64,000 nucleotides of DNA from Leptolyngbya sp. BC1307 (GTDB taxonomy: Bacteria > Cyanobacteriota > Cyanobacteriia > Phormidesmidales > Phormidesmidaceae): contig NZ_NRTA01000011.1 in NCBI RefSeq assembly GCF_002286735.1, forward strand, positions 62,001 to 126,000, in the 5' to 3' direction. The translations under genes were made by a program, and so were the position numbers. The notes beneath the pieces were generated by a model, which worked only from the letters and a program-made list of their open reading frames with translations, had not been told where the DNA came from and searched no databases. This document shows positions 1-64,000 of the stretch, one piece after another; positions within the stretch are counted from its first letter, which is position 1; the number at the start of each line of letters is the position of its first letter.

Positions 1-741
1 TCGCGGGTCGCTCGGGCGATTGATGCGGGTGACTATAACTATGCGATCGCTTTCCAAGAGCGCATTCGCCTGCCCGAAGACAAAATGGCCTACTACGAAG
101 AGCTGGCCGAAATGTACGTAGGTGACGATGTCTCCCCCGACTTCTACGCCTGGGTCTTCCCCAAGTACGATCACGTCGCGGTCGGTACCGGCACCATGCG
201 CCCCAACCAGGCGCGGATTAAAGAACTGCAGCGGGGCATTCGCGCTCGCGCAGCCAAGCGTCTAGAAGGCGGCGAAATCATCAAGGTAGAAGCGCACCCC
301 ATTCCCGAGCATCCCAGACCTCGCCGGGTAGTAGGCCGGGTTGCCCTCGTCGGCGATGCAGCGGGTACGGTCACCAAGTCTTCGGGTGAAGGCATTTACT
401 TTGCGGCCAAGTCTGCCCGCATGTGCGCCGAAACCATCGTGAAGTACTCCGAAAACGGCGCTCGCGCCCTCACTGAAGATGAGCTGAAGCTGTACATCAA
501 GCAGTGGGATAAGGAATACGGCCTCACCTACAAAGTGCTCGACATTTTGCAGCGCGTCTTCTACCGCAGCGATGCTTCCCGCGAAGCCTTCGTCGAAATG
601 TGCTCCGACATCGACGTGCAAAAGCTGACCTTTGACAGCTACCTGTACAAAACCGTCGTGCCCGCCAACCCATTCACGCAGATGAAAATCACCGCAAAAA
701 CGGTGGGCAGTCTGCTGCGGGGCTACGCACTCGCACCCTAG
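1..741 (+). CDS. chlP: Geranylgeranyl reductase ChlP, C-terminal part (5' end outside window)
   Basis: The frame is open from base 1, so the start lies to the left of the window. ChlP reduces the geranylgeranyl chain to phytyl for chlorophyll, tocopherol and phylloquinone synthesis. The visible 246 residues match the C-terminal half of the family: a fold beginning with an RAIDAGDYNYAIAFQERI-like segment, a GDAAGTVTKSSGEGIYFA-type FAD-binding motif near residue 116, and a C-terminus ending in GSLLRGYALAP. It belongs to the FAD-dependent geranylgeranyl reductase family. A rho-independent terminator follows 40 bases after the stop. It is ordinary chromosomal core sequence and anchors the organism as a chlorophyll-making cyanobacterium. 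Confidence 0.93.
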   Translation, partial: SRVARAIDAGDYNYAIAFQERIRLPEDKMAYYEELAEMYVGDDVSPDFYAWVFPKYDHVAVGTGTMRPNQARIKELQRGIRARAAKRLEGGEIIKVEAHPIPEHPRPRRVVGRVALVGDAAGTVTKSSGEGIYFAAKSARMCAETIVKYSENGARALTEDELKLYIKQWDKEYGLTYKVLDILQRVFYRSDASREAFVEMCSDIDVQKLTFDSYLYKTVVPANPFTQMKITAKTVGSLLRGYALAP

Positions 742-783
742 TTGCCAAAGTTCCAACCGACTGCGTTATTCTCTTTGTCTTGA

Positions 784-814
784 GCGTCTCCTGTTTACGG
801 AGGCGCTTTTTTTT
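784..814 (+). terminator. Rho-independent terminator after chlP
   Basis: An 8-bp stem (784-791 with 799-806, one G-T pair) closes a 7-base loop and is followed by eight T residues (807-814). It lies between the chlP stop and the hslO start and is oriented to stop chlP transcription. Confidence 0.85.
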
Positions 815-883
815 GTCATCAAATACATCAAGGGGGTTCGCTATACAATAGTTAAAGAACGGTTACAAAATTTACGGACTAGC

Positions 884-1792
884 ATGGCGGATCAATTAAT
901 TAGAGCGACGGCAGCAGCAGGAGGCATTCGGGTTGTAGGCGTAACGACAACTCGCCTAACTGAGGTGGCCCGGCAGCGACATGAACTGTCTTACGTAGCA
1001 ACGGCAGCTCTGGGCCGGACAATGACTGCCGGGTTACTGCTGGCGTCAAGTATGAAACAGCCTCAGTCTCGGGTGAATATTCGGGTGAAAGGGAACGGGC
1101 CACTCGGCGGGCTGCTGGTGGATGCCGGGTTAGATGGGACAGTGCGCGGCTATGTAGAAAAGCCGCAGGTGGAATTGCCGCCGAGTGAAAATGGCAAGCT
1201 GAATGTGGGCGCTGCGATTGGGCAAGACGGCTACCTTTATGTGGTGCGTGATGTGGGCTATGGCTACCCTTACAGCAGTACAGTAGAACTGGTCTCCGGT
1301 GAGATTGGCGATGACCTGACGCATTACTTGGCGACTTCTGAACAAACGCCCTCTGCTCTGGTGCTGGGCGTATTTGTCGGCGCAGAGGGGGTAGAAGTGG
1401 CGGGCGGCCTGCTGCTGCAAGTGCTGCCCAAAGCGGCGCAAGATGAAGCGCTGGTGACCTTATTAGAAGAGCGCCTGAGCACGCTAACCGGGTTTACCCC
1501 TTTACTGAGAGCGGGCAAAACGTTGCCGCAGATTTTTGAAGAGCTGGTCGGCGATCTGGGGCTAGAAATGCTGCCCGGCAATCAGATTGTGCAGTTTAGC
1601 TGTAAGTGCACGCGCGATCGCATGTTAGGCGCACTCAAGCTACTGGGCCAGGACGAACTCAAAGACATGATCGCAGTAGACCACGGCGCTGAAGCGGTCT
1701 GCCACTTTTGCAATGAGAAATATCACGCTGACAGTGAACAGTTGCAAGATCTGATCAATCAGCTAGATGCGCAGCAGGCTCGTCAGGGTTAA
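884..1792 (+). CDS. hslO: Redox-regulated chaperone Hsp33
   Basis: Hsp33 is a cytosolic holdase switched on by oxidation. The 302-residue length is standard. The N-terminal substrate-binding domain is followed by the C-terminal zinc switch: a CxC pair in the segment FSCKCTRDRM (about residues 238-240) and a CxxC pair in CHFCNEKY (about residues 271-274), the four cysteines that bind zinc when reduced. The ATG at 884 starts the conserved sequence MADQLIRATAAAGGIRV. A TACAAT box at 844-849 could be its -10 element, though no clear -35 is visible. It is transcribed alone, in the same direction as chlP but after a terminator. Confidence 0.95.
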   Translation: MADQLIRATAAAGGIRVVGVTTTRLTEVARQRHELSYVATAALGRTMTAGLLLASSMKQPQSRVNIRVKGNGPLGGLLVDAGLDGTVRGYVEKPQVELPPSENGKLNVGAAIGQDGYLYVVRDVGYGYPYSSTVELVSGEIGDDLTHYLATSEQTPSALVLGVFVGAEGVEVAGGLLLQVLPKAAQDEALVTLLEERLSTLTGFTPLLRAGKTLPQIFEELVGDLGLEMLPGNQIVQFSCKCTRDRMLGALKLLGQDELKDMIAVDHGAEAVCHFCNEKYHADSEQLQDLINQLDAQQARQG

Positions 1793-1799
1793 GACGGGC

Positions 1800-2618
1800 C
1801 TATCTCAATTCTAATGATTTTAGCCATTGGTCAATCCATTCCAATTCGGCAGGCGACCAGTTGGGCTCTGGATCTTGACGGTAGTCAACATCTAAGTCGT
1901 AGCCTGAAAGCTCATAGATCTCATCTAGCAGCGGCTTTAGAGCGATCGCAATAGCTATATCTTCTGGTTGCAGTGGTATCTCAAAGGTAGGCAGAGATTG
2001 CTGCAAATTGAAAGGGTATAGCTGAGCCTGAGGACGGTCGCTGCTGGGGCTTACCAACACCCGATAATGGCTCTCTAATCCATAGCCTAGCACCGGCATT
2101 GGTTGCCCTTTATGGAGCAAATCAATCTCTACTAAATGTGTCTGGCTCTCTAAAATTTCTAATCGCTTACTTTCATACTTTTGTCGCCCCGCCCCGCGCT
2201 TATTGACCGGCGACAAAATTTCAATCACCGTAATCACCTCGCTGGTTTGCAAACTGCGAATTTCTAAATAGTGGTGCCGCACAGTATTGGGCATTGGCAC
2301 GGTTACTGCTACCGGCTCAGGCTCTGCGATCGCCACATTTCCCTGAGCTGATAATTCTCTAGACTCCGCGCTCAAATTGCTGCTCTGGCCGCTGCTTTGG
2401 CCGCTGCTTTGGCGAACCGACACATCTGGCACGCCAATCAATACAGCCTGGTCAGACTCATCTCGCTTATAGACGGCTTCCTCAACCACGACCCGATACT
2501 TGGGGCGAATTTGTGGGCCGAGAAGATTAGCGATCGCCACAATTAAACGGCTGTGGAGATTAGACCAAGCCGCAGAATTCTCCAAATAGGGATTCATACC
2601 GGGAAACGGAGAGCCCAC
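1800..2618 (-). CDS. DUF4058 family protein
   Basis: This is a 272-residue protein of the DUF4058 family, which is abundant in cyanobacteria and has no established function. The start MGSPFPGMNPYLE is the family hallmark, followed by a conserved helical stretch, a segment EIRSLQTSEVITVIEILSP and a motif HLVEIDLLHKG typical of these proteins. A short SSGQSSGQSS repeat near residue 75 looks like a linker. It converges on hslO, with only 7 bases between the two stop codons. Its start lies about 66 bases from the tRNA remnant, so it is probably the last chromosomal gene before the integrated element. Confidence 0.85.
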   Translation of the reverse strand: MGSPFPGMNPYLENSAAWSNLHSRLIVAIANLLGPQIRPKYRVVVEEAVYKRDESDQAVLIGVPDVSVRQSSGQSSGQSSNLSAESRELSAQGNVAIAEPEPVAVTVPMPNTVRHHYLEIRSLQTSEVITVIEILSPVNKRGAGRQKYESKRLEILESQTHLVEIDLLHKGQPMPVLGYGLESHYRVLVSPSSDRPQAQLYPFNLQQSLPTFEIPLQPEDIAIAIALKPLLDEIYELSGYDLDVDYRQDPEPNWSPAELEWIDQWLKSLELR

Positions 2619-2683
2619 AAGTCATGCTCCTCAGACAGTGCCAGAGCGTATAGCCACAGTCTAACATCGGCAGATAAAAGCTA

Positions 2684-2730
2684 TGGGCGATACGGGGTTC
2701 GAACCTGTGACCTCTTCCGTGTGAAGGAAG
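2684..2730 (-). other. 3' fragment of tRNA-Val(CAC), probable attachment site of an integrated element
   Basis: On the minus strand this reads as a perfect anticodon arm (five-pair stem CTTCC/GGAAG around the loop TTCACAC, anticodon CAC), variable bases AGGTC, a T arm with loop TTCGAAC and the acceptor 3' strand ATCGCCC plus discriminator A. CCA is not encoded. The matching 5' acceptor strand GGGCGAT and any D arm are absent to the right, where unrelated sequence starts at 2731. One mismatch in the T stem (A opposite C) suits a non-functional remnant. Integrases that use tRNA 3' halves leave exactly this kind of fragment at one end of the inserted DNA. The intact tRNA should sit at the far end, outside this window. 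Confidence 0.8.
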
Positions 2731-3198
2731 TATTTGACCAGCTTGAGACCCTCTCTAATCAAGGGTTTCAAATTAAGTGAGATGAGAAGATAGTCAAATG
2801 ATAGTCAAAAACGAGTGATTGTCAGTCGTCAAAATTTTTGCCTCCAAAGGAATTAGGCTTATTTTGGCATGCATATATAGTTTTTAGGGAAGAAGCCATC
2901 TGTGCTTTCTGGCATTTGCTATCTTCGTATTTTTAGGGTACAAGCTGAGACCAATACATTATTCGGTTACCGTTTAGATTGGCACTGAGCTTCCAGATAA
3001 CTCAGCGCCGGTGGCCTCCTACGAAAAATATCTGCGTGTATGAAAGTTTACACTCCTCCTAATTATTTCTAGATTGACTAGAAAGCAAAAAGATGAGGTG
3101 TTTGAGATCACAGCTTTGACTTTCCATAGCTGGTAAATTGGCAGACTTGAGTAATAGATTGAGTTGCTTTGCGGCTACGGCTTTGCTCAGCTCAACGC
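2731..3198. promoter_or_regulatory. Non-coding element end with hairpin and tandem repeats
   Basis: This stretch of 468 bases has no convincing gene. Next to the tRNA remnant is an 8-bp hairpin (2745-2752 with 2762-2769, 9-base loop). It is followed by two direct copies of GATAGTCAAA at 2789-2798 and 2800-2809, with a related GTCGTCAAAA near 2826. Closely spaced short direct repeats just inside a tRNA att fragment are what integrase arm-binding sites look like, but this role is inferred. The rest is AT-rich leader for the large gene that follows, and no clear promoter could be fixed. Confidence 0.4.
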
Positions 3199-6100
3199 AT
3201 GACAATCCAGAGCTATCAAACTGTGAAACATACACCTCGTGAAGTCTTTGACGATCCGCATAGCGCTTGGCACTTCATCACCCACCCTACAGACGATGGC
3301 TTCGAGGGTCAGCACTTTGACAGAAAGCAAGCAGGAAACATCCAGGGTGACGGTTCGACTTCTAAAAACTCTATCGAAGAGCTAAGAAAAACCATTGTTA
3401 AGACTGTTTCTGCGTTCGCAAACGGCAATGTAGAAGGAGGACTGCTCGTAATCGGCGTGTCTTCTACAGGAGAGGTAATCGGCATTGATCATCTCAGCGA
3501 AGACCAGCGAAACGCTCTGACGAATTTAGATCAGTACCTACGCAGTCATGCCGCAGAAGTCAGGGAAATCGACTGTAAGAATAGGCAAGGAGAGGATAAA
3601 AAGCTCTGCCTCATCTACTCTGCTGACCTGCTCCACGCGGTTTGTGAAACGATAGAGCAGCAGCCCAAAGCTTGGATTCGGCGCGGGGCTCAATCACTTC
3701 CGCTAAGACCGGAAAATAGAGATCAAATTAGAATCAGGAAGGGACTGCTCAACACCGACAATCTACCCTGGTGTCCTTTCGAGCCGGAAGACTTGGATGC
3801 TGATGTCGTCACAGAATTTCGACGAGTGTTTCGCCCTGACTTTGCCAGCGACTTCACAGATGAGCGCCTTCTGCGGGAAGCAGGTGCTATCGTCAAAAAG
3901 GAAGAAAAGTACTGGTTTACGCTTCCAGGGCTTCTCTTCTTTGCCTCCAACCCGCAAAGAGCTGCACCGAGCGCATTTCTTCGCCTCCTAAAGTTCATCG
4001 TCCCTCACGACCAATATCGGAACCGTGGAACCCCATCTTTGGATAGGGACTTTCGAGGCTCCATTACGAAGCAAATCAGGTCTGCAAGGACGTTTCTACG
4101 CGAAGGCGCATTCTTCGACCGCTTACAGTACAGGCGACTAGACGGCGGGTTCTCTGAAGAGATGGAGCTGCCTGCAATTGCAGTAGACGAAGCTATCGTA
4201 AATGCGGTAGCCCATCGCGACTACCACGCCCAAAATCCTATCAACTGTGAGCACTACACCGACGCCTTCGTCGTGAAAAACCCAGGTCGCATTCGGCAGC
4301 AAAACTACGATCTGCCAGATAAATTTGACTTGAGCCATACGGTGCTCGATTCACTGCCTCGGAACCGCAAGCTGATTGAATGGCTGCGCTTGATGGAAGA
4401 CCCAGGAGGGAAATCCTTCGTTCAGGCGATTAGCGAAGGAACGAAGCAGATGGCAAAGGAGATGGCTGACTTGAAGCTGCCGCCCCCTGCGGTTCAACTC
4501 CTCGAAAACGAAACTATTTTATGCCTAAAAAGCAATGCAGCAGAGCGCAAGGCCGCTTACTTAGCGAGCATTCAGGTGCCCAAAACGGCATTTATGAATG
4601 CTTATTTACTTACGATCAGGAATGGCGATCGCCTAGCAACCAGCGACGAGGTTCATCTACGGCTGAGAGAAATCGCGCAGGCGCTTGAAAATTCTTTAGT
4701 TGGCTACGAATGGCATATAGACCGTTCTTCTTTCAGCCGCATTACCGCCCACAAGAAGGGTATTGACCTGCCTACCTCTGACGAGGTAAGGCGAGTGGTT
4801 CGCTTCTATCCAGCATACCGTTTTCAAATACACGAAATGCTAGGTCATGCATACATTGTCGTAGATTACACATGCCAGGTGCTGAACGTTGTGAGAGCAC
4901 ACGAAGTCGTTCGGTATATAGAGGCAGAAAAACTGTTAGGGAATAGATGCATTGCAAAAGTAGCAGAGGATTGGAGCGCAGGCCGGATAGAGAGCTTAGA
5001 TACAGAATGGGCAACAGTTCGGTTCTTTGAAAGCGAGGAGACGAGCACCGTACAGACCAATGCTGTCATTCCTAGCCTATCTCTGTCACAGATTGAAGAC
5101 ATAGTTAAGCAGAAGAACATCTCCTTTGACTTGCACGTTACAGTCAAGCAGCATAGCCTTGCTTCAAGCCAATCAGCCGCTCGAAAACGTGCCGAGAAAA
5201 TTGCCAACACAGCAGATTATCTCTCGACAGGTATCTTTCCCCTGATATCAGGCGAGCTTGAAATCGGAATGTCAAAAGAACCTCTAGCCTTGTCAGAAAT
5301 AGAGCGAAGTTCCAGATCTTCTTTTCATTTTGGCAGACTCAGTGAGCCTACTGTTGAGTTCAAAAGGCGACAGCAGTCTACTGACGTACGAGACGGCATT
5401 ACAAAATATGGTTCGTATGATAGCGAGTCGCACGACATTGAGATAGTGCCCGTATGTCTCATAAGCTATACGCAATCCATGCATACGCTAATTAGTCGGT
5501 TGAAAACGGGGAAATACAAATATAGAGGATCAGAACGAACTTTTTCAACTCGCTTTAGCTATTCAACTGTAGTCGGGGCAGATAGTCTTCATAATGTTGG
5601 ACAGGAAGTCAATCGACTGCTCTCGGAAAAGCCGCAATGGTGCGGCAATGACAAGTTGAACCGCCTGTTTTTAGTACATACGCCCGAAGCAGGATACGCG
5701 CTGGATGACGAATCCTCCCCCTACTTCGTTATCAAACGCCGACTACTGGAAGCAGGCATTCCTTGCCAAATGGTCGATACCAAAACGTTGACTAATGCTG
5801 ACTGGAAAGATCTGAATCTGGCATTGAATATCACGGCTAAGTGTGGTGTCACTCCGTGGGTATTGCCAGAGAACATCCCTGATGCTGATTTTTTTGTGGG
5901 GCTGTCTTATACGCAATCTCGGGATGGTAGAAAAATCTTAGGGTTTGCGAACGTCTTTAATAGCTATGGAAAATGGGAGTTTTATGCTGGGAACACAGCG
6001 GCGTTTGATGTTCAAGAAAGAAGTGAGCATCTATCGCGGCTGGCGAATTCAGCACTAGAACGATTGAAGCGAGCACAGCTATTACCTGCAAGTCCTAGTC

Positions 6101-6603
6101 TAATTTTTCACCATTCGGCGCGTATCTCCAAAGAAGACTATAGAGCAATCCTCAATAGCGTAAGGATCATAGCGCCAGATGCTTCTGTTTCTTTTGTATG
6201 GATAAATTCTCACAACAACTTCCGTCTTTTCGACTCTAGAGTCGAAACAGATGGAAGCATACAGCGCGGTAGCTTTGTTCCTATCTCCCGTCGTCGAACC
6301 CTACTGTCGACAACAGGGCACAACGTCTATAGAAAAGCATTAGGGACTCCTCGACCACTCGAAATAACGGCAGATCGATACTGGCCAAACGACACGGAAC
6401 CGAAGAGCTGTGACTCTCGCGCTACCGCGATTCAGATACTGAGTCTCACGAAGCTTAATCTGGCTTCGACAGATTCATTTACAGCAGAGCCAATCACAAC
6501 CAAGTATGCCGGTGACATTGCTTACCTAACGGCTGCATTTCTTCGTCAGCGCGAGCCTTTTCGTTTACATGAAGTTTTAGAGCCGACTCCCTGGTTTATC
6601 TAA
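3199..6603 (+). CDS. AlbA_2/Schlafen-RecG-like domain fused to catalytically inactive Argonaute (MID-PIWI)
   Basis: Protein of 1134 residues from ATG 3199 (a TTG at 3169 is an alternative). Residues about 35-180 read as an AlbA_2 (Schlafen-type) domain, with DRKQ then GLLVIGVSSTGEVIGID. Residues about 210-400 read as the RecG-type/HATPase_c_4 module usual after it, with DEAIVNAVAHRDY at 330. Residues about 420-780 resemble Argonaute N/linker regions. From about 780 a MID domain shows K846, Q857 and K881, matching the 5'-end pocket. The PIWI domain starts at about 890. Its catalytic positions look lost: GLSY (S903) where GxD is expected, N/S at about 1003-1004, and YAGD (1103-1106) in place of the last His/Asp. 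It probably binds guide and target without cutting, with AlbA_2 as effector or DNA-binding part. It stands alone beside the attachment site. The Argonaute assignment is by eye. Confidence 0.75.
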   Translation: MTIQSYQTVKHTPREVFDDPHSAWHFITHPTDDGFEGQHFDRKQAGNIQGDGSTSKNSIEELRKTIVKTVSAFANGNVEGGLLVIGVSSTGEVIGIDHLSEDQRNALTNLDQYLRSHAAEVREIDCKNRQGEDKKLCLIYSADLLHAVCETIEQQPKAWIRRGAQSLPLRPENRDQIRIRKGLLNTDNLPWCPFEPEDLDADVVTEFRRVFRPDFASDFTDERLLREAGAIVKKEEKYWFTLPGLLFFASNPQRAAPSAFLRLLKFIVPHDQYRNRGTPSLDRDFRGSITKQIRSARTFLREGAFFDRLQYRRLDGGFSEEMELPAIAVDEAIVNAVAHRDYHAQNPINCEHYTDAFVVKNPGRIRQQNYDLPDKFDLSHTVLDSLPRNRKLIEWLRLMEDPGGKSFVQAISEGTKQMAKEMADLKLPPPAVQLLENETILCLKSNAAERKAAYLASIQVPKTAFMNAYLLTIRNGDRLATSDEVHLRLREIAQALENSLVGYEWHIDRSSFSRITAHKKGIDLPTSDEVRRVVRFYPAYRFQIHEMLGHAYIVVDYTCQVLNVVRAHEVVRYIEAEKLLGNRCIAKVAEDWSAGRIESLDTEWATVRFFESEETSTVQTNAVIPSLSLSQIEDIVKQKNISFDLHVTVKQHSLASSQSAARKRAEKIANTADYLSTGIFPLISGELEIGMSKEPLALSEIERSSRSSFHFGRLSEPTVEFKRRQQSTDVRDGITKYGSYDSESHDIEIVPVCLISYTQSMHTLISRLKTGKYKYRGSERTFSTRFSYSTVVGADSLHNVGQEVNRLLSEKPQWCGNDKLNRLFLVHTPEAGYALDDESSPYFVIKRRLLEAGIPCQMVDTKTLTNADWKDLNLALNITAKCGVTPWVLPENIPDADFFVGLSYTQSRDGRKILGFANVFNSYGKWEFYAGNTAAFDVQERSEHLSRLANSALERLKRAQLLPASPSLIFHHSARISKEDYRAILNSVRIIAPDASVSFVWINSHNNFRLFDSRVETDGSIQRGSFVPISRRRTLLSTTGHNVYRKALGTPRPLEITADRYWPNDTEPKSCDSRATAIQILSLTKLNLASTDSFTAEPITTKYAGDIAYLTAAFLRQREPFRLHEVLEPTPWFI

Positions 6604-6667
6604 GCAGCGTAGAGCGCGATCACGCTACCCTGGTCGCTGGTTAAGGCGCTACCCTCTCTCCTGCACT

Positions 6668-6919
6668 TCATTTTCTTTTCTTCTGATTGCTCAACAGACT
6701 TTGTTGGTAAATCTCAACTGCCCGTAGGTGCGCGGCTGGGTCACTACGGTTGTGCAACCAGTCTTTTATGAGTTCTATATTGTAGCGGACGCATCGGCTA
6801 TTAATCCTGACCCAATGGAGTCCTTCAATCCATTCACCGTTGAGTCTGTACTTTTTGAGCGTAGAACCGCTGAGATCCAGGCACTCGGATGCCTGCCGTT
6901 TGCTAACGAAGAGAAGCAT
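6668..6919 (-). CDS. Small helix-turn-helix, excisionase-like DNA-binding protein
   Basis: This 83-residue basic protein has the layout of MerR/excisionase-type winged helices: ASECLDLSGSTLKKYRLNG as recognition helix, then a wing segment HWVRINSRCVRYN. Such small proteins often control excision of integrated elements or act as plasmid regulators. It is the last gene of the leftward set that begins with the ParM-like gene, 49 bases after the preceding gene. Its position 4 kb from the attachment site fits a recombination directionality factor, but that role is inferred. The match rests on the helix pattern only. Confidence 0.6.
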   Translation of the reverse strand: MLLFVSKRQASECLDLSGSTLKKYRLNGEWIEGLHWVRINSRCVRYNIELIKDWLHNRSDPAAHLRAVEIYQQSLLSNQKKRK

Positions 6920-6968
6920 GATAATGACGCTTGAATAATTTGGTTAGGTTGCAAGCGCAGCCGCGAGG

Positions 6969-7355
6969 CTAATCGTTCTCGATTTCGGAGCTTCGTGACG
7001 CACTCCGCTGCTGTAACTGCGCTTGCTTTTGCTGTTGAACGGTCTTTAGCACCGTAGAGCGCACGTACTGGCTCATCGGGGCCAAAGGCACATTGCGCTG
7101 ATGCACCTGATGTTGAAGGTATGGACTTTGATGAAGAATGCCGACCGTTTGCTTGGGCGAATTGCCTGCTTTGAGCGATAACGAGGCAACGGCATCATCG
7201 AGCTTGACCGCAGCCCAGTCGTTTTCGGCAAAGCGCTGATAGAGCGTAGCGTAATCTAGATTGGCTTCACCTGTGACGCGCTTTGCCAACTCTAGATACT
7301 GCTGCCTAGCAGCTTTGCCTGACTCGTTACTCGGCTTCTTTGGTTCCAGACCCAT
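6969..7355 (-). CDS. Hypothetical protein of the partition operon
   Basis: I do not recognise this 128-residue protein. It is hydrophilic, with a predicted helical middle (YLELAKRVTGEANLDYATLYQRF) and a glutamine-rich C-terminus (QQQKQAQLQQRSASRS). It has no signal peptide or membrane segment. It follows the putative centromere-binding gene by 18 bases in the same direction, so the three genes from 9073 down to 6969 are probably one operon. The glutamine-rich basic tail would suit an accessory DNA- or filament-binding protein, which is a guess from context. Confidence 0.55.
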   Translation of the reverse strand: MGLEPKKPSNESGKAARQQYLELAKRVTGEANLDYATLYQRFAENDWAAVKLDDAVASLSLKAGNSPKQTVGILHQSPYLQHQVHQRNVPLAPMSQYVRSTVLKTVQQQKQAQLQQRSASRSSEIEND

Positions 7356-7373
7356 GGAAGTTCAGCTCCTTAT

Positions 7374-7919
7374 CTACGCTGCAATTTCAGAGCTGTCGAA
7401 GAGGCCACCGAGTAGGGCTTCCTCATCGAAGTCCACACCTTCATCGCTGCTAGGTGCTGGTTTGGCGACTGTGGTGCTAGCAGCGTTAGCTGTCTGAGTC
7501 GTGACATTCTCAACCGCTGACGCTGGAATCGCGCCACTGGCTACGAACTCTTGAACCACTGCTGTCGCGACTAATCGCATCTCCTGCTTGAGCTGTGCGG
7601 GGTTAACTGGGTTGACGGGTGCCTCTATGCCAAAGGTTTCGCGGATGAGGTCGATTTGCTGGGAAAGCGCTTCGATGGATTCGCGGGCGATCGCCCCCTT
7701 CTCCTCATCACTCAACGCATCATTCTCCTGACAAGCGAATGCCTGCCAATAGGCGGTCATCGCATCCAAACCCTTATGTTTGCCCTTCCGACTCGGCAGC
7801 TTATCGCTTTTCAGCAAGTACTGGAAAACTTCCCCAATACGAGTATCGCAGTCGGCATTGTAGGCAAACTGGATGCGCTGTCGGTCGCTGGTGCTGTCGG
7901 GGGAACGTTTGCGAGGCAT
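7374..7919 (-). CDS. Probable centromere-binding partner of the ParM-like ATPase (ParR role)
   Basis: Protein of 181 residues beginning MPRKRSPDSTSDRQRIQFAY, a basic arm followed by a short strand and helices (TRIGEVFQYLLKS), which resembles ribbon-helix-helix partition adaptors. The rest is helical and acidic towards the C-terminus (DEEALLGGLFDSSEIAA), where ParR-type adaptors contact the actin-like filament. It lies 26 bases downstream of the actin-like gene, the usual parM-parR order. The role is inferred from order and general layout; no specific family motif was recognised. Confidence 0.55.
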   Translation of the reverse strand: MPRKRSPDSTSDRQRIQFAYNADCDTRIGEVFQYLLKSDKLPSRKGKHKGLDAMTAYWQAFACQENDALSDEEKGAIARESIEALSQQIDLIRETFGIEAPVNPVNPAQLKQEMRLVATAVVQEFVASGAIPASAVENVTTQTANAASTTVAKPAPSSDEGVDFDEEALLGGLFDSSEIAA

Positions 7920-7945
7920 AGTCTGGGTCAGAGTCCGATGGTTTA

Positions 7946-9073
7946 CTAGGCAGCTACTTTGGTTAGTTTACCGATAAGCCCCTGGAATAGGCCATAGCAG
8001 TCAGACATTCGTAACGGAATCGATGGATTGTGGGTCACTTCGGGGAGCTGGCCAACCAGGTCGGTTAGCTGAGGCTGCATTTTGTCGGCGAAGATGAGGC
8101 GATCGCTCAATCCCAAAGAACTGAAGTATTCATTCAACTGCGAGCGAATAACGCCAGAGCCGCCGCCGCTGAGGATAATATCGACTGAACTATCAGTCAG
8201 TTGACTGAGCAGATTGTCTTGCAGGTAGATGCTGACTGCTTGCCAGTAGGTTTGGCGGACGAAGTTGGTGTAGGGGCCGAAGTCAGCAAGTCCGGCCTGT
8301 GCTTGAGAAATCTGCTGAGGCTTGCCAGTGGTGAGCGCCAGCATCAAAGGTGAATAGTCCGTTGGCGGAACGCCTGCTGAGCGGGTTGCTTTTTCAAAGG
8401 CAGGCCAAAAGCCAGGGCCATCGGAGTTGGAGCGACTGGCGCGGAGGGAGCCGCCTTCAAAACAGAGGATGGACAGATTGCGGTGGCCCATCATCAGGAT
8501 GAGTGTGCGGCGCTGCGTGATGGCATGTTTAGCACTATCGAGCTGCTTCTTGCGGTTGAGATAAAGGCCAAAGCCTTCGGGAAAGAACTTGAGAATGGGC
8601 TGTACCTGCTGTTGCTTGCCTCGGCAGATGAAACCTTGCTCGCAGATGGCGTTGAATTTATGGGCGATCTGTTCACGGGTTCTGATTTCAGTGAGCGGCA
8701 GCGGAAGCCAAATGAAGGCTTTGTATTGACTGGGCAGATGCTCCAGTTCGGCGGCGATGCCGAGCGCGGCTGCAATTTTGTAGGCCGCTTTCTCCGCCTT
8801 GTTCGCCGTCAGGCTGGTGCTGTCGAGAAAGGCTTTAGCGGATTCTCCAACCAGGACGATCTCGGAATCGATCTTCAGCCAGGTGCTGTCTTGAGGGCGA
8901 CCGCCTGCGTTGAGGCTAGGCAATGCCGATTCATTCAGGCTATTGGCAACGGCTGAGTCCATCCAAATTGGCACAGCCTGTCCGGGTCGGGTGCGATAGA
9001 AGAACTTGGAGGCGGATGCGCCAATGTCTCCTGCGATATGGATTGTGGGCGAAGCCACAGTGGTTTGAGTCAT
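7946..9073 (-). CDS. ParM/StbA-like actin-fold plasmid segregation ATPase
   Basis: Protein of 375 residues when started at ATG 9073, which opens MTQTTVASPTIHIAGDIGASASKFFYR. The frame runs further upstream but reads as non-protein there. The phosphate-1 loop of the actin fold is DIGASASKFFY (D at about 16). The segment RTLILMMGHRNLSILCFEGG fits the phosphate-2/connect region, and IILSGGGSGVI near residue 300 is the adenosine motif. Members polymerise with ATP to push plasmid copies apart. The first gene of a leftward operon, it is divergent from the relaxase gene, and the shared 298-base gap holds repeated TGGTT/AACCA sites. It implies that the element is or was maintained as a plasmid. Confidence 0.78.
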   Translation of the reverse strand: MTQTTVASPTIHIAGDIGASASKFFYRTRPGQAVPIWMDSAVANSLNESALPSLNAGGRPQDSTWLKIDSEIVLVGESAKAFLDSTSLTANKAEKAAYKIAAALGIAAELEHLPSQYKAFIWLPLPLTEIRTREQIAHKFNAICEQGFICRGKQQQVQPILKFFPEGFGLYLNRKKQLDSAKHAITQRRTLILMMGHRNLSILCFEGGSLRASRSNSDGPGFWPAFEKATRSAGVPPTDYSPLMLALTTGKPQQISQAQAGLADFGPYTNFVRQTYWQAVSIYLQDNLLSQLTDSSVDIILSGGGSGVIRSQLNEYFSSLGLSDRLIFADKMQPQLTDLVGQLPEVTHNPSIPLRMSDCYGLFQGLIGKLTKVAA

Positions 9074-9123
9074 GGCGAGTATCAAAAACGCTACATCGCC
9101 ATAGTAATAACGAAACTGCTTTA

Positions 9124-9190
9124 TTGGTTCTATATGGTTAACCAAAGTATACAAATAACCAATATGGTGATAAATGGAAAATGCTGGTTT
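9124..9190. promoter_or_regulatory. Cluster of TGGTT/AACCA sites, candidate centromere or operator
   Basis: The gap between the ParM-like gene and the relaxase (9074-9371) contains TTGGTT at 9124, the perfect palindrome TGGTTAACCA at 9135-9144, the inverted repeat ACCAATATGGT at 9159-9169 and TGGTTT at 9185. Parts of the surrounding sequence are AT-rich. ParMR systems place their centromere, which doubles as the operator, just upstream of parM, so binding by the ParR-like protein is the likely use. A direct repeat of GCTACGCC at 9224 and 9242 lies closer to the relaxase. Confidence 0.5.
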
Positions 9191-9371
9191 ATTGTTGGAA
9201 TAAGCGGTAAATCCCGGCCATGAAGCTACGCCCTTTTGGGGGCTACGCCGGAAATGCCACACAGGACGCCAGGTTTCTGGCAAAAAATCTCGTAAACCCC
9301 GCAGCGCAATCGGTTTAAGAATTTTCCTGTGTTTTGACCGCTTGTTCGCCCCGTTTCAGACGCGAATTGCC

Positions 9372-12300
9372 ATGCTATCTACGAGCAACCTTTCGGCTGC
9401 ACAGGCTGAGAACTATTTTGTCAAAGATGACTACTACACCGAAGAGGAGCAGCATGAGGCTTCGTTTTGGTTAGGGAAGGGTGCGGATAATTTGAGACTA
9501 ACTGGCACAGTGGAGAAGGCGGTGTTCGGTGAGCTGCTGGGCGGCGTTGGGCCGAATGGAGAGGTGCTTTCGGGGAAGGAGATTGACCCCGAGAAGCGGC
9601 GGGCGGCGACGGATTTTACCTTTAGTGCGCCGAAGAGTGTGAGCGTGGCGGCGTTGGTGCAGCAGGATGAGCGGGTGCTGGCGGCGCATCATCAGGCGGT
9701 GGCGAAGGCGATGTCTGTGATGGAAGAAAGGTACGCGCAGACGCGGATTTCGACGGAGATGGGTCGGCAGCGGGTGACGACGGGAAATGTGATTGTGGCG
9801 GTGTTTCCTCATGCGACGAATCGGGAGGCGGAGCCGCAGTTGCATAGTCATTGTGTGGTGATGAATGCGACGCAGTTGCCGGATGGACGGTGGTTTAGCT
9901 TTGCGAATGAGGGGGCGATCGCAAACAAAAAACTACTCGGGCAGATCTATCAAAACGAACTAGCGATCGCTCTCCAAAACCACGGCTACGTCATCGAACC
10001 CAAAGCCCACGGACAGTTCGAGCTAGTCGGCTACTCACCAGAACTGCTCAAGCTATTCTCAACGCGCAGACAGCAGATCGAGTCGTTGGTAGCTTTATGG
10101 GAGGCAGAAGGTAAAACACTCTTTAGTCAAGATGGGCGAGTGCTGAGATCTCGGTTGGCACTGTATGAGGCAGCAGCGCTGAAGTCTCGTAAGCGTAAGC
10201 CGACACCGATGCAGCCAGAGCAGTTGAGGCAGGGATGGAATGCGTTGGCTCAGTTAGAGGATCTAGTCCTGCCAGCGCTGCCAGAATCCAGATCAACAGA
10301 GGGTGGCGAGCAATCAATTGAGTCGAAGGCGGTAGCGGGGTTTAAGATTGCACCGGCTAGCTCAGAGGCGATCGCCAATTCTGAGCTTGAGCCTGCTATT
10401 CAGCATTGCAGCGAACGGGAATTGGTCTTTAGACGAACGGCCCTGGAGCGGTTTATGTTTGAGCATCAGTTGGGTCAGACCAGTTTTGACCGGTTACAGC
10501 AGGACATAGAGAGCAGTACTGAGTTGATTCAGATCGACGAAAACCGTATGACGACGCAGGCGGCGATTCGGCTGGAACTGGAAACGATTCGATTGATGCG
10601 TGAGCAGAAGGGGAAAGCAGAGCCAATTGCATCCCTCTTCCAAGTCGAGCAGCAGCTTTCGGATGCGTTGACGATAGAGCAGCGGCAGGCAATTGAGCAG
10701 GTGATGACTGCGCCGGATAAAGCAATGGCTTGGCAGGGGTCGGCGGGTGTGGGCAAGACGTACGCGCTGAATGAGGTAAGGGCGATCGCTCAAGTCCAGG
10801 GCTTCCAGGTCAGAGGTTTTGCGCCCAGCGCGGAAGCCGCTCATACGTTAGGCGAAGCGCTGAAAATCAATACAAATACCGTCGCAGGGCTATTGGTTTC
10901 TTCGCAGCAGGAACCCGAGCCGTCGCTTTGGATTATCGACGAGGCCGGACTGTTGAGTATGAAGGATGCTCACGCGCTGCTTCAGCGAGCCCGAAAAGAA
11001 AATGCCAGAGTGTTGCTGGTCGGCGATACCAAGCAACTATCGGCAGTAGACGCAGGCAACCCGTTCAAGAGCTTGCAGGCGGGCGGGATTACGCTCGCTA
11101 GATTGGACAACAGCCTGCGGCAGCAGACGGAAGAACTACGGGTCGCGGTACGGCTAATTGCTGAGGGAAACGTTGCTCGCGGTATCAATGTGCTTGAGCA
11201 AGCGGGATGCCTGCAAATCGAGGCGGATGCAGATAATCAAATTAACCAGATGGTTAGTGATTATTTGGCGCTGTCACCGGTAGAGCGAGCTGAAACCTTG
11301 CTCTTAGCTGGGACGAATCAAGAACGGTTAGCGCTGGTTGGGCAGTTGCGGCGATCGCTCCAGGCGGAAGGAACGCTGGGCCAAAATGCCTTGGCGGTTT
11401 CGAGTCTGCGGCGTAAGGACTTGACCCAGGTGCAGGCTCAATACCTTGTCACTTACGAGCCGGGGGATGTGTTGATGCCGACTCAGGATTATAAGAAGCA
11501 GGGGTTGGCAAAGTACCAGCACTACACGGTAAGAAACATCGACCAGGCGGCTCATCGACTGGTGGTGGAAACGGCGGATGGTCATCTGCTCAGTATTGAT
11601 CCGGTGCAGTGTCAGCGGAAGGCTGTGTATGCAGCACAGACGATAGATGTTGCGGTGGGCGATCGCCTTCGGTGGACGAAGAATGATCGAGCAACGAAAA
11701 CCCATAACGGGCAGCAGTTCACAGTAGCTGAGGTTTTGGACGGTGGGATTGTGCGGACGGTCGATGAGGCTGGGCAGTCTCAATGGTTTTCGCTATCAGG
11801 TCATCAGCATGTGGACTATGCCTGGGTAAGTACGACTTACAGTGCTCAAGGGAAGACGGCTGACCGGGTGCTGGCGCTCATGAGCGAGAAAACGACGAAT
11901 CGAGAGTCGTTTTATGTAGCGGTGTCGCGAGCGAAGCATGGCCTGAAGCTGTATGCCGCCGACAGGGATGAGCTGCTGAAACGGGCACAGATATCTAAAA
12001 CGAAGGAAAACGCCAGTGACTATATTCCATTATTTAAGATAGGAAAAGGAGAGAACTATGCCAAGACCCAGACAGAAGGTCAGTCCTCAAATGGGCGAGC
12101 CTCAGCAACTGACGGTGGAGATGTCGGGCAGTTTGTTAGAGCAGGCATTGGAGAACGCGATGTTCAAGAGCCTTCAGCCGATACGCTCAGATATCGACGT
12201 GCTCAGTCAGCGGGTAGAGTCGATGGGGCAGGAAATGCAAAGTTTGACAGAGGGCTTGAACCAGTTGCCGACATCCTTAAAGGACACCTTGGGTCACTTT

Positions 12301-12815
12301 CTCGTGCAGTTGCAGCGCATGTTGAACGAGCAGAACTCACCCAATGCGAAGGATTCTTTGCAGGTGCAGTTGCAGCAGTTAATCAGGGCGTTGAGCAGTT
12401 GGAATGGGCAGCTAAAAACAGAACTCAGCTCGCAGCAGCAGTTGATCGCCTCGATAAAACAGTTAGAAGGGAAGCTGGCAGCGCACGATCCCAAACGACA
12501 ATTGGAGGGCAGTTGAAACCGGCGACTCATGACTATGGAGAGCTTTGGAAGAATTACCGGCGAGGGGTAGTCGCTAGTAGCGCAGGCGAGTTAGATTACC
12601 GGGTGGGGTGCAGGGCATTTGAGAATGGTGTAAAACAAAGGACGATCGCACTCATGCTGGTTTCGAGCAGTTCGATGGTTGAGCAGATCCATCGCAACTA
12701 TGGCAAGCAGCAGGCGATGCAGTATGTGAAGCAGATGACGCGGCGGATTTGCCAGCAACAAACTATGGAGGCGGTTCATCAGTCGTCTTCAAGTCGGCAG
12801 GTAGAATTGGATTAG
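9372..12815 (+). CDS. MobF-family conjugative relaxase-helicase (TrwC/TraI type)
   Basis: Protein of 1147 residues from ATG 9372 (MLSTSNLSAAQAENYF). Tyrosines at about 15, 21 and 22 are candidates for nicking oriT. The metal-binding histidines lie in HATNREAEPQLHSHCVVMN (about 147-160). A helicase domain follows, with Walker A GSAGVGKT at about 456, WIIDEAGLLS as Walker B and the C-terminal motif FYVAVSRAKHGLKLYA. It nicks the transferred strand, stays attached and unwinds the plasmid. It is divergent from the partition operon. Codon use changes sharply near 9910, from G-ending to more mixed codons, suggesting mosaic ancestry. The last 250 residues overlap another gene in a different frame. 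Confidence 0.93.
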   Translation: MLSTSNLSAAQAENYFVKDDYYTEEEQHEASFWLGKGADNLRLTGTVEKAVFGELLGGVGPNGEVLSGKEIDPEKRRAATDFTFSAPKSVSVAALVQQDERVLAAHHQAVAKAMSVMEERYAQTRISTEMGRQRVTTGNVIVAVFPHATNREAEPQLHSHCVVMNATQLPDGRWFSFANEGAIANKKLLGQIYQNELAIALQNHGYVIEPKAHGQFELVGYSPELLKLFSTRRQQIESLVALWEAEGKTLFSQDGRVLRSRLALYEAAALKSRKRKPTPMQPEQLRQGWNALAQLEDLVLPALPESRSTEGGEQSIESKAVAGFKIAPASSEAIANSELEPAIQHCSERELVFRRTALERFMFEHQLGQTSFDRLQQDIESSTELIQIDENRMTTQAAIRLELETIRLMREQKGKAEPIASLFQVEQQLSDALTIEQRQAIEQVMTAPDKAMAWQGSAGVGKTYALNEVRAIAQVQGFQVRGFAPSAEAAHTLGEALKINTNTVAGLLVSSQQEPEPSLWIIDEAGLLSMKDAHALLQRARKENARVLLVGDTKQLSAVDAGNPFKSLQAGGITLARLDNSLRQQTEELRVAVRLIAEGNVARGINVLEQAGCLQIEADADNQINQMVSDYLALSPVERAETLLLAGTNQERLALVGQLRRSLQAEGTLGQNALAVSSLRRKDLTQVQAQYLVTYEPGDVLMPTQDYKKQGLAKYQHYTVRNIDQAAHRLVVETADGHLLSIDPVQCQRKAVYAAQTIDVAVGDRLRWTKNDRATKTHNGQQFTVAEVLDGGIVRTVDEAGQSQWFSLSGHQHVDYAWVSTTYSAQGKTADRVLALMSEKTTNRESFYVAVSRAKHGLKLYAADRDELLKRAQISKTKENASDYIPLFKIGKGENYAKTQTEGQSSNGRASATDGGDVGQFVRAGIGERDVQEPSADTLRYRRAQSAGRVDGAGNAKFDRGLEPVADILKGHLGSLSRAVAAHVERAELTQCEGFFAGAVAAVNQGVEQLEWAAKNRTQLAAAVDRLDKTVRREAGSARSQTTIGGQLKPATHDYGELWKNYRRGVVASSAGELDYRVGCRAFENGVKQRTIALMLVSSSSMVEQIHRNYGKQQAMQYVKQMTRRICQQQTMEAVHQSSSSRQVELD
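12058..12516 (+). CDS. Coiled-coil protein encoded out of frame within the relaxase gene
   Basis: A 152-residue frame lies wholly inside the relaxase gene, in another reading frame. Its ATG is preceded by a strong ribosome-binding site (AAGGAGAG, about 6 bases upstream). The product reads like a real protein: a short basic start, then a long heptad-rich helix (SLLEQALENAMFKSL, IDVLSQRVESMGQEMQSL, LQQLIRALSSWNGQLK) with few low-complexity stretches. Both frames look plausible, so the region may code twice. Likely an accessory of DNA processing, like the small coiled-coil partners of relaxases, but this is inferred from position. A chance open frame is the alternative. Confidence 0.55.
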   Translation: MPRPRQKVSPQMGEPQQLTVEMSGSLLEQALENAMFKSLQPIRSDIDVLSQRVESMGQEMQSLTEGLNQLPTSLKDTLGHFLVQLQRMLNEQNSPNAKDSLQVQLQQLIRALSSWNGQLKTELSSQQQLIASIKQLEGKLAAHDPKRQLEGS

Positions 12816-12816
12816 G

Positions 12817-12848
12817 ACTCCGGCTAGCCCAGCGATGCTAGCCGGAGT
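12817..12848. terminator. Strong hairpin after the relaxase gene
   Basis: A perfect 12-bp stem (12817-12828 with 12837-12848) closes an 8-base loop, starting two bases after the relaxase stop. There is no T tract, so it may act as an RNA-stabilising or bidirectional stop for the convergent genes rather than as a classic terminator. A weaker 6-bp hairpin lies at 12908-12924. Nothing else is seen up to 13013. Confidence 0.6.
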
Positions 12849-13013
12849 ATAGCTTTGGTAAGGAACTGTAGACCGCTTACACAAAATTATGGACAGCCTA
12901 AAATCTTCGCTTTAAAGCAAAGCGGCATACTATGAGTTGCCTAACTATTGAGTTGTGCCGAGCCGAGCCGCGACTATTTTCGCCTCCCTGCTCACACAAA
13001 TTAAAGATGCAAA

Positions 13014-14222
13014 TTAGAATCCAAAACTGCTGCCAATATCTTCTATAACACTACCAGGATCGCTAATAACTTCGGCGACTTGGCTCACTTCTTCCGGGAT
13101 AGGCACATATTCTTGAACCTGCTGCATTACGTACTGCTCAGATTGCTCAGTGTAAATTCCAGGTTCTGCGCCATAACTAGGTATCTCAGGAATGTACCCA
13201 ATTACCTCCTCTTCAGCAATTCCGCCTATTTCTTCAGGGTTGAACTGTCCGTCAGATAAGGAACGACCTAAATTGCTGCCAAACCCTCCATACTCCTCAC
13301 CGCCAGCCTGCCACCCTAGCTCCTCTCCCGCAATTCCGCCTGCTTCCTCACGGCTGAACTGTCCGTCAGATAAGGAACGACCTAAATTGCTGCCAAACCC
13401 TCCATACTCCTCACCGCCAACCTGCCGCCCTAACTCTTCTCCCGCAATTCCGCCTGCTTCCTCACGGCTGAACTGTCCGTCAGATAAGGAACGACCTAAA
13501 TTGCTGCCAAACCCTCCATACTCCTCACCGCCAAGTTTTCCTCCCACATAACCACCACCTGCACTACCTGCCATTTCAGCTAGTGTCCTTTCGTCTACCT
13601 CTTTTCCGTCGATAATATCTCCACCGGTACGCCCAAGTTCTCTGCCAACAGCGCCACCAGCCTCACCACTAGCCCAAGATCCAATTGCATGTCCTGCAAC
13701 GCCTGTTGTATCACCCGTGCTGATAGTTTCCCCATCTATACTTCGTCCAGCTAGTTCGCCTACTCCACCACCCACTACAGCTCCAGCAGCACCTCCAACC
13801 ATCCCTCCAGCCGCGGTGCCAGCAGCTTTTCCGAAATCGCCCATTGCAATATCTTCATCATTTGCAACTTTGCCAGCTAGACCTCCTGCGGCACTACCTG
13901 TTGCATAACCTGCCATTGCGCCTGCGGGGCCACCAGAGACAAAACCTCCGACTCCTCCAGCGACACCTCCAACAGTTTCGAGATCAGTCCCAGCGGCATT
14001 AGCAATATCAGCCTGACTTTTGATTGATTCTACGCCTACATTTTCTGCTGTATTGACGAACTGTTGCCCAGCAGCTTCAAAATTTCCGGTTGCTGCTGCT
14101 TCTGCTACGCTTACTGTCCCGTGGACAGCAACAGTTGTTACTTGAATTGGTGCTTCAACGGTTTCTTTTACAACCTCGACACTTTGTTCGGCATAATTCT
14201 TAATATTGTTAAAGATTTTCAC
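13014..14222 (-). CDS. Glycine-zipper protein with three 38-residue tandem repeats
   Basis: The protein has 402 residues. It opens with an amphipathic helix region (NYAEQSVEVVKETVEAP) without a signal peptide. It then contains many GxxxG-type small-residue stretches (GGVAGGVGGFVSGGPAGAMAG, about residues 85-210) that fit membrane-inserting glycine zippers. The C-terminal half carries three near-identical copies of a 38-residue unit starting GGEEYGGFGSNLGRSLSDGQ, and ends with an acidic proline-containing tail. It is downstream of the FHA gene with a 90-base gap and could be a membrane-acting effector of that cluster. No family was recognised; the function is inferred from composition and neighbours. 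Confidence 0.7.
   Translation of the reverse strand: MKIFNNIKNYAEQSVEVVKETVEAPIQVTTVAVHGTVSVAEAAATGNFEAAGQQFVNTAENVGVESIKSQADIANAAGTDLETVGGVAGGVGGFVSGGPAGAMAGYATGSAAGGLAGKVANDEDIAMGDFGKAAGTAAGGMVGGAAGAVVGGGVGELAGRSIDGETISTGDTTGVAGHAIGSWASGEAGGAVGRELGRTGGDIIDGKEVDERTLAEMAGSAGGGYVGGKLGGEEYGGFGSNLGRSLSDGQFSREEAGGIAGEELGRQVGGEEYGGFGSNLGRSLSDGQFSREEAGGIAGEELGWQAGGEEYGGFGSNLGRSLSDGQFNPEEIGGIAEEEVIGYIPEIPSYGAEPGIYTEQSEQYVMQQVQEYVPIPEEVSQVAEVISDPGSVIEDIGSSFGF
13205..13533 (-). repeat. Three 114-bp tandem repeats within the glycine-zipper gene
   Basis: Three consecutive 114-base units encode almost the same 38 residues. The first two differ at only a few bases and the third diverges at its end. Their near identity implies recent expansion, so copy number may vary among relatives. 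Confidence 0.85.
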
Positions 14223-14312
14223 AGTCTGAATGCTCCAAGGAATAGGATGTATTAAACGAACGCCAAATTGTATAAATGAAACTGCCCTGACCGAACGCTT
14301 CAGATAGGAAAA

Positions 14313-16433
14313 CTACTCTCCCAAACGCTTAATTTGCTCGAAAGCTACCCTATCTTTATGAAGAGCTTCTTGTCGTACTCTGTAGCCTCTCGAAATATTT
14401 TCAAGCTCTATGAAATATCTCCTTATTTGCTCGTCGGCAGCATCTCGCGCTTTTCTAAAACGTCGATCTTCTGATTCAATTGCCGATACTATTTCTTGAG
14501 CAATACGGTTGAGAAGATATCGAGCGATATTCTTATAGTGGTTAGATGTGGTACGTCTTAAGCTGTCTACAACCTGTTCTATTTTCATTTTCTGTTGCTG
14601 AGGTCGGCTAACCGAGGCACCAACTAAACCTGCAAGGGCAGATGCAGCGCTTGCTCCCTGCATTACAGCATAGGGAGACACTGGCTGTCTCGCACTGACA
14701 CTTGCACTGATACTTATTGCGGCTTGTGCTGATAGCATGGCAATCTTAGCCATACCACCAAATGTATTTCCTGAACTTTCACCGTAAGAGATATCAGCCT
14801 TTATATCGCTAAAGGATGCATTAAAATGGCTGGAAAAATCGAGCTTAGCAGCAGGTGAGCTAAATGTATTTACAATCTCAAACTCTGGTAAAAAATTGAG
14901 TTGTTGATAGGCTCTTCGCATTAACCCCTCCAAACCCTGCCCTTCGATCAAGCAGCGCATATTTTCCCACTGCTGATCGCCCCATTGAGTTAGCTCAATC
15001 TGAAAGAAATGCATCATTGTCGTATGAAGATCATGTCGATTCTGTGGCTGAAGTTGAATGCAAACTTGTCTATTCAGCTTATTGACCACAGGTTCTAACT
15101 GATTGACAAAATCTTCAGTCTTTTGCAGAAAATTGCCAGATACAAAGTCTGCTGAAGAATCCTCCCTACATCGTAAGAAGACAGTTCTAGCTTCTCGAAA
15201 GAAGTATTCCCTTGAGTCTTCTACTTGCCTTTTTGAGCTAATATAGCGCTCTTGCCAATATTCTAAAGTACCACCTTTCAGGCTGGCTTCAGACCTCTGT
15301 ATATCATTTTTCAGTGCTATTTCAGCGGCGCTCAAAATTTGGTCAATTCGTTGAATTTGTGGCTGGATCTTTTTGTGAATTCGGTTAGCCAATAATTCTA
15401 CACCCTGCTCCTTAGCAAGCTTGATAAAAGGAGCAGCGAACGCAACAAACCTTTGTTCTATTGCAGGCTCTAACGGTTTAGAAGGAGTATTAGGGTAAAA
15501 GGGATACAGCGGAAGCTCAACAATATCTAGATTGTCTGCTAGTTGTGGATAGTTCTTCTCACCCCACTCCTGAATGGAGCTAAGATTTTCTCTAATTTTA
15601 TGAACATCTTCGGGTTTAGTGCCTGAAATATCTGCAATAATCACAAGACCAGAAATTTCAGCCTTGCTAGCTTGATCGATTAATTGCTTCTCGGATTGAC
15701 TAAGTGCTTGAGTAGGATGGATGACTAAAGAAACAAAATCTGCATCAATCTGATTTGAGTCAGGATTGTCAGATGTTGAAGAGATGTTTTGTCCCTCAAA
15801 CGTAAACTCCGGAGCTTTCTCGCTTGCGGTTGGATAAGCTAAAGCGATCCTATCGCCAGGTTGTAAGACATGACATCCTTTGATTTTTTGACCATTGACG
15901 TAAGTGCCATTAGTACTGTTTAGGTCGCAGATTTGCCATGATTGAATAGATGAGCTAATGCTAGAAACAGGTTGTATTTCAGCATGGCGACCTGAAACTT
16001 TTTTGTAAATAGGTAGTGGAATATGGATTGTTCTAGCATCATTTTCATGCTGAAGATCCCGACCTATGAGAAAGCTTTGAGTAGAAGATAGCTTATATCG
16101 CTCTTCTGATTGCTTAACAACAGAATTAGCTTGCAAGATTAAAGTTGGCGGTTGAGGCTTATAAGAACCTGCTGTGTTGACGGATAAATCTGAAATTTTA
16201 GAATTGTAGAATTGTTGCAGACCTTTATGTAGATTGAGAAAGTTCTTCAGTCCTTCAGATAAGAGAGGAAATTGGCTGAAGATTTGTACGGATAGCTGAC
16301 GAGCATTGAAAAGGGGAGAAATCTTTTCCATATCTTTATGGACTGCTTCCAGACAACGATAGCTTGTTCGAGTAGAAACAAACTGGTTCATTGCCTGGAA
16401 AAGCTGATTCAAATTTTCTACATTACTCGTCAT
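14313..16433 (-). CDS. FHA-domain protein with long helical C-terminal region
   Basis: Protein of 706 residues. A forkhead-associated domain spans about residues 115-220: FLIGRDLQHENDARTIHIP, then SGRHAEIQ and DLNSTNGTYVNGQKI, the loops that hold phosphothreonine. A Rossmann-like segment (LVIIADISG, about 270) follows but has no P-loop. The C-terminal part from about 330 is helical (EGQ GLEGLMRR, RQEALHKDRVAFEQI) with a short hydrophobic stretch at about 570-610. The helical part weakly recalls the stalk of bacterial dynamin-like proteins; that is a low-confidence impression. Two Ser/Thr kinases lie immediately upstream on the same strand, so it probably reads their phosphorylation and passes the signal on. 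Confidence 0.75.
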   Translation of the reverse strand: MTSNVENLNQLFQAMNQFVSTRTSYRCLEAVHKDMEKISPLFNARQLSVQIFSQFPLLSEGLKNFLNLHKGLQQFYNSKISDLSVNTAGSYKPQPPTLILQANSVVKQSEERYKLSSTQSFLIGRDLQHENDARTIHIPLPIYKKVSGRHAEIQPVSSISSSIQSWQICDLNSTNGTYVNGQKIKGCHVLQPGDRIALAYPTASEKAPEFTFEGQNISSTSDNPDSNQIDADFVSLVIHPTQALSQSEKQLIDQASKAEISGLVIIADISGTKPEDVHKIRENLSSIQEWGEKNYPQLADNLDIVELPLYPFYPNTPSKPLEPAIEQRFVAFAAPFIKLAKEQGVELLANRIHKKIQPQIQRIDQILSAAEIALKNDIQRSEASLKGGTLEYWQERYISSKRQVEDSREYFFREARTVFLRCREDSSADFVSGNFLQKTEDFVNQLEPVVNKLNRQVCIQLQPQNRHDLHTTMMHFFQIELTQWGDQQWENMRCLIEGQGLEGLMRRAYQQLNFLPEFEIVNTFSSPAAKLDFSSHFNASFSDIKADISYGESSGNTFGGMAKIAMLSAQAAISISASVSARQPVSPYAVMQGASAASALAGLVGASVSRPQQQKMKIEQVVDSLRRTTSNHYKNIARYLLNRIAQEIVSAIESEDRRFRKARDAADEQIRRYFIELENISRGYRVRQEALHKDRVAFEQIKRLGE

Positions 16434-16472
16434 GATACTATCTCATTCATATTGTAAGTGTTACACACTCTA

Positions 16473-16522
16473 CTACTGAGCTACTAAATGGTGGCTTCTA
16501 CTGAGCTACTAAATGGTGGCTT
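16473..16522. repeat. 25-bp tandem duplication between kinase and FHA genes
   Basis: Two exact copies of a 25-base unit beginning CTACTGAGCTACTAAATGG occur back to back at 16473-16497 and 16498-16522. They lie just upstream of the FHA gene start (minus strand), where they could alter promoter or leader spacing. Confidence 0.85.
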
Positions 16523-16537
16523 CGCATTCTAAATTTA

Positions 16538-18145
16538 TTAAGTATTATTTGCATTTTTTGAATGCCGACTGTACAGACGGTTTATTCCCCAGCCTGAAAG
16601 AATGGGATCTATCAAAATTCCTGGCACAAAACCAAGATTCGGACTTACAAGAGTCATTAGAGAAACAAGAAAAGACGAAGCAATCGACAACAATATCCAC
16701 CAAGCACTTTGCGAAAAATGTTTTCGCAGATATTTTAACCATTGTGCTAACCCAATTAATCCACCACCAATTACTCCGATACCAATCTCAAGGACAGGAT
16801 CTGTAGAGATAGTTGATGTGCTACTCATATAGCCGCTAGAAGCCATAAGGGAACCATAAATTGAAAATCCAAAAGTTGTTGCATAAATCCAACTGCTAGC
16901 ATCTGGCATTTTCAGCTTTAGGGCAGACCATTGGAATATTCCTAGAATACAGCCAAATGTTCCCCACATTGCTATAGATGCAAAACGCGAAGTAAATACT
17001 TGATCCATTTCCCATCCAGTCACACCCAGGCAAATAGCTGCCACTATAAATAGACCAAATAGACCTGTGACATATCCTCCTAAAGATAACCAAAACCACT
17101 TCCAAAAAATACCGCCAGATTTGCTGGCAGACAATGAATGTTTTGTGGGTACGGGCTGGACTTCTGGTAAAGGTGTTGCTGGTGCTTGTTGATTCTCTGG
17201 TTGCGATGGAGTCCAAAAAGTAGGGGCTTGCTTAGAGTTTAATGCCTGTAGAAGTTCTTGAGAGTCTACAGGACGTTGACGCACTAAAGATGCTGTCATC
17301 TTATCGAGCAAGTCTGCCAATTTCTGATTTACATTGGGTACATATTCTCGCCACTTCAGACTGTCATTATAAGCATCGTAGGGAATTTCTGAAGGTTCCT
17401 TTCCTGTCAATAAAAAGATAAATGTCTTTCCTAAAGAGTAAAAGTCAGATTGTTTTAAGACCTGACCATTCATTTGCTCTGGTGCTGTATAGCCGACTGA
17501 GTTAACTGTGGTGCCTCCTGCTGCCATGTGAGATGCGACCTCAGTACCGCCACTTACGGCGGCTGTGGCAACCTGTGCACCAGTACCCTCGCGAACTGCA
17601 CCAAAGTCAATCAATGCTAGCCTACCATCAGGCTTAAAACCAATATTTTGTGGTTTGATATCTCGGTGTAAAAGCCCTTGCTCATGAACTGCTTGCAGAA
17701 TCAGCACGAGTTCTTTTAACCAGCGTTCAGCCGTTTCTGAATCGATTGGATGTCTGAGCTGCTTGAGGTAATCCCGTAAGTTCATACCCTCCATCTTTTC
17801 CATCACTAGACAGTGAATGGGGGCTTGTCCATCAGCAGGATGAAAGACGGTATAGCTGTTTGGCTCAACCTTGGGAATACCCGGATGATTGAGTTGACTA
17901 AGCACTTCTGCTTCTCGTTGAAATAACTCCACTGCTTTAGGGGAGTTATCGATCAAAACTTTGATAACTTTATTTCGTACTCCCAGATCAGCAGCTTCAT
18001 AGGTTTTACCAAAGCCACCGTCACCCAAAACTTTTGTGGCACGATAGCGTTGCCTCAGCAAAAGAGACGATTGACAATTCTGACAAAATTGAGCGTTGTC
18101 AGGATTGTTAGGCTGATCACAACGTGGATTGATGCAAAGAGTCAT
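16538..18145 (-). CDS. Ser/Thr protein kinase with 4-Cys ribbon and C-terminal membrane domain
   Basis: Protein of 535 residues. An N-terminal zinc ribbon has four cysteines (CINPRC and FCQNC, about residues 4-22). A Hanks-type kinase domain (about 30-300) shows GDGGFGKT, lysine in VIKVL, catalytic loop HRDIKPQN, DFGAVRE and APEQ. Between DFG and APEQ is an unusually long Gly/Thr/Ala-rich activation loop. A linker of about 50 residues leads to four predicted membrane helices (about 350-520), so the kinase faces the cytoplasm from the membrane. It is a paralogue of the next upstream gene, 41 bases away, and both precede the FHA protein gene; a kinase-to-FHA relay is likely. Confidence 0.9.
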   Translation of the reverse strand: MTLCINPRCDQPNNPDNAQFCQNCQSSLLLRQRYRATKVLGDGGFGKTYEAADLGVRNKVIKVLIDNSPKAVELFQREAEVLSQLNHPGIPKVEPNSYTVFHPADGQAPIHCLVMEKMEGMNLRDYLKQLRHPIDSETAERWLKELVLILQAVHEQGLLHRDIKPQNIGFKPDGRLALIDFGAVREGTGAQVATAAVSGGTEVASHMAAGGTTVNSVGYTAPEQMNGQVLKQSDFYSLGKTFIFLLTGKEPSEIPYDAYNDSLKWREYVPNVNQKLADLLDKMTASLVRQRPVDSQELLQALNSKQAPTFWTPSQPENQQAPATPLPEVQPVPTKHSLSASKSGGIFWKWFWLSLGGYVTGLFGLFIVAAICLGVTGWEMDQVFTSRFASIAMWGTFGCILGIFQWSALKLKMPDASSWIYATTFGFSIYGSLMASSGYMSSTSTISTDPVLEIGIGVIGGGLIGLAQWLKYLRKHFSQSAWWILLSIASSFLVSLMTLVSPNLGFVPGILIDPILSGWGINRLYSRHSKNANNT

Positions 18146-18186
18146 ATTTAGTCTCTACTAAGCTTGATGAGTAATAATCGTGCATC

Positions 18187-20079
18187 TTATTCTCCTTGAA
18201 TTTCTGAGAGTGGAGTCAGACAAAAACCCTCTGCCAAATCATCTGTCCACTCCTGATTTTGCCAATTCGTAACATCTTGGATGCACACATCCAGATCCCC
18301 GCCATAATTAGCATCTTTATAATCCTGTTCTTCAGGAATGTTATCGTAAACACATTGTCCATTATGCCAAGCATCAACACCAATTTGTTCCTCACATTCT
18401 TTTTGTGCTTGAGATATGTCACTAGGGCTAGTTGAAGCTGCTGGCTCACTCAAAATATAGTCAGCAGCTTCGACTGATTGGTTTAAACAGGGCTCAATCA
18501 CAGCGTCGTTAGTTATAGCGTCAAAGTGGGCCCATCCAGAATCGCCATTTAATAACTGAAGTTGCACCCAACTACCAGCTCTAATTCCAGTCACAGGTAG
18601 GCTGTTATTATCAAGAGGAATTACAGTCTGATTTTCAGCCCTCTTACTCGGCTCAGTTCGGACATTGCCACTCACGTTTGCAATGCATTCGCTTGCTAAG
18701 TCGGAAGGAATCTCTGCGGGAGGAAGCCCTACTTCAACGGGGTAGTCAGAAGAATGGTCGTAGCTAGCGTTTTCAACTACAAAAGCAAATAAAGCTAGAC
18801 CTAGAAGCCCTACAAAACTGCCCAGCAACCACAGTTTTTTCTGATTAGATGCTTGCTCTTTGACGAAAGGAATGGGATTTTCTGACGTTGGTTTTGGCTG
18901 ATTTGACGGTTGTGTAGTTCGAGCCTGTTCATCAGGTGAGACTTTGGATTGCGAAGCTTTTGCATCAGGTTGCTTCTGTTTTTGAGCCAGTTCTTTCTTA
19001 ACTTGCTCCTGAATATTTAGTGCCTCCGCATCCTGGATACTCAAGTCTCTTTGCAGTCTCTTCAGCAGAGATTGCACATGATAGTCATTAAGAAACCCAG
19101 TCTGTGCGTGGTTCATGACCTCTTGCTTATACTGCTCGATTTTTGTCGTGTATCTATTCTTTGTCTTGTGGGATTCTTCCAATTTTTCCAAGACTTCCTG
19201 AACATTCGAGGGACGTGGCCGTACTAAAGTTGACTGCATTTGGTCTAGCAACTTTACTAAATTTGGTTCCACATTCGGTGCATATTGATGCCACTCCAAG
19301 GCATCATTGTAAGCATCATAGGAAATTTCTGATGGCTCCTTCCCAGTCAACAGGAAAATCAGTGCCCGTCCCAAAGAATAAAGGTCAGACTGCTTCACTG
19401 CCTGACCATTTACCTGTTCTGGTGCCGTATAGCCTGCCGTAACAATGCTCGTTCCACCTGCTATGTGAGAAGCAACTTCTGTATTACCACTTGCTGCTGT
19501 GGCAACTTGCGTACCAGTACCCTCGCGCACTGCACCGAAATCAACCAGTGCCAACTTACCATCAGGTTTAAAGATAATATTTTGTGGTTTGATGTCTCGG
19601 TGCAAAATTCCTTGTTCATGAACCTCTTTCAAAATTACGAGCAGCTCTTTTAACCATCGTTTAGCCGTTTCTGAATCGATAGGATGCCCCAATTGCTTGA
19701 GGTAATCTCGCAGATTCATCCCCTCTACCTTTTCCATCACTAAGCAATGAACTGAGGCTTGCCCGTCATGCGATTGAAAAACAAAGTAGCCGCCCTGCTC
19801 AGCTTTGGGAATTCCTAAAGAGTTATGGCTGCTTAAAAACTCAGCCTCTCGCTGAAATAACTCAACCGCTTTAGGAGAGTTATTTATCAAAACTTTAAGG
19901 ACTTTATCCGGGGTTCCTAAATCTGACACCTCGTAGATTTTGCCGAAACCCCCTCCACCCAAAACCTTTACAGCACGGTAGCGCTGCTTCAGCAGAAGTG
20001 CGGATTGGCAGTTCTGACAAAACTGAGCATTGTCATGGTTCTGGGGCTTATCGCAACGTGGGTTGATGCAGAGCGTCAT
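18187..20079 (-). CDS. Ser/Thr protein kinase with 4-Cys ribbon, single membrane helix and SH3-like C-terminus
   Basis: Protein of 630 residues from ATG 20079, chosen because it aligns with the start of the paralogue downstream (MTLCINPRC); the frame can begin at TTG 20091. It has the four-cysteine ribbon, kinase domain with GGGGFGKIYE, HRDIKPQN and DFGAVRE, and the same extended activation loop as its neighbour. A charged linker rich in Lys/Gln (about 310-420) precedes a single membrane helix (LLGSFVGLLGLALFAFVV, about 430). The part beyond has an SH3b-like segment (SGNVRTEPSKRAENQTVIPL, then GSWVQLQLLNGDSGWAHFD). An extracytoplasmic sensor region is therefore likely, making it a transmembrane receptor kinase. 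Confidence 0.9.
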   Translation of the reverse strand: MTLCINPRCDKPQNHDNAQFCQNCQSALLLKQRYRAVKVLGGGGFGKIYEVSDLGTPDKVLKVLINNSPKAVELFQREAEFLSSHNSLGIPKAEQGGYFVFQSHDGQASVHCLVMEKVEGMNLRDYLKQLGHPIDSETAKRWLKELLVILKEVHEQGILHRDIKPQNIIFKPDGKLALVDFGAVREGTGTQVATAASGNTEVASHIAGGTSIVTAGYTAPEQVNGQAVKQSDLYSLGRALIFLLTGKEPSEISYDAYNDALEWHQYAPNVEPNLVKLLDQMQSTLVRPRPSNVQEVLEKLEESHKTKNRYTTKIEQYKQEVMNHAQTGFLNDYHVQSLLKRLQRDLSIQDAEALNIQEQVKKELAQKQKQPDAKASQSKVSPDEQARTTQPSNQPKPTSENPIPFVKEQASNQKKLWLLGSFVGLLGLALFAFVVENASYDHSSDYPVEVGLPPAEIPSDLASECIANVSGNVRTEPSKRAENQTVIPLDNNSLPVTGIRAGSWVQLQLLNGDSGWAHFDAITNDAVIEPCLNQSVEAADYILSEPAASTSPSDISQAQKECEEQIGVDAWHNGQCVYDNIPEEQDYKDANYGGDLDVCIQDVTNWQNQEWTDDLAEGFCLTPLSEIQGE

Positions 20080-20136
20080 AAAGGGTGCCAACAGATTAAT
20101 GATTCAATTTTCATAGTTGCTTTCTCATTTTCCCCT

Positions 20137-20191
20137 CAGAATCAGGAAAATTTATATCGTTTATAAGATTTCATAAATTTTCCTGATTCTG
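20137..20191. repeat. Perfect 19-bp inverted repeat
   Basis: Arms at 20137-20155 and 20173-20191 are exact reverse complements and enclose a 17-base AT-rich spacer. The site lies about 60 bases upstream of the receptor kinase start, so it may be an operator, a terminator hairpin or the trace of an insertion. Nothing distinguishes these yet. Confidence 0.75.
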
Positions 20192-20198
20192 CACCACT

Positions 20199-20357
20199 GA
20201 TAACCTTGATTTTCTGGAGGCGATCGCGTCAAACAAACAAGCTCCCGGTTACACTCTCACCGATAACTCAGCGGTACAACGGTTCTGGTCAGCGGTTGCT
20301 CATACCTTTGCAACACCACAAGCGGATTCGGTCAACCCGCTGCACCAAAATTGCTAG
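20199..20357 (+). pseudogene. Possible C-terminal remnant of an unidentified gene
   Basis: An open plus-strand stretch without any start codon reads DNLDFLEAIASNKQAPGYTL and on to a stop at 20355, about 52 residues of ordinary composition. It begins right after the 19-bp inverted repeat and ends near the stop of the convergent secreted-protein gene. I could not assign a family. It may be the tail of a gene cut by rearrangement, or a chance open frame. Confidence 0.3.
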
Positions 20358-20369
20358 GCTGCTCTTTTT

Positions 20370-20864
20370 CTAACTGCAAACCCCTGTGTATCCCATAAAT
20401 CTGTTTGGATCTCTATCAAGCCGACCGAAACTGGGTTGTTGAGGTCTAGAGCGTTGGTGGGACTCAAGTGCTTGTGGGTTTCTGAATCCACAAAAAGTCC
20501 CATTCCCTGACGAGAAGAATACAGTACCTCCATTATCAAAATATCCACTTGGAAAAGTGCAGATACCAGCATATGCACCAAAACTGCCTGGATCTTGCCG
20601 TCCTAGGCTAGGGGCTTGATTTACTCTTTGGAAAAATTCTAAATGCTTTGGACTAGCAAAACCGCAGTGGGACGTTCCGTTGGCGTAGAAAACTGTTCCC
20701 CCATTGTCGAAGTATCCCACACGGTTTTGTGTTGGTTGATTGTCTGGAGTAGGCCATGATGGACATGGTTCTACTAGACAAGCATAAGCGGGTTTTGCGC
20801 TCACTGTAGACAACGCTGTAGCGAATGCACAAAATACAAAGATTAATAAGTTGCCTTTTTTCAT
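20370..20864 (-). CDS. Small secreted protein with two internal repeats
   Basis: Protein of 164 residues with a clear Sec signal peptide: MKKGN, a hydrophobic core and a cleavage site near SAKPAYA (about residue 28). The mature part contains two copies of a unit of about 55 residues: GYFDNGGTVFY, a Cys-Gly-Phe motif, then Pro-Ser-(Leu/Phe)-Gly-Arg and a closing Tyr-(Ala/Thr)-Gly-(Ile/Val)-Cys. The two cysteines in each repeat would allow disulfides outside the cytoplasm. The start has a GAGGAAC ribosome-binding site. It shares strand with the receptor kinase and could be its ligand or output, but no direct evidence links them. The family is unknown to me. Confidence 0.75.
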   Translation of the reverse strand: MKKGNLLIFVFCAFATALSTVSAKPAYACLVEPCPSWPTPDNQPTQNRVGYFDNGGTVFYANGTSHCGFASPKHLEFFQRVNQAPSLGRQDPGSFGAYAGICTFPSGYFDNGGTVFFSSGNGTFCGFRNPQALESHQRSRPQQPSFGRLDRDPNRFMGYTGVCS

Positions 20865-21049
20865 AGTTCCTCACTAGTGGGTGGATAGGCGGAATAAATT
20901 GGCATAACACCTGAAACTGAAACAATCCTAACCCTTACAAACTTGCTTTATCAGCCGTGCAAAGTCAGGAAAAGGTCAGAGGAAAGTCAGATACACCCAC
21001 AGAACCACCTCAATCGAAATCGAGCGGTCTAACTTATTATTATGCTGAA

Positions 21050-21094
21050 AATTTCCACCTATTCTGCTCTCGTGCGGCAAAATAGGTGGAAATT
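21050..21094. repeat. 14-bp inverted repeat in a gene-free gap
   Basis: Arms 21050-21063 and 21081-21094 are perfect reverse complements around a 17-base spacer, the same spacer length as the inverted repeat at 20137-20191. The surrounding gap 20865-21218 (about 350 bases) otherwise contains only the promoter-side DNA of the secreted-protein gene and short GTCAG repeats near 20967-20990. No gene is visible. Confidence 0.65.
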
Positions 21095-21218
21095 CGTCCG
21101 TTTAATCACCCTATGTGGCAGATTAGGTTGGAAGACTTAAGTATAATCATCCCTGCAATGCCAGCCAAGTCTGTTTAGGCTTTCTTTATCAAAAATTTAC
21201 AGAATGCAGCCTTCTTAG

Positions 21219-21927
21219 CCTCGCCCAAAGAACCTCCTCGATCAGGTGCGCGAGGTCATTCGAGCTAAGCACTATTCCTACCGCACAGAAGAAACCTACG
21301 TTCAATGGATTCGTCGCTACACCCTTTTTCATGACAAGCGCCATCCTAAAGAGAGGGGCGTGCCAGAAATTGAAAAATTCCTGACCCATTTAGCGGTGAC
21401 CCAGCGGGTATCGGCGGCAACCCAAAGCCAAGCGCTCAGTGCGCTGCTGTTTCTTTACAGGCAGGTTTTGTGCCAACCTTTGGATGGAAGAATAGAGGCT
21501 GTTAGGGCCAAGCGCTCTACCAAACTCCCGACGGTGCTGACACCAGAAGAAGTCGCCTCAGTGATTCAGCAGATGTCGGGTGTCCACCGACTAATCGCTC
21601 AGCTACTGTACGGCAGCGGATTGCGCTTACTGGAAACGATGCAGCTACGGATTAAAGGCTTGGACTTTCCCCAACATCAAATTATCGTCAGAGATGCAAA
21701 GGGGGAAAATAGTCGTGCAACGATGCTGCCTGAACGTGTAGTTCTCACTTTCGAAGAGCATTTACAAGGGATCAAGCGCATTCATGAGCAAGGCTATGGA
21801 GCGGTGACCTTGCCTCTCGCATTGGCTAGAAAGTAACCCAATGTAATGAGAGTGGATTTGGCAATTTGTCTTCCCCGCCTCCACGCGTTGCCGAGATCCT
21901 CGTAGTGAAGCTATCGTTCGTTATCAC
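21219..21927 (+). pseudogene. Decayed integron-type tyrosine integrase
   Basis: The first open part (GTG 21246 to stop 21836) reads as an IntI-type integrase N-terminus: LLDQVREVIRAKHYSYRTEE, LTHLAVTQRVSAATQSQALS and the first catalytic arginine in LLYGSGLRLLE. Three lesions are visible. No start codon lies upstream in frame before a stop at 21216. A stop at 21834-21836 replaces the Tyr of the usual RKYPNA. A frameshift follows, after which EWIWQFVFPAS and DPRSEAIVRYH continue the homology in another frame from 21850. Homology stops near 21927, so the catalytic HxxR, His/Trp and Tyr are gone. It cannot be the active recombinase of the element. Confidence 0.85.
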
Positions 21928-21930
21928 CAG

Positions 21931-24900
21931 CTATTGCCCACACTCAACAGAGCGCGGCAATGCTTTATTCGCATGGTTAAAATCTTGCTTCATGGCGGCT
22001 TTTGCCTGAACCGATAGCGGATTTCCTTTGATAAATGCAGTCGCAACCTCCCCAATTCGGTTCAAATACTGTTCAGATCGAGCAACGGAACAGGCTGCTG
22101 CGTACCATTGCCATAGCTCAGCAAGCTGCTGGTCGGGATGGGTAGGCTGTCCAGCGCCCATTAGCTGCTCATTCCAGTCTTTGCCTGTGTGCGGATATAG
22201 CCTCTCTACGCTTGGTAGTTGCCGAGCCACCCGCCAAGCCATCAGTTCACCCGACTGGTCGGCATCGAAGCCGATCACAACATTCCCCCCACGCTGCATC
22301 ACCCCCCGCAAAGCCTCTACCGGCAAAGCCCCCGCCCCATCCACCGAAAGATAAATCGTCACGCCATGCTGAGAATGATTCTGCCGATCCAACATCGCCA
22401 GCGACATCGCATCAATCGGTGATTCCGTCAGCAGCACCCGCGCAATCTGCCCGCTGCCCGTCCCCAGCCAAAACCATCCCTTATCTCTCATCGTCCCTTG
22501 GGCCATTCCTCGAAAGGCATTCTGCTCACCCCACGTTCCCCGCAAACTGGCACCTGTACTCTCCCCTCGCCGCCACTGCCCATCCGCCATCCCATGCCGG
22601 ACAAACACCACATTCTGAAAGTCATCAGCATAGATTAGGCTCTTCTCATGTAGCCGCTCCACCAGCGCCAGTGGTAGCTTTCGCGTTTCTACCAAATAGC
22701 GCTGCACCGCTTCCCAACGCCGTTCATTAGCTTGTGGCATAACCAAAGGCCGAGGTTCTTTCGGTTCTGTATGCTGATGTGAAATACTCGCAGTCTGAGA
22801 AAAGCTACGCCCCGATAGCCACTCTACAGCCTCCTTAAAATCACATTCTCTAACATGCATCACCAAATCAATCGCACCGCCACCGCCGCCCTTGTCCGCC
22901 AGCCAGTCCATGAAGAGGCGATCACTAATGCTAATAATGTGGTCACCATCGCGCCACTTATGTTTGTCATGCGGATCGCGCTCTAGCCCCAACTCAACCG
23001 CTACCCCTTCCAAATCAGCTTCCCGCACCTCATCAGCCACCTCCTTCAGCGAAGGCTCTGCAATTGCGGCAATCCTCCGAACAGGAGGCTCAGACGTTGG
23101 CGTTTCTTGCGCTTCTGACTGAAACTGCTTCTGGGCAGCCTCTACAAATCCTTGGGCAACGATGTTCTGGGCAAAAAGCTTGGCAAATTCTGAATCATGG
23201 CCTCGTAGCTCGCCCCCCTGTAGTGCGTTGGGTACCGCTACTTCCTTGAATTTGATCTGGTCATTTCCTTCAATGGCGAACACCATTTCCGTATCGATAT
23301 AGGTGTCGCCGTTCTGGCTCAGGTAGTGGGTCAGGCAAAGGTCGTTTCCTAGCCGCTCTATCACCAGAGGAATGTAAGGCTCGTTGAGAATCCTGAAATG
23401 AAAGTCCTGGTCTTTTTGAACCGTTTCCCAGAGTCCTGCTTCCTGTAAAAAGCTGATGACCTGATCTTCAAGCGTGGCTCGTTTCCCTGAAGGAGATCGC
23501 GCTAGCTGAATCGGCGGGCGCGTGATTTTGGAGGGAGACAGTACCTGCGGCTCACTTACCTGACTCAGTAAGGGTTCATCAGGTGGCGGCTTGCCAACAG
23601 CCTCATTCACCGCTGTTAGTGAGGGTAGAGAAATACCCAAGTAGTCACGAGCAACATCCTGAAACTCAAAGGCGGCTAGGGCGTAGTGCCGCTGTTTCAT
23701 CAATACCTCTAGAGCGGCATCGAGTTGGTCTGAAGTGACGGGGACTGTCATGCGATCGCCCACCGAATAAAAGTCACCCTCCACCGCAGTCAACAGCGCC
23801 TGATCCAGGTAGTACTTCCCGCCAACACCTTTTGCCTTGGGCGTCTCCAAGATAAATCCTTCCTCCCTGGGTATCTTCTTTAGCGTCAGCAGCTCATCCA
23901 ACGTCTTCACCGCACCCTGTCCATCTGTCAGCGTCGTGATAAAAGCCCTCACTTGCGCCGGTTCCGGCAGTGCCACTGGCTCATTCTCCAGCGCCTTGAT
24001 CAGCTCAAAGCCCTTCGGCATCATCAGCCCCTGACGCACCTTGCCCTGGTCATCTGTGTAGTTCACAAACTTACCAGCGGGATACTTCTCAAACGCCTTA
24101 ATCAGGTTGCCAGTAAAAATCTGACAGTGCTCGCGCTGAACGGCCTGGGCTTCGTCGAAAAGCTGGTAGATATCTTCCCCGTTCTGCGTTTGTGCGGTCG
24201 GCTGAACCTGGAGCGAGCTAACCCGGTCTGTATTGACATTGGAAAGTGGAATGACCAGTTCCCTCGCAGGCCCCGCAATCAAGATCCGCAGCTTCCAACT
24301 GTGCGGCGCAGCCGGGTTTGCCGACTTCCGCTTCTGCTCAACGCTTTCAACGACGCCATAGACAGACTCGCCCAGCCGTTCCTGCGGCGTCCGCACCTGC
24401 AGCGTTCGTCCGGGTACGAACTTTTCGAGGGCTTGTGTGACTTGCTGTAGCTGCGTATCGAGCCGCTCGGCAAATTTCTCTCTAGCCTTAGGATCTCGTT
24501 TAGTGGCGATGGTCGTGAGCCGATACTTCAATGTGTCCATTTTCAGCATGTCAACGGTAGCGGCCCGCTGCTGCTGAGCGACATTGAGCGTCTGAGTTCG
24601 GTTATGCTGATCTACTTCCAGGGCGGGTGGCAGCTTCAGTTTTTGCCTGACCGCATCAATCACCTGTAGCTGCGTCATGGGTTTCGCCAGCACTTTGGCA
24701 TCAACCACTTCCAGATACACCGCACCGGTAAACTCACTAGACTGATTGGCCTGTGCGTTTGTGACCTGGGAGTTCAAACTTTCAGCCGCGCTCACCACCT
24801 CTGCCCGAGCAACGGTTTTAGCATCCAGATCTAACTGCCCAGCCGCCAGGTTGTTGTCGCCCATTGCCTGAGCCCGCTGCACCAGTTCTTGGTAATCCCC

Positions 24901-27900
24901 TTCAATCAGGCTGTAGACTGCTTCTTGCTCAGCAATCGGCAGTAGCGGTATTCTCCCGGTGACTTTCCTCACCAGGGCAATATCCGCATCGCTGTCGCTG
25001 ACCTGGGCTAAGGGGAAGTCTAGCTGCGCATTCAGATCCGGGTCATCCTTGAGCAAATCAGTGACTACCTGCTCACCGTATTCGTTCATGAAGTCAACGA
25101 CATTTTGCAGAGAGATATCAGAGTCTCTCGCAGCGGTGGTATTGGCGTTGAGGCTGGCCATTTTTCGGCAGAGCAGGGCACCGGGCCGTTTCTCGGCAGG
25201 AATATCGCCGATGAGTAGGGTGTACCGGGGTCGCACGACCTGACCGGTGCGATGGATGCGCCCCAGCATTTGCATGAACACGTTGATATCGCGTTCTGCC
25301 TGCGCGACAATCATGTGACGAGGCCGCTGGTCGGCAAACTTCTCGGAAGCGTGCAGCGAAATGCCGGTTGAGCCAGAGCAGTTCAGCAGAATGACATCGG
25401 CTTGGCCTGCATTGAACTGGGCAACGGCATTGATTTTTCCCTTGGCGGTAGTTTCTTGGACAGGCCGAATTTTGTAGGTCGCAGAGCCATCGGCGCTGTA
25501 GGCTAATCCCACCTTACGCCCGGTGACTTCGGCAACCCGGTAGCCCGCTCGCTCTAGCTGCTGCTCGATGTAGTCAATGGGGCTAATTGGAACGCTGTAG
25601 AAGTCACCTGCTTGGATGCACTCCAGCGCGTCTTCATAGGCACTGACTCCATCGATGCCTAGCTCACCATCCGTCAGGCGGTGGCGCGTAGACTGCGCAC
25701 GATAGTCGCGAATGAGTACGTCACGAGACCGTTCTAAATAGCGCTCTAACAGGTCACCAAACGACAGACTGATGTCATTTCCGTGTTCCAGATCGTGGGC
25801 ATCCGCATAGGCTTTGATGAAGCTGCCCATGGTGTTCGCGACGGCAATCACCGGCTTTTCGCCTTGCTCAAGTGAGGAGAGGGCTGCGCGTACGGTCGCG
25901 TCTGCTTTTTGTGCGAGCAGTCCCTGTTCAATGCAGTTGTGCATGAGCGAGGTAAAGTTCGTGCTCTTTGCCCCCACTTCTCCGACGGAGGTATCTGTAC
26001 CAAACGCTTTGGCCTGCGCCTTTAGCTCATCTTTGATTGTTTTTACGGCTGCTTGCTTAGCCCGGTCAAAGTCTCGAATCGCTCGCATGGCGGCTGAGAA
26101 TTGGTCGGCGACGGCTTTATCTACTGAAACAGTCTGAGCCTGGAAGCTGACCCCTTCATAGGAACGCTCTCGCCTGAGCATGTGGCTAGCTGCGACTAGC
26201 TTACTGGCAATAATCTGCTGAAGCGGAACGCCGCCTCGATACAGAATATTCTCTAGCGAAGCCATGCTCTGAACGCCCAACCTCAGATCGGTGCGTCTGG
26301 CGTACAAGTCCATTACATCGGGGCGTTTGGCGTAGGTCGCAGAGGAGTAAAAGACGCCTTTGGACAGGTCTATCAGTTCGCGGACGAATTCTGCTCGGTC
26401 AGGCGGGCCAGTCTCTTTCCAGCCGTTCTGACTACTGCCACCGGCTTGGTGAGCTTCGTCTAGAATCAGGTAGGCGTTGGGGGCGATCGCTCTTAAAAAC
26501 TCTCGTCTCAGCGGCTCTTTCTTCTTCACCGTCTGTAGCTGACTGTAGGTGGTGAAGACCGCGCTATGGCTCGTAAGCTGCTTTCTGCGTATGATCTCCA
26601 TCATCGCCTTTTTCTGCTGCGCCGAACCGGGCGTCGTCAGCAGCCCGCCATTCGCCAGCGGAATCTCTGTATGGCTATCGGTGACAAAAGGAGAGAAGCT
26701 CCGCAGGCCGATGTCATGAACATCGCGCATCATATCGGCGTAGAGCGGTTTGTCTTTGGTAACGAAGATGGCAATTTTGCCAGTTTGCCTGGCATAGCGA
26801 ATGATGCTGGCACAGATCCGGCCTTTGCCGATGCCGGTTTGGTCGCCGGTAATGAAGCCTGACCCTCGCTCAATATTGCTGATGGCTAGTGCAGAGGCAT
26901 CGACTTGTTCAGCGCTGAAGTATCGGTGTAGCTCCGTCGTAGATGAATATCCCAGTCGTGAGCGCAGGTACTCATCAATGTTGCCGTGCTGCCCTTCAAA
27001 GCGTTCCAGAGCTAACTGTGCAGCGTTGGCCATGTTGTAGGGAATCAGCGTTTCAGAGGATTGCCCCTGGCTTTTGGAAATGTAGGGTACTTGCCGGGGC
27101 TGGAGCGGTGAGTCTGTCGTTTCTTCTGTCTCTGTCGTCAGGGCGTGAGTGTCATTAGCCATTCTTCTAGGGTGGTGTCGTCGTGCGTTTCTATCAGGTC
27201 GGGATACGTTGGATCGTTGTCGGTGATCAGCTTCATTGGGAACGTGATGCCGTAGTGCCACATCCGTTCCTGAAACCTCCAGTTGTCGTGAATCAGGAGA
27301 TTGGCCCATTCCTGTCGCCAGGAGTCGTTGTCCGTGCTGGCTGTCAGAATCGGCGTGGGCTGAGCGCTGTCGAGTTGATCTAGCGTGTTGCTCAACAGCT
27401 TTTGGGTCTCGGACAGGGAAGTCTGACTGACCCAGTCTTGAATCATGCCGTCTAGTCGGGCTTGTATGAGTTCCAGATAGGTTTTCTCGTCCAGGCGGGT
27501 GAGGGTTGGGGGTGCGCAGACGATGAAGAGAAAGGGCAGTTGCTCTGGCATCCAGAGATTCGGAAAATCCGGGTAGTTCTGATAGAGGGCGGGAGAAATT
27601 AGTAGGGGAAGATTGGATGGATTCATTCGGAATTATCTCCTTAAGTGAATGGTATGAGGTGTAGAAGGGCGGAAGCTCGGCTGCGGGGAGGGGGCGCTGA
27701 GACTGTCCGCGACCGGAAATGACGATGAGGTCAATCGGGAAACCTGCACCCTGTTTTCGGTATAGGTCACCTGAAAGTGAAAGGTGTTGAGTGACGTTGT
27801 AGTGGCGATACAGCAGGTGATAGAAGGCGCGGGTTTCGCGGCGATTGTACCGGTCGGATCTAGCAGCAGGGTCTTTTCCCAGTTTACCGCCGAGGATAAG

Positions 27901-28578
27901 AACGGCGCTGCCATGGTCTTTCATGGTCGTCAGGGCTTTGAGGGCGATCGCCTGATCAATCTGACTTGTCCAAGTGTCGTACATCGGGAAACGACGGGTG
28001 CGGCCTTGCTCATTCTTAACGGTGCCAAAGGGCGGGTTGCAGACGACTACATCAGTTTTAACATTAGGACTGTAGGCGATCGCGTCTTTCTGAGTGAGCT
28101 GGCTGTAGCCTCGGGTTTGGAGTTCGGCGATGCGATCTGGGTTGAGTTCGTTGGCGATGGTAAGCCGAGGATTAGCCCCAATCAACAGCGATCCATTCCC
28201 TGCCGTCGGTTCATACACTGTTTTTTCTGAAGTGATACCTCCCAGCACGGAAGCTAAATATGCAATAGGAACCGGCGTACTGTAAGCCTGCTGAAGCACT
28301 GAAGTAGAAGACCTCACCCCGAGCCGAGGCTGGCGCTGAAGTAGGTCGATTAGTGTGTCATAGGCTTCGTGGGTAGTTTGGGCTGTGTGAATAGAGGTTG
28401 CTGCAACGCGGACAATCGCGGCTTCAATCGCCTCATCCACCTGTTTGGCTAATGCTGAGCCGGGTAAGACAGCGGTTCCCAGCATTTCGGCGGCAAACTG
28501 ACGGGCCTCAACAATGCGATTAAAGCGACCTCCTAATAAAAAGTGTTCAGCGTAGGCTGATGTTAAAGATAGGCTCAT
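21931..28578 (-). CDS. Giant N6-methylase / strawberry-notch-type helicase / Toprim fusion protein
   Basis: Protein of 2215 residues from ATG 28578, preceded by GGAGG at 9 bases. Order: an N-terminal DNA adenine methylase (motif I EPTAGNGSLL at about 125, motif IV NPPFG at about 181); a linker of about 160 residues that is unusually rich in Arg, His and Ser; a strawberry-notch-like superfamily 2 helicase (TGIGKGRI at about 577, DEAHQAGGSS at about 705, LGRIHRTGQV at about 1100); a long helical region; and a C-terminal primase-like part with GGGGAIDLVMHVR, then DUF3991/Toprim-type LTESPIDAMSLAML and IGFDADQSGE. Such proteins occur on large plasmids. It may protect or prime incoming DNA during transfer. 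It opens the leftward transfer region, though it is transcribed last. Confidence 0.88.
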   Translation of the reverse strand: MSLSLTSAYAEHFLLGGRFNRIVEARQFAAEMLGTAVLPGSALAKQVDEAIEAAIVRVAATSIHTAQTTHEAYDTLIDLLQRQPRLGVRSSTSVLQQAYSTPVPIAYLASVLGGITSEKTVYEPTAGNGSLLIGANPRLTIANELNPDRIAELQTRGYSQLTQKDAIAYSPNVKTDVVVCNPPFGTVKNEQGRTRRFPMYDTWTSQIDQAIALKALTTMKDHGSAVLILGGKLGKDPAARSDRYNRRETRAFYHLLYRHYNVTQHLSLSGDLYRKQGAGFPIDLIVISGRGQSQRPLPAAELPPFYTSYHSLKEIIPNESIQSSPTNFSRPLSELPGFSESLDARATALSLHRLRTPNPHPPGRENLSGTHTSPTRRHDSRLGQSDFPVRDPKAVEQHARSTRQRSAHADSDSQHGQRLLATGMGQSPDSRQLEVSGTDVALRHHVPNEADHRQRSNVSRPDRNARRHHPRRMANDTHALTTETEETTDSPLQPRQVPYISKSQGQSSETLIPYNMANAAQLALERFEGQHGNIDEYLRSRLGYSSTTELHRYFSAEQVDASALAISNIERGSGFITGDQTGIGKGRICASIIRYARQTGKIAIFVTKDKPLYADMMRDVHDIGLRSFSPFVTDSHTEIPLANGGLLTTPGSAQQKKAMMEIIRRKQLTSHSAVFTTYSQLQTVKKKEPLRREFLRAIAPNAYLILDEAHQAGGSSQNGWKETGPPDRAEFVRELIDLSKGVFYSSATYAKRPDVMDLYARRTDLRLGVQSMASLENILYRGGVPLQQIIASKLVAASHMLRRERSYEGVSFQAQTVSVDKAVADQFSAAMRAIRDFDRAKQAAVKTIKDELKAQAKAFGTDTSVGEVGAKSTNFTSLMHNCIEQGLLAQKADATVRAALSSLEQGEKPVIAVANTMGSFIKAYADAHDLEHGNDISLSFGDLLERYLERSRDVLIRDYRAQSTRHRLTDGELGIDGVSAYEDALECIQAGDFYSVPISPIDYIEQQLERAGYRVAEVTGRKVGLAYSADGSATYKIRPVQETTAKGKINAVAQFNAGQADVILLNCSGSTGISLHASEKFADQRPRHMIVAQAERDINVFMQMLGRIHRTGQVVRPRYTLLIGDIPAEKRPGALLCRKMASLNANTTAARDSDISLQNVVDFMNEYGEQVVTDLLKDDPDLNAQLDFPLAQVSDSDADIALVRKVTGRIPLLPIAEQEAVYSLIEGDYQELVQRAQAMGDNNLAAGQLDLDAKTVARAEVVSAAESLNSQVTNAQANQSSEFTGAVYLEVVDAKVLAKPMTQLQVIDAVRQKLKLPPALEVDQHNRTQTLNVAQQQRAATVDMLKMDTLKYRLTTIATKRDPKAREKFAERLDTQLQQVTQALEKFVPGRTLQVRTPQERLGESVYGVVESVEQKRKSANPAAPHSWKLRILIAGPARELVIPLSNVNTDRVSSLQVQPTAQTQNGEDIYQLFDEAQAVQREHCQIFTGNLIKAFEKYPAGKFVNYTDDQGKVRQGLMMPKGFELIKALENEPVALPEPAQVRAFITTLTDGQGAVKTLDELLTLKKIPREEGFILETPKAKGVGGKYYLDQALLTAVEGDFYSVGDRMTVPVTSDQLDAALEVLMKQRHYALAAFEFQDVARDYLGISLPSLTAVNEAVGKPPPDEPLLSQVSEPQVLSPSKITRPPIQLARSPSGKRATLEDQVISFLQEAGLWETVQKDQDFHFRILNEPYIPLVIERLGNDLCLTHYLSQNGDTYIDTEMVFAIEGNDQIKFKEVAVPNALQGGELRGHDSEFAKLFAQNIVAQGFVEAAQKQFQSEAQETPTSEPPVRRIAAIAEPSLKEVADEVREADLEGVAVELGLERDPHDKHKWRDGDHIISISDRLFMDWLADKGGGGGAIDLVMHVRECDFKEAVEWLSGRSFSQTASISHQHTEPKEPRPLVMPQANERRWEAVQRYLVETRKLPLALVERLHEKSLIYADDFQNVVFVRHGMADGQWRRGESTGASLRGTWGEQNAFRGMAQGTMRDKGWFWLGTGSGQIARVLLTESPIDAMSLAMLDRQNHSQHGVTIYLSVDGAGALPVEALRGVMQRGGNVVIGFDADQSGELMAWRVARQLPSVERLYPHTGKDWNEQLMGAGQPTHPDQQLAELWQWYAAACSVARSEQYLNRIGEVATAFIKGNPLSVQAKAAMKQDFNHANKALPRSVECGQ
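27138..27626 (-). CDS. Unknown 162-residue protein encoded out of frame inside the giant helicase gene
   Basis: The frame lies within the giant gene on the same strand but in another frame, exactly over its Arg/His/Ser-rich linker (residues about 318-480). Its ATG has a good ribosome-binding site (AAGGAG, about 10 bases upstream). The product looks like a folded acidic protein (PALYQNYPDFPNLWMPEQLP, SWRQEWANLLIHDNWRF, DTTLEEWLMTL), whereas the giant frame here reads like out-of-frame translation. This supports a real gene whose sequence forces the linker composition. It has no recognised family. It could be translated separately from the same mRNA. Confidence 0.65.
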   Translation of the reverse strand: MNPSNLPLLISPALYQNYPDFPNLWMPEQLPFLFIVCAPPTLTRLDEKTYLELIQARLDGMIQDWVSQTSLSETQKLLSNTLDQLDSAQPTPILTASTDNDSWRQEWANLLIHDNWRFQERMWHYGITFPMKLITDNDPTYPDLIETHDDTTLEEWLMTLTP

Positions 28579-28640
28579 CCTGTACGCCTCCAAAAGCTAG
28601 CGTCGGGAGAGTGAGAAGGGCAGCGCTGAAAAAAGAGAGC

Positions 28641-29015
28641 CTAGAGCTTTGCCCTTTCTATCGCAATTAAGTCTTCAACGATGCGCGTACTTATCCCGTT
28701 TTGTTGATCGATCTCTTTGACGGTGAGATACTGCTCAATTGCAGCAGCGGGCTGATCTAAAGCTGACAGTACTGACCCCTGTTCCAGATAGGTATCGCTG
28801 TTATCCGGTTCTAGCCGCGCTGCCTGTTCATAGTCACTCAAAGCTTTTTCGTAATCGCCTGCGTCCTCATAGAGTTCACCACGTCTTAGAAACTCTTTTG
28901 CCCCTTGCGGTTCAGGGTAGAGCGTCTGCGGTTCAGGTGTGCCCCGGCCCGCGCCAATAACAGCTATCAGCATCAGCAAAATCAATGAGCCAGGGACAAC
29001 AATGACGAAGCGCAT
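28641..29015 (-). CDS. Membrane-anchored tetratricopeptide repeat protein
   Basis: Protein of 124 residues with an N-terminal hydrophobic anchor (FVIVVPGSLILLMLIAVIGAG, residues 3-23) and about two tetratricopeptide repeats: AKEFLRRGELYEDAGDYEKAL, then SDTYLEQGSVLSALDQPAAA. TPR proteins mediate protein contacts; here it would sit at the periplasmic face of the membrane. It is part of the leftward run from the secretion genes, 10 bases after the preceding gene. The exact role is unknown. Confidence 0.7.
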   Translation of the reverse strand: MRFVIVVPGSLILLMLIAVIGAGRGTPEPQTLYPEPQGAKEFLRRGELYEDAGDYEKALSDYEQAARLEPDNSDTYLEQGSVLSALDQPAAAIEQYLTVKEIDQQNGISTRIVEDLIAIERAKL

Positions 29016-29025
29016 AGTTTTCTCC

Positions 29026-30780
29026 TCAATCCATTTCTATCGCAGTGACTTTTTTCGAGTTATTCGTGGCGGGTTGGCCCTGACTCGGAGCCATTCCCTG
29101 CATTTTGCTAGCCAGCCGGTCAAAATGCTCAAAGTCTTGACCGTTTAGCTTTGAGAAGACTTCCCCGTTTTGACGCTGAAAAACGACGCCTCGCCCGTTC
29201 TGCTTATCGCTAATGCGGAGTAAGTCACCTTCCCCGATTTCTATCTTGAACTGCCCGCCTTCTTTACTCCAGCTTTTAGCAAAGGCAAAGTTCTTCAGGA
29301 AATGTCGGGACGTATTTTCTACCTGCCGAGTTTTCTGGGCGTATGCTGCTTCAACATCCAGGCTGCTCTGAGGTGAAAATGTCCGATTTGACTGAGCCGT
29401 TAAGAAGCCCTGGCGCTGCTCACTGGTGAGGCGATCACTTACAGAAAACACCTCTAGCCGCCGACCTAATCCCAAAAATTTAGACGTTTTGAACTTCATG
29501 AGTTCACCTGCTGCGTCCTTCAGCACGTATAAATTTTGATCCTTACAGGTAATAGTACAGCCTTTCACCCGATATGAGTGTTCGCCTGTACGTCCATGCC
29601 CACGCTGGAAAATCTGTTGAACGGCACTGGCTAGCCGTTGATTTTGCAGGGCGGACTGCTGGCCCTTCAGCCAGCTAGTACCCTGCTGTGGTTTGGTGGA
29701 TAGCCACTGACCTACCTGCTGTTTCCAATCCTGAATCGTCGCTTGTAAAAGCTCTCGGGCATAGCCTTCGGGCAGTTTCTGAGTTTCACGCTCCAGGACG
29801 GAAAAAGCAGCAGGTTGCGAACCTGTTGCTTCTACAACTTGTTTGATAGGCTCTACTATTTGAGTCTGTGACGGGACAGCACCATTTTGAGTCTGTGACG
29901 GGACAGTGCCATTCGTAGCATGAGATGACCGGGCAGCGTCTAAAGCTGCCTTCGGGAGAGAAATCTGAGGCTGAACGGCATCGAGTGCAGTCTGAGGGAA
30001 CCGCTCCGGCATCTGAATTTGACTCAGTGCTGCCCAGTCTCGCTCAGTGACTTGATCGCTCATGATTTCACCGCCACGAGCAACTAAAATCAGCCGTTCT
30101 CCCTGACTCACCGTAATATGTTGATCGCTCTGCTTGATTTGATATCCCTGAACAGAAACGGCATCGTACATACCTTCTTGCTGTCGGAGAGGATTAATAA
30201 GGTACTCAGCAGTCCGCAAAATTTGGTCGGCTTTGCTGACGGTGAACGTGTTCTCAATTGCTGCCGGATTTGCCACATAAACGGGCGGTGATGCCTGCTC
30301 TGGTTCATTCTGTTTTGCTGGAGCTGGTGCTATTTGTTTTTTTTGTTTTGCTTGATTCTCCTGCTTTGTCTGACTCTCTTGCTCTACTTGGAACTGAATC
30401 TCATTGGTGGTGACGGTGCCATCTCGCTCTTCTCTAAAAAGCAAAACATCGCCCTGAAAGATCTCTACAGCTGGCACCTTGTTCGCGTACTTTGAGGGAT
30501 CAACATCAGGTGTCACAGGCCGTTGCAGGGCATCGGCAATCACTTTCAGGCTGTTGGCATCTAACTCGTGGCGGAACGGGCCATCTGCAAGCTGGCCATA
30601 TACCAGCCGTCTCCCCATTTTGATTCGTAGAGAATCGCCACGGGCATTGCTAGTCGAATTGTTCGCGGCCAATCTGAGAACAGCGGGTACGCGCTGGGCG
30701 ACTTGAGCGATCGCACTAATTAACTGCGCTTCGTCTTCCTGCATCGCCTGAGCGGCATCGGGTCGTATCGTAAAGGGCAT
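29026..30780 (-). CDS. Large plasmid-type protein of unknown function
   Basis: Protein of 584 residues that I do not recognise. It appears to contain three related beta-rich modules: around residues 45-145 (MGRRLVYGQL, VEIFQGDVLLFREERDG), 190-265 (VQGYQIKQSDQHITVSQGERLILVARGG) and 395-470 (YRVKGCTITCKDQNLYVLKDAAG). They are separated by a Lys/Gln-rich linker and a region with repeated SQTQNG. A further strand-rich segment (FKIEIGEGDLLRISD) is near 530. It has no signal peptide or membrane segment. It lies between the coupling-protein gene and the giant helicase gene, pointing to a DNA-processing or relaxosome role. Confidence 0.6.
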   Translation of the reverse strand: MPFTIRPDAAQAMQEDEAQLISAIAQVAQRVPAVLRLAANNSTSNARGDSLRIKMGRRLVYGQLADGPFRHELDANSLKVIADALQRPVTPDVDPSKYANKVPAVEIFQGDVLLFREERDGTVTTNEIQFQVEQESQTKQENQAKQKKQIAPAPAKQNEPEQASPPVYVANPAAIENTFTVSKADQILRTAEYLINPLRQQEGMYDAVSVQGYQIKQSDQHITVSQGERLILVARGGEIMSDQVTERDWAALSQIQMPERFPQTALDAVQPQISLPKAALDAARSSHATNGTVPSQTQNGAVPSQTQIVEPIKQVVEATGSQPAAFSVLERETQKLPEGYARELLQATIQDWKQQVGQWLSTKPQQGTSWLKGQQSALQNQRLASAVQQIFQRGHGRTGEHSYRVKGCTITCKDQNLYVLKDAAGELMKFKTSKFLGLGRRLEVFSVSDRLTSEQRQGFLTAQSNRTFSPQSSLDVEAAYAQKTRQVENTSRHFLKNFAFAKSWSKEGGQFKIEIGEGDLLRISDKQNGRGVVFQRQNGEVFSKLNGQDFEHFDRLASKMQGMAPSQGQPATNNSKKVTAIEMD

Positions 30781-30793
30781 GGTAAAACTCTCT

Positions 30794-31162
30794 CTATTTC
30801 AAAAGGTCTTGTAGGACGCTTACTTTTGCAATGCCTTCTATGCGATTGATGATGATCTCGCCACCAATTTGAAATAAAGCGACTTCATCGTCAAACCGAT
30901 ATTCGATAAAAGACGGTTGGTAGTCTTCAAGGCATTCGCGTAAGCGAGTGACCACACCATCTTCCGTTCGGATATAGGGCACGTCGTCAAATAGCACTTC
31001 GATAACCTTTGGAACGTAGCCCGGTGGCAGAGGCGGTAACAGTCTGTCTGCTGCCAAGCTCTGAAGAATCGTCGGCTCATTATTTAGTGCTTTGATAGCT
31101 TGCTTAGATAGCCCCCACAGGGCCGGGTCTAAGTGCTTATTTCTCAGCGTTTTCGTAGGCAT
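30794..31162 (-). CDS. Hypothetical protein next to the coupling protein
   Basis: Protein of 122 residues, soluble and mildly acidic, opening with a basic stretch (MPTKTLRNKHLDPALWG). It contains PPLPPGYVPKVIEVLFDDV and closes with IINRIEGIAKVSVLQDLLK. No family was recognised. It is 14 bases from both neighbours' ends in the same direction, so it is co-transcribed with the coupling protein gene and may belong to DNA transfer. Confidence 0.55.
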   Translation of the reverse strand: MPTKTLRNKHLDPALWGLSKQAIKALNNEPTILQSLAADRLLPPLPPGYVPKVIEVLFDDVPYIRTEDGVVTRLRECLEDYQPSFIEYRFDDEVALFQIGGEIIINRIEGIAKVSVLQDLLK

Positions 31163-31176
31163 ATGCTTAACTCCAT

Positions 31177-32886
31177 CTAACGAAAGACTTCATCGAATTC
31201 GTCCTCTGTGATGTCAACGTCGGCATCTGAAAAGGGTTCTCCTTGGATATCACCCATCGGCAGCGGAAACAGACGCTCGGCCATTTCTTTACGGACTTTG
31301 TTTTCCTGGTCTAGATCAGTGAGGGTTCGCTGACTGGCGGTGCGATCGCTCAATGACTGCCTCACACTTTGATTCCAAAGCTCAACGCTGCGAGCCTGCC
31401 GCTTATCTTCCTGCGCAGAGATCTTGACCTTCAATCTGAGCGGAACAGAGGCTTCTCCGCCGCCCCGATAAGCAGGGTTAATAAACACACACTCACCCTG
31501 ATCTAACTTCAGAATTTGGTCTGGCGTCAGCAGCGGCACCTTCTGATAGTGTTCGGAGCGGCTACTGCTGCCGTGCTGCCCTCTAGTGCGAGACCGCGTA
31601 TGATACCGAACGTCCTTTTCGCCTAAGTAGCTAGAAAACTCCTGAGCGGTTTCTCGATCTTTTGGGTTGAAAAAGACTTTCGTTCCACAGGCCGCGAACA
31701 GTGCCTTGGATAGCTCGCGCCCATAGATGTGCTGAAGCTGTGCAAAGTTCTGATAGCCTAGCAGCGCTACGAACCCGTTGGAGCGAAACTCATTGATCCA
31801 CTTAGGCAAATCTGGTAGATATAGCGTGGGCAGCTCATCTAAAGCAATAATCAGCGGCTCTTTGCGGGCCGTTGCGAAGTTTCGTGAAACGATCAGGTGT
31901 AGCACCGCTGCCAAAAGTGGACTGACGGCATCCCGTTTTTGAATATCCGCTTGTAGAAAAAGCACTTGCTTCCCAGCGATATCTAGCGGTACTGAAGTTT
32001 TACCGCAGAAGCTAGAGACGAGAGACTTGCCTGTAAACGATTTTAGCGTTCGCTGAGCAGTGGCAACAATACCGGCAATTTGTTTTTCAGCGCCTTCAGA
32101 AGACAGAATCTGACTCAGGCTCTCCATTGTCCATATCGGAACCCATCCAGACTCTCCCGCGAGCCTGAGTCTAGCAGGCAGCTCTGTCAAATTCAGAATC
32201 TTGCTAGCCATGAGCAAATCTGGATACGGCGTCAGCTTTGCCAATAGCATGACCGCCTCTACCAGGGTGGTGCCCGCGCTGCTAAAGAAATCATTTTCCT
32301 TGTACCCCGTATCCCGTTGAGCATTTTTCTGTAAAACATAAGCCAGTTGAGAAGCCATGAGAGAATCTGTTTCATCGGTCAAAAAGTCCAAGAGGTTGAA
32401 AACGCTGGTGTAGGATTGTCCTGGCGCAAAGATGTTTACCTGATAGCCCTGAGCTGCTGCCCAAGCTGCATGAGCTTCGAGCTGACTGCCTTTGAAGTCG
32501 TAAATGACGAGGGGAAAGCCCTGTGCGATCGCTGATCTAATCGCCGGGTCGATAATGCTGTAGGTCTTGCCCGAATCAGGCGCACCGGCAATCACCAAGC
32601 TTTGCTGCGCCTGAGGAATATCGACATTGCCCGCTCTGAGTGAGACTTTAGCCGTTCGTCTCTCTTTCCGCTGCTTGTGAGCAATGCTCTTGGCCTGCCG
32701 CCGTTCGGATCGCCCCGCAAATCGCCCGGTGGAAATTTTTCCTTTCTTCCCGGAGTCCGCCAGCCATGCCCCTGCCCATAGGATTCCGCCACCCACAAGC
32801 AGCAGCACCCCACCAGAGTCCGTAAAAGCGGTCACGATCTCCTGAAGCGTGTCCACATAAGTTTGCATCAGAATCAGCTCATTCAT
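31177..32886 (-). CDS. Type IV coupling protein (VirD4/TraD/TraG family)
   Basis: Protein of 569 residues. One N-terminal membrane helix (GVLLLVGGGILWAGAWLA, about 24-41) is followed by a Walker A motif, AGAPDSGKTYS, at about 98. The Walker B and TraG signature LIIALDELPTLY lies at about 343, with GYQNFAQLQHIYGRE and FFNPKDRETAQEFSSYLGE after it. A C-terminal acidic tail ends FDEVFR. This ATPase links the relaxase-DNA complex to the secretion channel at the inner membrane. Its start overlaps the end of the preceding gene by 8 bases, so translation may be coupled. It is short on the cytoplasmic side compared with TraD. Confidence 0.9.
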   Translation of the reverse strand: MNELILMQTYVDTLQEIVTAFTDSGGVLLLVGGGILWAGAWLADSGKKGKISTGRFAGRSERRQAKSIAHKQRKERRTAKVSLRAGNVDIPQAQQSLVIAGAPDSGKTYSIIDPAIRSAIAQGFPLVIYDFKGSQLEAHAAWAAAQGYQVNIFAPGQSYTSVFNLLDFLTDETDSLMASQLAYVLQKNAQRDTGYKENDFFSSAGTTLVEAVMLLAKLTPYPDLLMASKILNLTELPARLRLAGESGWVPIWTMESLSQILSSEGAEKQIAGIVATAQRTLKSFTGKSLVSSFCGKTSVPLDIAGKQVLFLQADIQKRDAVSPLLAAVLHLIVSRNFATARKEPLIIALDELPTLYLPDLPKWINEFRSNGFVALLGYQNFAQLQHIYGRELSKALFAACGTKVFFNPKDRETAQEFSSYLGEKDVRYHTRSRTRGQHGSSSRSEHYQKVPLLTPDQILKLDQGECVFINPAYRGGGEASVPLRLKVKISAQEDKRQARSVELWNQSVRQSLSDRTASQRTLTDLDQENKVRKEMAERLFPLPMGDIQGEPFSDADVDITEDEFDEVFR

Positions 32887-33424
32887 CTTGTTCCGGTAGA
32901 TACTGTGTTTCGACGACCTCGTAACGCCTATCGTTGAGTACTAACCGCAGCCGCAGGCGTTGGTTACCGTCAAACTGGTGAATGATGAGTTCTGGCATGT
33001 CATTTTGCAGGGTCTCGCTCGCCTCAATCAGCGGCATGTCGGGCGGCAAATTGGGATCGAGGTAAAGGCTGAGAACGCTTTGATAGCCGTCGTCAATGGG
33101 TACATAGCCGAAGAAAGCGCAGCCGAGGTCACCACAGAGGGGATTTTCTTCTGTATCCGAGTCAGCTATGCGAGAGTCAATCAGATACAGCGGCGCTGCT
33201 TGTCCTGACTGCGACAGCTTCAGCATCTTCATCTGGCCTAGCGGAACCTCAAAGTCAGGATTGAGATTTTCCTCTGCCACCTGCTCCATCAGCGCCTTGG
33301 GTGCTATCTTTTCAGCTAGCTGCCAGCCGCCGTTTTCGGTGCTTGGCCAGACTTGATAGACACCGATGATGAGAGGGAGCGAGATCGCTACCCCAGCAGC
33401 CATCATTCCTGTTTTTAGCTTCAT
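32879..33424 (-). CDS. Hypothetical membrane-anchored protein of the transfer region
   Basis: The protein has 181 residues from ATG 33424, chosen because this start overlaps the preceding stop as ATGA and lies at the N-terminus MKLKTGMM. A single hydrophobic segment (AAGVAISLPLIIGVYQVW) anchors it, and the remainder would face the periplasm. That part has a conserved-looking CGDLGCAFFGYVP with two cysteines. I recognise no family. Overlaps with both neighbours point to a tightly coupled pair with the next upstream gene and with the coupling protein. Confidence 0.6.
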   Translation of the reverse strand: MKLKTGMMAAGVAISLPLIIGVYQVWPSTENGGWQLAEKIAPKALMEQVAEENLNPDFEVPLGQMKMLKLSQSGQAAPLYLIDSRIADSDTEENPLCGDLGCAFFGYVPIDDGYQSVLSLYLDPNLPPDMPLIEASETLQNDMPELIIHQFDGNQRLRLRLVLNDRRYEVVETQYLPEQDE

Positions 33425-33891
33425 CCTTCCGCCTCCTTTTCCCAAGCGGCCTGATCGCTTTCGATGAGTTGCTCAGCCACGGCAGTCGGAATATCGAGTT
33501 CTTCAAGCGTAGAAACATCGACGGCTCCGCCACCTGAGGAAAGAACCGTCCAGCTTGTACCAGCCTGAGACAAAACAGTCTGTCCGCCAGCCTCTCCCCA
33601 AACCCAGGTTGCCAGGGCATACTCCCCCTCGACGACAGTTCTGATCACGTCTGGCATCTGCGCCAGATTTTCACTGTCACCGACTAAATCAGCGATTGTG
33701 GCTTGAGTGATCGCGGTCTCTTCTGCTGTGCTGGTTTGAGGAGGCTGAGAGACCTGAGCAATGACCGCCTTTGTAGAAAGGGAGCTACTTGGAGATACCC
33801 AGAGCCAATTAGCCTTAGCCAGCCCTGACCCAATCACAATCACTGTGCAGGTCGTTAATGCAAGTAATACAAGCCGTTTTAATTTCATCAT
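33421..33891 (-). CDS. Hypothetical secreted or periplasmic protein
   Basis: Protein of 156 residues with a signal peptide: MMKLKRLVLLALTTCTVIVIGSGLAKA, cleavage near residue 27. The mature part has no cysteines and contains DLVGDSENLAQMPDVIRTVV, followed by WVWGEAGGQTVLSQAG and a helical C-terminus. Its stop overlaps the next start (ATGA), so it is probably made together with that membrane protein. Its function is unknown; envelope location and operon suggest a part of the mating channel. Confidence 0.6.
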   Translation of the reverse strand: MMKLKRLVLLALTTCTVIVIGSGLAKANWLWVSPSSSLSTKAVIAQVSQPPQTSTAEETAITQATIADLVGDSENLAQMPDVIRTVVEGEYALATWVWGEAGGQTVLSQAGTSWTVLSSGGGAVDVSTLEELDIPTAVAEQLIESDQAAWEKEAEG

Positions 33892-33949
33892 GATTCCTTC
33901 CTAATTTGATAGTTGAACAGACTTTCGTTACGCGCAGATGACGAGAACT

Positions 33950-36229
33950 TCATGGCTTCAGCCGATAAATTCGACTGCTCGCCCTGCCGTAAAACCCGTC
34001 AAAATTGGAATTTGATTCCCACGTAAATCGGGCTCTGCTCGAAGAGTTAGAACGAACTCGGCTGCACCCTTGATTCAGACAAATGCCGATGTGCGCTTGA
34101 CTGCCTGCAATGACGATATCTCCGGCCTGAGCTTGAGTTTGGTTAACCTGAGTACCTCGACCGCCTTGCAAGTCGGCTTCCACAGAGGGCACATAATTGG
34201 GGTTACTGCCCAGCGGTTGAATACCTGCATCTGCCAGTACTCGGTTGACAGCCCAAGCACAGGCAAGATTCCCGCCGTCTGGCCCCATTGAGCTGTCAAA
34301 AGATCCCAAGCGGCCCATTGACTGATAGATGCGCTGATTGGCTTCTCCAGCAGGAAGTTCTTTCCCTAAAGCATTCGATGGCTCACAACGCTTGCCTGTA
34401 CCAGCAGCTACGGCAGTTTCGTATTGCTGTGCAAGTTCTTCTCCGTAGGTTTTTAGCGTTAGCCTGCCATGAACATCCGATGCTCCACCATCAATCGGCG
34501 CAGCGGGGCCACCAAAGTGAATTTGGCCTGCCCGCTCAATCAACCGCTTACCGAAAAACCCTTCTCGCTGAGCCTGTTGAATGTTTCGGCCCTGATCTGC
34601 TTTGAAGATATTGTCCTGAGCGGCAGCAGGGAAAGCGCGCTCCAGTTCTGGCTGACTAATCGCTGCGCCAGAATCTAGTTTAGAGAGCAAGGCAACACCT
34701 CCTGACTGCTGACGAAGCGAAGCCCGAACATCGGAGCGGTAGCTCATGTATTGATAGCGTCCTAACCCGCGCCCGCAGTTCCCGTCACCATCACAGACGT
34801 AGGAACCCACAGATCCGTAATTTCCTTCAATACTGGAGAATGCGGCGGCTAGTGCAGAAAAATCTACCCCGCCTGGGCCTTCTCCGCAGAGACCAAACCC
34901 TCCAATAAAGCTGTCCCCACCCGGTAAGGCACTAATCGGGATTCCCATTGCTCGGGCTTTTTCCATTACACCCGTCGGTACAGATTCCGGCTGGCTCGCC
35001 CCTCCTCTATCATCCAAAGGGCCGACCAGCATAAAACTCTTTTCTTGGTAATTCAAGAATGGCACTGGGCCGAGGAAATAGGGTGTACAGCCTAAGTCAG
35101 GCGAAACCAATCCACCTCGCTGACAAATCCTAAAGAACAAAGCGGTGCTAATCGTGCCGCTAGCCTCATCCGTATCCCAGACCGCAACCTTGAAAACATC
35201 GCCAAAGGGATGTCTGCCGGTGGGCTCCTTGCCGCCATTAACCACTTTGAGAAAGCCTTCTCCGCCCTCGACTTCTTGATATTTACCAGAGATCCATTGC
35301 TTGCCATGTAGGGTAGGGGAAGCAGTGAGTTCGGCATGGGCGCAGTCAGTTTGGCAGGCGGCTTCAAACCCAACTTGATTACTGCCTGAGATGGTATTAG
35401 TGCGATCCTGTTCTGCTGGCCCATAGACAACATCCACTCTACCCAATGAGCCTACGGCCTCAATTGGGTTAGGCATCTGTGCCAATGGGACATCTGAAAG
35501 TCCTGGAACTCCTGAGATTGTGCTATTCTCCCAGTCTTGTAAATTTTGAAGCGGAATATTTTCAAGCCCCGGAATATCCGTAATAGCGAAGTTGATCAGC
35601 CGATCACCTAGCTGTCCAAGATTCAACTGACCCAGTTCCGGCAAAGCTGTGAGTGCATCGCCGATAGAGTCAGACAAGTCGAGATTTTGGCCAAGTGTGG
35701 CGTCAGACCAGAGCTTTGCAATTGGCCCCACCTGCCTCACAGGTAGATTACTGAGCCCAGGAATAGCAGTTGTCAAATCATTAACAGTCTGCCAATCCGC
35801 CATTTCCAGACTGCTTAAAGCCACCTGCCGAAGGTCAAGACCTTTCAGATCAGCGATGGTATGCAAGTTGAAGATTTGCGGATACAGGCTGGTTTGAAAA
35901 TCGCCTAGTTTCAGATAGGTGTCAGTTGTTTGACCTGCCTGCCATTCTCTTGAAAGGTCATACCCTATGGCTTCAGAGGCTTCTGGCGGCGCAGAGAACG
36001 AACCTCCAGAACTCACGGGTGGCAACGTGCGAAAAGTGATTTGCGACCAGTCGGGTATCCGCGCATACTGTTGCTCCCATTCAATTGCCGTCGTAGGAAT
36101 GGGAGGTTCAGGGGCTATACTTGCAAAGGCAGAATCTGAACTTATGAGAAAAATTAGGCCGAATAATAGGCTGAGAATATATCCAATCAACCGGCCTGAG
36201 GTAAATCTTTGACGCTGCTTTTTCAGCAT
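33950..36229 (-). CDS. Secreted peptidoglycan hydrolase of the transfer system (lysozyme-like plus CHAP/NlpC-type)
   Basis: Protein of 759 residues with an N-terminal signal or anchor (GYILSLLFGLIFLISSDSAFA). Residues about 110-250 hold repeats of the type (I/V)PGLxxxPLxQ. A lysozyme-like segment (FSSIEGNYGSVGSYVC, GRYQYMSYR) lies near 455-490. The C-terminus resembles a CHAP/NlpC-type domain: ACAWAVNRVLADAG supplies the cysteine (about 665) and QAHIGICLNQ the histidine (about 719). Such VirB1-like enzymes open the cell wall for the channel. It sits among the structural genes. The domain assignments are by motif and the middle part is less certain. Confidence 0.72.
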   Translation of the reverse strand: MLKKQRQRFTSGRLIGYILSLLFGLIFLISSDSAFASIAPEPPIPTTAIEWEQQYARIPDWSQITFRTLPPVSSGGSFSAPPEASEAIGYDLSREWQAGQTTDTYLKLGDFQTSLYPQIFNLHTIADLKGLDLRQVALSSLEMADWQTVNDLTTAIPGLSNLPVRQVGPIAKLWSDATLGQNLDLSDSIGDALTALPELGQLNLGQLGDRLINFAITDIPGLENIPLQNLQDWENSTISGVPGLSDVPLAQMPNPIEAVGSLGRVDVVYGPAEQDRTNTISGSNQVGFEAACQTDCAHAELTASPTLHGKQWISGKYQEVEGGEGFLKVVNGGKEPTGRHPFGDVFKVAVWDTDEASGTISTALFFRICQRGGLVSPDLGCTPYFLGPVPFLNYQEKSFMLVGPLDDRGGASQPESVPTGVMEKARAMGIPISALPGGDSFIGGFGLCGEGPGGVDFSALAAAFSSIEGNYGSVGSYVCDGDGNCGRGLGRYQYMSYRSDVRASLRQQSGGVALLSKLDSGAAISQPELERAFPAAAQDNIFKADQGRNIQQAQREGFFGKRLIERAGQIHFGGPAAPIDGGASDVHGRLTLKTYGEELAQQYETAVAAGTGKRCEPSNALGKELPAGEANQRIYQSMGRLGSFDSSMGPDGGNLACAWAVNRVLADAGIQPLGSNPNYVPSVEADLQGGRGTQVNQTQAQAGDIVIAGSQAHIGICLNQGCSRVRSNSSSRARFTWESNSNFDGFYGRASSRIYRLKP

Positions 36230-36242
36230 CGTTCCACCTCCT

Positions 36243-36941
36243 TTAGATGGCTAAGTTTTGGGTTTGTTCTCCCATCTGTGCTAGTCGGAGAATCAGGTCT
36301 CGGGAGACACCTGCCTGCTGGGCTGCTGCTTGAGCTGAGAGTCCATCTCTCATGAGTGAGAGAAATGTTTGCGTCCGTTGCCAGAGGGCTTCATCTTCGG
36401 CAATCAGTCCCCTGTCTAGGGCCACATTGAGACCTTGCTCAATAGCCGCTAGCCCTTCCGACTGCGTCATTCGGGAAACAGCCGCAGGCGTCTTCGCCGT
36501 TAAGATGTCTTCCCGACTGGGTTCTCGCTCGGGCTGAATATTTAGCACCGAATAGCTTGGACTCCCGGAGTTTGGAAACCTTAGGCGGAACGAATACAGT
36601 CCGCTGTTGGTTAGTACCGTCAGGCTGGTTGTATTGGTACTGGGCAACCCAGGAAAGTTGATCGGATTAATACGGCGCAGATGAATGACGCTGGCTGCGC
36701 AGCCTTCTGTATTGGTTCCGGCGCAGCTAGCGTCGTCAAAATCCAGCGTTGTCTGAGAAGGATCGTCGAGCCATGCTCGCTGGACAATTTCACCGGTAGG
36801 GCGAAAATTCAGCGTCACGCCCTGCCCTCGGTAGAGAGATATCGTTGTCTGGGCGTTTTCCTGAGTTGTCGTCTGGGCGAGGCTTGGAGGTGCGATCGCC
36901 AAAACAGCAAAAAAGAATCCTGCAAACGTGAGTCGTTTCAT
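36243..36941 (-). CDS. VirB9/TraK-like outer channel protein
   Basis: Protein of 232 residues with signal peptide MKRLTFAGFFFAVLAIAPPSLAQ. A beta-rich section (TTISLYRGQGVTLNFRPTGE, then SLTVLTNSGLYSFRLRFPN) resembles the N-terminal domain of VirB9/TrbG/TraK, which joins VirB10 in the outer-membrane core. A helical C-terminal part (residues about 140-232) is not typical of VirB9. Its position just after the VirB10-like gene supports the call. No lipobox was seen. Confidence 0.6.
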   Translation of the reverse strand: MKRLTFAGFFFAVLAIAPPSLAQTTTQENAQTTISLYRGQGVTLNFRPTGEIVQRAWLDDPSQTTLDFDDASCAGTNTEGCAASVIHLRRINPINFPGLPSTNTTSLTVLTNSGLYSFRLRFPNSGSPSYSVLNIQPEREPSREDILTAKTPAAVSRMTQSEGLAAIEQGLNVALDRGLIAEDEALWQRTQTFLSLMRDGLSAQAAAQQAGVSRDLILRLAQMGEQTQNLAI

Positions 36942-36971
36942 AAAGTGCTCCTCGTAAAGCGCTCAGCAGTT

Positions 36972-38630
36972 CTAGAGACCTGCTGGCATTTGCATCGACT
37001 GGTTGACAAAAACTTGAACCGATGTCCCTGCTGGTATGTAAGGAATTCTGGGACGCTGCTCCAATTTCTCGATAGCTCGCTGATTTCGTTCAGCAATGGA
37101 GTCGAGAATGGCATCTGTACCGCCTTCTAGCACCCCTGCCAGAATGTTCGGAGCTGGATTAGATTCTGTGATAACGGTGGTGCCGTCTCCGGTCTGAATA
37201 CGAGAATCTGAGCGAGTGTATAGCTCCCCGACGCGCCGAATGGCTCCGAGAGCAAACTGACCCATATCCATAGCGGCAATATCGCCCCCGACATCTCCGT
37301 AGCTTTCAGCCATCAGTGGGTTACCGCCGTTACCACGAATTAAAAGGGTACGACTGGGTAAAACAAGCTCTCTTTGAAACCCATTTTCTTCCCAAACGGC
37401 TTGAGTCGCCGACATCTGTACGAGTCCGTCTTCCGAAGTGCGGTCTACTTTTACAGTGAGCAAACTACCCGCAGGAATAGCGACGCTCGCTGAGTTGTCC
37501 ATCAGCGGATCGGCTAAAACGACTAAGAAGCGATCTCCGACCCCTTCGCTATCAAGAACAACGGGTGTAGCCAGTTCACCAGAAGCGTGACCCCCTACAA
37601 TCAGCGCCTGCATTCGAGCTGTTTCTCCTGATGTCTGCTCACGTAAGACCTGCTCACCTGAAAACTCCTCCTCTAGAATCCGCGCTTCTGCTTCTGTCAA
37701 AACGGGTGATTTTTCCGTTTCAGAGGAGGCTTTCTGAGCAGATTTTTCGAGAATAGCGGGTCTTACCGGGCCATCTTTAACAGCCGCTGAAACGGCTACT
37801 GACACCGGCTCTTCAGACTCTTCTTCGCGGAAGATCGCAGATTCATAGATGGGTGCAGTTGCAGAGGTTGAGGCGAAATAAGCGGCAGGCACTGTATCCA
37901 TAGCCACTGATGCAAAACTTTCAGCTACCGGCTCAATCTTTGACGGCTCCTCTGTGGTCGCAGCGGCAATGTTCCCATAGCTGCCTACTTGGGCAAGCTG
38001 TCGCCAATGCTCGAAGGGATCGATTGATTCAGTGGATCCTTGAGCAGATCGAATCACTGGCTCGACCCGAGTGACAACAGCAGGACTTGACTGAATCGGC
38101 GGTGGAGAGGGGCGATAGCTTACGGGTGGCGGTGATGCCCGAACAGATGTGCTTACGGGTTTAGTCTCTTGCGGAAGAGTCGCTATGGCCTCATCGCCTT
38201 TAGCCGCTTGATTAGATGCTGTTGGTGTCTTACTGGGTTGCGATGACTGCTGTATATAAGCCTGGTCATCGAGGGCCATCTGAGCTTTGAGGGTAGCAAT
38301 TTCCTGCTGGGCTTCCTGTAAGTCAGTCGGTTGCTCGCTATCAGTGCTAGCAGTCTCCGAAGGGCTATCTGGCACCTCCGCCTGCTGCTGAGCACTGCGA
38401 TTTCCGACAAAGAAAAAGCCTACAAACCCAAAAATTGGAACCAATGCTAATGCAATGAAGGCAAGCTTAGGCAGCGGCAGTTTCCAAACGGGGCGCTCAG
38501 AGCTAACGTCTACATCTGAGAAAGCATTTTTGCTGACCAGGGGCTGATTAACGTCGGGCGCTCCAGTCATTTTGCGCAATGTTGCTTGATCGGTCTGGTC
38601 GTGATCTTGAGTTTTTTCGGGCTCGGACAT
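36972..38630 (-). CDS. VirB10/TraB/TrbI-like channel protein
   Basis: Protein of 552 residues with VirB10 architecture: an N-terminal cytoplasmic part of about 55 residues; one membrane helix (LAFIALALVPIFGFVGFFFVG); a long Pro/Ser/Thr-rich periplasmic linker (about 75-300); and a C-terminal beta-barrel domain with LLTVKVDRTSEDGLVQ and the end motif IPAGTSVQVFVNQSM typical of TrbI/VirB10. It spans the envelope and senses ATP use by the coupling protein and VirB4. It is 5 bases from the VirB8-like gene. Good structural fit. Confidence 0.82.
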   Translation of the reverse strand: MSEPEKTQDHDQTDQATLRKMTGAPDVNQPLVSKNAFSDVDVSSERPVWKLPLPKLAFIALALVPIFGFVGFFFVGNRSAQQQAEVPDSPSETASTDSEQPTDLQEAQQEIATLKAQMALDDQAYIQQSSQPSKTPTASNQAAKGDEAIATLPQETKPVSTSVRASPPPVSYRPSPPPIQSSPAVVTRVEPVIRSAQGSTESIDPFEHWRQLAQVGSYGNIAAATTEEPSKIEPVAESFASVAMDTVPAAYFASTSATAPIYESAIFREEESEEPVSVAVSAAVKDGPVRPAILEKSAQKASSETEKSPVLTEAEARILEEEFSGEQVLREQTSGETARMQALIVGGHASGELATPVVLDSEGVGDRFLVVLADPLMDNSASVAIPAGSLLTVKVDRTSEDGLVQMSATQAVWEENGFQRELVLPSRTLLIRGNGGNPLMAESYGDVGGDIAAMDMGQFALGAIRRVGELYTRSDSRIQTGDGTTVITESNPAPNILAGVLEGGTDAILDSIAERNQRAIEKLEQRPRIPYIPAGTSVQVFVNQSMQMPAGL

Positions 38631-38635
38631 TGGTT

Positions 38636-39373
38636 TTATTCCTCTAATTGGATAGGGCGAATTTCTTCAATCTGCAAGCCGCCTTCAAGCGATTGATAAA
38701 CCACTTGTTGTTCTTTGGTGGCTTGTTCTGTGAGTGGGTTTTGAGGGGGTTCAACGGCTCTGAGATAGATGCGGCGATTAAATGGGATGGTAGTTCCCGC
38801 AGGGTTAGACGGGTCGAACACTATCCGAGTCGCCATCAAGTCCACTTTCCACTTGCCTTCGCCGACTGCCTGTGGCGGTGAAACTTGTTGAGGCACCAGC
38901 ACGGCTGAGACTTCTCCACCAAACACCCCTTCAGGAATTACTTCAGTGCTGAGCTGATTGAGAAACTCATCTCGAAAGTCAGGTGCCAGCAGGAAAGAAG
39001 CTGCCCAGGCGGGGGAAGGCACTCGCTTACCACTACCGACCTCGACACCCTCGTCAGTCGTTTTCGTCTGGTTTCCGGGAAGAGTTCCCCAGGTGAACGT
39101 CATCGTGGCCCAGTCGGATACAACGCGGCGAATGACTTCTGGTTCACGGTAGGTGTAGTCTGCTGGGCGGACGGTAAACGCCTTGCCATCGACTTGTTGA
39201 ACCAGGGTTGGCGGCTTTTGATTGGCCACTTTCGACAAAGAGACGGCAAGCCAAAAGAAGGCGATAGACAAGAACAAAATGCCGGTAGAGAGGCCCGCAA
39301 ATGCCAGTGGTAGAATATCGCTCGAATCAATTCGAGGCAGTTTTTGTTTTCGGAATAAATGAGAGAATTGCAT
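38636..39373 (-). CDS. VirB8/TraE-like assembly factor
   Basis: Protein of 245 residues with a short cytoplasmic start, one membrane helix (AGLSTGILFLSIAFFWLAVSL, about 28-48) and a periplasmic domain of about 190 residues with the NTF2-like size expected of VirB8/TraE. Motif matches are weak; the call rests on topology, length and placement between VirB10- and VirB6-like genes. It would form part of the inner-membrane platform. Confidence 0.6.
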   Translation of the reverse strand: MQFSHLFRKQKLPRIDSSDILPLAFAGLSTGILFLSIAFFWLAVSLSKVANQKPPTLVQQVDGKAFTVRPADYTYREPEVIRRVVSDWATMTFTWGTLPGNQTKTTDEGVEVGSGKRVPSPAWAASFLLAPDFRDEFLNQLSTEVIPEGVFGGEVSAVLVPQQVSPPQAVGEGKWKVDLMATRIVFDPSNPAGTTIPFNRRIYLRAVEPPQNPLTEQATKEQQVVYQSLEGGLQIEEIRPIQLEE

Positions 39374-39391
39374 AGTTCTACAAAATTGAGA

Positions 39392-40507
39392 CTATCTGGG
39401 CATCGGTAAGGTAGATGAGCCCACGGAGATGATGCGAGTGACGCCGCCAGAGACGCCTCGGAAGACGGCCATGCCTGCGCCACCTGCGATCGCCAGCGCT
39501 AAAATCGGCGCTAATACGCCAATCAACAGTAAAAAACCAAAGTCACCCTGAGCCTGAGCTTCGGCTGAGACAACGACTGTCGCCGCTAGCCCGACGATGA
39601 TGCTGTAAGAAAACTTCGCCATGCCCAGACTGAAGAAGCCAGTTAACCAAGCCCACAGTGGACGCCCCTGCATTGGCATCGCTGAACCTGCCACCGCAAT
39701 TGGGCCGATCAGCCCGGTTAATAGCATGGCTAATTCCAGCAAAGTGCCAAAAGCCCACTGCCACCCTCGCAGAAAGGTTTGTGCCAAAGCCTGATTCGCG
39801 GTCTGCATGACTGTTTTAAGGAAGATATCGACAAGCGGATTCGTCTGTTGATTAGGATCAGCATCACGGTCGTAGTCGTTTTCCACTTTTTCAGTGATTT
39901 CTTTGATCCTGGCCCAAAGCCGCTGAACCCCAGGGGACCAAAAGCCTGTGTCCCGATACTCTTCCTCTAAACGTTGTTCGGTGCGCTTTCCAGCTTCTAT
40001 GAAGCAGTCAACTTGAGCTTGCCCTTCCTTCGCTTCACAGTCTGCATATTCCTGTTGAATCAAGTCTTTAGCTTGCTGAGAAACTAGAACATCATTAAGT
40101 GCCTCCAGCATGGAGACTTCGTCAATCTGAATCTCTAATACCAGCTTGGTTTGCTCGTTGATAACGTTGCGAATGCCTAGCGTTATCTCGCCAAGTAATG
40201 CACCATTGTTGTACAAGAGTGTCGCAACGACTAAGACCCAAAGCACATGCGGTAAAGCTGGAAAGATACCGCGCTCAATAGCGTCTTTTACCCACCCCAC
40301 AGCGAAGAAGATAAACGTTCCCGCTAAAATAATCGCAGCAAACTGATTGATGCCCAAATACAGACCATTGGCAGAGCCGAAAATATCATTCCAGCGGTCG
40401 TCCCAAGCCTGTTGGATCGCTTCTAATTGCTGGACGCTATCTTCGATAATGCTGACGCCGCCCTGTACTTGAGCGGGCAGGGAGAAGAAGAGCTGAGTAA
40501 ACAGCAT
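39392..40507 (-). CDS. VirB6/TrbL-like polytopic membrane protein
   Basis: Protein of 371 residues with about five membrane helices: FAAIILAGTFIFFAVGW (about 57), VLWVLVVATLLYNNGA (about 88), then, after a long periplasmic loop, TLLELAMLLTGLIGPIAV (about 256), YSIIVGLAATVVV (about 303) and LLIGVLAPILALAIAGGAG (about 327). An acidic loop at about 120-230 contains paired cysteines (DCEAKEGQAQVDC). The large loop and polytopic C-terminus match VirB6/TrbL, which guides substrate across the inner membrane. It is 7 bases from the VirB5-like gene. Confidence 0.75.
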   Translation of the reverse strand: MLFTQLFFSLPAQVQGGVSIIEDSVQQLEAIQQAWDDRWNDIFGSANGLYLGINQFAAIILAGTFIFFAVGWVKDAIERGIFPALPHVLWVLVVATLLYNNGALLGEITLGIRNVINEQTKLVLEIQIDEVSMLEALNDVLVSQQAKDLIQQEYADCEAKEGQAQVDCFIEAGKRTEQRLEEEYRDTGFWSPGVQRLWARIKEITEKVENDYDRDADPNQQTNPLVDIFLKTVMQTANQALAQTFLRGWQWAFGTLLELAMLLTGLIGPIAVAGSAMPMQGRPLWAWLTGFFSLGMAKFSYSIIVGLAATVVVSAEAQAQGDFGFLLLIGVLAPILALAIAGGAGMAVFRGVSGGVTRIISVGSSTLPMPR

Positions 40508-40513
40508 GAACTT

Positions 40514-41338
40514 TTACTCCTGTGAGGTTTGGTTCGTGCCAAACAGGCCCGGAATATAGACGGGGGCTCGGCTCGCGCCAGCAATGCTGACCTGCCGTTC
40601 TAGCCGATCGCGCCGATTGGCCTCATCAATTCCCTCACTGGTATTCGCGGCTAACTGAGCCTGAATGCCCTGAAGCCGCTGAAGCTGCAAGAGGGCTGCG
40701 TGATTGTCGGCTGTGAGCTGGGTTTGGTTGGTGAGGAGGGAGGCGATCGCCGCATCAATCTCAGCAGACTGCTTCATCACATCCTGCGTCACCCCAAGCC
40801 CCTGCGCCTCCGCAGCCATCTGCTGCACCTGGATTGCCCCTGCTTGCGTACTCTCGATCAGGCCAGCCGTGCGCTCAGCTTCCTCGGTTAGCCAGGTTTT
40901 GCCCTGTTCGCCCAGTACCGGAGCGGCGATCGCCCGCGCCGATTCCTGGTCATACAGATTGGCGAGATCGCGCTGCCGCACAACCGGGCTGTGGTTTAGT
41001 ATCCCAGGCCCGTTTGAAGGCTTAGTCGTCCGTAGCTCGTAAGGTTCTGGCAGCTCGCCGTTTTCATCTTTGAGATCATTCAAACCATCATCGCCCAGGG
41101 CAACGTCCATAATGGTTTCAAAAATGGGGTCAACTTTTTCTAGCTGTCCGAGCAGATAGTCCAGAGGGTTTGAGTATTTGTCTAAAACCCATTGCTGCCA
41201 CGTACTGCCGATATCGTTCGGCATGATGGATGCCGTTGCTGCACCAATTCCCAGGAGCGGAACCAAAGTGCCCGCGCCAATCATGACAGCCGTCCACCGT
41301 TTCGTTTTGCTACTTGTTTTCGTGATTCGTGTGTTCAT
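40514..41338 (-). CDS. VirB5/TrbJ-like periplasmic protein
   Basis: Protein of 274 residues from ATG 41338, chosen because the longer frame would run into the VirB4 gene and the residues before this Met are not signal-like. An N-terminal signal segment (WTAVMIGAGTLVPLLGIGAATA) precedes a mostly helical mature part (LIESTQAGAIQVQQMAAEAQ, then HAALLQLQRLQGIQAQL) like TrbJ/VirB5, minor pilus-tip components. It lies between VirB4 and VirB6 genes, the usual place for VirB5. Confidence 0.72.
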   Translation of the reverse strand: MNTRITKTSSKTKRWTAVMIGAGTLVPLLGIGAATASIMPNDIGSTWQQWVLDKYSNPLDYLLGQLEKVDPIFETIMDVALGDDGLNDLKDENGELPEPYELRTTKPSNGPGILNHSPVVRQRDLANLYDQESARAIAAPVLGEQGKTWLTEEAERTAGLIESTQAGAIQVQQMAAEAQGLGVTQDVMKQSAEIDAAIASLLTNQTQLTADNHAALLQLQRLQGIQAQLAANTSEGIDEANRRDRLERQVSIAGASRAPVYIPGLFGTNQTSQE

Positions 41339-41346
41339 CGCAACCT

Positions 41347-44160
41347 CTAATTTGTTGAAATAATTGCAGTTCCAACCGGTTCTGCTGCCTCGTTTTCGAG
41401 CCAGTTGGACGGTACCGGCAGGGGTTCTGCTGCCTGTTCTGCTGCCTTTGGACAAATCGTGTCCATTGAGCGGCCAGCCCTGACAGCTTCCACGTAGTCT
41501 TTTGCAAACGCTGAGTACCCTGCAAACTTGTTGGAATGCTGAGCCAGCACTCGCTGTCTAGCACGCTGCTCTTTCTGGTTATTCGCAACAGCGGCCAGTA
41601 GCTCCGCTGAGGGATGGTGCGAGCAGGCCGTCAGCCGAGCATCGGCATCCACTAGCCAGTGAGAGCAAATCCTAGATGAGTCAATGCGGAAAGATTCATC
41701 CGTATTGGGCAATAGCAGCTTCGGATCGTAGCCGAACAGGTGCTCGTAGGAAGGTAGTGCATTGGCCTGAATAGCGCCGATAAAGCGGGTATTCAGGTTC
41801 TGTAGAATTTGGGAACCCGCTACGGAGTTAGCAATGGTGTCTGGGTCTTGACCGATAATCAGCGGGCGAATTCCCGACTTTGCACCGTTCGCGCAAACTT
41901 GGCCGATAATCTGCGCGATGCCGCTGTACTTGAACAAAATGGGGCTTTCATCAATTGCCAGTAGAGAATCCGTGACTTCCAGGGCACGGCGGAAGGCCAT
42001 GGACTGAGCTGAGAGGGCGAGCACCGCTGCCTCAATGTTGTCACCTACGTTCCGCAGCGCGAATATGGTGAGCTGAGCATTGGTGCGAATAGATGACGGT
42101 TTGGAGATAGCGCGACCGACCCGGCTCGACAGCCAGCCACGCAGTTCCAGAAGAATAGTTGAGATCGCATCTGTCACCAGATGAGAATCCAAACCTAAAT
42201 CCAGATTGGCCACCACCTCAACAAAATCAACTAGCGTCGGCATCTGTTGCCATTCAGCACTGCCAAAGCCCTGATCAAACGCCGCATCGTAACGAGCCAT
42301 AATTACCGGGTCGTTAAAGAATGCGGCTAGGGCTTGCCACAGCAGCGTATGCACCCGCTTGCCCATTTGATTTTCTATCTCAGCGCCCATCACCATCGTG
42401 TCTAGCGCCTTGACTAAGAATTCCTTGTAGTCGTCTAATCGCTCCTCTTGTTGTTTTTCAGGTAGATGCCGCAAGTCGGGTATTTGGAAGAGATTATTGG
42501 TTTCAGAACCGACATCGAAGTAAGCGCCTTTATCGCCAAAGAATTTGACCAGGTCTGTGTAGGTCGTAGTGCCGTCTGGCTTGGGATAATCCAGAGAGAT
42601 GACGTTCATGCCGTTGGCGATCGCCCACACAAATACCTCAGCCGCCAGCACCGATTTGCCGCTACGAGTCTCCCCGAAGATCAAAATCCCCCGATGCTTC
42701 CCGGCAAAATCTATCTGCACCGGCATATTGCCTTCGTGCGTGATCAGCTCGATGCCCTGACTATCAATCCGACGAGGACAGGCGAGCGGCATTAGCCCCG
42801 GCGCTTCGTTGGTCAGGTAAAGCTGCTTGCGCCCGTCTCCTAGCAGCCAATCTTTCACAATCGGCAGCGACCTGAGCCAGAGAGACCAGGCGACCTCTGT
42901 TTCTCGAATAAATGCCCCCTGATGAAAGGTATTAGCGAGCTTTTGACAGGCTTCTGAGAGACTCTCAGGGCTCTCCCGATGTATTAGCGCAATGACGCTC
43001 ACCCAGATAGGCAAAGCCCCCTGATAGATTTGTTCCTGCGCCTCCACACCTTGCCTCATTCGCATTTGCGAAGCCACGTCCACATCCTTCAGCAAATTAG
43101 CCCGAAAAGTCGCCGTCAGGTTCTGCTTGGTCAGTCGCTGAAGCGTAATCCGGGTCATCGTCCGATCCGCTGCTGCTAGCTCACAGACAAACTCGCAGTT
43201 AGAAAACTGCGCTAGCGCTTTCCACAGGAAATAAAGCTCATGCTCAGGTGAGGTAAAGCCCATCGGCTTCGACTCCAGAACGACTGCCCCAACAAACTGA
43301 TCTTTCACCTTCACCCATTGGCGATCTGCTTTGGGATGAGACGGTCGCCCGTTTTCGCCTCGAATCAAGACAGATGTGGCATGTAGCTCTTCTTTTATCT
43401 CCTCCTTGAAAGATAGCCCCTGTGGTGTTTCCATCAGGTTCAGGCATTGGGGAATCGGACGGGCCTGAGCATGGTTGAACTGCGTCTCCAGATATTCCCA
43501 AAGCTGATCAGCCCCCATAGGTGCAGCCTGTAGCCCCATTCGAGAATTTATCTGTTGTTCCCAATGCAGGTAGCCATCGGTAAAAGCAGCGTTCAGCAGT
43601 TGCAGGTATTGCTGTTTCTCCTTCTGGTCTTTCGTTCCTTTAAAGGTGTCATACCTATCGGCAAACCAGGCCAGCACCTTTTCAGTGTAATCCGCATGAG
43701 TGGTTTTCCCAGCCTCAACCGTGTGGCTAGCAAATATGTAGATTTGCTTAGGCTGGCGCAGTCCCTGCTCAGTCATTTCTCTCACCGATCGCTGTTGAGC
43801 CATCAGCAGGAACTGGGATTCTAAGCCAGTATTGCGCTGTACCAACGCCTCCAGCGCTTGCTGCCGGGGCAGATCCGCTGCAAAAGAACGGAGATGAATT
43901 CGCAGGCGATCGCCTGGACGAAATCCCTTCAACCCTTCCTCCAGATGACCCAATACAGTCTCGGCTTGCCCCTGTGCCAGCAATGTATGAATGCCCAGGG
44001 GCCGAAAGCCGAAAACAAAGGTAAACTGACCGCGTTTCTTCAGCAGATAAGCACCGACATCGCGTCCTCGCAAGGCCAGTCTGCAAATACATTCCAAATG
44101 AGATTCGTCTTCAAAGGGCTTGAAGGTGTAGCGCTGAGTGCCGAGACGTTGTTTACTCAT
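41347..44160 (-). CDS. VirB4/TraC-family conjugation ATPase
   Basis: Protein of 937 residues. The N-terminal part (about 1-450) is the membrane-proximal domain. The C-terminal ATPase has Walker A FGETRSGKSVLAAE at about 490 and Walker B SLLAIDESPILF at about 733. RPLIIGQDPDTIANSVAGSQ near 780 matches the conserved VirB4/TraC C-terminal segment. It powers pilus assembly and transport. It is the hallmark gene of the mating apparatus and follows the VirB3-like gene by 17 bases. Cyanobacterial conjugation systems are usually grouped as type MPF_C; this one probably belongs there. Confidence 0.92.
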   Translation of the reverse strand: MSKQRLGTQRYTFKPFEDESHLECICRLALRGRDVGAYLLKKRGQFTFVFGFRPLGIHTLLAQGQAETVLGHLEEGLKGFRPGDRLRIHLRSFAADLPRQQALEALVQRNTGLESQFLLMAQQRSVREMTEQGLRQPKQIYIFASHTVEAGKTTHADYTEKVLAWFADRYDTFKGTKDQKEKQQYLQLLNAAFTDGYLHWEQQINSRMGLQAAPMGADQLWEYLETQFNHAQARPIPQCLNLMETPQGLSFKEEIKEELHATSVLIRGENGRPSHPKADRQWVKVKDQFVGAVVLESKPMGFTSPEHELYFLWKALAQFSNCEFVCELAAADRTMTRITLQRLTKQNLTATFRANLLKDVDVASQMRMRQGVEAQEQIYQGALPIWVSVIALIHRESPESLSEACQKLANTFHQGAFIRETEVAWSLWLRSLPIVKDWLLGDGRKQLYLTNEAPGLMPLACPRRIDSQGIELITHEGNMPVQIDFAGKHRGILIFGETRSGKSVLAAEVFVWAIANGMNVISLDYPKPDGTTTYTDLVKFFGDKGAYFDVGSETNNLFQIPDLRHLPEKQQEERLDDYKEFLVKALDTMVMGAEIENQMGKRVHTLLWQALAAFFNDPVIMARYDAAFDQGFGSAEWQQMPTLVDFVEVVANLDLGLDSHLVTDAISTILLELRGWLSSRVGRAISKPSSIRTNAQLTIFALRNVGDNIEAAVLALSAQSMAFRRALEVTDSLLAIDESPILFKYSGIAQIIGQVCANGAKSGIRPLIIGQDPDTIANSVAGSQILQNLNTRFIGAIQANALPSYEHLFGYDPKLLLPNTDESFRIDSSRICSHWLVDADARLTACSHHPSAELLAAVANNQKEQRARQRVLAQHSNKFAGYSAFAKDYVEAVRAGRSMDTICPKAAEQAAEPLPVPSNWLENEAAEPVGTAIISTN

Positions 44161-44177
44161 GTTTACACACCTAAATT

Positions 44178-44483
44178 TCAGTCTGAGTAGCGACGATAGA
44201 GAACATAGCCGCGTGTCCAGTTCGGCACGGGCATTAACTTATTGGTGAAACGCCAGGTTTTCTCCCCAACGACAACCCACCAGGTGCAGATCATCCAGGT
44301 CGTGAATAGGAGAAATACTGCAAAGCCGAGTCCCAAGAGCACTTCTATAACAAAGTAGCTGCCAACTAATATGGCCATAGAAGGCGCTAGCAGATTAGTT
44401 GGAATTGGCCCCAGCGTGGGCTGAGCACCCAAGCTTTGATTGATAGGGCAAAACAGCCTTCGTTGGCCTGTCGTATTAGCCAT
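44178..44483 (-). CDS. VirB3-like small membrane protein
   Basis: Protein of 101 residues with two closely spaced hydrophobic segments (PSMAILVGSYFVIEVLL and LGFAVFLLFTTWMICTWWVVV, about residues 34-72) and a basic cytoplasmic C-terminus. VirB3/TrbD proteins have this size and topology and lie between the pilin and VirB4 genes, as here. Sequence motifs alone would not prove it. Confidence 0.65.
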   Translation of the reverse strand: MANTTGQRRLFCPINQSLGAQPTLGPIPTNLLAPSMAILVGSYFVIEVLLGLGFAVFLLFTTWMICTWWVVVGEKTWRFTNKLMPVPNWTRGYVLYRRYSD

Positions 44484-44487
44484 TGTT

Positions 44488-44979
44488 CTAAGTTCCTACA
44501 GTGCCGCCGAAAAATAGCTTGCTCATTCCCTCCACAATGACGACAGCGGCAATGACGATGAAAGCGTTCTGCATCAAAGGTTGCCACTGTTCGCCCCGCT
44601 GGGCTTGATACACCGCAAAGAAGATAAAGCCGACAGCAGTCACCCAAATCACGATGCGCAGCACACCAAACATAAAGGCAATGATGCTCGCATCGATATT
44701 GTTGCCAAAGATGGTTGTGACCTGACTCTCAACATTCTTGAAGAGCTGAGCTGACGCTGGAGCTGCATGACTGATAATGCCGAAGAATAGCAAAACGCCG
44801 AAGAACACCCCGATTGCCTTCCACCCACTGATACTTTGAGACGGGGAGCGGCAAAACGAAGACGGTTGATCAGCAACAGTAGCCAGCAGTCGTTTCAATA
44901 AAGCGCTCATTTGGTGCGCTAAAGCTGAGTATCGATCTTGACGGTGAGGTCGAGAAAGCACTCTCGATAAATTACTCAT
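44488..44979 (-). CDS. VirB2/TrbC-like conjugative pilin precursor
   Basis: Protein of 163 residues: a long basic leader (about 55 residues), a hydrophobic segment ending AAPASAQ as a likely signal peptidase site (about residue 76), then two membrane helices (IIAFMFGVLRIVIWVTAVGFIFF and AFIVIAAVVIVEGMSKLFF) separated by a short basic loop. Pilins of the VirB2/TrbC family have this layout. It is the first gene of the leftward secretion operon, with its promoter expected in 44980-45090. Confidence 0.78.
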   Translation of the reverse strand: MSNLSRVLSRPHRQDRYSALAHQMSALLKRLLATVADQPSSFCRSPSQSISGWKAIGVFFGVLLFFGIISHAAPASAQLFKNVESQVTTIFGNNIDASIIAFMFGVLRIVIWVTAVGFIFFAVYQAQRGEQWQPLMQNAFIVIAAVVIVEGMSKLFFGGTVGT

Positions 44980-45090
44980 GTTTCTACTCTCTTGAAGGGA
45001 TAAGACGAGAAGTAGGCAAATTGCCTGTTTGCTCTTTAGGAAGTCGCAATCGCGAATTCAAGACTTCCTGACTGGTCTGATTGCACCTAG

Positions 45091-45133
45091 ACTCTTAAGT
45101 AGTACTTATTAGATTTAAGTACTACTTAAGAGT
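45091..45133. promoter_or_regulatory. 17-bp perfect inverted repeat upstream of the transfer operon
   Basis: Arms 45091-45107 and 45117-45133 are perfect reverse complements, separated by 9 bases. They contain nested AGTACT palindromes. The site sits about 110 bases upstream of the pilin gene in the gap 44980-45450 (471 bases), which also serves the divergent gene at 45451. A dimeric repressor of transfer genes is the simplest reading; as RNA it would form a long hairpin. No other gene is seen in this gap, which is AT-rich between 45100 and 45400. Confidence 0.65.
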
Positions 45134-45450
45134 ATGTTTTAGCTTAAGAAATCTGAAGCCTTTCCTTATACTTTCTTAATAAAGTGGCAACTGGTACGGC
45201 TTCCCAATTCGCTGAAATCTTTTGAAGATATAGTTTCATATAACGAAGGCACTATCGAAAGGTTTCGTTATCCGTAAAACGCAGAAAAAATGAGCTGTAC
45301 TCCTGCGTAATACTATTCTTGAATAAATCTGAGCTAAAACCTACTTTTTAATAAATATATCTACCTGCTGATTTCCATAAAGGAACCTTGATGGATTATC
45401 GGACTCGGACACAGAAGAGATAGGATATCAGCAGGTTGCTTGTGCTCAAG

Positions 45451-45882
45451 ATGTCTGATTCCATTGCTGATACGCCTCAAAAAGCGAAGAAGGGTGAGTC
45501 CGCTGACAGCGGGTGCCGTCCTACCTTCTATATGAGCACTGAACTGTTAGCCGTGATTGACGCTCAGTGTGCTCAAGATGGCGGGAAGAAGCGATCGCCT
45601 TTTCTAGTCGAACTTATGGAGCTATTGCTCACTGGCCCTATTGGAAAGCAGCTTCGGGAAAATGCTGAGAAGAACCGACGGAGTCTGGCTCATGAGCTGG
45701 AAGCCAACCTTGTCCTATTTAATGACCATGTACCGACGGCTGAAATTGTCGAGCTTGCGGAAGCCAGTCAGCGCAATCCTGATCAGATGCTGGTAAGGCT
45801 AGTTTTGCTCGGGCTCAGGGTTTACAAAAATTCAATCGCGCGGATGGAATCGGAAATCGAAGGCAGCAGCGAACCGATTTAG
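45451..45882 (+). CDS. Putative DNA-binding regulator, ribbon-helix-helix-like
   Basis: Protein of 143 residues from ATG 45451 (MSDSIADTPQKAKKG); an upstream TTG adds five residues. The segment PTFYMSTELLAVIDAQCAQDGG followed by KRSPFLVELMELLL has the strand-helix-helix rhythm of ribbon-helix-helix proteins. A second helical half (HVPTAEIVELAEASQRNPDQM) may be a second unit or a dimerisation part. It is divergent from the secretion operon and adjacent to the 17-bp inverted repeat, so it is a good candidate for the transfer repressor. Function inferred. Confidence 0.55.
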   Translation: MSDSIADTPQKAKKGESADSGCRPTFYMSTELLAVIDAQCAQDGGKKRSPFLVELMELLLTGPIGKQLRENAEKNRRSLAHELEANLVLFNDHVPTAEIVELAEASQRNPDQMLVRLVLLGLRVYKNSIARMESEIEGSSEPI

Positions 45883-45947
45883 AAGAAATATTCTCAGTAG
45901 TGAATGAATATTTACGGATTCATTTTATACAGGTAGCAGATATCAAT

Positions 45948-45972
45948 GTAGGCGTAAGAAATTTATGCCTAC
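45948..45972. terminator. Hairpin after the putative regulator
   Basis: A 10-bp stem with one G-T pair (45948-45957 with 45963-45972) and a 5-base loop lies 65 bases after the stop of the regulator gene. It lacks a T tract, so termination is only possible. The rest of 45883-46126 shows no gene. Confidence 0.35.
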
Positions 45973-46126
45973 TGTTGCCGCCCCATCAACAGACGCTTGA
46001 CAAGACGAAATAAAGATGCAGGCAAGCTGTACTTCCCTCTCTTTAGCCTTGCTGACGCTTGTTGTAAGTGTCTGCTCAATTCGTTTTCCCGCTTGGCTGT
46101 TCGCTACTCAGCTCTTCTGGTGATGT

Positions 46127-46606
46127 ATGAATCGATACATGACTAAACGCTATATAGCCGTGTGCCGGACTGAAGCAGTGCGGTTAGCAGAGCTGGATGG
46201 CACCTTCCTGCATAACGTTAGATGCGATCCAGACGTAGCGCTATTGCACCGAACAGAATGGTGGGCCTGGTGGTCTGATGAACGCCTGACGACAGCGATT
46301 GGTCTGCCCGATAATTTGTGGCCTGAAACATTATCGCCAGACGCAGCGGAGCTGATCTTTCAGGTGTGGAGCAGCGGATTGAGCGCACCTCAATGCGGAT
46401 GGACTGTCCTGGCAAAAGTAAAAAGCATTGCGAGCAGAGAAATTATTTACACAAATAGCTTGGGCAATAACACTCCTATGTCCAGGTGGGAGAAGCTGAC
46501 ACTATTGTTTGAGCATGATGAGCGGGGTTTACTGTACTGCCATAGTTACCGTGATGGCGAAGCCTACAAATGCGACATCGTAACTAAACCTCACTCAGCC
46601 TTTTGA
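46127..46606 (+). CDS. Hypothetical protein
   Basis: Protein of 159 residues that I do not recognise. It is tryptophan-rich (TEWWAWWSDE, WPETLSP, GWTVLAK) with a mixed alpha/beta look and no signal or membrane segment. An in-frame ATG at 46139 is an alternative start. It converges on the small ribbon-helix-helix gene, and the two 3' ends overlap by 16 bases. The neighbourhood is a set of small accessory genes between the transfer and BREX regions. Confidence 0.5.
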   Translation: MNRYMTKRYIAVCRTEAVRLAELDGTFLHNVRCDPDVALLHRTEWWAWWSDERLTTAIGLPDNLWPETLSPDAAELIFQVWSSGLSAPQCGWTVLAKVKSIASREIIYTNSLGNNTPMSRWEKLTLLFEHDERGLLYCHSYRDGEAYKCDIVTKPHSAF

Positions 46607-46755
46607 TCAGGACGCTCTCTTGCGTTCAGAGCTTCCTTCAGGAGCATTTCCACAACGAATGTAAATGAGCGCTGCTCTTTATCGGCGATCGCCTGAATCG
46701 CTTCCCGCATAGAGTCAGGCAGGTAAATACTGGTCTGCCGCTTTTGTGTAGTCAT
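46591..46755 (-). CDS. Small ribbon-helix-helix (CopG-type) repressor
   Basis: Protein of 54 residues from ATG 46755. RQTSIYLPDSMREAIQAIA then EQRSFTFVVEMLLKEAL is a textbook ribbon-helix-helix: one basic strand and two helices. Such proteins act as plasmid copy-control, antitoxin or transfer regulators. A perfect palindrome about 75 bases upstream of its start is a natural operator. It has no toxin-like gene directly next to it on its strand. Confidence 0.75.
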   Translation of the reverse strand: MTTQKRQTSIYLPDSMREAIQAIADKEQRSFTFVVEMLLKEALNARERPDQKAE

Positions 46756-46825
46756 AGACCGCCTCAACTCGCTTCGAGGCAATTTTAAGCGAAGCGCTGC
46801 AACTAAAGGTAATCTAAATAAAAGC

Positions 46826-46846
46826 AGAGTACTCTAGAGTAGAGTA
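46826..46846. promoter_or_regulatory. AGAGTA repeat palindrome, candidate operator
   Basis: The palindromes AGAGTACTCT (46826-46835) and TACTCTAGAGTA (46830-46841) overlap, and a further AGAGTA follows. The cluster lies between the divergent ribbon-helix-helix gene (start 46755) and the gene at 46940, so it can control both. Ribbon-helix-helix dimers bind short repeated half-sites of this kind. Confidence 0.55.
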
Positions 46847-46939
46847 AAGTTAAATAAGCCAGATCGAACGGTTGCTTGCTGATATCAGCGCTGCAACTTT
46901 GACATCGGCTTCCTTTTGATTAGGAGCGGTCTTGGTGCT

Positions 46940-47539
46940 ATGTCGAATCCCTTTATTTCAAACAGCTCGCACAGAAGGCGCACCTGTCGCGCTGCTCAAC
47001 CGACTGCAATATCCCATTCTGGGCTCTATGAAGCGGGTTGTCAGCAAGCTCTGACTGACTTTGCGATCGCCGATTTGCTCCGTCGCATCAAAGCTCACTC
47101 TAATAAGGATGGGGTGGCACTTACCCAAGTAGAGACTGAAGCGATCGCAGCCATTCTGATTCAAGCTCTGGTTTCCTGCCTCGACAGCAATATTCTGACT
47201 ACCTATATAGACGCTATCCGTCACATGCCGCATGGAACTGCCACGCTTCTGAACAAGCTGCACCTTCCCCGTCCTGCGACCGACTTCCCTGCTGGCTTCC
47301 CTGATGTTGAATCGCCTCGCTTTTTGGATGGCGATCACCTCCGCTGGAAAACGAACGAGAAAGCTACCGATTGTGGAATCGTCATCGGCAGGTTCTACAG
47401 CTTTGCATCTCACTGCCGTTGCTGGCGATGGTGCTACCTGATCTGGCTTGATGCTGACTCACCGAGCAGCGCTTGGGTGAGAACCGATATTGCTTGGGAA
47501 GACGATCTTGAACCCTCTGAATCGGAGCTACGAGTATGA
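46940..47539 (+). CDS. Hypothetical protein, first of a two-gene unit
   Basis: Protein of 199 residues from ATG 46940 (MSNPFISNSSHRRRT); a start at 46916 would add 8 residues. The middle (DFAIADLLRRIKAHSNKDG, VETEAIAAILIQALVSCL) is helical, and the C-terminal half contains DGDHLRWKTNEKATDCGIVI and HCRCWRWCYLIWL, which look strand-rich. No family was recognised. Its stop overlaps the next start by four bases (ATGA), so it is coupled to the helix-turn-helix protein that follows. Confidence 0.55.
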   Translation: MSNPFISNSSHRRRTCRAAQPTAISHSGLYEAGCQQALTDFAIADLLRRIKAHSNKDGVALTQVETEAIAAILIQALVSCLDSNILTTYIDAIRHMPHGTATLLNKLHLPRPATDFPAGFPDVESPRFLDGDHLRWKTNEKATDCGIVIGRFYSFASHCRCWRWCYLIWLDADSPSSAWVRTDIAWEDDLEPSESELRV

Positions 47540-47838
47540 GCCCCCGTCCGCTGACCTCTCATGAGCAGGAGCTAATCAATCAGTACAGCTACTGTCAGCT
47601 TGGCATGACGCCGCAAGCTTTTTATGCGAAATGGCAGGTCAGTCAAGAAGAGATGGCGGCTATCTGTGATCGCTCTGTCTCTACCGTTCGCCGATGGTTC
47701 CACAAAGGCGGCAGCTATCGTCGCCCTAACCCAGTAGACATGCGCCATCTGGCCCTGATGGACTTTTTGCTCGACCACTTCGACGACATTCCAGCAGAGC
47801 TAAGGAACGCACTTTGCGCCAGCGATCAGAAAATCTGA
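47536..47838 (+). CDS. Helix-turn-helix DNA-binding protein
   Basis: Protein of 100 residues. The central part QVSQEEMAAICDRSVSTVRRWF is a helix-turn-helix of the type found in transcriptional regulators and replication or transposition adaptors. The flanks are YCQLGMTPQAFYAKW and RPNPVDMRHLALMDFLLDHF. It is co-translated with the preceding gene through an ATGA overlap. It stands about 400 bases upstream of the BREX genes on the same strand and could regulate them, though a small unknown gene intervenes. Confidence 0.7.
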   Translation: MSPRPLTSHEQELINQYSYCQLGMTPQAFYAKWQVSQEEMAAICDRSVSTVRRWFHKGGSYRRPNPVDMRHLALMDFLLDHFDDIPAELRNALCASDQKI

Positions 47839-47949
47839 CCCATACATATCTAAAAAAGTCAATATCACCACGCCCTGTTTTTGCAGATACCCGCTCGATA
47901 AGGTGGCTTCAGTCTTCTAAAAGCGACCATTTATTCAGAGGCAATCAGC

Positions 47950-48216
47950 ATGAATCAATCTCTACAGGACAACGATACGGCAACGACGGTTTATCAACAG
48001 AAACTACATCCGTGGTGCATCGTTCACCGCTTGGCGAAAATGCAGAACCGTACAGTAGCGCGGTTTCGTCACCGCAATGACGCAGATGATCACCTGCGAC
48101 TACTTCGCCAGCTCTCCCCATCGATGCGATACACTATCGTCTTTGACCTGGTTTTAAGACATGATGTCAAAGTGGATTTGCCTGTGTACACAAACATAGA
48201 TAGGCGGATGCCGTAA
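47950..48216 (+). CDS. Small hypothetical cyanobacterial protein
   Basis: Protein of 88 residues. HPWCIVHRLAKMQNRTVARF followed by RHRNDADDHLRLLRQLSPSM resembles small proteins I associate with cyanobacterial genomes that carry a conserved (H/Q)PWCIVR start and an RF-R-RxDAExHL segment; their function is unknown. It lies directly before brxE, 13 bases upstream, on the same strand. Confidence 0.6.
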   Translation: MNQSLQDNDTATTVYQQKLHPWCIVHRLAKMQNRTVARFRHRNDADDHLRLLRQLSPSMRYTIVFDLVLRHDVKVDLPVYTNIDRRMP

Positions 48217-48229
48217 ATAACTTGGAAGA

Positions 48230-48739
48230 ATGACCTGTAGGAGTATGGTGAAGTCGCCTATCAGTACATATGCTCATTTGAGAGTTTTGGTTGGTTTTTT
48301 GGGAGAGAAGACTCAGGCTAATTGGTGGCCAACATCGTTTTTCAGTTCGTCGAGTCGTTCGTTTTTGGAACCCGTTTTTTCCAGAAGCATTCGCCTTGCT
48401 CAGTATCATGGTGTGGTGGAATCGGCTCGATATCTGCACGATGGCTATCTTACTCAAGGACGGCTGGGCTTATTTCGGCTATCTGAGGAGATAGAGCAAG
48501 ACCTCCATCGGCTGATAAACCAGGATCCCGATCAGTGGTTTGCTGAGGTCGGTAGCCGTGAACAGGCGATCGCCGCTTTGAGCGAGATCGCAGATGGGAG
48601 CGGTGCGATCGCATCAGGGCCACAGTGTATTGGTACAAGAGCGCAGCTCCTGAGTCAGGATGGGCCGAAGCTGCTGGCGCGCTCTTATGCAAGTGCTTTT
48701 GAGCAAAATATTCAGTGTTTTCCTTACTTTGCAGATTGA
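48230..48739 (+). CDS. brxE: BREX protein BrxE
   Basis: Protein of 169 residues (ATG 48230; in-frame ATG 48245 and GTG 48248, the latter with AGGAG 5 bases upstream, are alternatives). The segment LRVLVGFLGEKTQANWWPTS followed by FSRSIRLAQYHGVVESAR and LFRLSEEIEQDLHRL matches my recollection of the BrxE family, named as part of type 6 BREX. Its role is not established. Its 3' end overlaps brxA by 25 bases, so the two are translationally coupled. In type 6 it precedes brxA exactly as here. Confidence 0.72.
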   Translation: MTCRSMVKSPISTYAHLRVLVGFLGEKTQANWWPTSFFSSSSRSFLEPVFSRSIRLAQYHGVVESARYLHDGYLTQGRLGLFRLSEEIEQDLHRLINQDPDQWFAEVGSREQAIAALSEIADGSGAIASGPQCIGTRAQLLSQDGPKLLARSYASAFEQNIQCFPYFAD

Positions 48740-49530
48740 CCTTGGGAAACGAATCGCTATATACCGCTAGGCTGCAAGCTGGTTTGGGACTCATTTCAGA
48801 GACCAAATCACTGCTCTTACTGTGGAAACCTGATATGACTGTACCTGAGCTGTATAGATCGGCGTTAGAGTCTGGTATGTTTCCGAGCGTGACTGCCCGC
48901 AGATTGCGAAATATTGTGGTGGAGTGCTTTGCTACTCGCTATCTGGTGGATGGTGCAGCGCCTGCTAAGCATCTTCAGAAGCTACTGCCGGGTCTGACTC
49001 GCAGCGACTTACAGCAGTTGCTATTGCTGTTTACCTGTCGAACCAATGCGATTTTGGCAGATTTTATCTATCAGATTTATTGGCCGCGTTACGAGGCGGG
49101 CGATCACAAAATCCACAACGAAACCGCTAGGGCTTTCATCGAGCAGGCTATTGACGATGGGAAAACGGTCAAGCGCTGGTCTGATAAAACAATTCGACGT
49201 ACTGCAAGCCATGTGACTGGCTGCTGTGCCGACTATGGCTTACTAGAGGATGGGCCTCGGCGTAAGCGCAAGTTTTTGCCTTTTCATATCACGGATCTAA
49301 TGACGGTATATCTCGCCTATGACCTACACCACCGAGGATTTAGCGATAAGGCACTGCTAAACCATCCTGACTGGGCTTTGTTTGGGCTGGACTGGGACGA
49401 GGTTTTAGCAGCGCTGAAGCGGTTAGCATTGGATGGCTGGTTTCTGCTACAGGCGGGCGGCGAGGTTGTACGGATTAGCTGGAAGTATCCCAATATGGAG
49501 GCAGTGTGTGATGTCCTCGCTGAAGGCTGA
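48715..49530 (+). CDS. brxA: BREX protein BrxA (DUF1819)
   Basis: Protein of about 271 residues in the DUF1819 family. YTARLQAGLGLISETKSLLLLW leads into helical DNA-binding-like repeats (MFPSVTARRLRNIVVECF) and a winged-helix-like C-terminus. BrxA binds DNA in characterised systems and is needed for defence. The frame begins at GTG 48715; TTG codons near 48736 are alternatives because homology starts shortly after. It overlaps brxE at the 5' end and brxB at the 3' end (by 20 bases). Confidence 0.88.
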   Translation: MFSLLCRLTLGNESLYTARLQAGLGLISETKSLLLLWKPDMTVPELYRSALESGMFPSVTARRLRNIVVECFATRYLVDGAAPAKHLQKLLPGLTRSDLQQLLLLFTCRTNAILADFIYQIYWPRYEAGDHKIHNETARAFIEQAIDDGKTVKRWSDKTIRRTASHVTGCCADYGLLEDGPRRKRKFLPFHITDLMTVYLAYDLHHRGFSDKALLNHPDWALFGLDWDEVLAALKRLALDGWFLLQAGGEVVRISWKYPNMEAVCDVLAEG

Positions 49531-50110
49531 CTTTGAAGACCTCAGGCAAAAGGTGCGCCGAGGGCGCGAGCTAGGGAACGCTAGCTTTGAGCCGGTTTAC
49601 TACCTGGTGTTCAATCCGAGTGACATTTTAAGTGTGAAGCGTCAGCTCGCTGCGTGGCAGGCCGCTTTGAAAAACGACGGCTGGGAGGTGCACATTTTTT
49701 CGATTGCTCAGGTCATTCAGGAAGTATTGCAGCAGGATAAGCGGCGAAAGCTATGGCTAATGGCCGACCGCAAAGCGCCGCATGACTGGACAAAGGCAAA
49801 TCAGTCGCTGGCGAATGCGCTGTCTAATGGTGAGGCTATTCGGGCAAGGTTAGAAACGCTATTAAGCGATTTGAATGATCGCAATGGTGATACGGACAAT
49901 GCCACCGCCAATGCCATCGTGCTGGTGACCGATTTGGAGGCGCTGCATCCTTATCTGCGTATCGGGTCGATTGAGAATCAGTTGCAGGGTCAGTTTAGAG
50001 TGCCTACTATATTTTTGTACCCTGGTGTGCGCACAGGCCAGACTCGGCTCAAGTTTTTGGGATTTTATCCTGAGGATGGCAATTACCGCTCGGTACATGT
50101 GGGTGGCTAG
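49511..50110 (+). CDS. brxB: BREX protein BrxB (DUF1788)
   Basis: Protein of 199 residues from ATG 49511 (MSSLKADFEDLRQKV), the standard length; the frame is open further upstream but inside brxA. The DUF1788 pattern is visible in YYLVFNPSDILSVKRQL, WEVHIFSIAQVIQEVL and the C-terminal FRVPTIFLYPG. BrxB is a small BREX component thought to form a complex with the other proteins. It ends 13 bases before brxC, which has an AAAGGA ribosome-binding site. Confidence 0.88.
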   Translation: MSSLKADFEDLRQKVRRGRELGNASFEPVYYLVFNPSDILSVKRQLAAWQAALKNDGWEVHIFSIAQVIQEVLQQDKRRKLWLMADRKAPHDWTKANQSLANALSNGEAIRARLETLLSDLNDRNGDTDNATANAIVLVTDLEALHPYLRIGSIENQLQGQFRVPTIFLYPGVRTGQTRLKFLGFYPEDGNYRSVHVGG

Positions 50111-50123
50111 AAAAGGATTTTTT

Positions 50124-53100
50124 ATGACGACAACTATTCGCTCTCTGTTTGATCCTCGCAAGGGTTTGGATCGCCCGATTGAAAAAGTAATTACATTCGC
50201 AGCGACCCAGCAAGATCGTCTGAAAGCAGAGATTTCCGAGTACGTAGTCACCGAGAGTATTGAAAACCAGTTTGAGCGACTGCTGAGCCGGATGCAGCTA
50301 GCGATGGAATCGGGCGGCGAAAATGAGATTGGGGTTTGGGTTTCAGGCTTTTATGGCTCGGGGAAAAGCTCTTTTACAAAGTACTTAGGGTTTGCCTTTG
50401 ATGCAGACCAGGATATTGAACAAACGCCTTTTTTGAGATATTTGCAAGACCGGCTAACCAAGCCGCAAACGAAGGCATTGTTAGGTACGGTAGCGCAGCG
50501 CTTTCCGGCGGCTGTGGTCATGCTAGATCTGGCGAGTGAAATGCTGGCGGGGGCGACGATGGAGGATGTTTCTAGCGTTCTCTATTACAAGGTTTTGGAA
50601 TGGGCGGGCTATTCTCGTAATCTCAAGGTAGCGGCGCTGGAACAGCGGATTGAGAAAGACGAGCGAGAGGCTGAGTTTCATGATCGGCTGGCAGCTTTAC
50701 TGCCAGATATTAGTTGGAATGAGCTGCGGAACGATCCCCTTTCGATTGATGCGCTGGTGCCTCAGCTCGCTCACGAAATGTATCCGGCGCTGTTTCCTTC
50801 AGAGAGTTCTTTCAATACAGGAACAGAAGACTATGTGCTGTTTGAGACAGACCGAGTGCAGGAAATGCTGGATATCATCCGGCGTAAGAGCGGTAAGGAG
50901 CATATTCTGTTCATTATCGACGAAGTAGGGCAGTACATTGCTTCGCGAGATAATCTAATCTTGAACCTGGATGGCCTGGCGAAGAATCTCAAAGGGAGAG
51001 GTGAGGGTAAGGTGTGGATTGTTTCCACGGCGCAGCAGACGCTGACGGAGGATGATCCGCGTGCCACGCTCAACTCGGACAAGCTGTACAAACTGAAAGA
51101 CCGGTTTCCAATTCAGATCGACCTTGAATCTAGTGATATTAAGGAGATTTGCTATCGGCGGCTACTGAGCAAATCACCGAGCGGGGAAGCTACGCTAGGG
51201 GCGCTGTTTGATACGCATGGGCAGGCACTTCGCCACAATACCAAGCTGAGAGAGGCCAAAACTTACGAAGCGGATTTTGACAAAACGACCTTTGTCAATC
51301 TCTATCCTTTTATGCCTGCTCATTTTGAGATTTTGCTCAATTTGCTAGGAGCCCTGGCTAAGTCTACAGGCGGGCTGGGGCTGCGGTCGGCGATTAAAGT
51401 GGTGCAAGACACGCTGATAGAAGAGATTAAAGGTGAGCAGCCAGTGGCTGATCGTCCGCTAGGGTGGCTAGCGACGACCGTGACGCTGTACGACATGCTG
51501 GATAAAGATATTCAGAGAGCGTTTCCGTCGGTTTATGGAGCGGCCCAGAAGACCTGCGATATCTACCGGGAAGATCCCCTGCATCAGGAGGTTGCCAAGT
51601 CGATTGCGGTGCTGCAAATTTTGGGAAACCTGCCGGTCACGGTTGAGAATTTGGCGAGCTTGATGCATTCTGCTGTAGATGCTGATTCTTTGGTGGGAGA
51701 AGTGCGGCAGGCAGTAGAGGCGATGCTGCAAGATCCGCTGGTGCCGCTCAGTGAAAAAGAAGGTGGTCTTGGATTTTTGAGCGAAAAGCTGCGCGATATT
51801 GAGCGGGAGAGGACTCAGCTACCGCCCCGGTCGGTAGAGGTGCGCAAGATTATCAACACAAGCTTGAGAGAGATTTTTGACCCGTTGCCCAAGGCTACTT
51901 TACCGGGCAGCTTTTCGGTGCGGGCCGGGTTGAAAGTGATGACCGGTCAGAATATTCAGAGTTTGGCTGGGGAGAAAGATCCGGTGCAACTGCTGGTGAA
52001 TTTTGCTGAGGCGACTGCGTATGAGGGCGATCGCACTACATTTGTTGAAGAATCACGGCAGCGGCAGGCTCAGGATACGATTTACGCCATTGGCAGAACG
52101 CATCCAAATGTACAAATGCTGGCAGAGGAAGTTTACCGCTGTCAGCGTATAGAAGAACTGTATCGGAATGACCCCGATCAGGAAGTGCGCGACTACTGTA
52201 AAAACCAGAAGCTGAGAGCTGATCGCCGCAGCGGTGAGGTGAAGCAGCTTTTGCAGCAGTCATTAAAGGAGGGTTCTTTCATTTTTCGGGGTCAGCCGAC
52301 GGCAGTGTCTACGCTGGGTTCGACGCTGCTAGAAGCGGCGCGTCAGCAGCTTGGCGAGGTTGCCGAGCAGGTGTTTGACCGCTACAGCGAAGCGCCAGTG
52401 AGGGCGGAGACAAGCTTGGCAGAGAAGTTTTTGAAGCAGCCGAATTTGTCAGCGATCGCCTCCGTCCTAGATCCCCTCGACCTGATCCAAAAAGTAGGCG
52501 GCAAGCCCCAAATCCAAACGAGCCAAAAGGCGGTGGTTAGCATCCGCGACTATATTGATCGCAACGGCACCGTAGAAGGCAAACGCCTGAGCGATCATTT
52601 TGGTGCACCGCCCTATGGCTGGTCGCCGGATACGCTGCGCTACATTTTGGCGGCGATGCTGGTGGCCGGTGAGATTACGCTGAAGATATCGGGCCGAGAG
52701 GTGAAAACGGCTGGACAAAAGGCGATTGAGGCGCTGAAAACTAACAAGAGCTTTAGCAAGGTGGGGGTGGGGCTGCGAGATTATCGACCACCCATCGAAG
52801 TGCTAGACCGGGCCAGTGAACGCTTGACTGAGCTGACGGGCGAGAGCGTGATTCCGCTAGAGCAGGAGATTGCTAGGGTAGCGCTGAAGCGGTTTCCGCG
52901 CGACCAGCAGCAGTACAGCCCGCTAGAAGGCAAGCTGGAGAGTCTGAATGTGGTAGGAGCCCAGCGCCTTCGGTCTTTGAATCAGGAGCTGGCAGATATG
53001 CTGCTGAGTGATGCTTCTGAGGCACCGGAGCGTCTGGGGGGTGAAGACTCAGCGCTGTACGAAGACCTGAAGTGGGCATCTGAGCTGAAGCGAGCTTTGG

Positions 53101-53765
53101 ACGATGGGCTGGCAGAGACGTTGAAGCAGTTGCAAATGCATCAGCGAGAGCTAGCAGACTTGCCGGATACCGGTATTTTGGGCACACTGCGCCTGGAGCT
53201 GGCAGAAGAGTTAGAACTGCTAGAGCAGCGGTTGAGCCGGGATGATTTTTATCGGCACAGTACCGAGTTTAATACGACGCTGACGGCGATTCGGACGGGG
53301 GTTCGAGACGCGGTAAGGCAGCTCGCTGAGCAGCAGCAAAAGCTGGCAGATGGCGGCATAGAAGACTTACAGCGATTGCCCGATTGGGCGGAGCTGACGG
53401 ACATTGAGCGCAGCAACGTGAGGACGACGCTAGAGGGCTATCTGATTGAGTCGCCTGCGGAGAATTTGCAGGGGTTAAAGCGGCTGTGGGCCGGTGACTA
53501 TGCGCTGAATAACGCGATCAGGGAGCAGAAGCGGAAAATTGCCCAGACGGCTGAAGGGCGAAGGCTAAAGCGTCGCGAGGAAGAAATTCAGCAGGCCAAA
53601 AAGGCAGGCGATGGTGCGGTGAGCGTGTTTACCGCGTCGGTGCAGATCCCGGCGAGGGTAACTTCGCTGCGGCAGTTGGAGGATGTGCTGACGCGGCTAC
53701 AGGCGCTGAAGGCAGATATGCCGGGGTATGGTCAGATTGATGTGGTAATTGAATTGCAGGAGTAG
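50124..53765 (+). CDS. brxC: BREX P-loop ATPase BrxC
   Basis: Protein of 1213 residues from ATG 50124 (MTTTIRSLFDPRKGLDRPIE), where homology begins. Walker A VSGFYGSGKSSFTK lies at about 72 and Walker B HILFIIDEVGQYI at about 260. The long C-terminal region is helical with leucine-rich coiled-coil stretches (ELADLPDTGILGTLRLELAE, LEQRLSRDDF). BrxC is the large AAA-type scaffold required for BREX defence and methylation. The length matches type 1 and type 6 members. No frameshift or insertion was seen. Confidence 0.93.
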   Translation: MTTTIRSLFDPRKGLDRPIEKVITFAATQQDRLKAEISEYVVTESIENQFERLLSRMQLAMESGGENEIGVWVSGFYGSGKSSFTKYLGFAFDADQDIEQTPFLRYLQDRLTKPQTKALLGTVAQRFPAAVVMLDLASEMLAGATMEDVSSVLYYKVLEWAGYSRNLKVAALEQRIEKDEREAEFHDRLAALLPDISWNELRNDPLSIDALVPQLAHEMYPALFPSESSFNTGTEDYVLFETDRVQEMLDIIRRKSGKEHILFIIDEVGQYIASRDNLILNLDGLAKNLKGRGEGKVWIVSTAQQTLTEDDPRATLNSDKLYKLKDRFPIQIDLESSDIKEICYRRLLSKSPSGEATLGALFDTHGQALRHNTKLREAKTYEADFDKTTFVNLYPFMPAHFEILLNLLGALAKSTGGLGLRSAIKVVQDTLIEEIKGEQPVADRPLGWLATTVTLYDMLDKDIQRAFPSVYGAAQKTCDIYREDPLHQEVAKSIAVLQILGNLPVTVENLASLMHSAVDADSLVGEVRQAVEAMLQDPLVPLSEKEGGLGFLSEKLRDIERERTQLPPRSVEVRKIINTSLREIFDPLPKATLPGSFSVRAGLKVMTGQNIQSLAGEKDPVQLLVNFAEATAYEGDRTTFVEESRQRQAQDTIYAIGRTHPNVQMLAEEVYRCQRIEELYRNDPDQEVRDYCKNQKLRADRRSGEVKQLLQQSLKEGSFIFRGQPTAVSTLGSTLLEAARQQLGEVAEQVFDRYSEAPVRAETSLAEKFLKQPNLSAIASVLDPLDLIQKVGGKPQIQTSQKAVVSIRDYIDRNGTVEGKRLSDHFGAPPYGWSPDTLRYILAAMLVAGEITLKISGREVKTAGQKAIEALKTNKSFSKVGVGLRDYRPPIEVLDRASERLTELTGESVIPLEQEIARVALKRFPRDQQQYSPLEGKLESLNVVGAQRLRSLNQELADMLLSDASEAPERLGGEDSALYEDLKWASELKRALDDGLAETLKQLQMHQRELADLPDTGILGTLRLELAEELELLEQRLSRDDFYRHSTEFNTTLTAIRTGVRDAVRQLAEQQQKLADGGIEDLQRLPDWAELTDIERSNVRTTLEGYLIESPAENLQGLKRLWAGDYALNNAIREQKRKIAQTAEGRRLKRREEEIQQAKKAGDGAVSVFTASVQIPARVTSLRQLEDVLTRLQALKADMPGYGQIDVVIELQE

Positions 53766-53816
53766 CTGCGTATCGTAAGCTGCCCATAAAGAGGCAACCG
53801 ACAAGGGACAGACAGT

Positions 53817-56243
53817 ATGGCGTTTGATCAGGCGACTCGGAATCGGTTGCAGCGGTTTGTGAGTGAGGGGCGGGCTTTGCTGACGGAGGAGTTTACCCGT
53901 CAGTTGCAAAATGACTATGGCCTGGATCCAGAGTCGGGAGCGGTGACGCCGCTGGAGCGGATGGGGCATTTGGATAGTGCGCGGCAGGAGACGGCTCGGA
54001 TTTTGCGGGTGACGTTGGCGCACTATCAGGCGGGCAGTCAGGTGAGCAGCCAGGCGGGCAGTCAGGCGGCGAAGGACAAGGATTTGCTAGAGCGGATTGT
54101 GCGGGAGCAGGCGTTTACGGTGCTGAATCGGCTGGCGGCGCTGCGGATGGCGGAGGCGCGTGGTTTTTTGATTGAGTCGGTGGCGGTGGGGTATCGCTCG
54201 CAGGGGTTTCAGCTCTATGCGCGGCTGGCGGGCAGCGGTTTGGGCGAGACGGGGGATGCTTACCGCTGCTATTTGTTCAGTTTGTTTGATGAGTTTGCGC
54301 TGGATTTGGCGGTGCTGTTTGATCGCTTTTCGCCGATGGGGCGGCTGTTTCCGCGTGAGGCGACGCTGCTAGCACTGCTGGAGCTGATGAACGATGAGGA
54401 GATTTCGCCGCTGTGGGCTGAGGATGAAACAGTCGGCTGGATTTATCAGTATTTTAACGCCAAGGAGGAGCGTACTCAGATGCGTAAGGCGTCGTCTGCG
54501 CCGCGTAACAGCCGGGAGCTGGCGGTGCGGAATCAGTTTTTTACGCCGCGCTATGTGGTGGAGTTTTTGACCGACAACACGTTGGGGCGAACGTGGTACG
54601 AGATGACGCAGGGGGAGACGGGACTAACGGAGTCTTGTGCGTACCTGGTGCGGCGATCCACGGAGGTGTTTTTGCCCGATCCGGCTCAGCCACTGACGAC
54701 GGCTCCAGCGGCGCGGTGGGTAAAGGCGGTTGCCGAGGGGGACTTTTCTAAGCTGCCGGAGGATCCTTCGATTGAGGAACTCTCTGAGCTTTCGCTGGTG
54801 ATTGATGGCTATGAAGTTGCTGGGCGGCACGGCTATGAAGATGTTGTAGCCTGGGCAGACGGGCAGCTTGAGCAGTACCGGCAGAGCGGGGTTTGGGCGC
54901 TGTCGAGTTTGGAGCTATGGCTGGTTCTGTTTCGGTTGCAGCGCTACTGGGGGCGCAGAAGCTGTGAGCTGAAGGAGACTTTTTATGAGGAGTGGCGTTC
55001 GGTGTATCGGGCGTTTCGAGAGGCGTTTGCAACGGCAGATAAGCCTCAGGCGGAGGTGCTGAAGCAGCCGGTGTATGTGGCGTACCGGGCGCTGAAAGAT
55101 CCGCGTGAGATTCGGATGCTGGATCCGGCCTGCGGGTCGATGCATTTTGGGCTGTATGCGTTTGATTTGTATGAGCGGATGTATGCGGAGGCTTGGGAGC
55201 TAGAGCAGCAGGGAGAGGTGCTATGGCGGCGTCAGGGGCTGAAGCCCTTGGCAGATACGTATGACAGTAAGGAAGATTTGATTAGGGATGTGCCAAGGCT
55301 GATTATTGAGTGCAATATTCACGGGGTAGATATTGATTCGCGGGCGGTGCAGATTGCGGGGCTGTCGCTGTGGCTGCGGGCGCAAAGGAGCTGGCAGGGG
55401 CAGGGGCTAAAGATGAGAGATCGGCCTCAGATTCAGAAGTCGCATATTGTATGCGCGGAGCCGATGCCGGGGGAGGCGCATTTGCTGGCGGAGTTTGTGG
55501 AGCAGCATTTGTCGGCGTCGCCAGAGCAGCGGCTGATTGGGCAGTTAGTAAAGCGGGTGTTTGAGGCGATGAAGCTGGCGGGCGAGGCGGGAACCTTGCT
55601 GAGAATTGATCGGACGATTGAGCGAGATATTCAGGAAGCGAAGGAGCAGTGGGCAAAGCTGCCAAAGGGAGAGCAGCTAGTGCTAATGGATTTGGATGCA
55701 GATCAGCCGAAGCAGCAGGAGCTGGCTTTGGCCGTGGCTGAGATTACAGATGAGCGGTTTTGGCTGAAGGCTGAAGATGAAATTTATGCAGCGCTGAGGC
55801 GGTATGCAGAAAAAGCTGAGAGATTAGATACGGACGCTGACGAACGGTCGGGGCGGTTTCAGCGGCGGCTGTTTGCCCAGGATGCGGCGAAGGGATTTGC
55901 CTTTGTGGATTTGTGCCGGAAGCGCTACAGCGTGACGCTGATGAATCCGCCGTTTGGGGCGGGTAGCTTGCAGACAAAAGCGATGCTAGCGAAGGCTTAT
56001 CCACGGACTAAGAATGATGTGTATGCGGCTTTTGTAGAGCGGGGGCTACAAGTGCTAGAGACGGCTGGGCATTTGGGGGCGATTACGTCGCGGACGGGCT
56101 TTTTCTTATCGTCGTTTCAAAAGTGGCGGGAGGAGATTTTGCTGAAGGAATCGCGGCCTACGGTGTTTGCGGATTTGGGGGCGGGGGTTTTGGATGCGGC
56201 GATGGTGGAGACGGCTGCGTATTGCCTAGTCAAGGTAATTTAG
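53817..56243 (+). CDS. pglX: PglX adenine methyltransferase, N-terminal part (gene interrupted)
   Basis: This 808-residue frame holds the catalytic half of the BREX methyltransferase PglX. NQFFTPRYVVEFLTDNTLGRTW precedes motif I MLDPACGSMHFGLYAFDLYE (about 433) and motif IV LMNPPFGAGS (about 709). It ends abruptly after DAAMVETAAYCLVKV, where PglX normally continues into its target-recognition part. That continuation is found about 980 bases downstream, at 57221. The gap holds a toxin-antitoxin pair. Without its recognition part this product alone is unlikely to methylate DNA specifically. Codons in this half favour G at the third position. Confidence 0.9.
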   Translation: MAFDQATRNRLQRFVSEGRALLTEEFTRQLQNDYGLDPESGAVTPLERMGHLDSARQETARILRVTLAHYQAGSQVSSQAGSQAAKDKDLLERIVREQAFTVLNRLAALRMAEARGFLIESVAVGYRSQGFQLYARLAGSGLGETGDAYRCYLFSLFDEFALDLAVLFDRFSPMGRLFPREATLLALLELMNDEEISPLWAEDETVGWIYQYFNAKEERTQMRKASSAPRNSRELAVRNQFFTPRYVVEFLTDNTLGRTWYEMTQGETGLTESCAYLVRRSTEVFLPDPAQPLTTAPAARWVKAVAEGDFSKLPEDPSIEELSELSLVIDGYEVAGRHGYEDVVAWADGQLEQYRQSGVWALSSLELWLVLFRLQRYWGRRSCELKETFYEEWRSVYRAFREAFATADKPQAEVLKQPVYVAYRALKDPREIRMLDPACGSMHFGLYAFDLYERMYAEAWELEQQGEVLWRRQGLKPLADTYDSKEDLIRDVPRLIIECNIHGVDIDSRAVQIAGLSLWLRAQRSWQGQGLKMRDRPQIQKSHIVCAEPMPGEAHLLAEFVEQHLSASPEQRLIGQLVKRVFEAMKLAGEAGTLLRIDRTIERDIQEAKEQWAKLPKGEQLVLMDLDADQPKQQELALAVAEITDERFWLKAEDEIYAALRRYAEKAERLDTDADERSGRFQRRLFAQDAAKGFAFVDLCRKRYSVTLMNPPFGAGSLQTKAMLAKAYPRTKNDVYAAFVERGLQVLETAGHLGAITSRTGFFLSSFQKWREEILLKESRPTVFADLGAGVLDAAMVETAAYCLVKVI

Positions 56244-56324
56244 CTTTTTGAATTAGGCTCAAAGTCGTTAGGTAGCTTTATGCTGGAGAGGCGTTGATGT
56301 TCGATATGAGGAGGGACTTGAAGG

Positions 56325-56567
56325 ATGCTTCAAACTGAAGTACGTCAGAAACTGCATCAGCAGATCGATCAGCTTCCGGCTGATTTGCTGGAGTTGGTTG
56401 CTGAGTTTTTAGAATTCGTCAGGTTCAAGCGTGCTAGGGCCACGAACTCTACTCAGCGCCCTGACATGAAGGGGCTGTGGGCTGATTTTGATTTTGATAT
56501 TGGCGAAGAAGATATCGCTGCTGCGCGGAAAGAACTGTGGAATAATTTTCCGAAGGATATTGCATGA
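56325..56567 (+). CDS. DUF2281-type antitoxin
   Basis: Protein of 80 residues. QKLHQQIDQLPADLLELVAEFLEFVRF is the DUF2281 core, and the tail DFDFDIGEEDIAAARKELWNNF would wrap the toxin. Antitoxins of this kind pair with PIN-domain RNases and repress their own operon. The start of the toxin gene overlaps its end by four bases (ATGA). The pair sits inside the interrupted pglX gene, the only such arrangement in the window. Confidence 0.88.
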   Translation: MLQTEVRQKLHQQIDQLPADLLELVAEFLEFVRFKRARATNSTQRPDMKGLWADFDFDIGEEDIAAARKELWNNFPKDIA

Positions 56568-56968
56568 GCGCTGTTGTGGCAGATACCCATGCTGTGATCT
56601 GGTTCCTAAGGAATGCGAAGCAGTTATCAGATAATGCTGCTACTGCTATGGATGGTGCCATTCAGTCTAATCAGCCTATCTACATTGCTTCTATTTCTTT
56701 AGTCGAAATGGTTTATTTGACGGAGCGGGACAGAATCCCAGCCGCTGCATTTGAGAAGTTGATGGCAACTTTAGATAAGCCTATTAGCACATTTGAAGTT
56801 GTCCCCCTCGATCTCACTATCACGCTTGAGCTAGCCAGTATTGATCGCGCTATTGTCCCTGAAATGCCCGATCGCATCATCGCCGCCACGGCTCAATCTT
56901 TGGGGCTCCCTCTTGTTACTCGCGATCGCTCAATCCAAAACCTCTCGACTCTCAAAACTATTTGGTAA
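56564..56968 (+). CDS. PIN-domain toxin (VapC family)
   Basis: Protein of 134 residues with the PIN ribonuclease fold: VADTHAVIWFL supplies the first aspartate (about D6), LVEMVYL the glutamate (about E46), MPDRIIAATAQ the next aspartate (about D105) and VTRDRSIQNL the fourth (about D123). All four metal-binding acids are present, so it is probably active. The partner antitoxin lies directly upstream. VapC-type toxins cleave tRNA or rRNA and stop growth when the antitoxin is lost. Placement inside pglX could make loss of this segment costly. Confidence 0.9.
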   Translation: MSAVVADTHAVIWFLRNAKQLSDNAATAMDGAIQSNQPIYIASISLVEMVYLTERDRIPAAAFEKLMATLDKPISTFEVVPLDLTITLELASIDRAIVPEMPDRIIAATAQSLGLPLVTRDRSIQNLSTLKTIW

Positions 56969-57074
56969 GGCATCTAGAATATGACTGTAATCAATATTCA
57001 CAAGAAGTGTAAGAAACGCGATCACCCACAGAATTTCGATGATGTATTTGCTTAATACTCACTACTGTAATTGA

Positions 57075-57221
57075 ATGAACCGGAAGCAAATTACTGAGAT
57101 GCAAGACTTGCCGATTCATTACTATTTTGATGTTAATTTTAATCAGGTTTGGCAGACGGGTGAGCAAGATTTGCCGGTACTAAAAAGTACATTTGTCATG
57201 CTGTTACAAAAGAAAAATTAA
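57075..57221 (+). CDS. Possible 48-residue leader ORF coupled to the pglX C-terminal half
   Basis: A short frame beginning MNRKQITEMQDLPIHYYFDV and ending QKKN has its TAA stop overlapping the ATG of the next gene (TAATG at 57219-57223). I see no family and no strong ribosome-binding site. The overlap would allow ribosomes to reinitiate on the downstream PglX half. It may equally be remnant DNA brought with the toxin-antitoxin insertion. The stretch 56969-57074 before it shows no other gene. Confidence 0.35.
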   Translation: MNRKQITEMQDLPIHYYFDVNFNQVWQTGEQDLPVLKSTFVMLLQKKN

Positions 57222-59194
57222 TGTCTGGAACTATCTTCTTCCGACTGCTTGATGCAGAAGACAAAGGGCTTGCTTTACTACAAGCTGTCGATGCTCTGCC
57301 ACAAGAGCCAACACCAGAATCAATTATAACAAAGTCACGTTCTTTTCAACAAGTTCCAGGGTCGCCATTTTCTTATTGGGTAAATGAATCAATTAGAAAG
57401 AAGTTTGCTCAGTTGGAACTTCTTGAGTCGGATAGCAGGACAGCTAAACAGGGCTTAGCGACGGCAGAAGATTTTCGTTTTGTTAGAACTATGTGGGAGG
57501 GAAATCTATCGAAGCGTAAAACGCCACAGGTTTTTCCTTTTGCGAAAGGCGGTGGTTTTTCGAAGTTCTATGCCGATATTTATCTAAGCGTAAATTGGAG
57601 TAATTCTGGGAACGAAATTGCTGCCTTTCCGAGAGCTTACATTCGCAATGCAGACTATTACTTTAGACCTGGATTAACTTGGTCTCTTCGTAGTCAGAAA
57701 GGATTGAGTGTTCGGTTGATCCCCAGGGGTTGTACTTTTGGACATAAAGGGCCAAGTATCTTTCTGAAAGACGATAATCTGCAAGAAATTTTATCGCTAT
57801 TAGCTATAGCAAACAGCCAAGCCTTCCTTGCTCTCGTCGAATTGCAAATGGCCTTTGGTTCCTACGAAGTAGGTGTCCTTCAGAGAACGCCTATTCCAGA
57901 GCTGAACAAGGAATCTAAGATAAACCTTGCTGATTTAGCTCATAGATCTTGGTTACTCAAACGAGACTTAGACACCAGCACCCAAACATCCCATGCCTTT
58001 ATCCTTCCTGCCCTTCTTCAGACTAAAGGTACTACCCTTACTGGTCGCGCTCAATCTTGGACAACAAGAATCACTGCTACTGAACAACAGCTTTCTGATA
58101 TTCAGCAAGAAATCGATGACATTGCCTTCAAGCTTTACGATATCAGCCCCGAAGAAATCAGCAGCAATCAACAATCCATAGCCACCGAAGTTGAAACTGA
58201 GGAAGACGAAGACACCATAGAACCTGCCGATCTATCCGCTCTCACCCATAGCCTAATCGAGTATAATCTCGGCACCGCCCTGGGCCGCTTCGACATCCGC
58301 CTCGCCACCGAAGAGCGCGAACAACCTCCCGAACCCGAACCCTTCGATCCACTCCCCGCCTGCTCCCCCGGCATGTTGGTCGCAAACAATAATCTCCCTC
58401 CGACCTCCCCTGAAGAACTTCCCCCCAATTACCCTGTCGATATCCCCTTCAACGGCATTTTAGTAGATGACGAAAGTCACCCAAACGACATCATCCGCCG
58501 CATTCGCCCAGTCTTCGACATCATCTTTTCAGACCAAGCAGGAGACATCGAACAAGAAGCCTGCCAACACCTCAAAACCGCCAGCCTACGCGACTACTTC
58601 GCCAAACCCAACGCCTTCTTCACCCAGCACCTCAGCCGCTACTCCAAAAGCCGCCGCTACGCCCCCCTCTACTGGCCCCTCTCCACCCCCTCCGGCAGCT
58701 ACACCCTCTGGATTTACTACCACCGCCTCACCGACCAAACCCTCTACACCGCCATCAACGACCACCTCGAACCCAAACTCCGCCAAACCACCCAAACCGT
58801 CACCCAGCTCCTTAGCCAACCCAACCGCAGCAGCGCCGACAGCCAAACCCTCGAAACCCTGCAAACCCTAGAACAAGAACTCACCGACCTGCGCGACCAG
58901 CTCCTCCGCATCGCCCAGCTCCCCTACAAACCCAACCTCAACGACGGCGTCCAAATCACCGCCGCCCCCCTCTGGCCGCTCTTTCGCCTAAAAAAATGGC
59001 AAGACAAGCTCAAAGACACCTGGGAAGCCCTCGAAACCGGTGACTACGACTGGGCACACCTGGCCTACAGCATTTGGCCTGAGCGAGTGCAGGAGAAGTG
59101 TAAAAAGGATAGATCATTGGCGATCGCCCACAACCTCGAATCCCTCTACGAACCCCCACCCGAAACTACTCCGAAAAAGAAGAAAAGGAAATAG
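57221..59194 (+). CDS. pglX: PglX methyltransferase, C-terminal part (target-recognition and C-terminal domains)
   Basis: Protein of 657 residues starting at ATG 57221 with SGTIFFRLLDAEDKGLALLQ, a segment that normally continues PglX past its catalytic part. Then come PGSPFSYWVNESIRKKF and WEGNLSKRKT, typical of target-recognition domains, a helical middle and a C-terminus ending in PPPETTPKKKKRK. The first 800 bases are AT-rich; from about 58250 the gene becomes strongly C-rich, unlike the G-rich N-terminal half. This suggests the recognition part came from another source. Together with the upstream half it would rebuild a PglX of ordinary domain content if the two proteins associate. Confidence 0.85.
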   Translation: MSGTIFFRLLDAEDKGLALLQAVDALPQEPTPESIITKSRSFQQVPGSPFSYWVNESIRKKFAQLELLESDSRTAKQGLATAEDFRFVRTMWEGNLSKRKTPQVFPFAKGGGFSKFYADIYLSVNWSNSGNEIAAFPRAYIRNADYYFRPGLTWSLRSQKGLSVRLIPRGCTFGHKGPSIFLKDDNLQEILSLLAIANSQAFLALVELQMAFGSYEVGVLQRTPIPELNKESKINLADLAHRSWLLKRDLDTSTQTSHAFILPALLQTKGTTLTGRAQSWTTRITATEQQLSDIQQEIDDIAFKLYDISPEEISSNQQSIATEVETEEDEDTIEPADLSALTHSLIEYNLGTALGRFDIRLATEEREQPPEPEPFDPLPACSPGMLVANNNLPPTSPEELPPNYPVDIPFNGILVDDESHPNDIIRRIRPVFDIIFSDQAGDIEQEACQHLKTASLRDYFAKPNAFFTQHLSRYSKSRRYAPLYWPLSTPSGSYTLWIYYHRLTDQTLYTAINDHLEPKLRQTTQTVTQLLSQPNRSSADSQTLETLQTLEQELTDLRDQLLRIAQLPYKPNLNDGVQITAAPLWPLFRLKKWQDKLKDTWEALETGDYDWAHLAYSIWPERVQEKCKKDRSLAIAHNLESLYEPPPETTPKKKKRK

Positions 59195-59298
59195 CGTATC
59201 CATCCCCACTGACATCTGAGTAGACACTTATCCGAGCAGACACTCACTTTCAGTACAATAGGCGCAGCGACCCAGAGAAAATAGCCGATAGAATAGCG

Positions 59299-59586
59299 AT
59301 GACGCCAAAACAGCAGCTTCTTAAAGAGCTAGAAAACACACCGACGCCCCTGGTAACCGCAGTTCTCAACTTTCTGCGCTTCCTGAAGGCAAAGCAGCCC
59401 CCAACCGACTTTGCGGAATTTGCAGGCATAGCAGCAGATGACTACAGCCCCATAGACAACACTATTGAGAATGCCGAGCGCGATCGCCAGCCCAAACGCA
59501 AACCCGGATTACACCCGGATGCTTTCGTCATCAGCGATGACTTTAACGAGCCACTACTTGATAGCTTCTGGCTGGGTGAAGAATAA
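59299..59586 (+). CDS. Orphan DUF2281-type antitoxin
   Basis: Protein of 95 residues. LLKELENTPTPLVTAVLNFLRFL is the DUF2281-like core, and the acidic tail VISDDFNEPLLDSFWLGEE is the toxin-binding signature common in these antitoxins. The expected partner, a PIN or RelE toxin, is missing: its place is taken by pglZ, whose ATG overlaps this stop (TAATG). It may have lost its toxin, act on the PIN toxin upstream, or regulate pglZ by translational coupling. Confidence 0.75.
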   Translation: MTPKQQLLKELENTPTPLVTAVLNFLRFLKAKQPPTDFAEFAGIAADDYSPIDNTIENAERDRQPKRKPGLHPDAFVISDDFNEPLLDSFWLGEE

Positions 59587-62111
59587 TGAGCATTGCCGAA
59601 TTTATTAGAGACGATATTTTGGGCGATCGCCTCAAAAAAGCCGAATGCCTCGTCGTCTACGATCCCAACCACCGCTACCATGACCTTTGCCTGGACTTAA
59701 CCAGCGACGACATTCAGGTCATCGACACCTCCGAAAGCAGCATCGAAAGCCGCGAGCAGGCCCAAACCGCCTTTGCTCACCTCAGCCGCAGCGCCCTCAA
59801 AGGCATGGTCGTCTACATCCCGACTCATGCCCCCCGCACCGACGAGCAAAAGCAAGCCGATCCCTTCTCCATCTACGCCCTGTGCGGCGCACAGTTCCCC
59901 GCCGACGATGGCGACGACTACCTCAACCTGTGCCTGCGAGCCAAGCCCGAACACAGCACCGAAATCCGCCGCATTTTCAACGACAACCCCGCTCCCCCCT
60001 TCGACGCCATCAACGCCATCGGCGGCGGCATCCACTGGCCCCAGCTCAGAGCCACCCTCAAAGCAGACTCCGCCGAAGACATTCTGATGGCCCTCATGGC
60101 CCCTTCCTCAGCGCAAACCGACTCGCTGAAAACGCAGGAAGGCTGGCATCCCGAAGCCAAAGACTTCCTCAAAGCCGCCCTTGGCCTCAAGCTCAAAACC
60201 CGCGCCAAAACCTGGAAACCCATCGCCGATGAGCTTTGGCGCTTTATCCTCTTCAGCGAATTTGTCTTCGACCTGCCCGTTCCTTTGCCCAGCACGATTC
60301 AAGACGTTCCCGCCGCACCCGCCGAAGCCAAATCCCTGATCTGCGCCCTGTGCGAACGACTGCGCAACGATAAACGCTACCAAGACCCTTACATCAAACG
60401 GGCAGAAACCGTCGAGCAAGAAATGAACCTGGACACAGCCTGCCGCCAGATCGAAGACCTGGGCGAACTCGATACCTTTCCCTTTGAAGAACGCACCTTT
60501 TTGCAGCAGGCCATCAAAGGCTTGGAAACCAACGACCTCGACAAAACCCGTCAGCTCCTGAGCCGCCACACTCGCTCCATTTGGCACAGCAAAGGCGAAA
60601 ACCAGGAGCAGTGGGCGCTCTTACAGTCAGCCATGAACCTGATTGTGACCTGCCAGGATTGCGATCGCCTCTTGCCCGAATACAGAGCCAGCCAGGAACA
60701 TCTGATCAGCTTTTACATTGAAAAGCTTCGAGAAGCCGATAGCCGCCAGCGCGAATTTGCCGCCAGCCTTGGGGCCGCGATCAGCCCGTATGATTTGCTT
60801 GAGGATGCGATTGCGATCGCCCACAGCCACTACAGACGGCTGATCGAAAAAGTCCAAACCCTATTCACCCAGCAGCTCGAAAAAGAAGGCTGGCCCGCCC
60901 CAGACCGCATTAGTAACGCCAGCGTATTTGATCGCTTTGTCGCCCCGCGCCTGAGCCAAAAAGGTCAGCGAGTTGCCTACTTGCTGATCGATGCCCTGCG
61001 CTACGAACTCGGCGTAGAACTCGAAAAGCTGCTGACTGAAGTCGGCTCTGTAGAGCTATATCCAGCCTGCGCCCAGCTCCCCAGCATTACCCTGGTGGGT
61101 ATGGCTAGCCTGCTGCCCAACGCCGAAAATGACCTGGTGCTCACCGTGGAAGATGGCAGGCTGATCCCGAAGTTGGGAGAAGTAACGGTCGGTAATGTAA
61201 GCCAGCGGATGGGTGTTTTGAGGAAGGAGTTGGGCGATCGCTTCACAGAAATGCCTTTGAGAGACTTCGTCAAAAAGAAAAAGCCCAAAGTAGAACCCAC
61301 CGTCGATCTCTTAGTTCTCCGCAGCACAGAAATCGATAGCCAGCTAGAATCGAACCCCGAAGACACCCTGAGCCTGATTCCCAAAACCCTGAGAGATATC
61401 CGAGTGGCGCTCTCCAAACTCAGCCAGATCGGCTTTCAAGACGCCATCATTGTCAGCGACCACGGCTTTTTCTTAAACACCCACGCTGAAGCAGGCGATG
61501 TCTGCACCAAGCCTCCAGGCGATTGGCTCCACAACGCCCACGACCGTATGCTCTTAGGCAAAGGCAGCGAAGACGCCCACAACTGTGTTTTCAGCGCTGA
61601 CAAGCTCGGCATTCGCGGTAGCTTTGGCCAAGTCGCCCTGCCCAAAACCATGGCCCCCTACCGAGCCGGTCATCTTTATTTTCATGGGGGCATTTCCTTA
61701 GCTGAAGCGATCGTACCCGTCATCCTGGTGCGGCTAGACGCTGTCCAACCTGAAGACACCCATAAGTTCCAATTAGACTTGACCTATAAGCGCAACGCCA
61801 AAAAAATCACCACCCGCCTACCGCGCATCGACATCGAGCTGACCACCCAGGGCAATCTCTTTACCAGCACCGAAAGCTGCGAAATCTTACTAGAAGCCCG
61901 AGACTCATCCGATAATGTCATCGGCGAGCCTCGTCCCAGTGAAGATATCAACCCTGCCACCGGCACCATTACCCTGATTGCAGGCGAGCAAAAATCAATT
62001 ATGCTGCGCATGGATCCTAGCTACGAAGGCAAGTTCACCATCAAAGCGCTAGAACCGACAACACTCACCACCTACGCCAGTTTGCCACTACAGACCGACT
62101 ACACTGTCTAG
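59586..62111 (+). CDS. pglZ: BREX phosphatase-like protein PglZ
   Basis: Protein of 841 residues, the length of type 1 BREX PglZ. The alkaline-phosphatase-fold domain has LLIDALRYELGVEL at about 465, with a metal-binding aspartate, and AIIVSDHGFFLNTH at about 620, with the second Asp-His set. A C-terminal beta domain follows (SCEILLEARDSS, KFTIKALEP). PglZ is essential for BREX, although its substrate is not settled. Its start overlaps the antitoxin-like gene. The first part of the gene is C-rich, like the end of pglX. Confidence 0.92.
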   Translation: MSIAEFIRDDILGDRLKKAECLVVYDPNHRYHDLCLDLTSDDIQVIDTSESSIESREQAQTAFAHLSRSALKGMVVYIPTHAPRTDEQKQADPFSIYALCGAQFPADDGDDYLNLCLRAKPEHSTEIRRIFNDNPAPPFDAINAIGGGIHWPQLRATLKADSAEDILMALMAPSSAQTDSLKTQEGWHPEAKDFLKAALGLKLKTRAKTWKPIADELWRFILFSEFVFDLPVPLPSTIQDVPAAPAEAKSLICALCERLRNDKRYQDPYIKRAETVEQEMNLDTACRQIEDLGELDTFPFEERTFLQQAIKGLETNDLDKTRQLLSRHTRSIWHSKGENQEQWALLQSAMNLIVTCQDCDRLLPEYRASQEHLISFYIEKLREADSRQREFAASLGAAISPYDLLEDAIAIAHSHYRRLIEKVQTLFTQQLEKEGWPAPDRISNASVFDRFVAPRLSQKGQRVAYLLIDALRYELGVELEKLLTEVGSVELYPACAQLPSITLVGMASLLPNAENDLVLTVEDGRLIPKLGEVTVGNVSQRMGVLRKELGDRFTEMPLRDFVKKKKPKVEPTVDLLVLRSTEIDSQLESNPEDTLSLIPKTLRDIRVALSKLSQIGFQDAIIVSDHGFFLNTHAEAGDVCTKPPGDWLHNAHDRMLLGKGSEDAHNCVFSADKLGIRGSFGQVALPKTMAPYRAGHLYFHGGISLAEAIVPVILVRLDAVQPEDTHKFQLDLTYKRNAKKITTRLPRIDIELTTQGNLFTSTESCEILLEARDSSDNVIGEPRPSEDINPATGTITLIAGEQKSIMLRMDPSYEGKFTIKALEPTTLTTYASLPLQTDYTV

Positions 62112-62130
62112 CCTGCCCGTTGAACCGCTC

Positions 62131-64000
62131 ATGAACTCACTCGATCACAAGCTAAACGACATCTTCGAGGGCAAAGTTGTCCGCAAAGATCTGCTGCATC
62201 GCATCAAAAAAGGTACCAACGTGCCGACTTTTGTACTAGAGTTTCTTCTGGCCAAATATTGTGCCAGCAACGATGCGTTAGAGATTAACGCCGGGATGGA
62301 AGCGGTGCTAGCCACCTTACAGGACAACTACGTGCGCCCAGACGAAGCCAACATGGCTCAGTCAAAAGTCGCCACCAAAGGCAGCTATCGCTTTATCGAT
62401 AAAGTCCACGTCCGCTATGTCGAAAAAGAAAAGCGCCACTGGGCAGCACTAGAAAACTTCAACTCTCAGCGCATTGCCATCAGCCAACAGTTCTACAAAG
62501 ATAATGATCGCCTGCTAGAAGGCGGCATTTGGGCTGAACTCACCATCGCCTACAACGACATTGAAGAAGACGATTACGCCTTCTACATCGAAGATCTCAG
62601 ACCCATTCAGCTCAGCCGCTTCAACTTTGAAGACTACGCCAAAAAAAGAGAAGAATTTAGCCGCGACGAGTGGCTAGCCGCCATCCTACGCACTGTCGGT
62701 TTAGATCCCAGCAAGCTCTCTCAAAGACAGCTATTCCACTACATTATGCGGTTGGCTCCCCTGGTAGAACCAAACTATAACTTTATTGAGCTTGGCCCTA
62801 GAGGCACCGGAAAATCTTACTTTTTCAGCGAGTTTTCTCCTTACTCCACTCTGGTCAGTGGGGGACAGGCCACCAAGGCCACTTTGTTTTATAACAACGC
62901 CCGAGGCAAAGTCGGCCTCGTCGGGTTTTGGGATACCATCGCCTTCGATGAGGTCGGCGGCATCAAAGTCAAAGATCCCGACACCATTCAAATCATGAAG
63001 GATTTCATGGCAAATGGCCGCTTTTCACGAGGGGTTGAAGTCATCGCCGATGCCAGCCTAGCCTTCGTCGGCAACATCGACATGTCGGTAGAGCAAATCG
63101 TCAACTCCAGCCAATACGACCTTTTCCAACCGCTCCCGCCTCAATTTGACTTAGCCATCATGGATCGCTTTGCCTGCTACCTACCCGGCTGGGAAATGCC
63201 CAAAAATAGCAGCAACTTTTTAACCAACGACTACGGCTTCATCACCGACTATTTGGCCGAAGCCTTTCACTACGTCTTTCAGCACACCAATCGTTACGAA
63301 GAAGTAACCCGGCGCGTTCGCTTAGGTTCTGCCGTTGAAGGACGCGATGAAAAGGGCATCAAAAAAACCGTAGCCGCATTCTTAAAAATCCTTCACCCTT
63401 CTGGCGCTGCAACCGATCAGGAACTAGAGGAATACGTCGCCTATGCGGTGGAATCACGCAGGCGGGTCAAAGAGCAAATGAACAAACGCAAACCCGACGA
63501 TGAGTTTGCGCGAATTGGGCTGTCGTACTTCAATACTGAAGGCAAAGAAATCATCGTCTTCTGCCCAGAATCCAAAAACGCCCCGGCCACTCAAGACCCC
63601 ACTCGAAGCAACCTCAAAGACGCTGAAAATCTGGAACCTGCTCAACCGGACTCTGCTCAAAAAAGCAAAAGTATTCAACCAGAAGATCAGCCGACTTTGT
63701 CTGATCCTATTGCAGCCGAAAAAACGCTGCCATCACCAGAAGCACAGCATTTCACAATTTACTACGGTGATACGGGTCATAGCTACGACTCCATTTTTGG
63801 CCCTTACTTTCAGGGAGCCAAAATCGTTACCATCGAAGATCCTTACATTCGTGCCTCTCACCAAATTCAGAATTTCGTTCGCTTCTGCGAAACAGCCGTC
63901 AAAGCAGGCACCATCAAACAAATAGACCTCACAACTAGCTACGATGGCTCAACGTCCCTGACTGAAATTCAAGAGAAGCTGAAAGACCTTCAACAAAGCC
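62131..64000 (+). CDS. brxL: BREX Lon-like ATPase BrxL, 5' part (runs off window)
   Basis: Starts at ATG 62131 (MNSLDHKLNDIFEGKVVRKD) and is open to the window end (623 residues visible). The N-terminal domain is followed by an AAA-type ATPase with Walker A LGPRGTGKSYFFSEF at about 222, DEVGG at about 271 and SRGVEVIADASLAFVGNI at about 300. A linker of about 60 polar residues leads to a C-terminal segment (FTIYYGDTGHSYDSIFG, then IEDPYIRASHQIQNFVRFCE) resembling the MIT_C-type domain found in some long BrxL proteins. BrxL is the effector that defines type 1 BREX. It follows pglZ by 19 bases. Confidence 0.93.
   Translation, partial: MNSLDHKLNDIFEGKVVRKDLLHRIKKGTNVPTFVLEFLLAKYCASNDALEINAGMEAVLATLQDNYVRPDEANMAQSKVATKGSYRFIDKVHVRYVEKEKRHWAALENFNSQRIAISQQFYKDNDRLLEGGIWAELTIAYNDIEEDDYAFYIEDLRPIQLSRFNFEDYAKKREEFSRDEWLAAILRTVGLDPSKLSQRQLFHYIMRLAPLVEPNYNFIELGPRGTGKSYFFSEFSPYSTLVSGGQATKATLFYNNARGKVGLVGFWDTIAFDEVGGIKVKDPDTIQIMKDFMANGRFSRGVEVIADASLAFVGNIDMSVEQIVNSSQYDLFQPLPPQFDLAIMDRFACYLPGWEMPKNSSNFLTNDYGFITDYLAEAFHYVFQHTNRYEEVTRRVRLGSAVEGRDEKGIKKTVAAFLKILHPSGAATDQELEEYVAYAVESRRRVKEQMNKRKPDDEFARIGLSYFNTEGKEIIVFCPESKNAPATQDPTRSNLKDAENLEPAQPDSAQKSKSIQPEDQPTLSDPIAAEKTLPSPEAQHFTIYYGDTGHSYDSIFGPYFQGAKIVTIEDPYIRASHQIQNFVRFCETAVKAGTIKQIDLTTSYDGSTSLTEIQEKLKDLQQS

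Follow-up and report, generated by a model that had tools for sequence, protein, structure and literature searches.

A conserved gene nested out of frame in the linker of a mobile-element methylase-helicase gene

We found that a 162-codon reading frame, located between the methylase and helicase parts of a giant gene and read in its +1 frame, is almost certainly a real nested gene. The window, the whole stretch of 64,000 nucleotides of Leptolyngbya sp. BC1307 that was analysed, spans positions 62,001-126,000 of contig NZ_NRTA01000011.1 and contains the complete locus. The explanation as a whole, in which one mRNA would give two products and the linker of the enzyme is overprinted, has in our estimate a probability of about 0.86. 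The initial annotation had reported a 162-residue frame with AAGGAG upstream, and both are present. The features are as follows.

27138..27626, minus strand: the nested gene, 162 aa, running from ATG to TGA and read in +1 with respect to the giant gene
27637..27642, minus strand: Shine-Dalgarno (SD) AAGGAG of the nested gene, read in the sequence
27633..27635, minus strand: TAA that ends the +1 frame two codons ahead of the nested ATG and speaks against entry by frameshifting
21931..28593, minus strand: giant methylase-helicase (polyvalent-type) gene, 2220 codons, a single open frame
27892..28065, minus strand: residues 177-234 of the giant frame, which match an N6-methylase weakly and contain an NPPF motif
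27138..27627, minus strand: linker between the domains in the giant frame, where the nested gene overprints it
26101..26865, minus strand: AAA_34 (strawberry-notch-type P-loop) domain, residues 577-831
24853..25542, minus strand: Helicase_C_4 (strawberry notch C-terminal) domain, residues 1018-1247

The ATG of the nested gene is separated by 10 nt from the end of the AAGGAG, and the large frame is open across the overlap. The small frame does lie over the methylase-helicase linker. The linker had been described as rich in Arg, His and Ser, and its large-frame translation indeed reads as overprinted low-complexity text (14.1% R, 12.9% S and 8.0% H, with W and Y absent). The N6-methylase match in the giant frame (E 0.0057) is below the Pfam cut-off. 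The giant gene also encodes DUF6908, DUF3991 and a Toprim-like domain. The genes upstream of it (28641-31162 and 31177-32886) include a type IV coupling protein (TraG/TraD-like), and the gene order there is shared with a plasmid of Leptolyngbya NIES-3755, suggesting a conjugative element. A short integrase-like frame, recognized by eye from its translation, adjoins the 3' end of the giant gene (21246-21836, plus strand).

Both frames of the overlap are under selection, purifying on the small frame and for openness on the large frame. Among 24 close pairs of loci (23 distinct, as (L081,L095) and (L086,L094) are near-copies), substitution rates at small-frame codon positions 1, 2 and 3 were 0.211, 0.137 and 0.295. 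The large-frame wobble position, which is small-frame position 2, was thus the least variable position in the overlap; in the helicase part of the same loci, the rates at the large-frame codon positions were 0.134, 0.087 and 0.416. Amino-acid identity was higher in the small frame than in the large frame in 23/23 pairs. When relatives were aligned with the window, nine of 11 scored 38-188 in the small frame (the two copies of genome G308 scored 22 and 18), compared with at most 32 for all 11 in the large frame. These higher identities and scores indicate that the small frame is the conserved one, so that conservation of the large frame only, which would have spoken against the initial proposal, is excluded. 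Beyond stop avoidance, the large frame showed little amino-acid conservation in the overlap.

The avoidance of stops was revealed by synonymous shuffling of 72 small genes, taken from loci that were picked by helicase similarity and small-ORF length irrespective of an open large frame and that are related rather than independent, so that a log P summed over them is no true probability. No stop was observed in the large frame, compared with 141.7 expected, and the third frame was near expectation with 787 stops compared with 764. When the small ORF of the window was shuffled in this way, the large frame stayed open in 0.3% of trials. We set aside as evidence the forward and reverse shuffles of a larger set, because its loci had been chosen for open frames. 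The small frame was open along the whole match in 8/8 of its tblastn-matched relatives, so that the stop codons that might have refuted it are absent from them.

The initial annotation had also taken two overlaps in one element to suggest a pattern. This was not confirmed within the element; the pattern runs across elements instead. Among the alternative-frame ORFs checked in the giant gene, only an antisense ORF at 23953-24450 (plus strand) was open in its few partial matches. It encodes 165 aa, the matched stretches in four relatives (43-154 aa) are stop-free, and its openness may be due to chance.

Next, we examined how widely the arrangement recurs. Searching with the small protein by tblastn returned four plasmid records, all cyanobacterial and with 28-33% identity, making cyanobacterial plasmids the best relatives of the window. 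Each match falls in the +1 frame within a gene annotated as a strawberry-notch or helicase protein, and the small gene is unannotated in all four. A profile of the small protein matched 7/386 genomes of the phylum, as did the helicase (7/386), with six genomes in common. The seventh helicase genome (G296) carries a diverged copy, and the seventh small-protein match (G102, E 0.004) is probably due to chance. Each of the cyanobacterial loci (13/13) has a +1 ORF in the same position, and the large frame reads through it uninterrupted. The same layout is present in a Thalassospira plasmid and a Bacteroides phage.

When IMG/VR was scanned with the helicase, 88 contigs were added, nearly all with a +1 linker ORF; these samples are the best 80 of 375-385 relatives per scan, and the rates therefore apply to near relatives of the queries. 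Near-copies (80% nucleotide identity over 600 nt) were removed. Of the non-redundant representatives that were left, 71/74 had a +1 linker ORF of at least 90 aa and 1/74 had a +2 ORF. A +1 ORF of at least 90 aa was found in the neighbouring helicase zone of 7/74 representatives, and in the methylase zone +1 ORFs are fairly common too (26/74). Two loci without an 80-aa ORF in the scanned zone carry the ORF further upstream. With two further scans the collection grew to 272 loci, from which 20 without the helicase motif and five that were too short were dropped before counting, leaving 247 usable loci and 134 non-redundant plasmid and phage representatives. A +1 linker ORF of at least 80 aa was found in 118 of the 122 fused representatives, compared with a +2 ORF in 1/122; when all fused loci were counted, the numbers were 213/219 and 1/219. 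The family HMMs matched 91/122 fused representatives, every time in the +1 frame. Four of the 122 lack the ORF. In two of the 118, from Vogesella and P. putida, the +1 ORFs show no similarity to the family, lie in G+C-rich DNA and are probably there by chance. Among more distant methylase-helicases, no family member was found in Serratia symbiotica, P. putida or Vogesella, and the same layout was not found in the methylase-helicase stretch of P1 DarB or in an Acinetobacter phage. Loci L146 and L233, classed as non-fused in the count of 134 representatives because of a misplaced motif, were treated as carriers in the tree described below.

Several individual loci differ in structure. In Picosynechococcus PCC 7003 (L022 / L028) the giant gene stops early, at 1115 codons, and the nested gene is intact. 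On plasmid pAQ6 of PCC 7002 (L003), where the nested gene lies at 7968-8471, the N-terminus of the giant protein repeats a stretch of its C-terminal part (7280-7365 and near 13000), which looks like replacement of the gene's 5' end by a rearrangement. Genome G308 has two diverged copies of the giant gene (L025, L026) with one nested gene in each. In plasmid pGMOR1 of Gloeobacter morelensis (L029, 5411-10335) the public annotation comprises the nested gene plus a helicase CDS that runs over the end of it. The methylase half is unannotated, although one frame spans everything.

To judge how the nested frame could be translated, we compared the 118 nested starts with ATGs in the same frame within the helicase part. 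An SD match of at least 5 nt preceded 55/118 nested starts and 176/2688 control ATGs; some loci have no good SD. In 100/118 loci a stop ends the +1 frame no more than 10 codons ahead of the first start, and the median distance is four codons. This leaves little room for entry by frameshifting, which we rejected on these upstream stops. A separate restart for the helicase was also considered, and only a weak signal was obtained: an SD match of at least 5 nt in 20/118 loci, taken as the best of several candidate starts and weaker than that of the small gene, and a conserved restart was not evident among the 118 loci. As judged from the sequence, the nested protein is most likely made by internal initiation.

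Three other readings of the coding content were weighed against the nested gene. If only the large frame were coding, the small ORF would be a by-product of composition and mirrored conservation, and antisense ORFs in the conserved domains do likewise give tblastn similarity. However, antisense ORFs of the same size in the giant gene mostly have stops in relatives, unlike the small ORF, and with these controls chance or mirrored conservation was ruled out. Nothing comparable is seen in the +2 frame, and the small frame is the better conserved one. The tracking of small-frame codon positions by the substitutions already refutes this reading, which has next to no chance of being right. The fusion could instead be an annotation artefact, with separate methylase, small and helicase genes whose dividing stops are missing by accident, and this would fit the in-frame start near the small-gene stop in some loci as well as the overlapping small gene and helicase annotated in Gloeobacter. 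It is very unlikely in view of the complete lack of stops in 72 loci chosen regardless of the large frame, and the weakness of the pre-helicase restart signals also argues against it. Programmed +1 frameshifting, yielding a methylase-small protein fusion, agrees with the position of the small frame downstream of the methylase and in +1. Yet that frame closes a median of four codons ahead of the small start, the small gene has an ATG preceded by an SD, and a homologue stands alone in Leptolyngbya boryana, which makes frameshifting very unlikely indeed.

The nested proteins are probably one family. Using hhalign, we found that the profiles of the cyanobacterial proteins, of phage type A and of intermediates matched each other with probabilities of 96.9-98.6, with 96.9-98.4 between the cyanobacterial and phage families; the shorter phage type B gave weaker probabilities (67-93), and the proteins of Bacteroides phages, encoded at the same place and in the same frame, had no sequence homology detectable by hhalign. 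Traits in common, seen by eye, are an N-terminal W.P, a conserved Arg and a C-terminal L..W(V/L)..L motif. They are acidic proteins, with a median pI of 4.6 and a pI below 5.5 in 69/72. Within the overlap, the small-frame translation favours L, E and W. That of the large frame favours G, R, S and P, and F, W, Y, I and C are scarce in it.

The initial view of the embedded frame as a folded protein was borne out by its conservation under purifying selection and, at the level of prediction, by structural models. AlphaFold (AF2, without decoy control) gave a pLDDT of 85.4 and a pTM of 0.81 for the window protein, and 93.0 and 0.86 for a phage homologue. The fold is predicted to be a small helical domain that includes short strands, and the order of strands and helices is similar in the two models. 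Foldseek at E 0.001 or better returned no match in the PDB for either model and none in BFVD for the phage model; a second look at the folds with VIA gave a Z of 2.4 at most. Neither result is proof of a new fold. A sequence search of solved structures gave no match, and Pfam, NCBIfam, PHROGs and PADLOC gave only weak matches in one or two members, none convincing. The absence from family libraries is probably due to gene callers that suppress nested genes. In the open-access literature no report of this nested gene was found, and the small protein appears to have been overlooked so far. Mass-spectrometry spectra exist for PCC 7002 and, according to PMC3364912, were searched in six frames with plasmid NC_010480 included.

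We then asked with which architecture the small gene travels. The initial annotation had suggested looking for it as a separate gene between split methylase and helicase genes. This layout was not found: the small gene is present in 0/21 loci in which the methylase is split off or missing. The sole stand-alone copy, in L. boryana NIES-2135 (HMM E 8.4e-13), lies directly upstream of a 3499-codon helicase gene and not between methylase and helicase. The 3499-codon polypeptide has a sub-threshold methylase match further along, and the operon upstream resembles that of the window. In the helicase tree, carriers are strongly clustered (four changes compared with 15.3 in shuffles), and all 71 loci in the half of the main clade that contains the window are carriers (71/71). 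The dependence of the small gene on the fused polypeptide suggests a dedicated partner. Since it is found with the fusion, is missing in split loci and still sits beside a helicase gene when un-nested, the small protein may, at roughly even odds, be a subunit, chaperone or regulator of the fused enzyme.

The methylase-helicase dyad of polyvalent proteins, whose archetype is P1 DarB, has been described as modifying and protecting transferred DNA in the part of Iyer et al. 2017 (PMC5512222) that concerns it. By analogy with this dyad, the small protein might protect or process the DNA of the element on entry. The window gene resembles the dyad in having an N6-adenine methylase with an NPP(Y/F) motif, here NPPF, fused to an SNF2-like helicase, which is of the strawberry-notch type mentioned in the same part of that paper, and in being carried by conjugative elements and phages. 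It differs in its nested gene, which is unmentioned in the section of PMC5512222 on the dyad and has no comparable ORF in the methylase-helicase stretch of P1 DarB. A tblastn search with the window helicase at E 1e-6 did not retrieve P1.

Alternatively, the small protein might act in counter-defence independently of the enzyme, for instance as an acidic DNA mimic that blocks restriction enzymes, and share the gene for co-delivery. Ocr and ArdA are such acidic DNA-mimic anti-restriction proteins, and the nested protein is likewise small, strongly acidic and carried by mobile elements, in this case phages and elements of conjugative type. Related methylase-helicase proteins are anti-restriction proteins as well, according to the same part of PMC5512222. 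However, no sequence or fold match to Ocr, ArdA or other solved DNA mimics was found, which is weak evidence, and the confinement of the small gene to fused loci points to reliance on the enzyme. We consider an independent role rather unlikely.

Complete genes nested out of frame are known from phages, such as phiX174 E within D and Rz1 within Rz. The gene described here is similar in being a complete ORF inside another in a different frame, apparently with internal initiation; both frames are open in relatives and under selection, and it has its own ribosome-binding site. It differs in that the host frame is the inter-domain linker of a very large enzyme, and in that the nesting recurs in Cyanobacteriota, an alphaproteobacterial plasmid and many phage lineages.

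For the nested gene we propose that one mRNA would carry the giant frame together with a self-contained +1 gene, with its own ribosome-binding site, between the enzyme domains. Initiation at the start of the giant gene would give the fused enzyme, in which the overprinted segment would serve as a flexible linker, and internal initiation would give a small, acidic, mostly helical protein. The large frame would need only a linker at this place, and the small frame would make the fold. There is about an even chance that a large family of mobile-element methylase-helicases is a two-product system, in which, for every fused enzyme of this clade, the linker DNA encodes an enzyme-assisting protein of apparently new fold. 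The linker itself could then be, with the odds equally balanced, a by-product of the nested gene, and the family would have been invisible so far because annotation pipelines reject nested ORFs.

The nested gene adds an overlooked protein family to the counter-defence-type genes of phages and conjugative elements. Annotation pipelines lose it, as in the four plasmid records first examined, and in Gloeobacter the small gene was called and the methylase part was lost. The finding indicates that a nested gene can last across very deep divergence where the host frame need be no more than a disordered linker. Two questions can now be put to the test: whether hidden genes systematically occupy linkers of this kind, and whether anti-restriction proteins of the methylase-helicase type depend on a small partner.

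Follow-up and report, generated by a model that had tools for sequence, protein, structure and literature searches.

A putative two-gene PglX methylase with toxin-antitoxin cargo at its gene junction in a cyanobacterial BREX operon

In descriptions of BREX the methylase is a single protein that includes its own recognition domain, and a 2025 review treats that domain as an integral part of the enzyme (PMC12707154). In the BREX operon of Leptolyngbya sp. BC1307 analysed here there is no single full-length pglX; the gene is represented by two open reading frames (ORFs) separated by 977 nt, with genes of a toxin-antitoxin (TA) type lying between them. The question this raises is whether the TA genes have broken a methylase or whether the two ORFs are the working genes of one enzyme. 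A preliminary description of the locus had left both outcomes standing, a two-subunit PglX or a switched-off methylase, and in either case made the TA module the agent of the split. Throughout, the window is the whole stretch of DNA analysed, 64,000 nt in length.

The window carries a complete BREX type 1-like set, brxA, brxB, brxC, pglX in two parts, pglZ and brxL, recognised by PADLOC and Pfam matches with the exception of brxB, which was assigned from its homologous position; all are on the forward strand. The gene brxA (48715-49530; Pfam BrxA 2.7e-23, PADLOC BrxA 1.6e-102) is followed by brxB (49511-50110), an ORF with homologues at the same position in relatives, its start being set by homology to the sequence MSSLKADFDEL in those relatives, and then by brxC (50121-53765; PADLOC BrxC, 1793 bits). 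The first part of pglX, pglX-N (53817-56243), encodes 808 aa made up of an N-terminal helical domain and an N6-adenine methyltransferase domain with the motifs DPACGS and NPPF, and is the putative catalytic subunit. The second part, pglX-C (57221-59194), encodes 657 aa comprising a target-recognition domain (TRD), spacer helices and a C-terminal domain, and is the putative specificity subunit. Downstream lie pglZ (59586-62111; PADLOC PglZ, 1140 bits) and brxL (62131-63999; Pfam BrxL_ATPase 3e-119, PADLOC BrxL 1e-260), which continues beyond the window end.

The protein encoded by pglX-N ends in VETAAYCLVKVI, followed by a stop at 56243, and that encoded by pglX-C begins MSGTIFFRLLDAEDKG, with its own ATG at 57221, where the full-length PglX sequence resumes. 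When the two are set against the PADLOC full-length PglX model PDLC02527, which has 1332 positions, pglX-N matches positions 1-658 and pglX-C positions 666-1300, so that only about seven linker positions are missing. PADLOC also has a model for each half, one finishing and the other beginning at the present split site, namely PDLC02526, matched by pglX-N up to 639 of 640, and PDLC02532, matched by pglX-C at 2-625 of 682. Automatic annotation scores the halves as incomplete PglX, and against NCBIfam BREX_1_MTaseX they reach 439 and 335 bits, each under the 500-bit cut-off. The Pfam Eco57I family is matched by pglX-N at 7e-17, and DPACGS and NPPF are invariant in the alignment analysed. The last conserved strand, ETAAYCLVK, resembles what we take to be the final strand of the N6-methyltransferase catalytic fold, and pglX-N would thus hold the whole catalytic domain. 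By sequence pglX-N aligns to the portion of BrxX/PglX before about residue 606, and pglX-C to residues 645-967 of E. coli BrxX, the TRD region, and to Salmonella PglX from residue 620; in the solved structures the hinge between the methylase and recognition halves is at about 660 (PMC11842806, PMC11341690). The best match of each predicted fold is likewise a solved PglX/BrxX (E 2e-15 for pglX-C), with a pglX-C model of only moderate quality (pLDDT 68) and low confidence over the last 50 residues of the pglX-N model. Alignment to full-length PglX thus bears out the earlier placing of the break at the catalytic/recognition boundary, and the coordinates first given were correct. The closest cyanobacterial relatives of pglX-N are 685 aa in length, and residues 287-410 of the window protein (54675-55046) are about 120 extra residues relative to them; the pglX-N of Lyngbya has extra sequence in the same mid-protein region.

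Between the halves, and as first described, lies a TA-type pair. A putative DUF2281/VapB-like antitoxin (56325-56567, forward strand) has a weak Pfam DUF2281 match of 1.1e-3 that is under the gathering score and a likewise weak NCBIfam VapB match of 2.1e-3; the putative PIN/VapC-like toxin (56564-56968, forward strand) overlaps it by 4 bases (56564-56567) and passes the Pfam PIN cut-off at 1.4e-12, whilst the NCBIfam VapB and VapC models score far below theirs. Reading of the toxin sequence finds the four acidic residues D7, E48, D102 and D120, and the pair has the layout of the VapBC type, a small antitoxin gene adjacent to and overlapping a PIN toxin gene with the catalytic acids present. 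Behind it, at 56983-57075, is a fossil of the antitoxin/toxin junction of another TA pair, of Lyngbya type (74% identical in nucleotides to locus L025 across 69 nt), and then a 48-aa ORF of no family (57075-57221), whose stop codon and the ATG of pglX-C share a base in the sequence TAATG; both are on the forward strand. No convincing direct or inverted repeats flank the insert, and no sigma-70 promoter is predicted in the slot, the region having a single one where 3.4 would be expected, a weak test for cyanobacteria. The pair is read in the operon direction and is probably on the same transcript.

Such a picture might suggest that a once-intact pglX was destroyed when a TA module landed in it, with methylation lost and the TA genes remaining as a passenger or as the holder of a dead system. 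The fossil of a second TA pair in the same slot fits that history, interruption and irregularity of pglX are a known theme, and two truncated pglX genes in an Antarctic cyanobacterium were read as non-functional (PMC9716671). We nevertheless regard it as very improbable, given what relatives of the locus show.

Relatives were gathered with pglX-N as query from 84,980 species genomes and by whole-genome and plasmid searches, which returned both fused and split pglX. The split form is found in Cyanobacteria, Chloroflexota, Pseudomonadota, Myxococcota and Actinomycetota, and in split loci the N half ends at a conserved AAYxLxK and the C half begins MTxFLRLL. Nineteen of the 28 N/C junctions that could be read end to end hold no cargo between the halves, and stop and start codons overlap in 16 of 17 junctions inspected (that of L056 was classed as ATGA by script and is TGATG by eye). 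As TA-free operons in several phyla have the same boundary, the TA modules must have entered a pre-existing junction, and the proposal that TA insertion caused the split of pglX is rejected. It had been suggested that relatives with and without the segment be sought; both exist, and the former include other TA pairs in the same slot, but the majority of junctions are free of cargo. A read-level error at either junction is very unlikely because relatives have the same two-gene boundary, and no second pglX of this type was found in the genome. The arrangement of pglX-N, TA genes and pglX-C is far beyond chance.

A single origin of the split form as one clade on the methyltransferase tree was rejected (p-AU 0.002), and a tree of the whole N half gives the same picture. 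Fused and split forms interdigitate, with fused loci nested in split groups in Pseudomonadota, and repeated fission or re-fusion must therefore have occurred. Sampling of 369 Gammaproteobacteria genomes and 386 Cyanobacteriota genomes gave no new loci of the split kind; that of Chloroflexota yielded L089 and L090. In L061 (1-9914) pglZ comes directly after pglX-N with the pglX-C genes several kb upstream. A Rubrobacter contig (L066, 7599-8144) has a short, fragment-like ORF that matches the final 44 residues of pglX-N with 80% identity.

Selection bears on whether the halves are still in use. Between relatives pglX-N has a dN/dS of 0.05-0.10 and the TA genes one of 0.04-0.13, indicating purifying selection on both, and the reading frame of pglX-C is intact in all relatives aligned, at 35-64% identity. 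The loci L015, L016 and L019 share 95-97% identity in their N halves, whereas identity drops to 30-50% in the recognition windows of C and returns to about 90% in the C tail where both are complete; the recognition part is AT-rich, with a GC3 of 34-38% against 67-77% in the flanks. At the level of sequence this divergent recognition part between conserved flanks is the signature of recognition-domain exchange where a system is functioning, and the swaps are located within C, away from the TA boundary. The window and its relatives have a specificity gene apart from the catalytic one within a single operon, and L050 (9929-14286) has two, pglX-C genes in tandem after one pglX-N, joined by a 4-base ATGA overlap and with divergent recognition parts. 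Purifying selection, the turnover of recognition domains and the tandem C genes favour an active catalytic/recognition pair; a switched-off methylase is disfavoured by the same observations together with the intact C frames, and of the two outcomes originally offered the two-subunit PglX is the better. GC skew at third codon positions changes sign between the two sides of the split, from +0.44 in brxC and +0.73 in pglX-N to -0.71 in late pglX-C and -0.47 in pglZ; the flip has the same direction but is weaker in L015 and L016, and is absent in L022.

It would therefore seem likely, as far as comparison of genes can tell, that the operon encodes an active two-gene PglX in which pglX-N and pglX-C act together, and whose junctions serve as slots for TA cargo. 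The product of pglX-N would be the methyltransferase subunit and that of pglX-C the target-recognition subunit, the two presumably assembling into one methylase; on this reading they work as HsdM and HsdS do, and the methylase would be active and not broken. PglX/BrxX of BREX type 1 (E. coli 9ewz, Salmonella 8c45) has the same domain order and the same operon, brxABC-pglX-pglZ-brxL, and the halves align to it by sequence and fold, but it is one polypeptide where here there are two genes. The likeness to Type I restriction-modification at the level of genes lies in separate catalytic and specificity genes within one operon, a fast-evolving recognition domain and sometimes several specificity genes; the sequence, however, is that of PglX rather than HsdS, and the partner genes are those of BREX. 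Counting against the two-subunit reading is the report that the Salmonella PglX C-terminal domain could not be expressed alone (PMC11341690). Were pglX-N and pglX-C a natural catalytic/recognition pair, recognition subunits might be exchangeable or freely paired in the manner of HsdS, and there would be a route to expressing the recognition domain as a separate protein.

Both the N/C junction and the junction behind pglX-C are slots that accept small accessory modules, which in cyanobacteria are mostly TA pairs. Cargo of 0.67-3.0 kb is present in nine of the 28 readable N/C junctions, including that of the window, seven being of TA type and two not. L015 carries HicB-like/HicA with UPF0175 and TumE, L016 ParD/ParE, and L019 a DUF2281-like/PIN_3 pair with UPF0175 and further genes. 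L034, L059 and L047 carry PIN pairs in which the toxin was recognised by Pfam and the small upstream gene, having no Pfam match, was called an antitoxin from its position alone. Of the two loci with non-TA cargo, L068, on a plasmid of Thioflavicoccus, has a UvrD-like gene with DUF2290, and L089 has a NACHT protein. Among junctions seen from one side, PIN genes occur in L025 and L017, of the same Lyngbya genome, a Fic gene in the opposite orientation in L026, and a NACHT protein in L044. In the two Chloroflexota loci, L089 (5994-8966) and L044 (from 1483), the NACHT protein is of about 900-1000 aa and directly behind pglX-N, overlapping its stop. All cargo apart from that of L026 is oriented in the operon direction, and in three loci, L016, L059 and L047, the toxin gene runs four bases into pglX-C, its stop and the start of the next gene lying together in ATGA. 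L047 (8001-14839) is atypical, with the order pglX-N, an antitoxin-like ORF, an ORF with a piece of N, PIN, a truncated pglX-C and a second pglX-N; it has been rearranged or duplicated, unless the assembly is at fault.

The second slot with much cargo is the C/pglZ junction, where TA genes occur in L015, L016, L017, L048 and L068 and GmrSD-like and other genes elsewhere; the start of pglZ aligns badly in distant loci, so that some of the gap lengths at this junction may be too large. In the window it holds a lone putative DUF2281/VapB-like antitoxin (59299-59586, forward strand; Pfam DUF2281 2.1e-6, NCBIfam VapB 3.2e-8) whose stop overlaps the pglZ start; L015 and L017 have DUF2281 with its PIN partner kept at this position. 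Sequence matches between L015, L016 and L019 break off within the N/C slot, which holds different TA genes despite the near-identical N halves, and in L017 the beginning of pglX-C is duplicated over 71 nt. These differences, together with the fossil in the window, indicate that TA modules come and go in the slot.

Such traffic could also mean that the slot is a neutral landing site, where TA modules, being common in cyanobacteria, persist since they are harmless to expression. The presence of TA and other genes in the C/pglZ junction as well would fit this, and short repeats near the slot and the duplicated C start of L017 suggest frequent rearrangement. TA genes are, however, absent from the brxC/N and pglZ/brxL junctions of the same operons, at 0 of 51 against seven of 28 N/C junctions (Fisher 4e-4, a value that is indicative only and overstates independence, since the loci are related), with non-TA cargo present in six brxC/N junctions, and the TA genes themselves are under purifying selection. 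Neutrality is therefore possible but rather doubtful.

A closer tie has also to be weighed, in which the TA acts directly on BREX, either sensing that the two-subunit PglX has been lost or inhibited, as by an anti-BREX protein, and aborting the cell, or regulating pglX-C, and through it specificity switching, by means of the antitoxin, in the manner of TvrAT at tvr. Different TA families occur in the same slot, three loci have the toxin cistron overlapping that of pglX-C, and at a Type I locus of S. pneumoniae the TA pair TvrAT beside hsdS suppresses shuffling (PMC6265443). We consider direct action unlikely, as the cargo includes non-TA genes, most two-gene loci are cargo-free, and the exchange of recognition domains takes place inside C. 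The SpnIV tvr locus resembles the present one in having a TA pair (TvrAT, phd-doc) beside specificity genes within a modification operon (PMC6265443), but is recombinase-driven with spare TRD cassettes, whereas no spare TRD gene was found in this genome and the TA families vary by locus. It seems quite improbable, too, that the TA genes work as partners of the two-gene PglX, toxins of unrelated families having been recruited to one junction so that co-translation with the recognition subunit would detect PglX loss or inhibition or choose the recognition subunit.

From their family names, the TA pairs are probably addiction modules or backup abortive-infection effectors carried by the operon; were the operon lost or shut down, the stable toxin would be left without its antitoxin. 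A backup role has been ascribed to PIN, HEPN, Schlafen and other effectors located in or next to BREX loci (Rakesh and Krishnan 2026, PMC12839542), and the available part of that paper does not name a separate TRD gene or a slot between pglX halves. Ca. Regnicoccus frigidus has a cyanobacterial pglX in two pieces that jointly make a full gene, but this was interpreted as truncation in a limited system, and the part of the report available mentions no intervening TA (PMC9716671). Effectors including PIN near BREX, and one two-piece cyanobacterial pglX, are thus already known; the standing two-gene PglX and the TA slot are apparently new, no description of either having been found in the open-access papers searched. 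The N/C slot offers a natural experiment on why TA modules gather in defence operons, with unrelated families at one site and TA-free relatives as controls.

The surroundings of the operon may also be of interest. Beside it, on the reverse strand at 21931-44480 of the window, are large genes that by eye resemble a conjugation cluster, with coupling-protein-like, VirB10-like and VirB4-like ATPase genes and a 2220-aa methylase/helicase; three proteins tested from this region had no Pfam match. A mobile element may be the home of the BREX operon.
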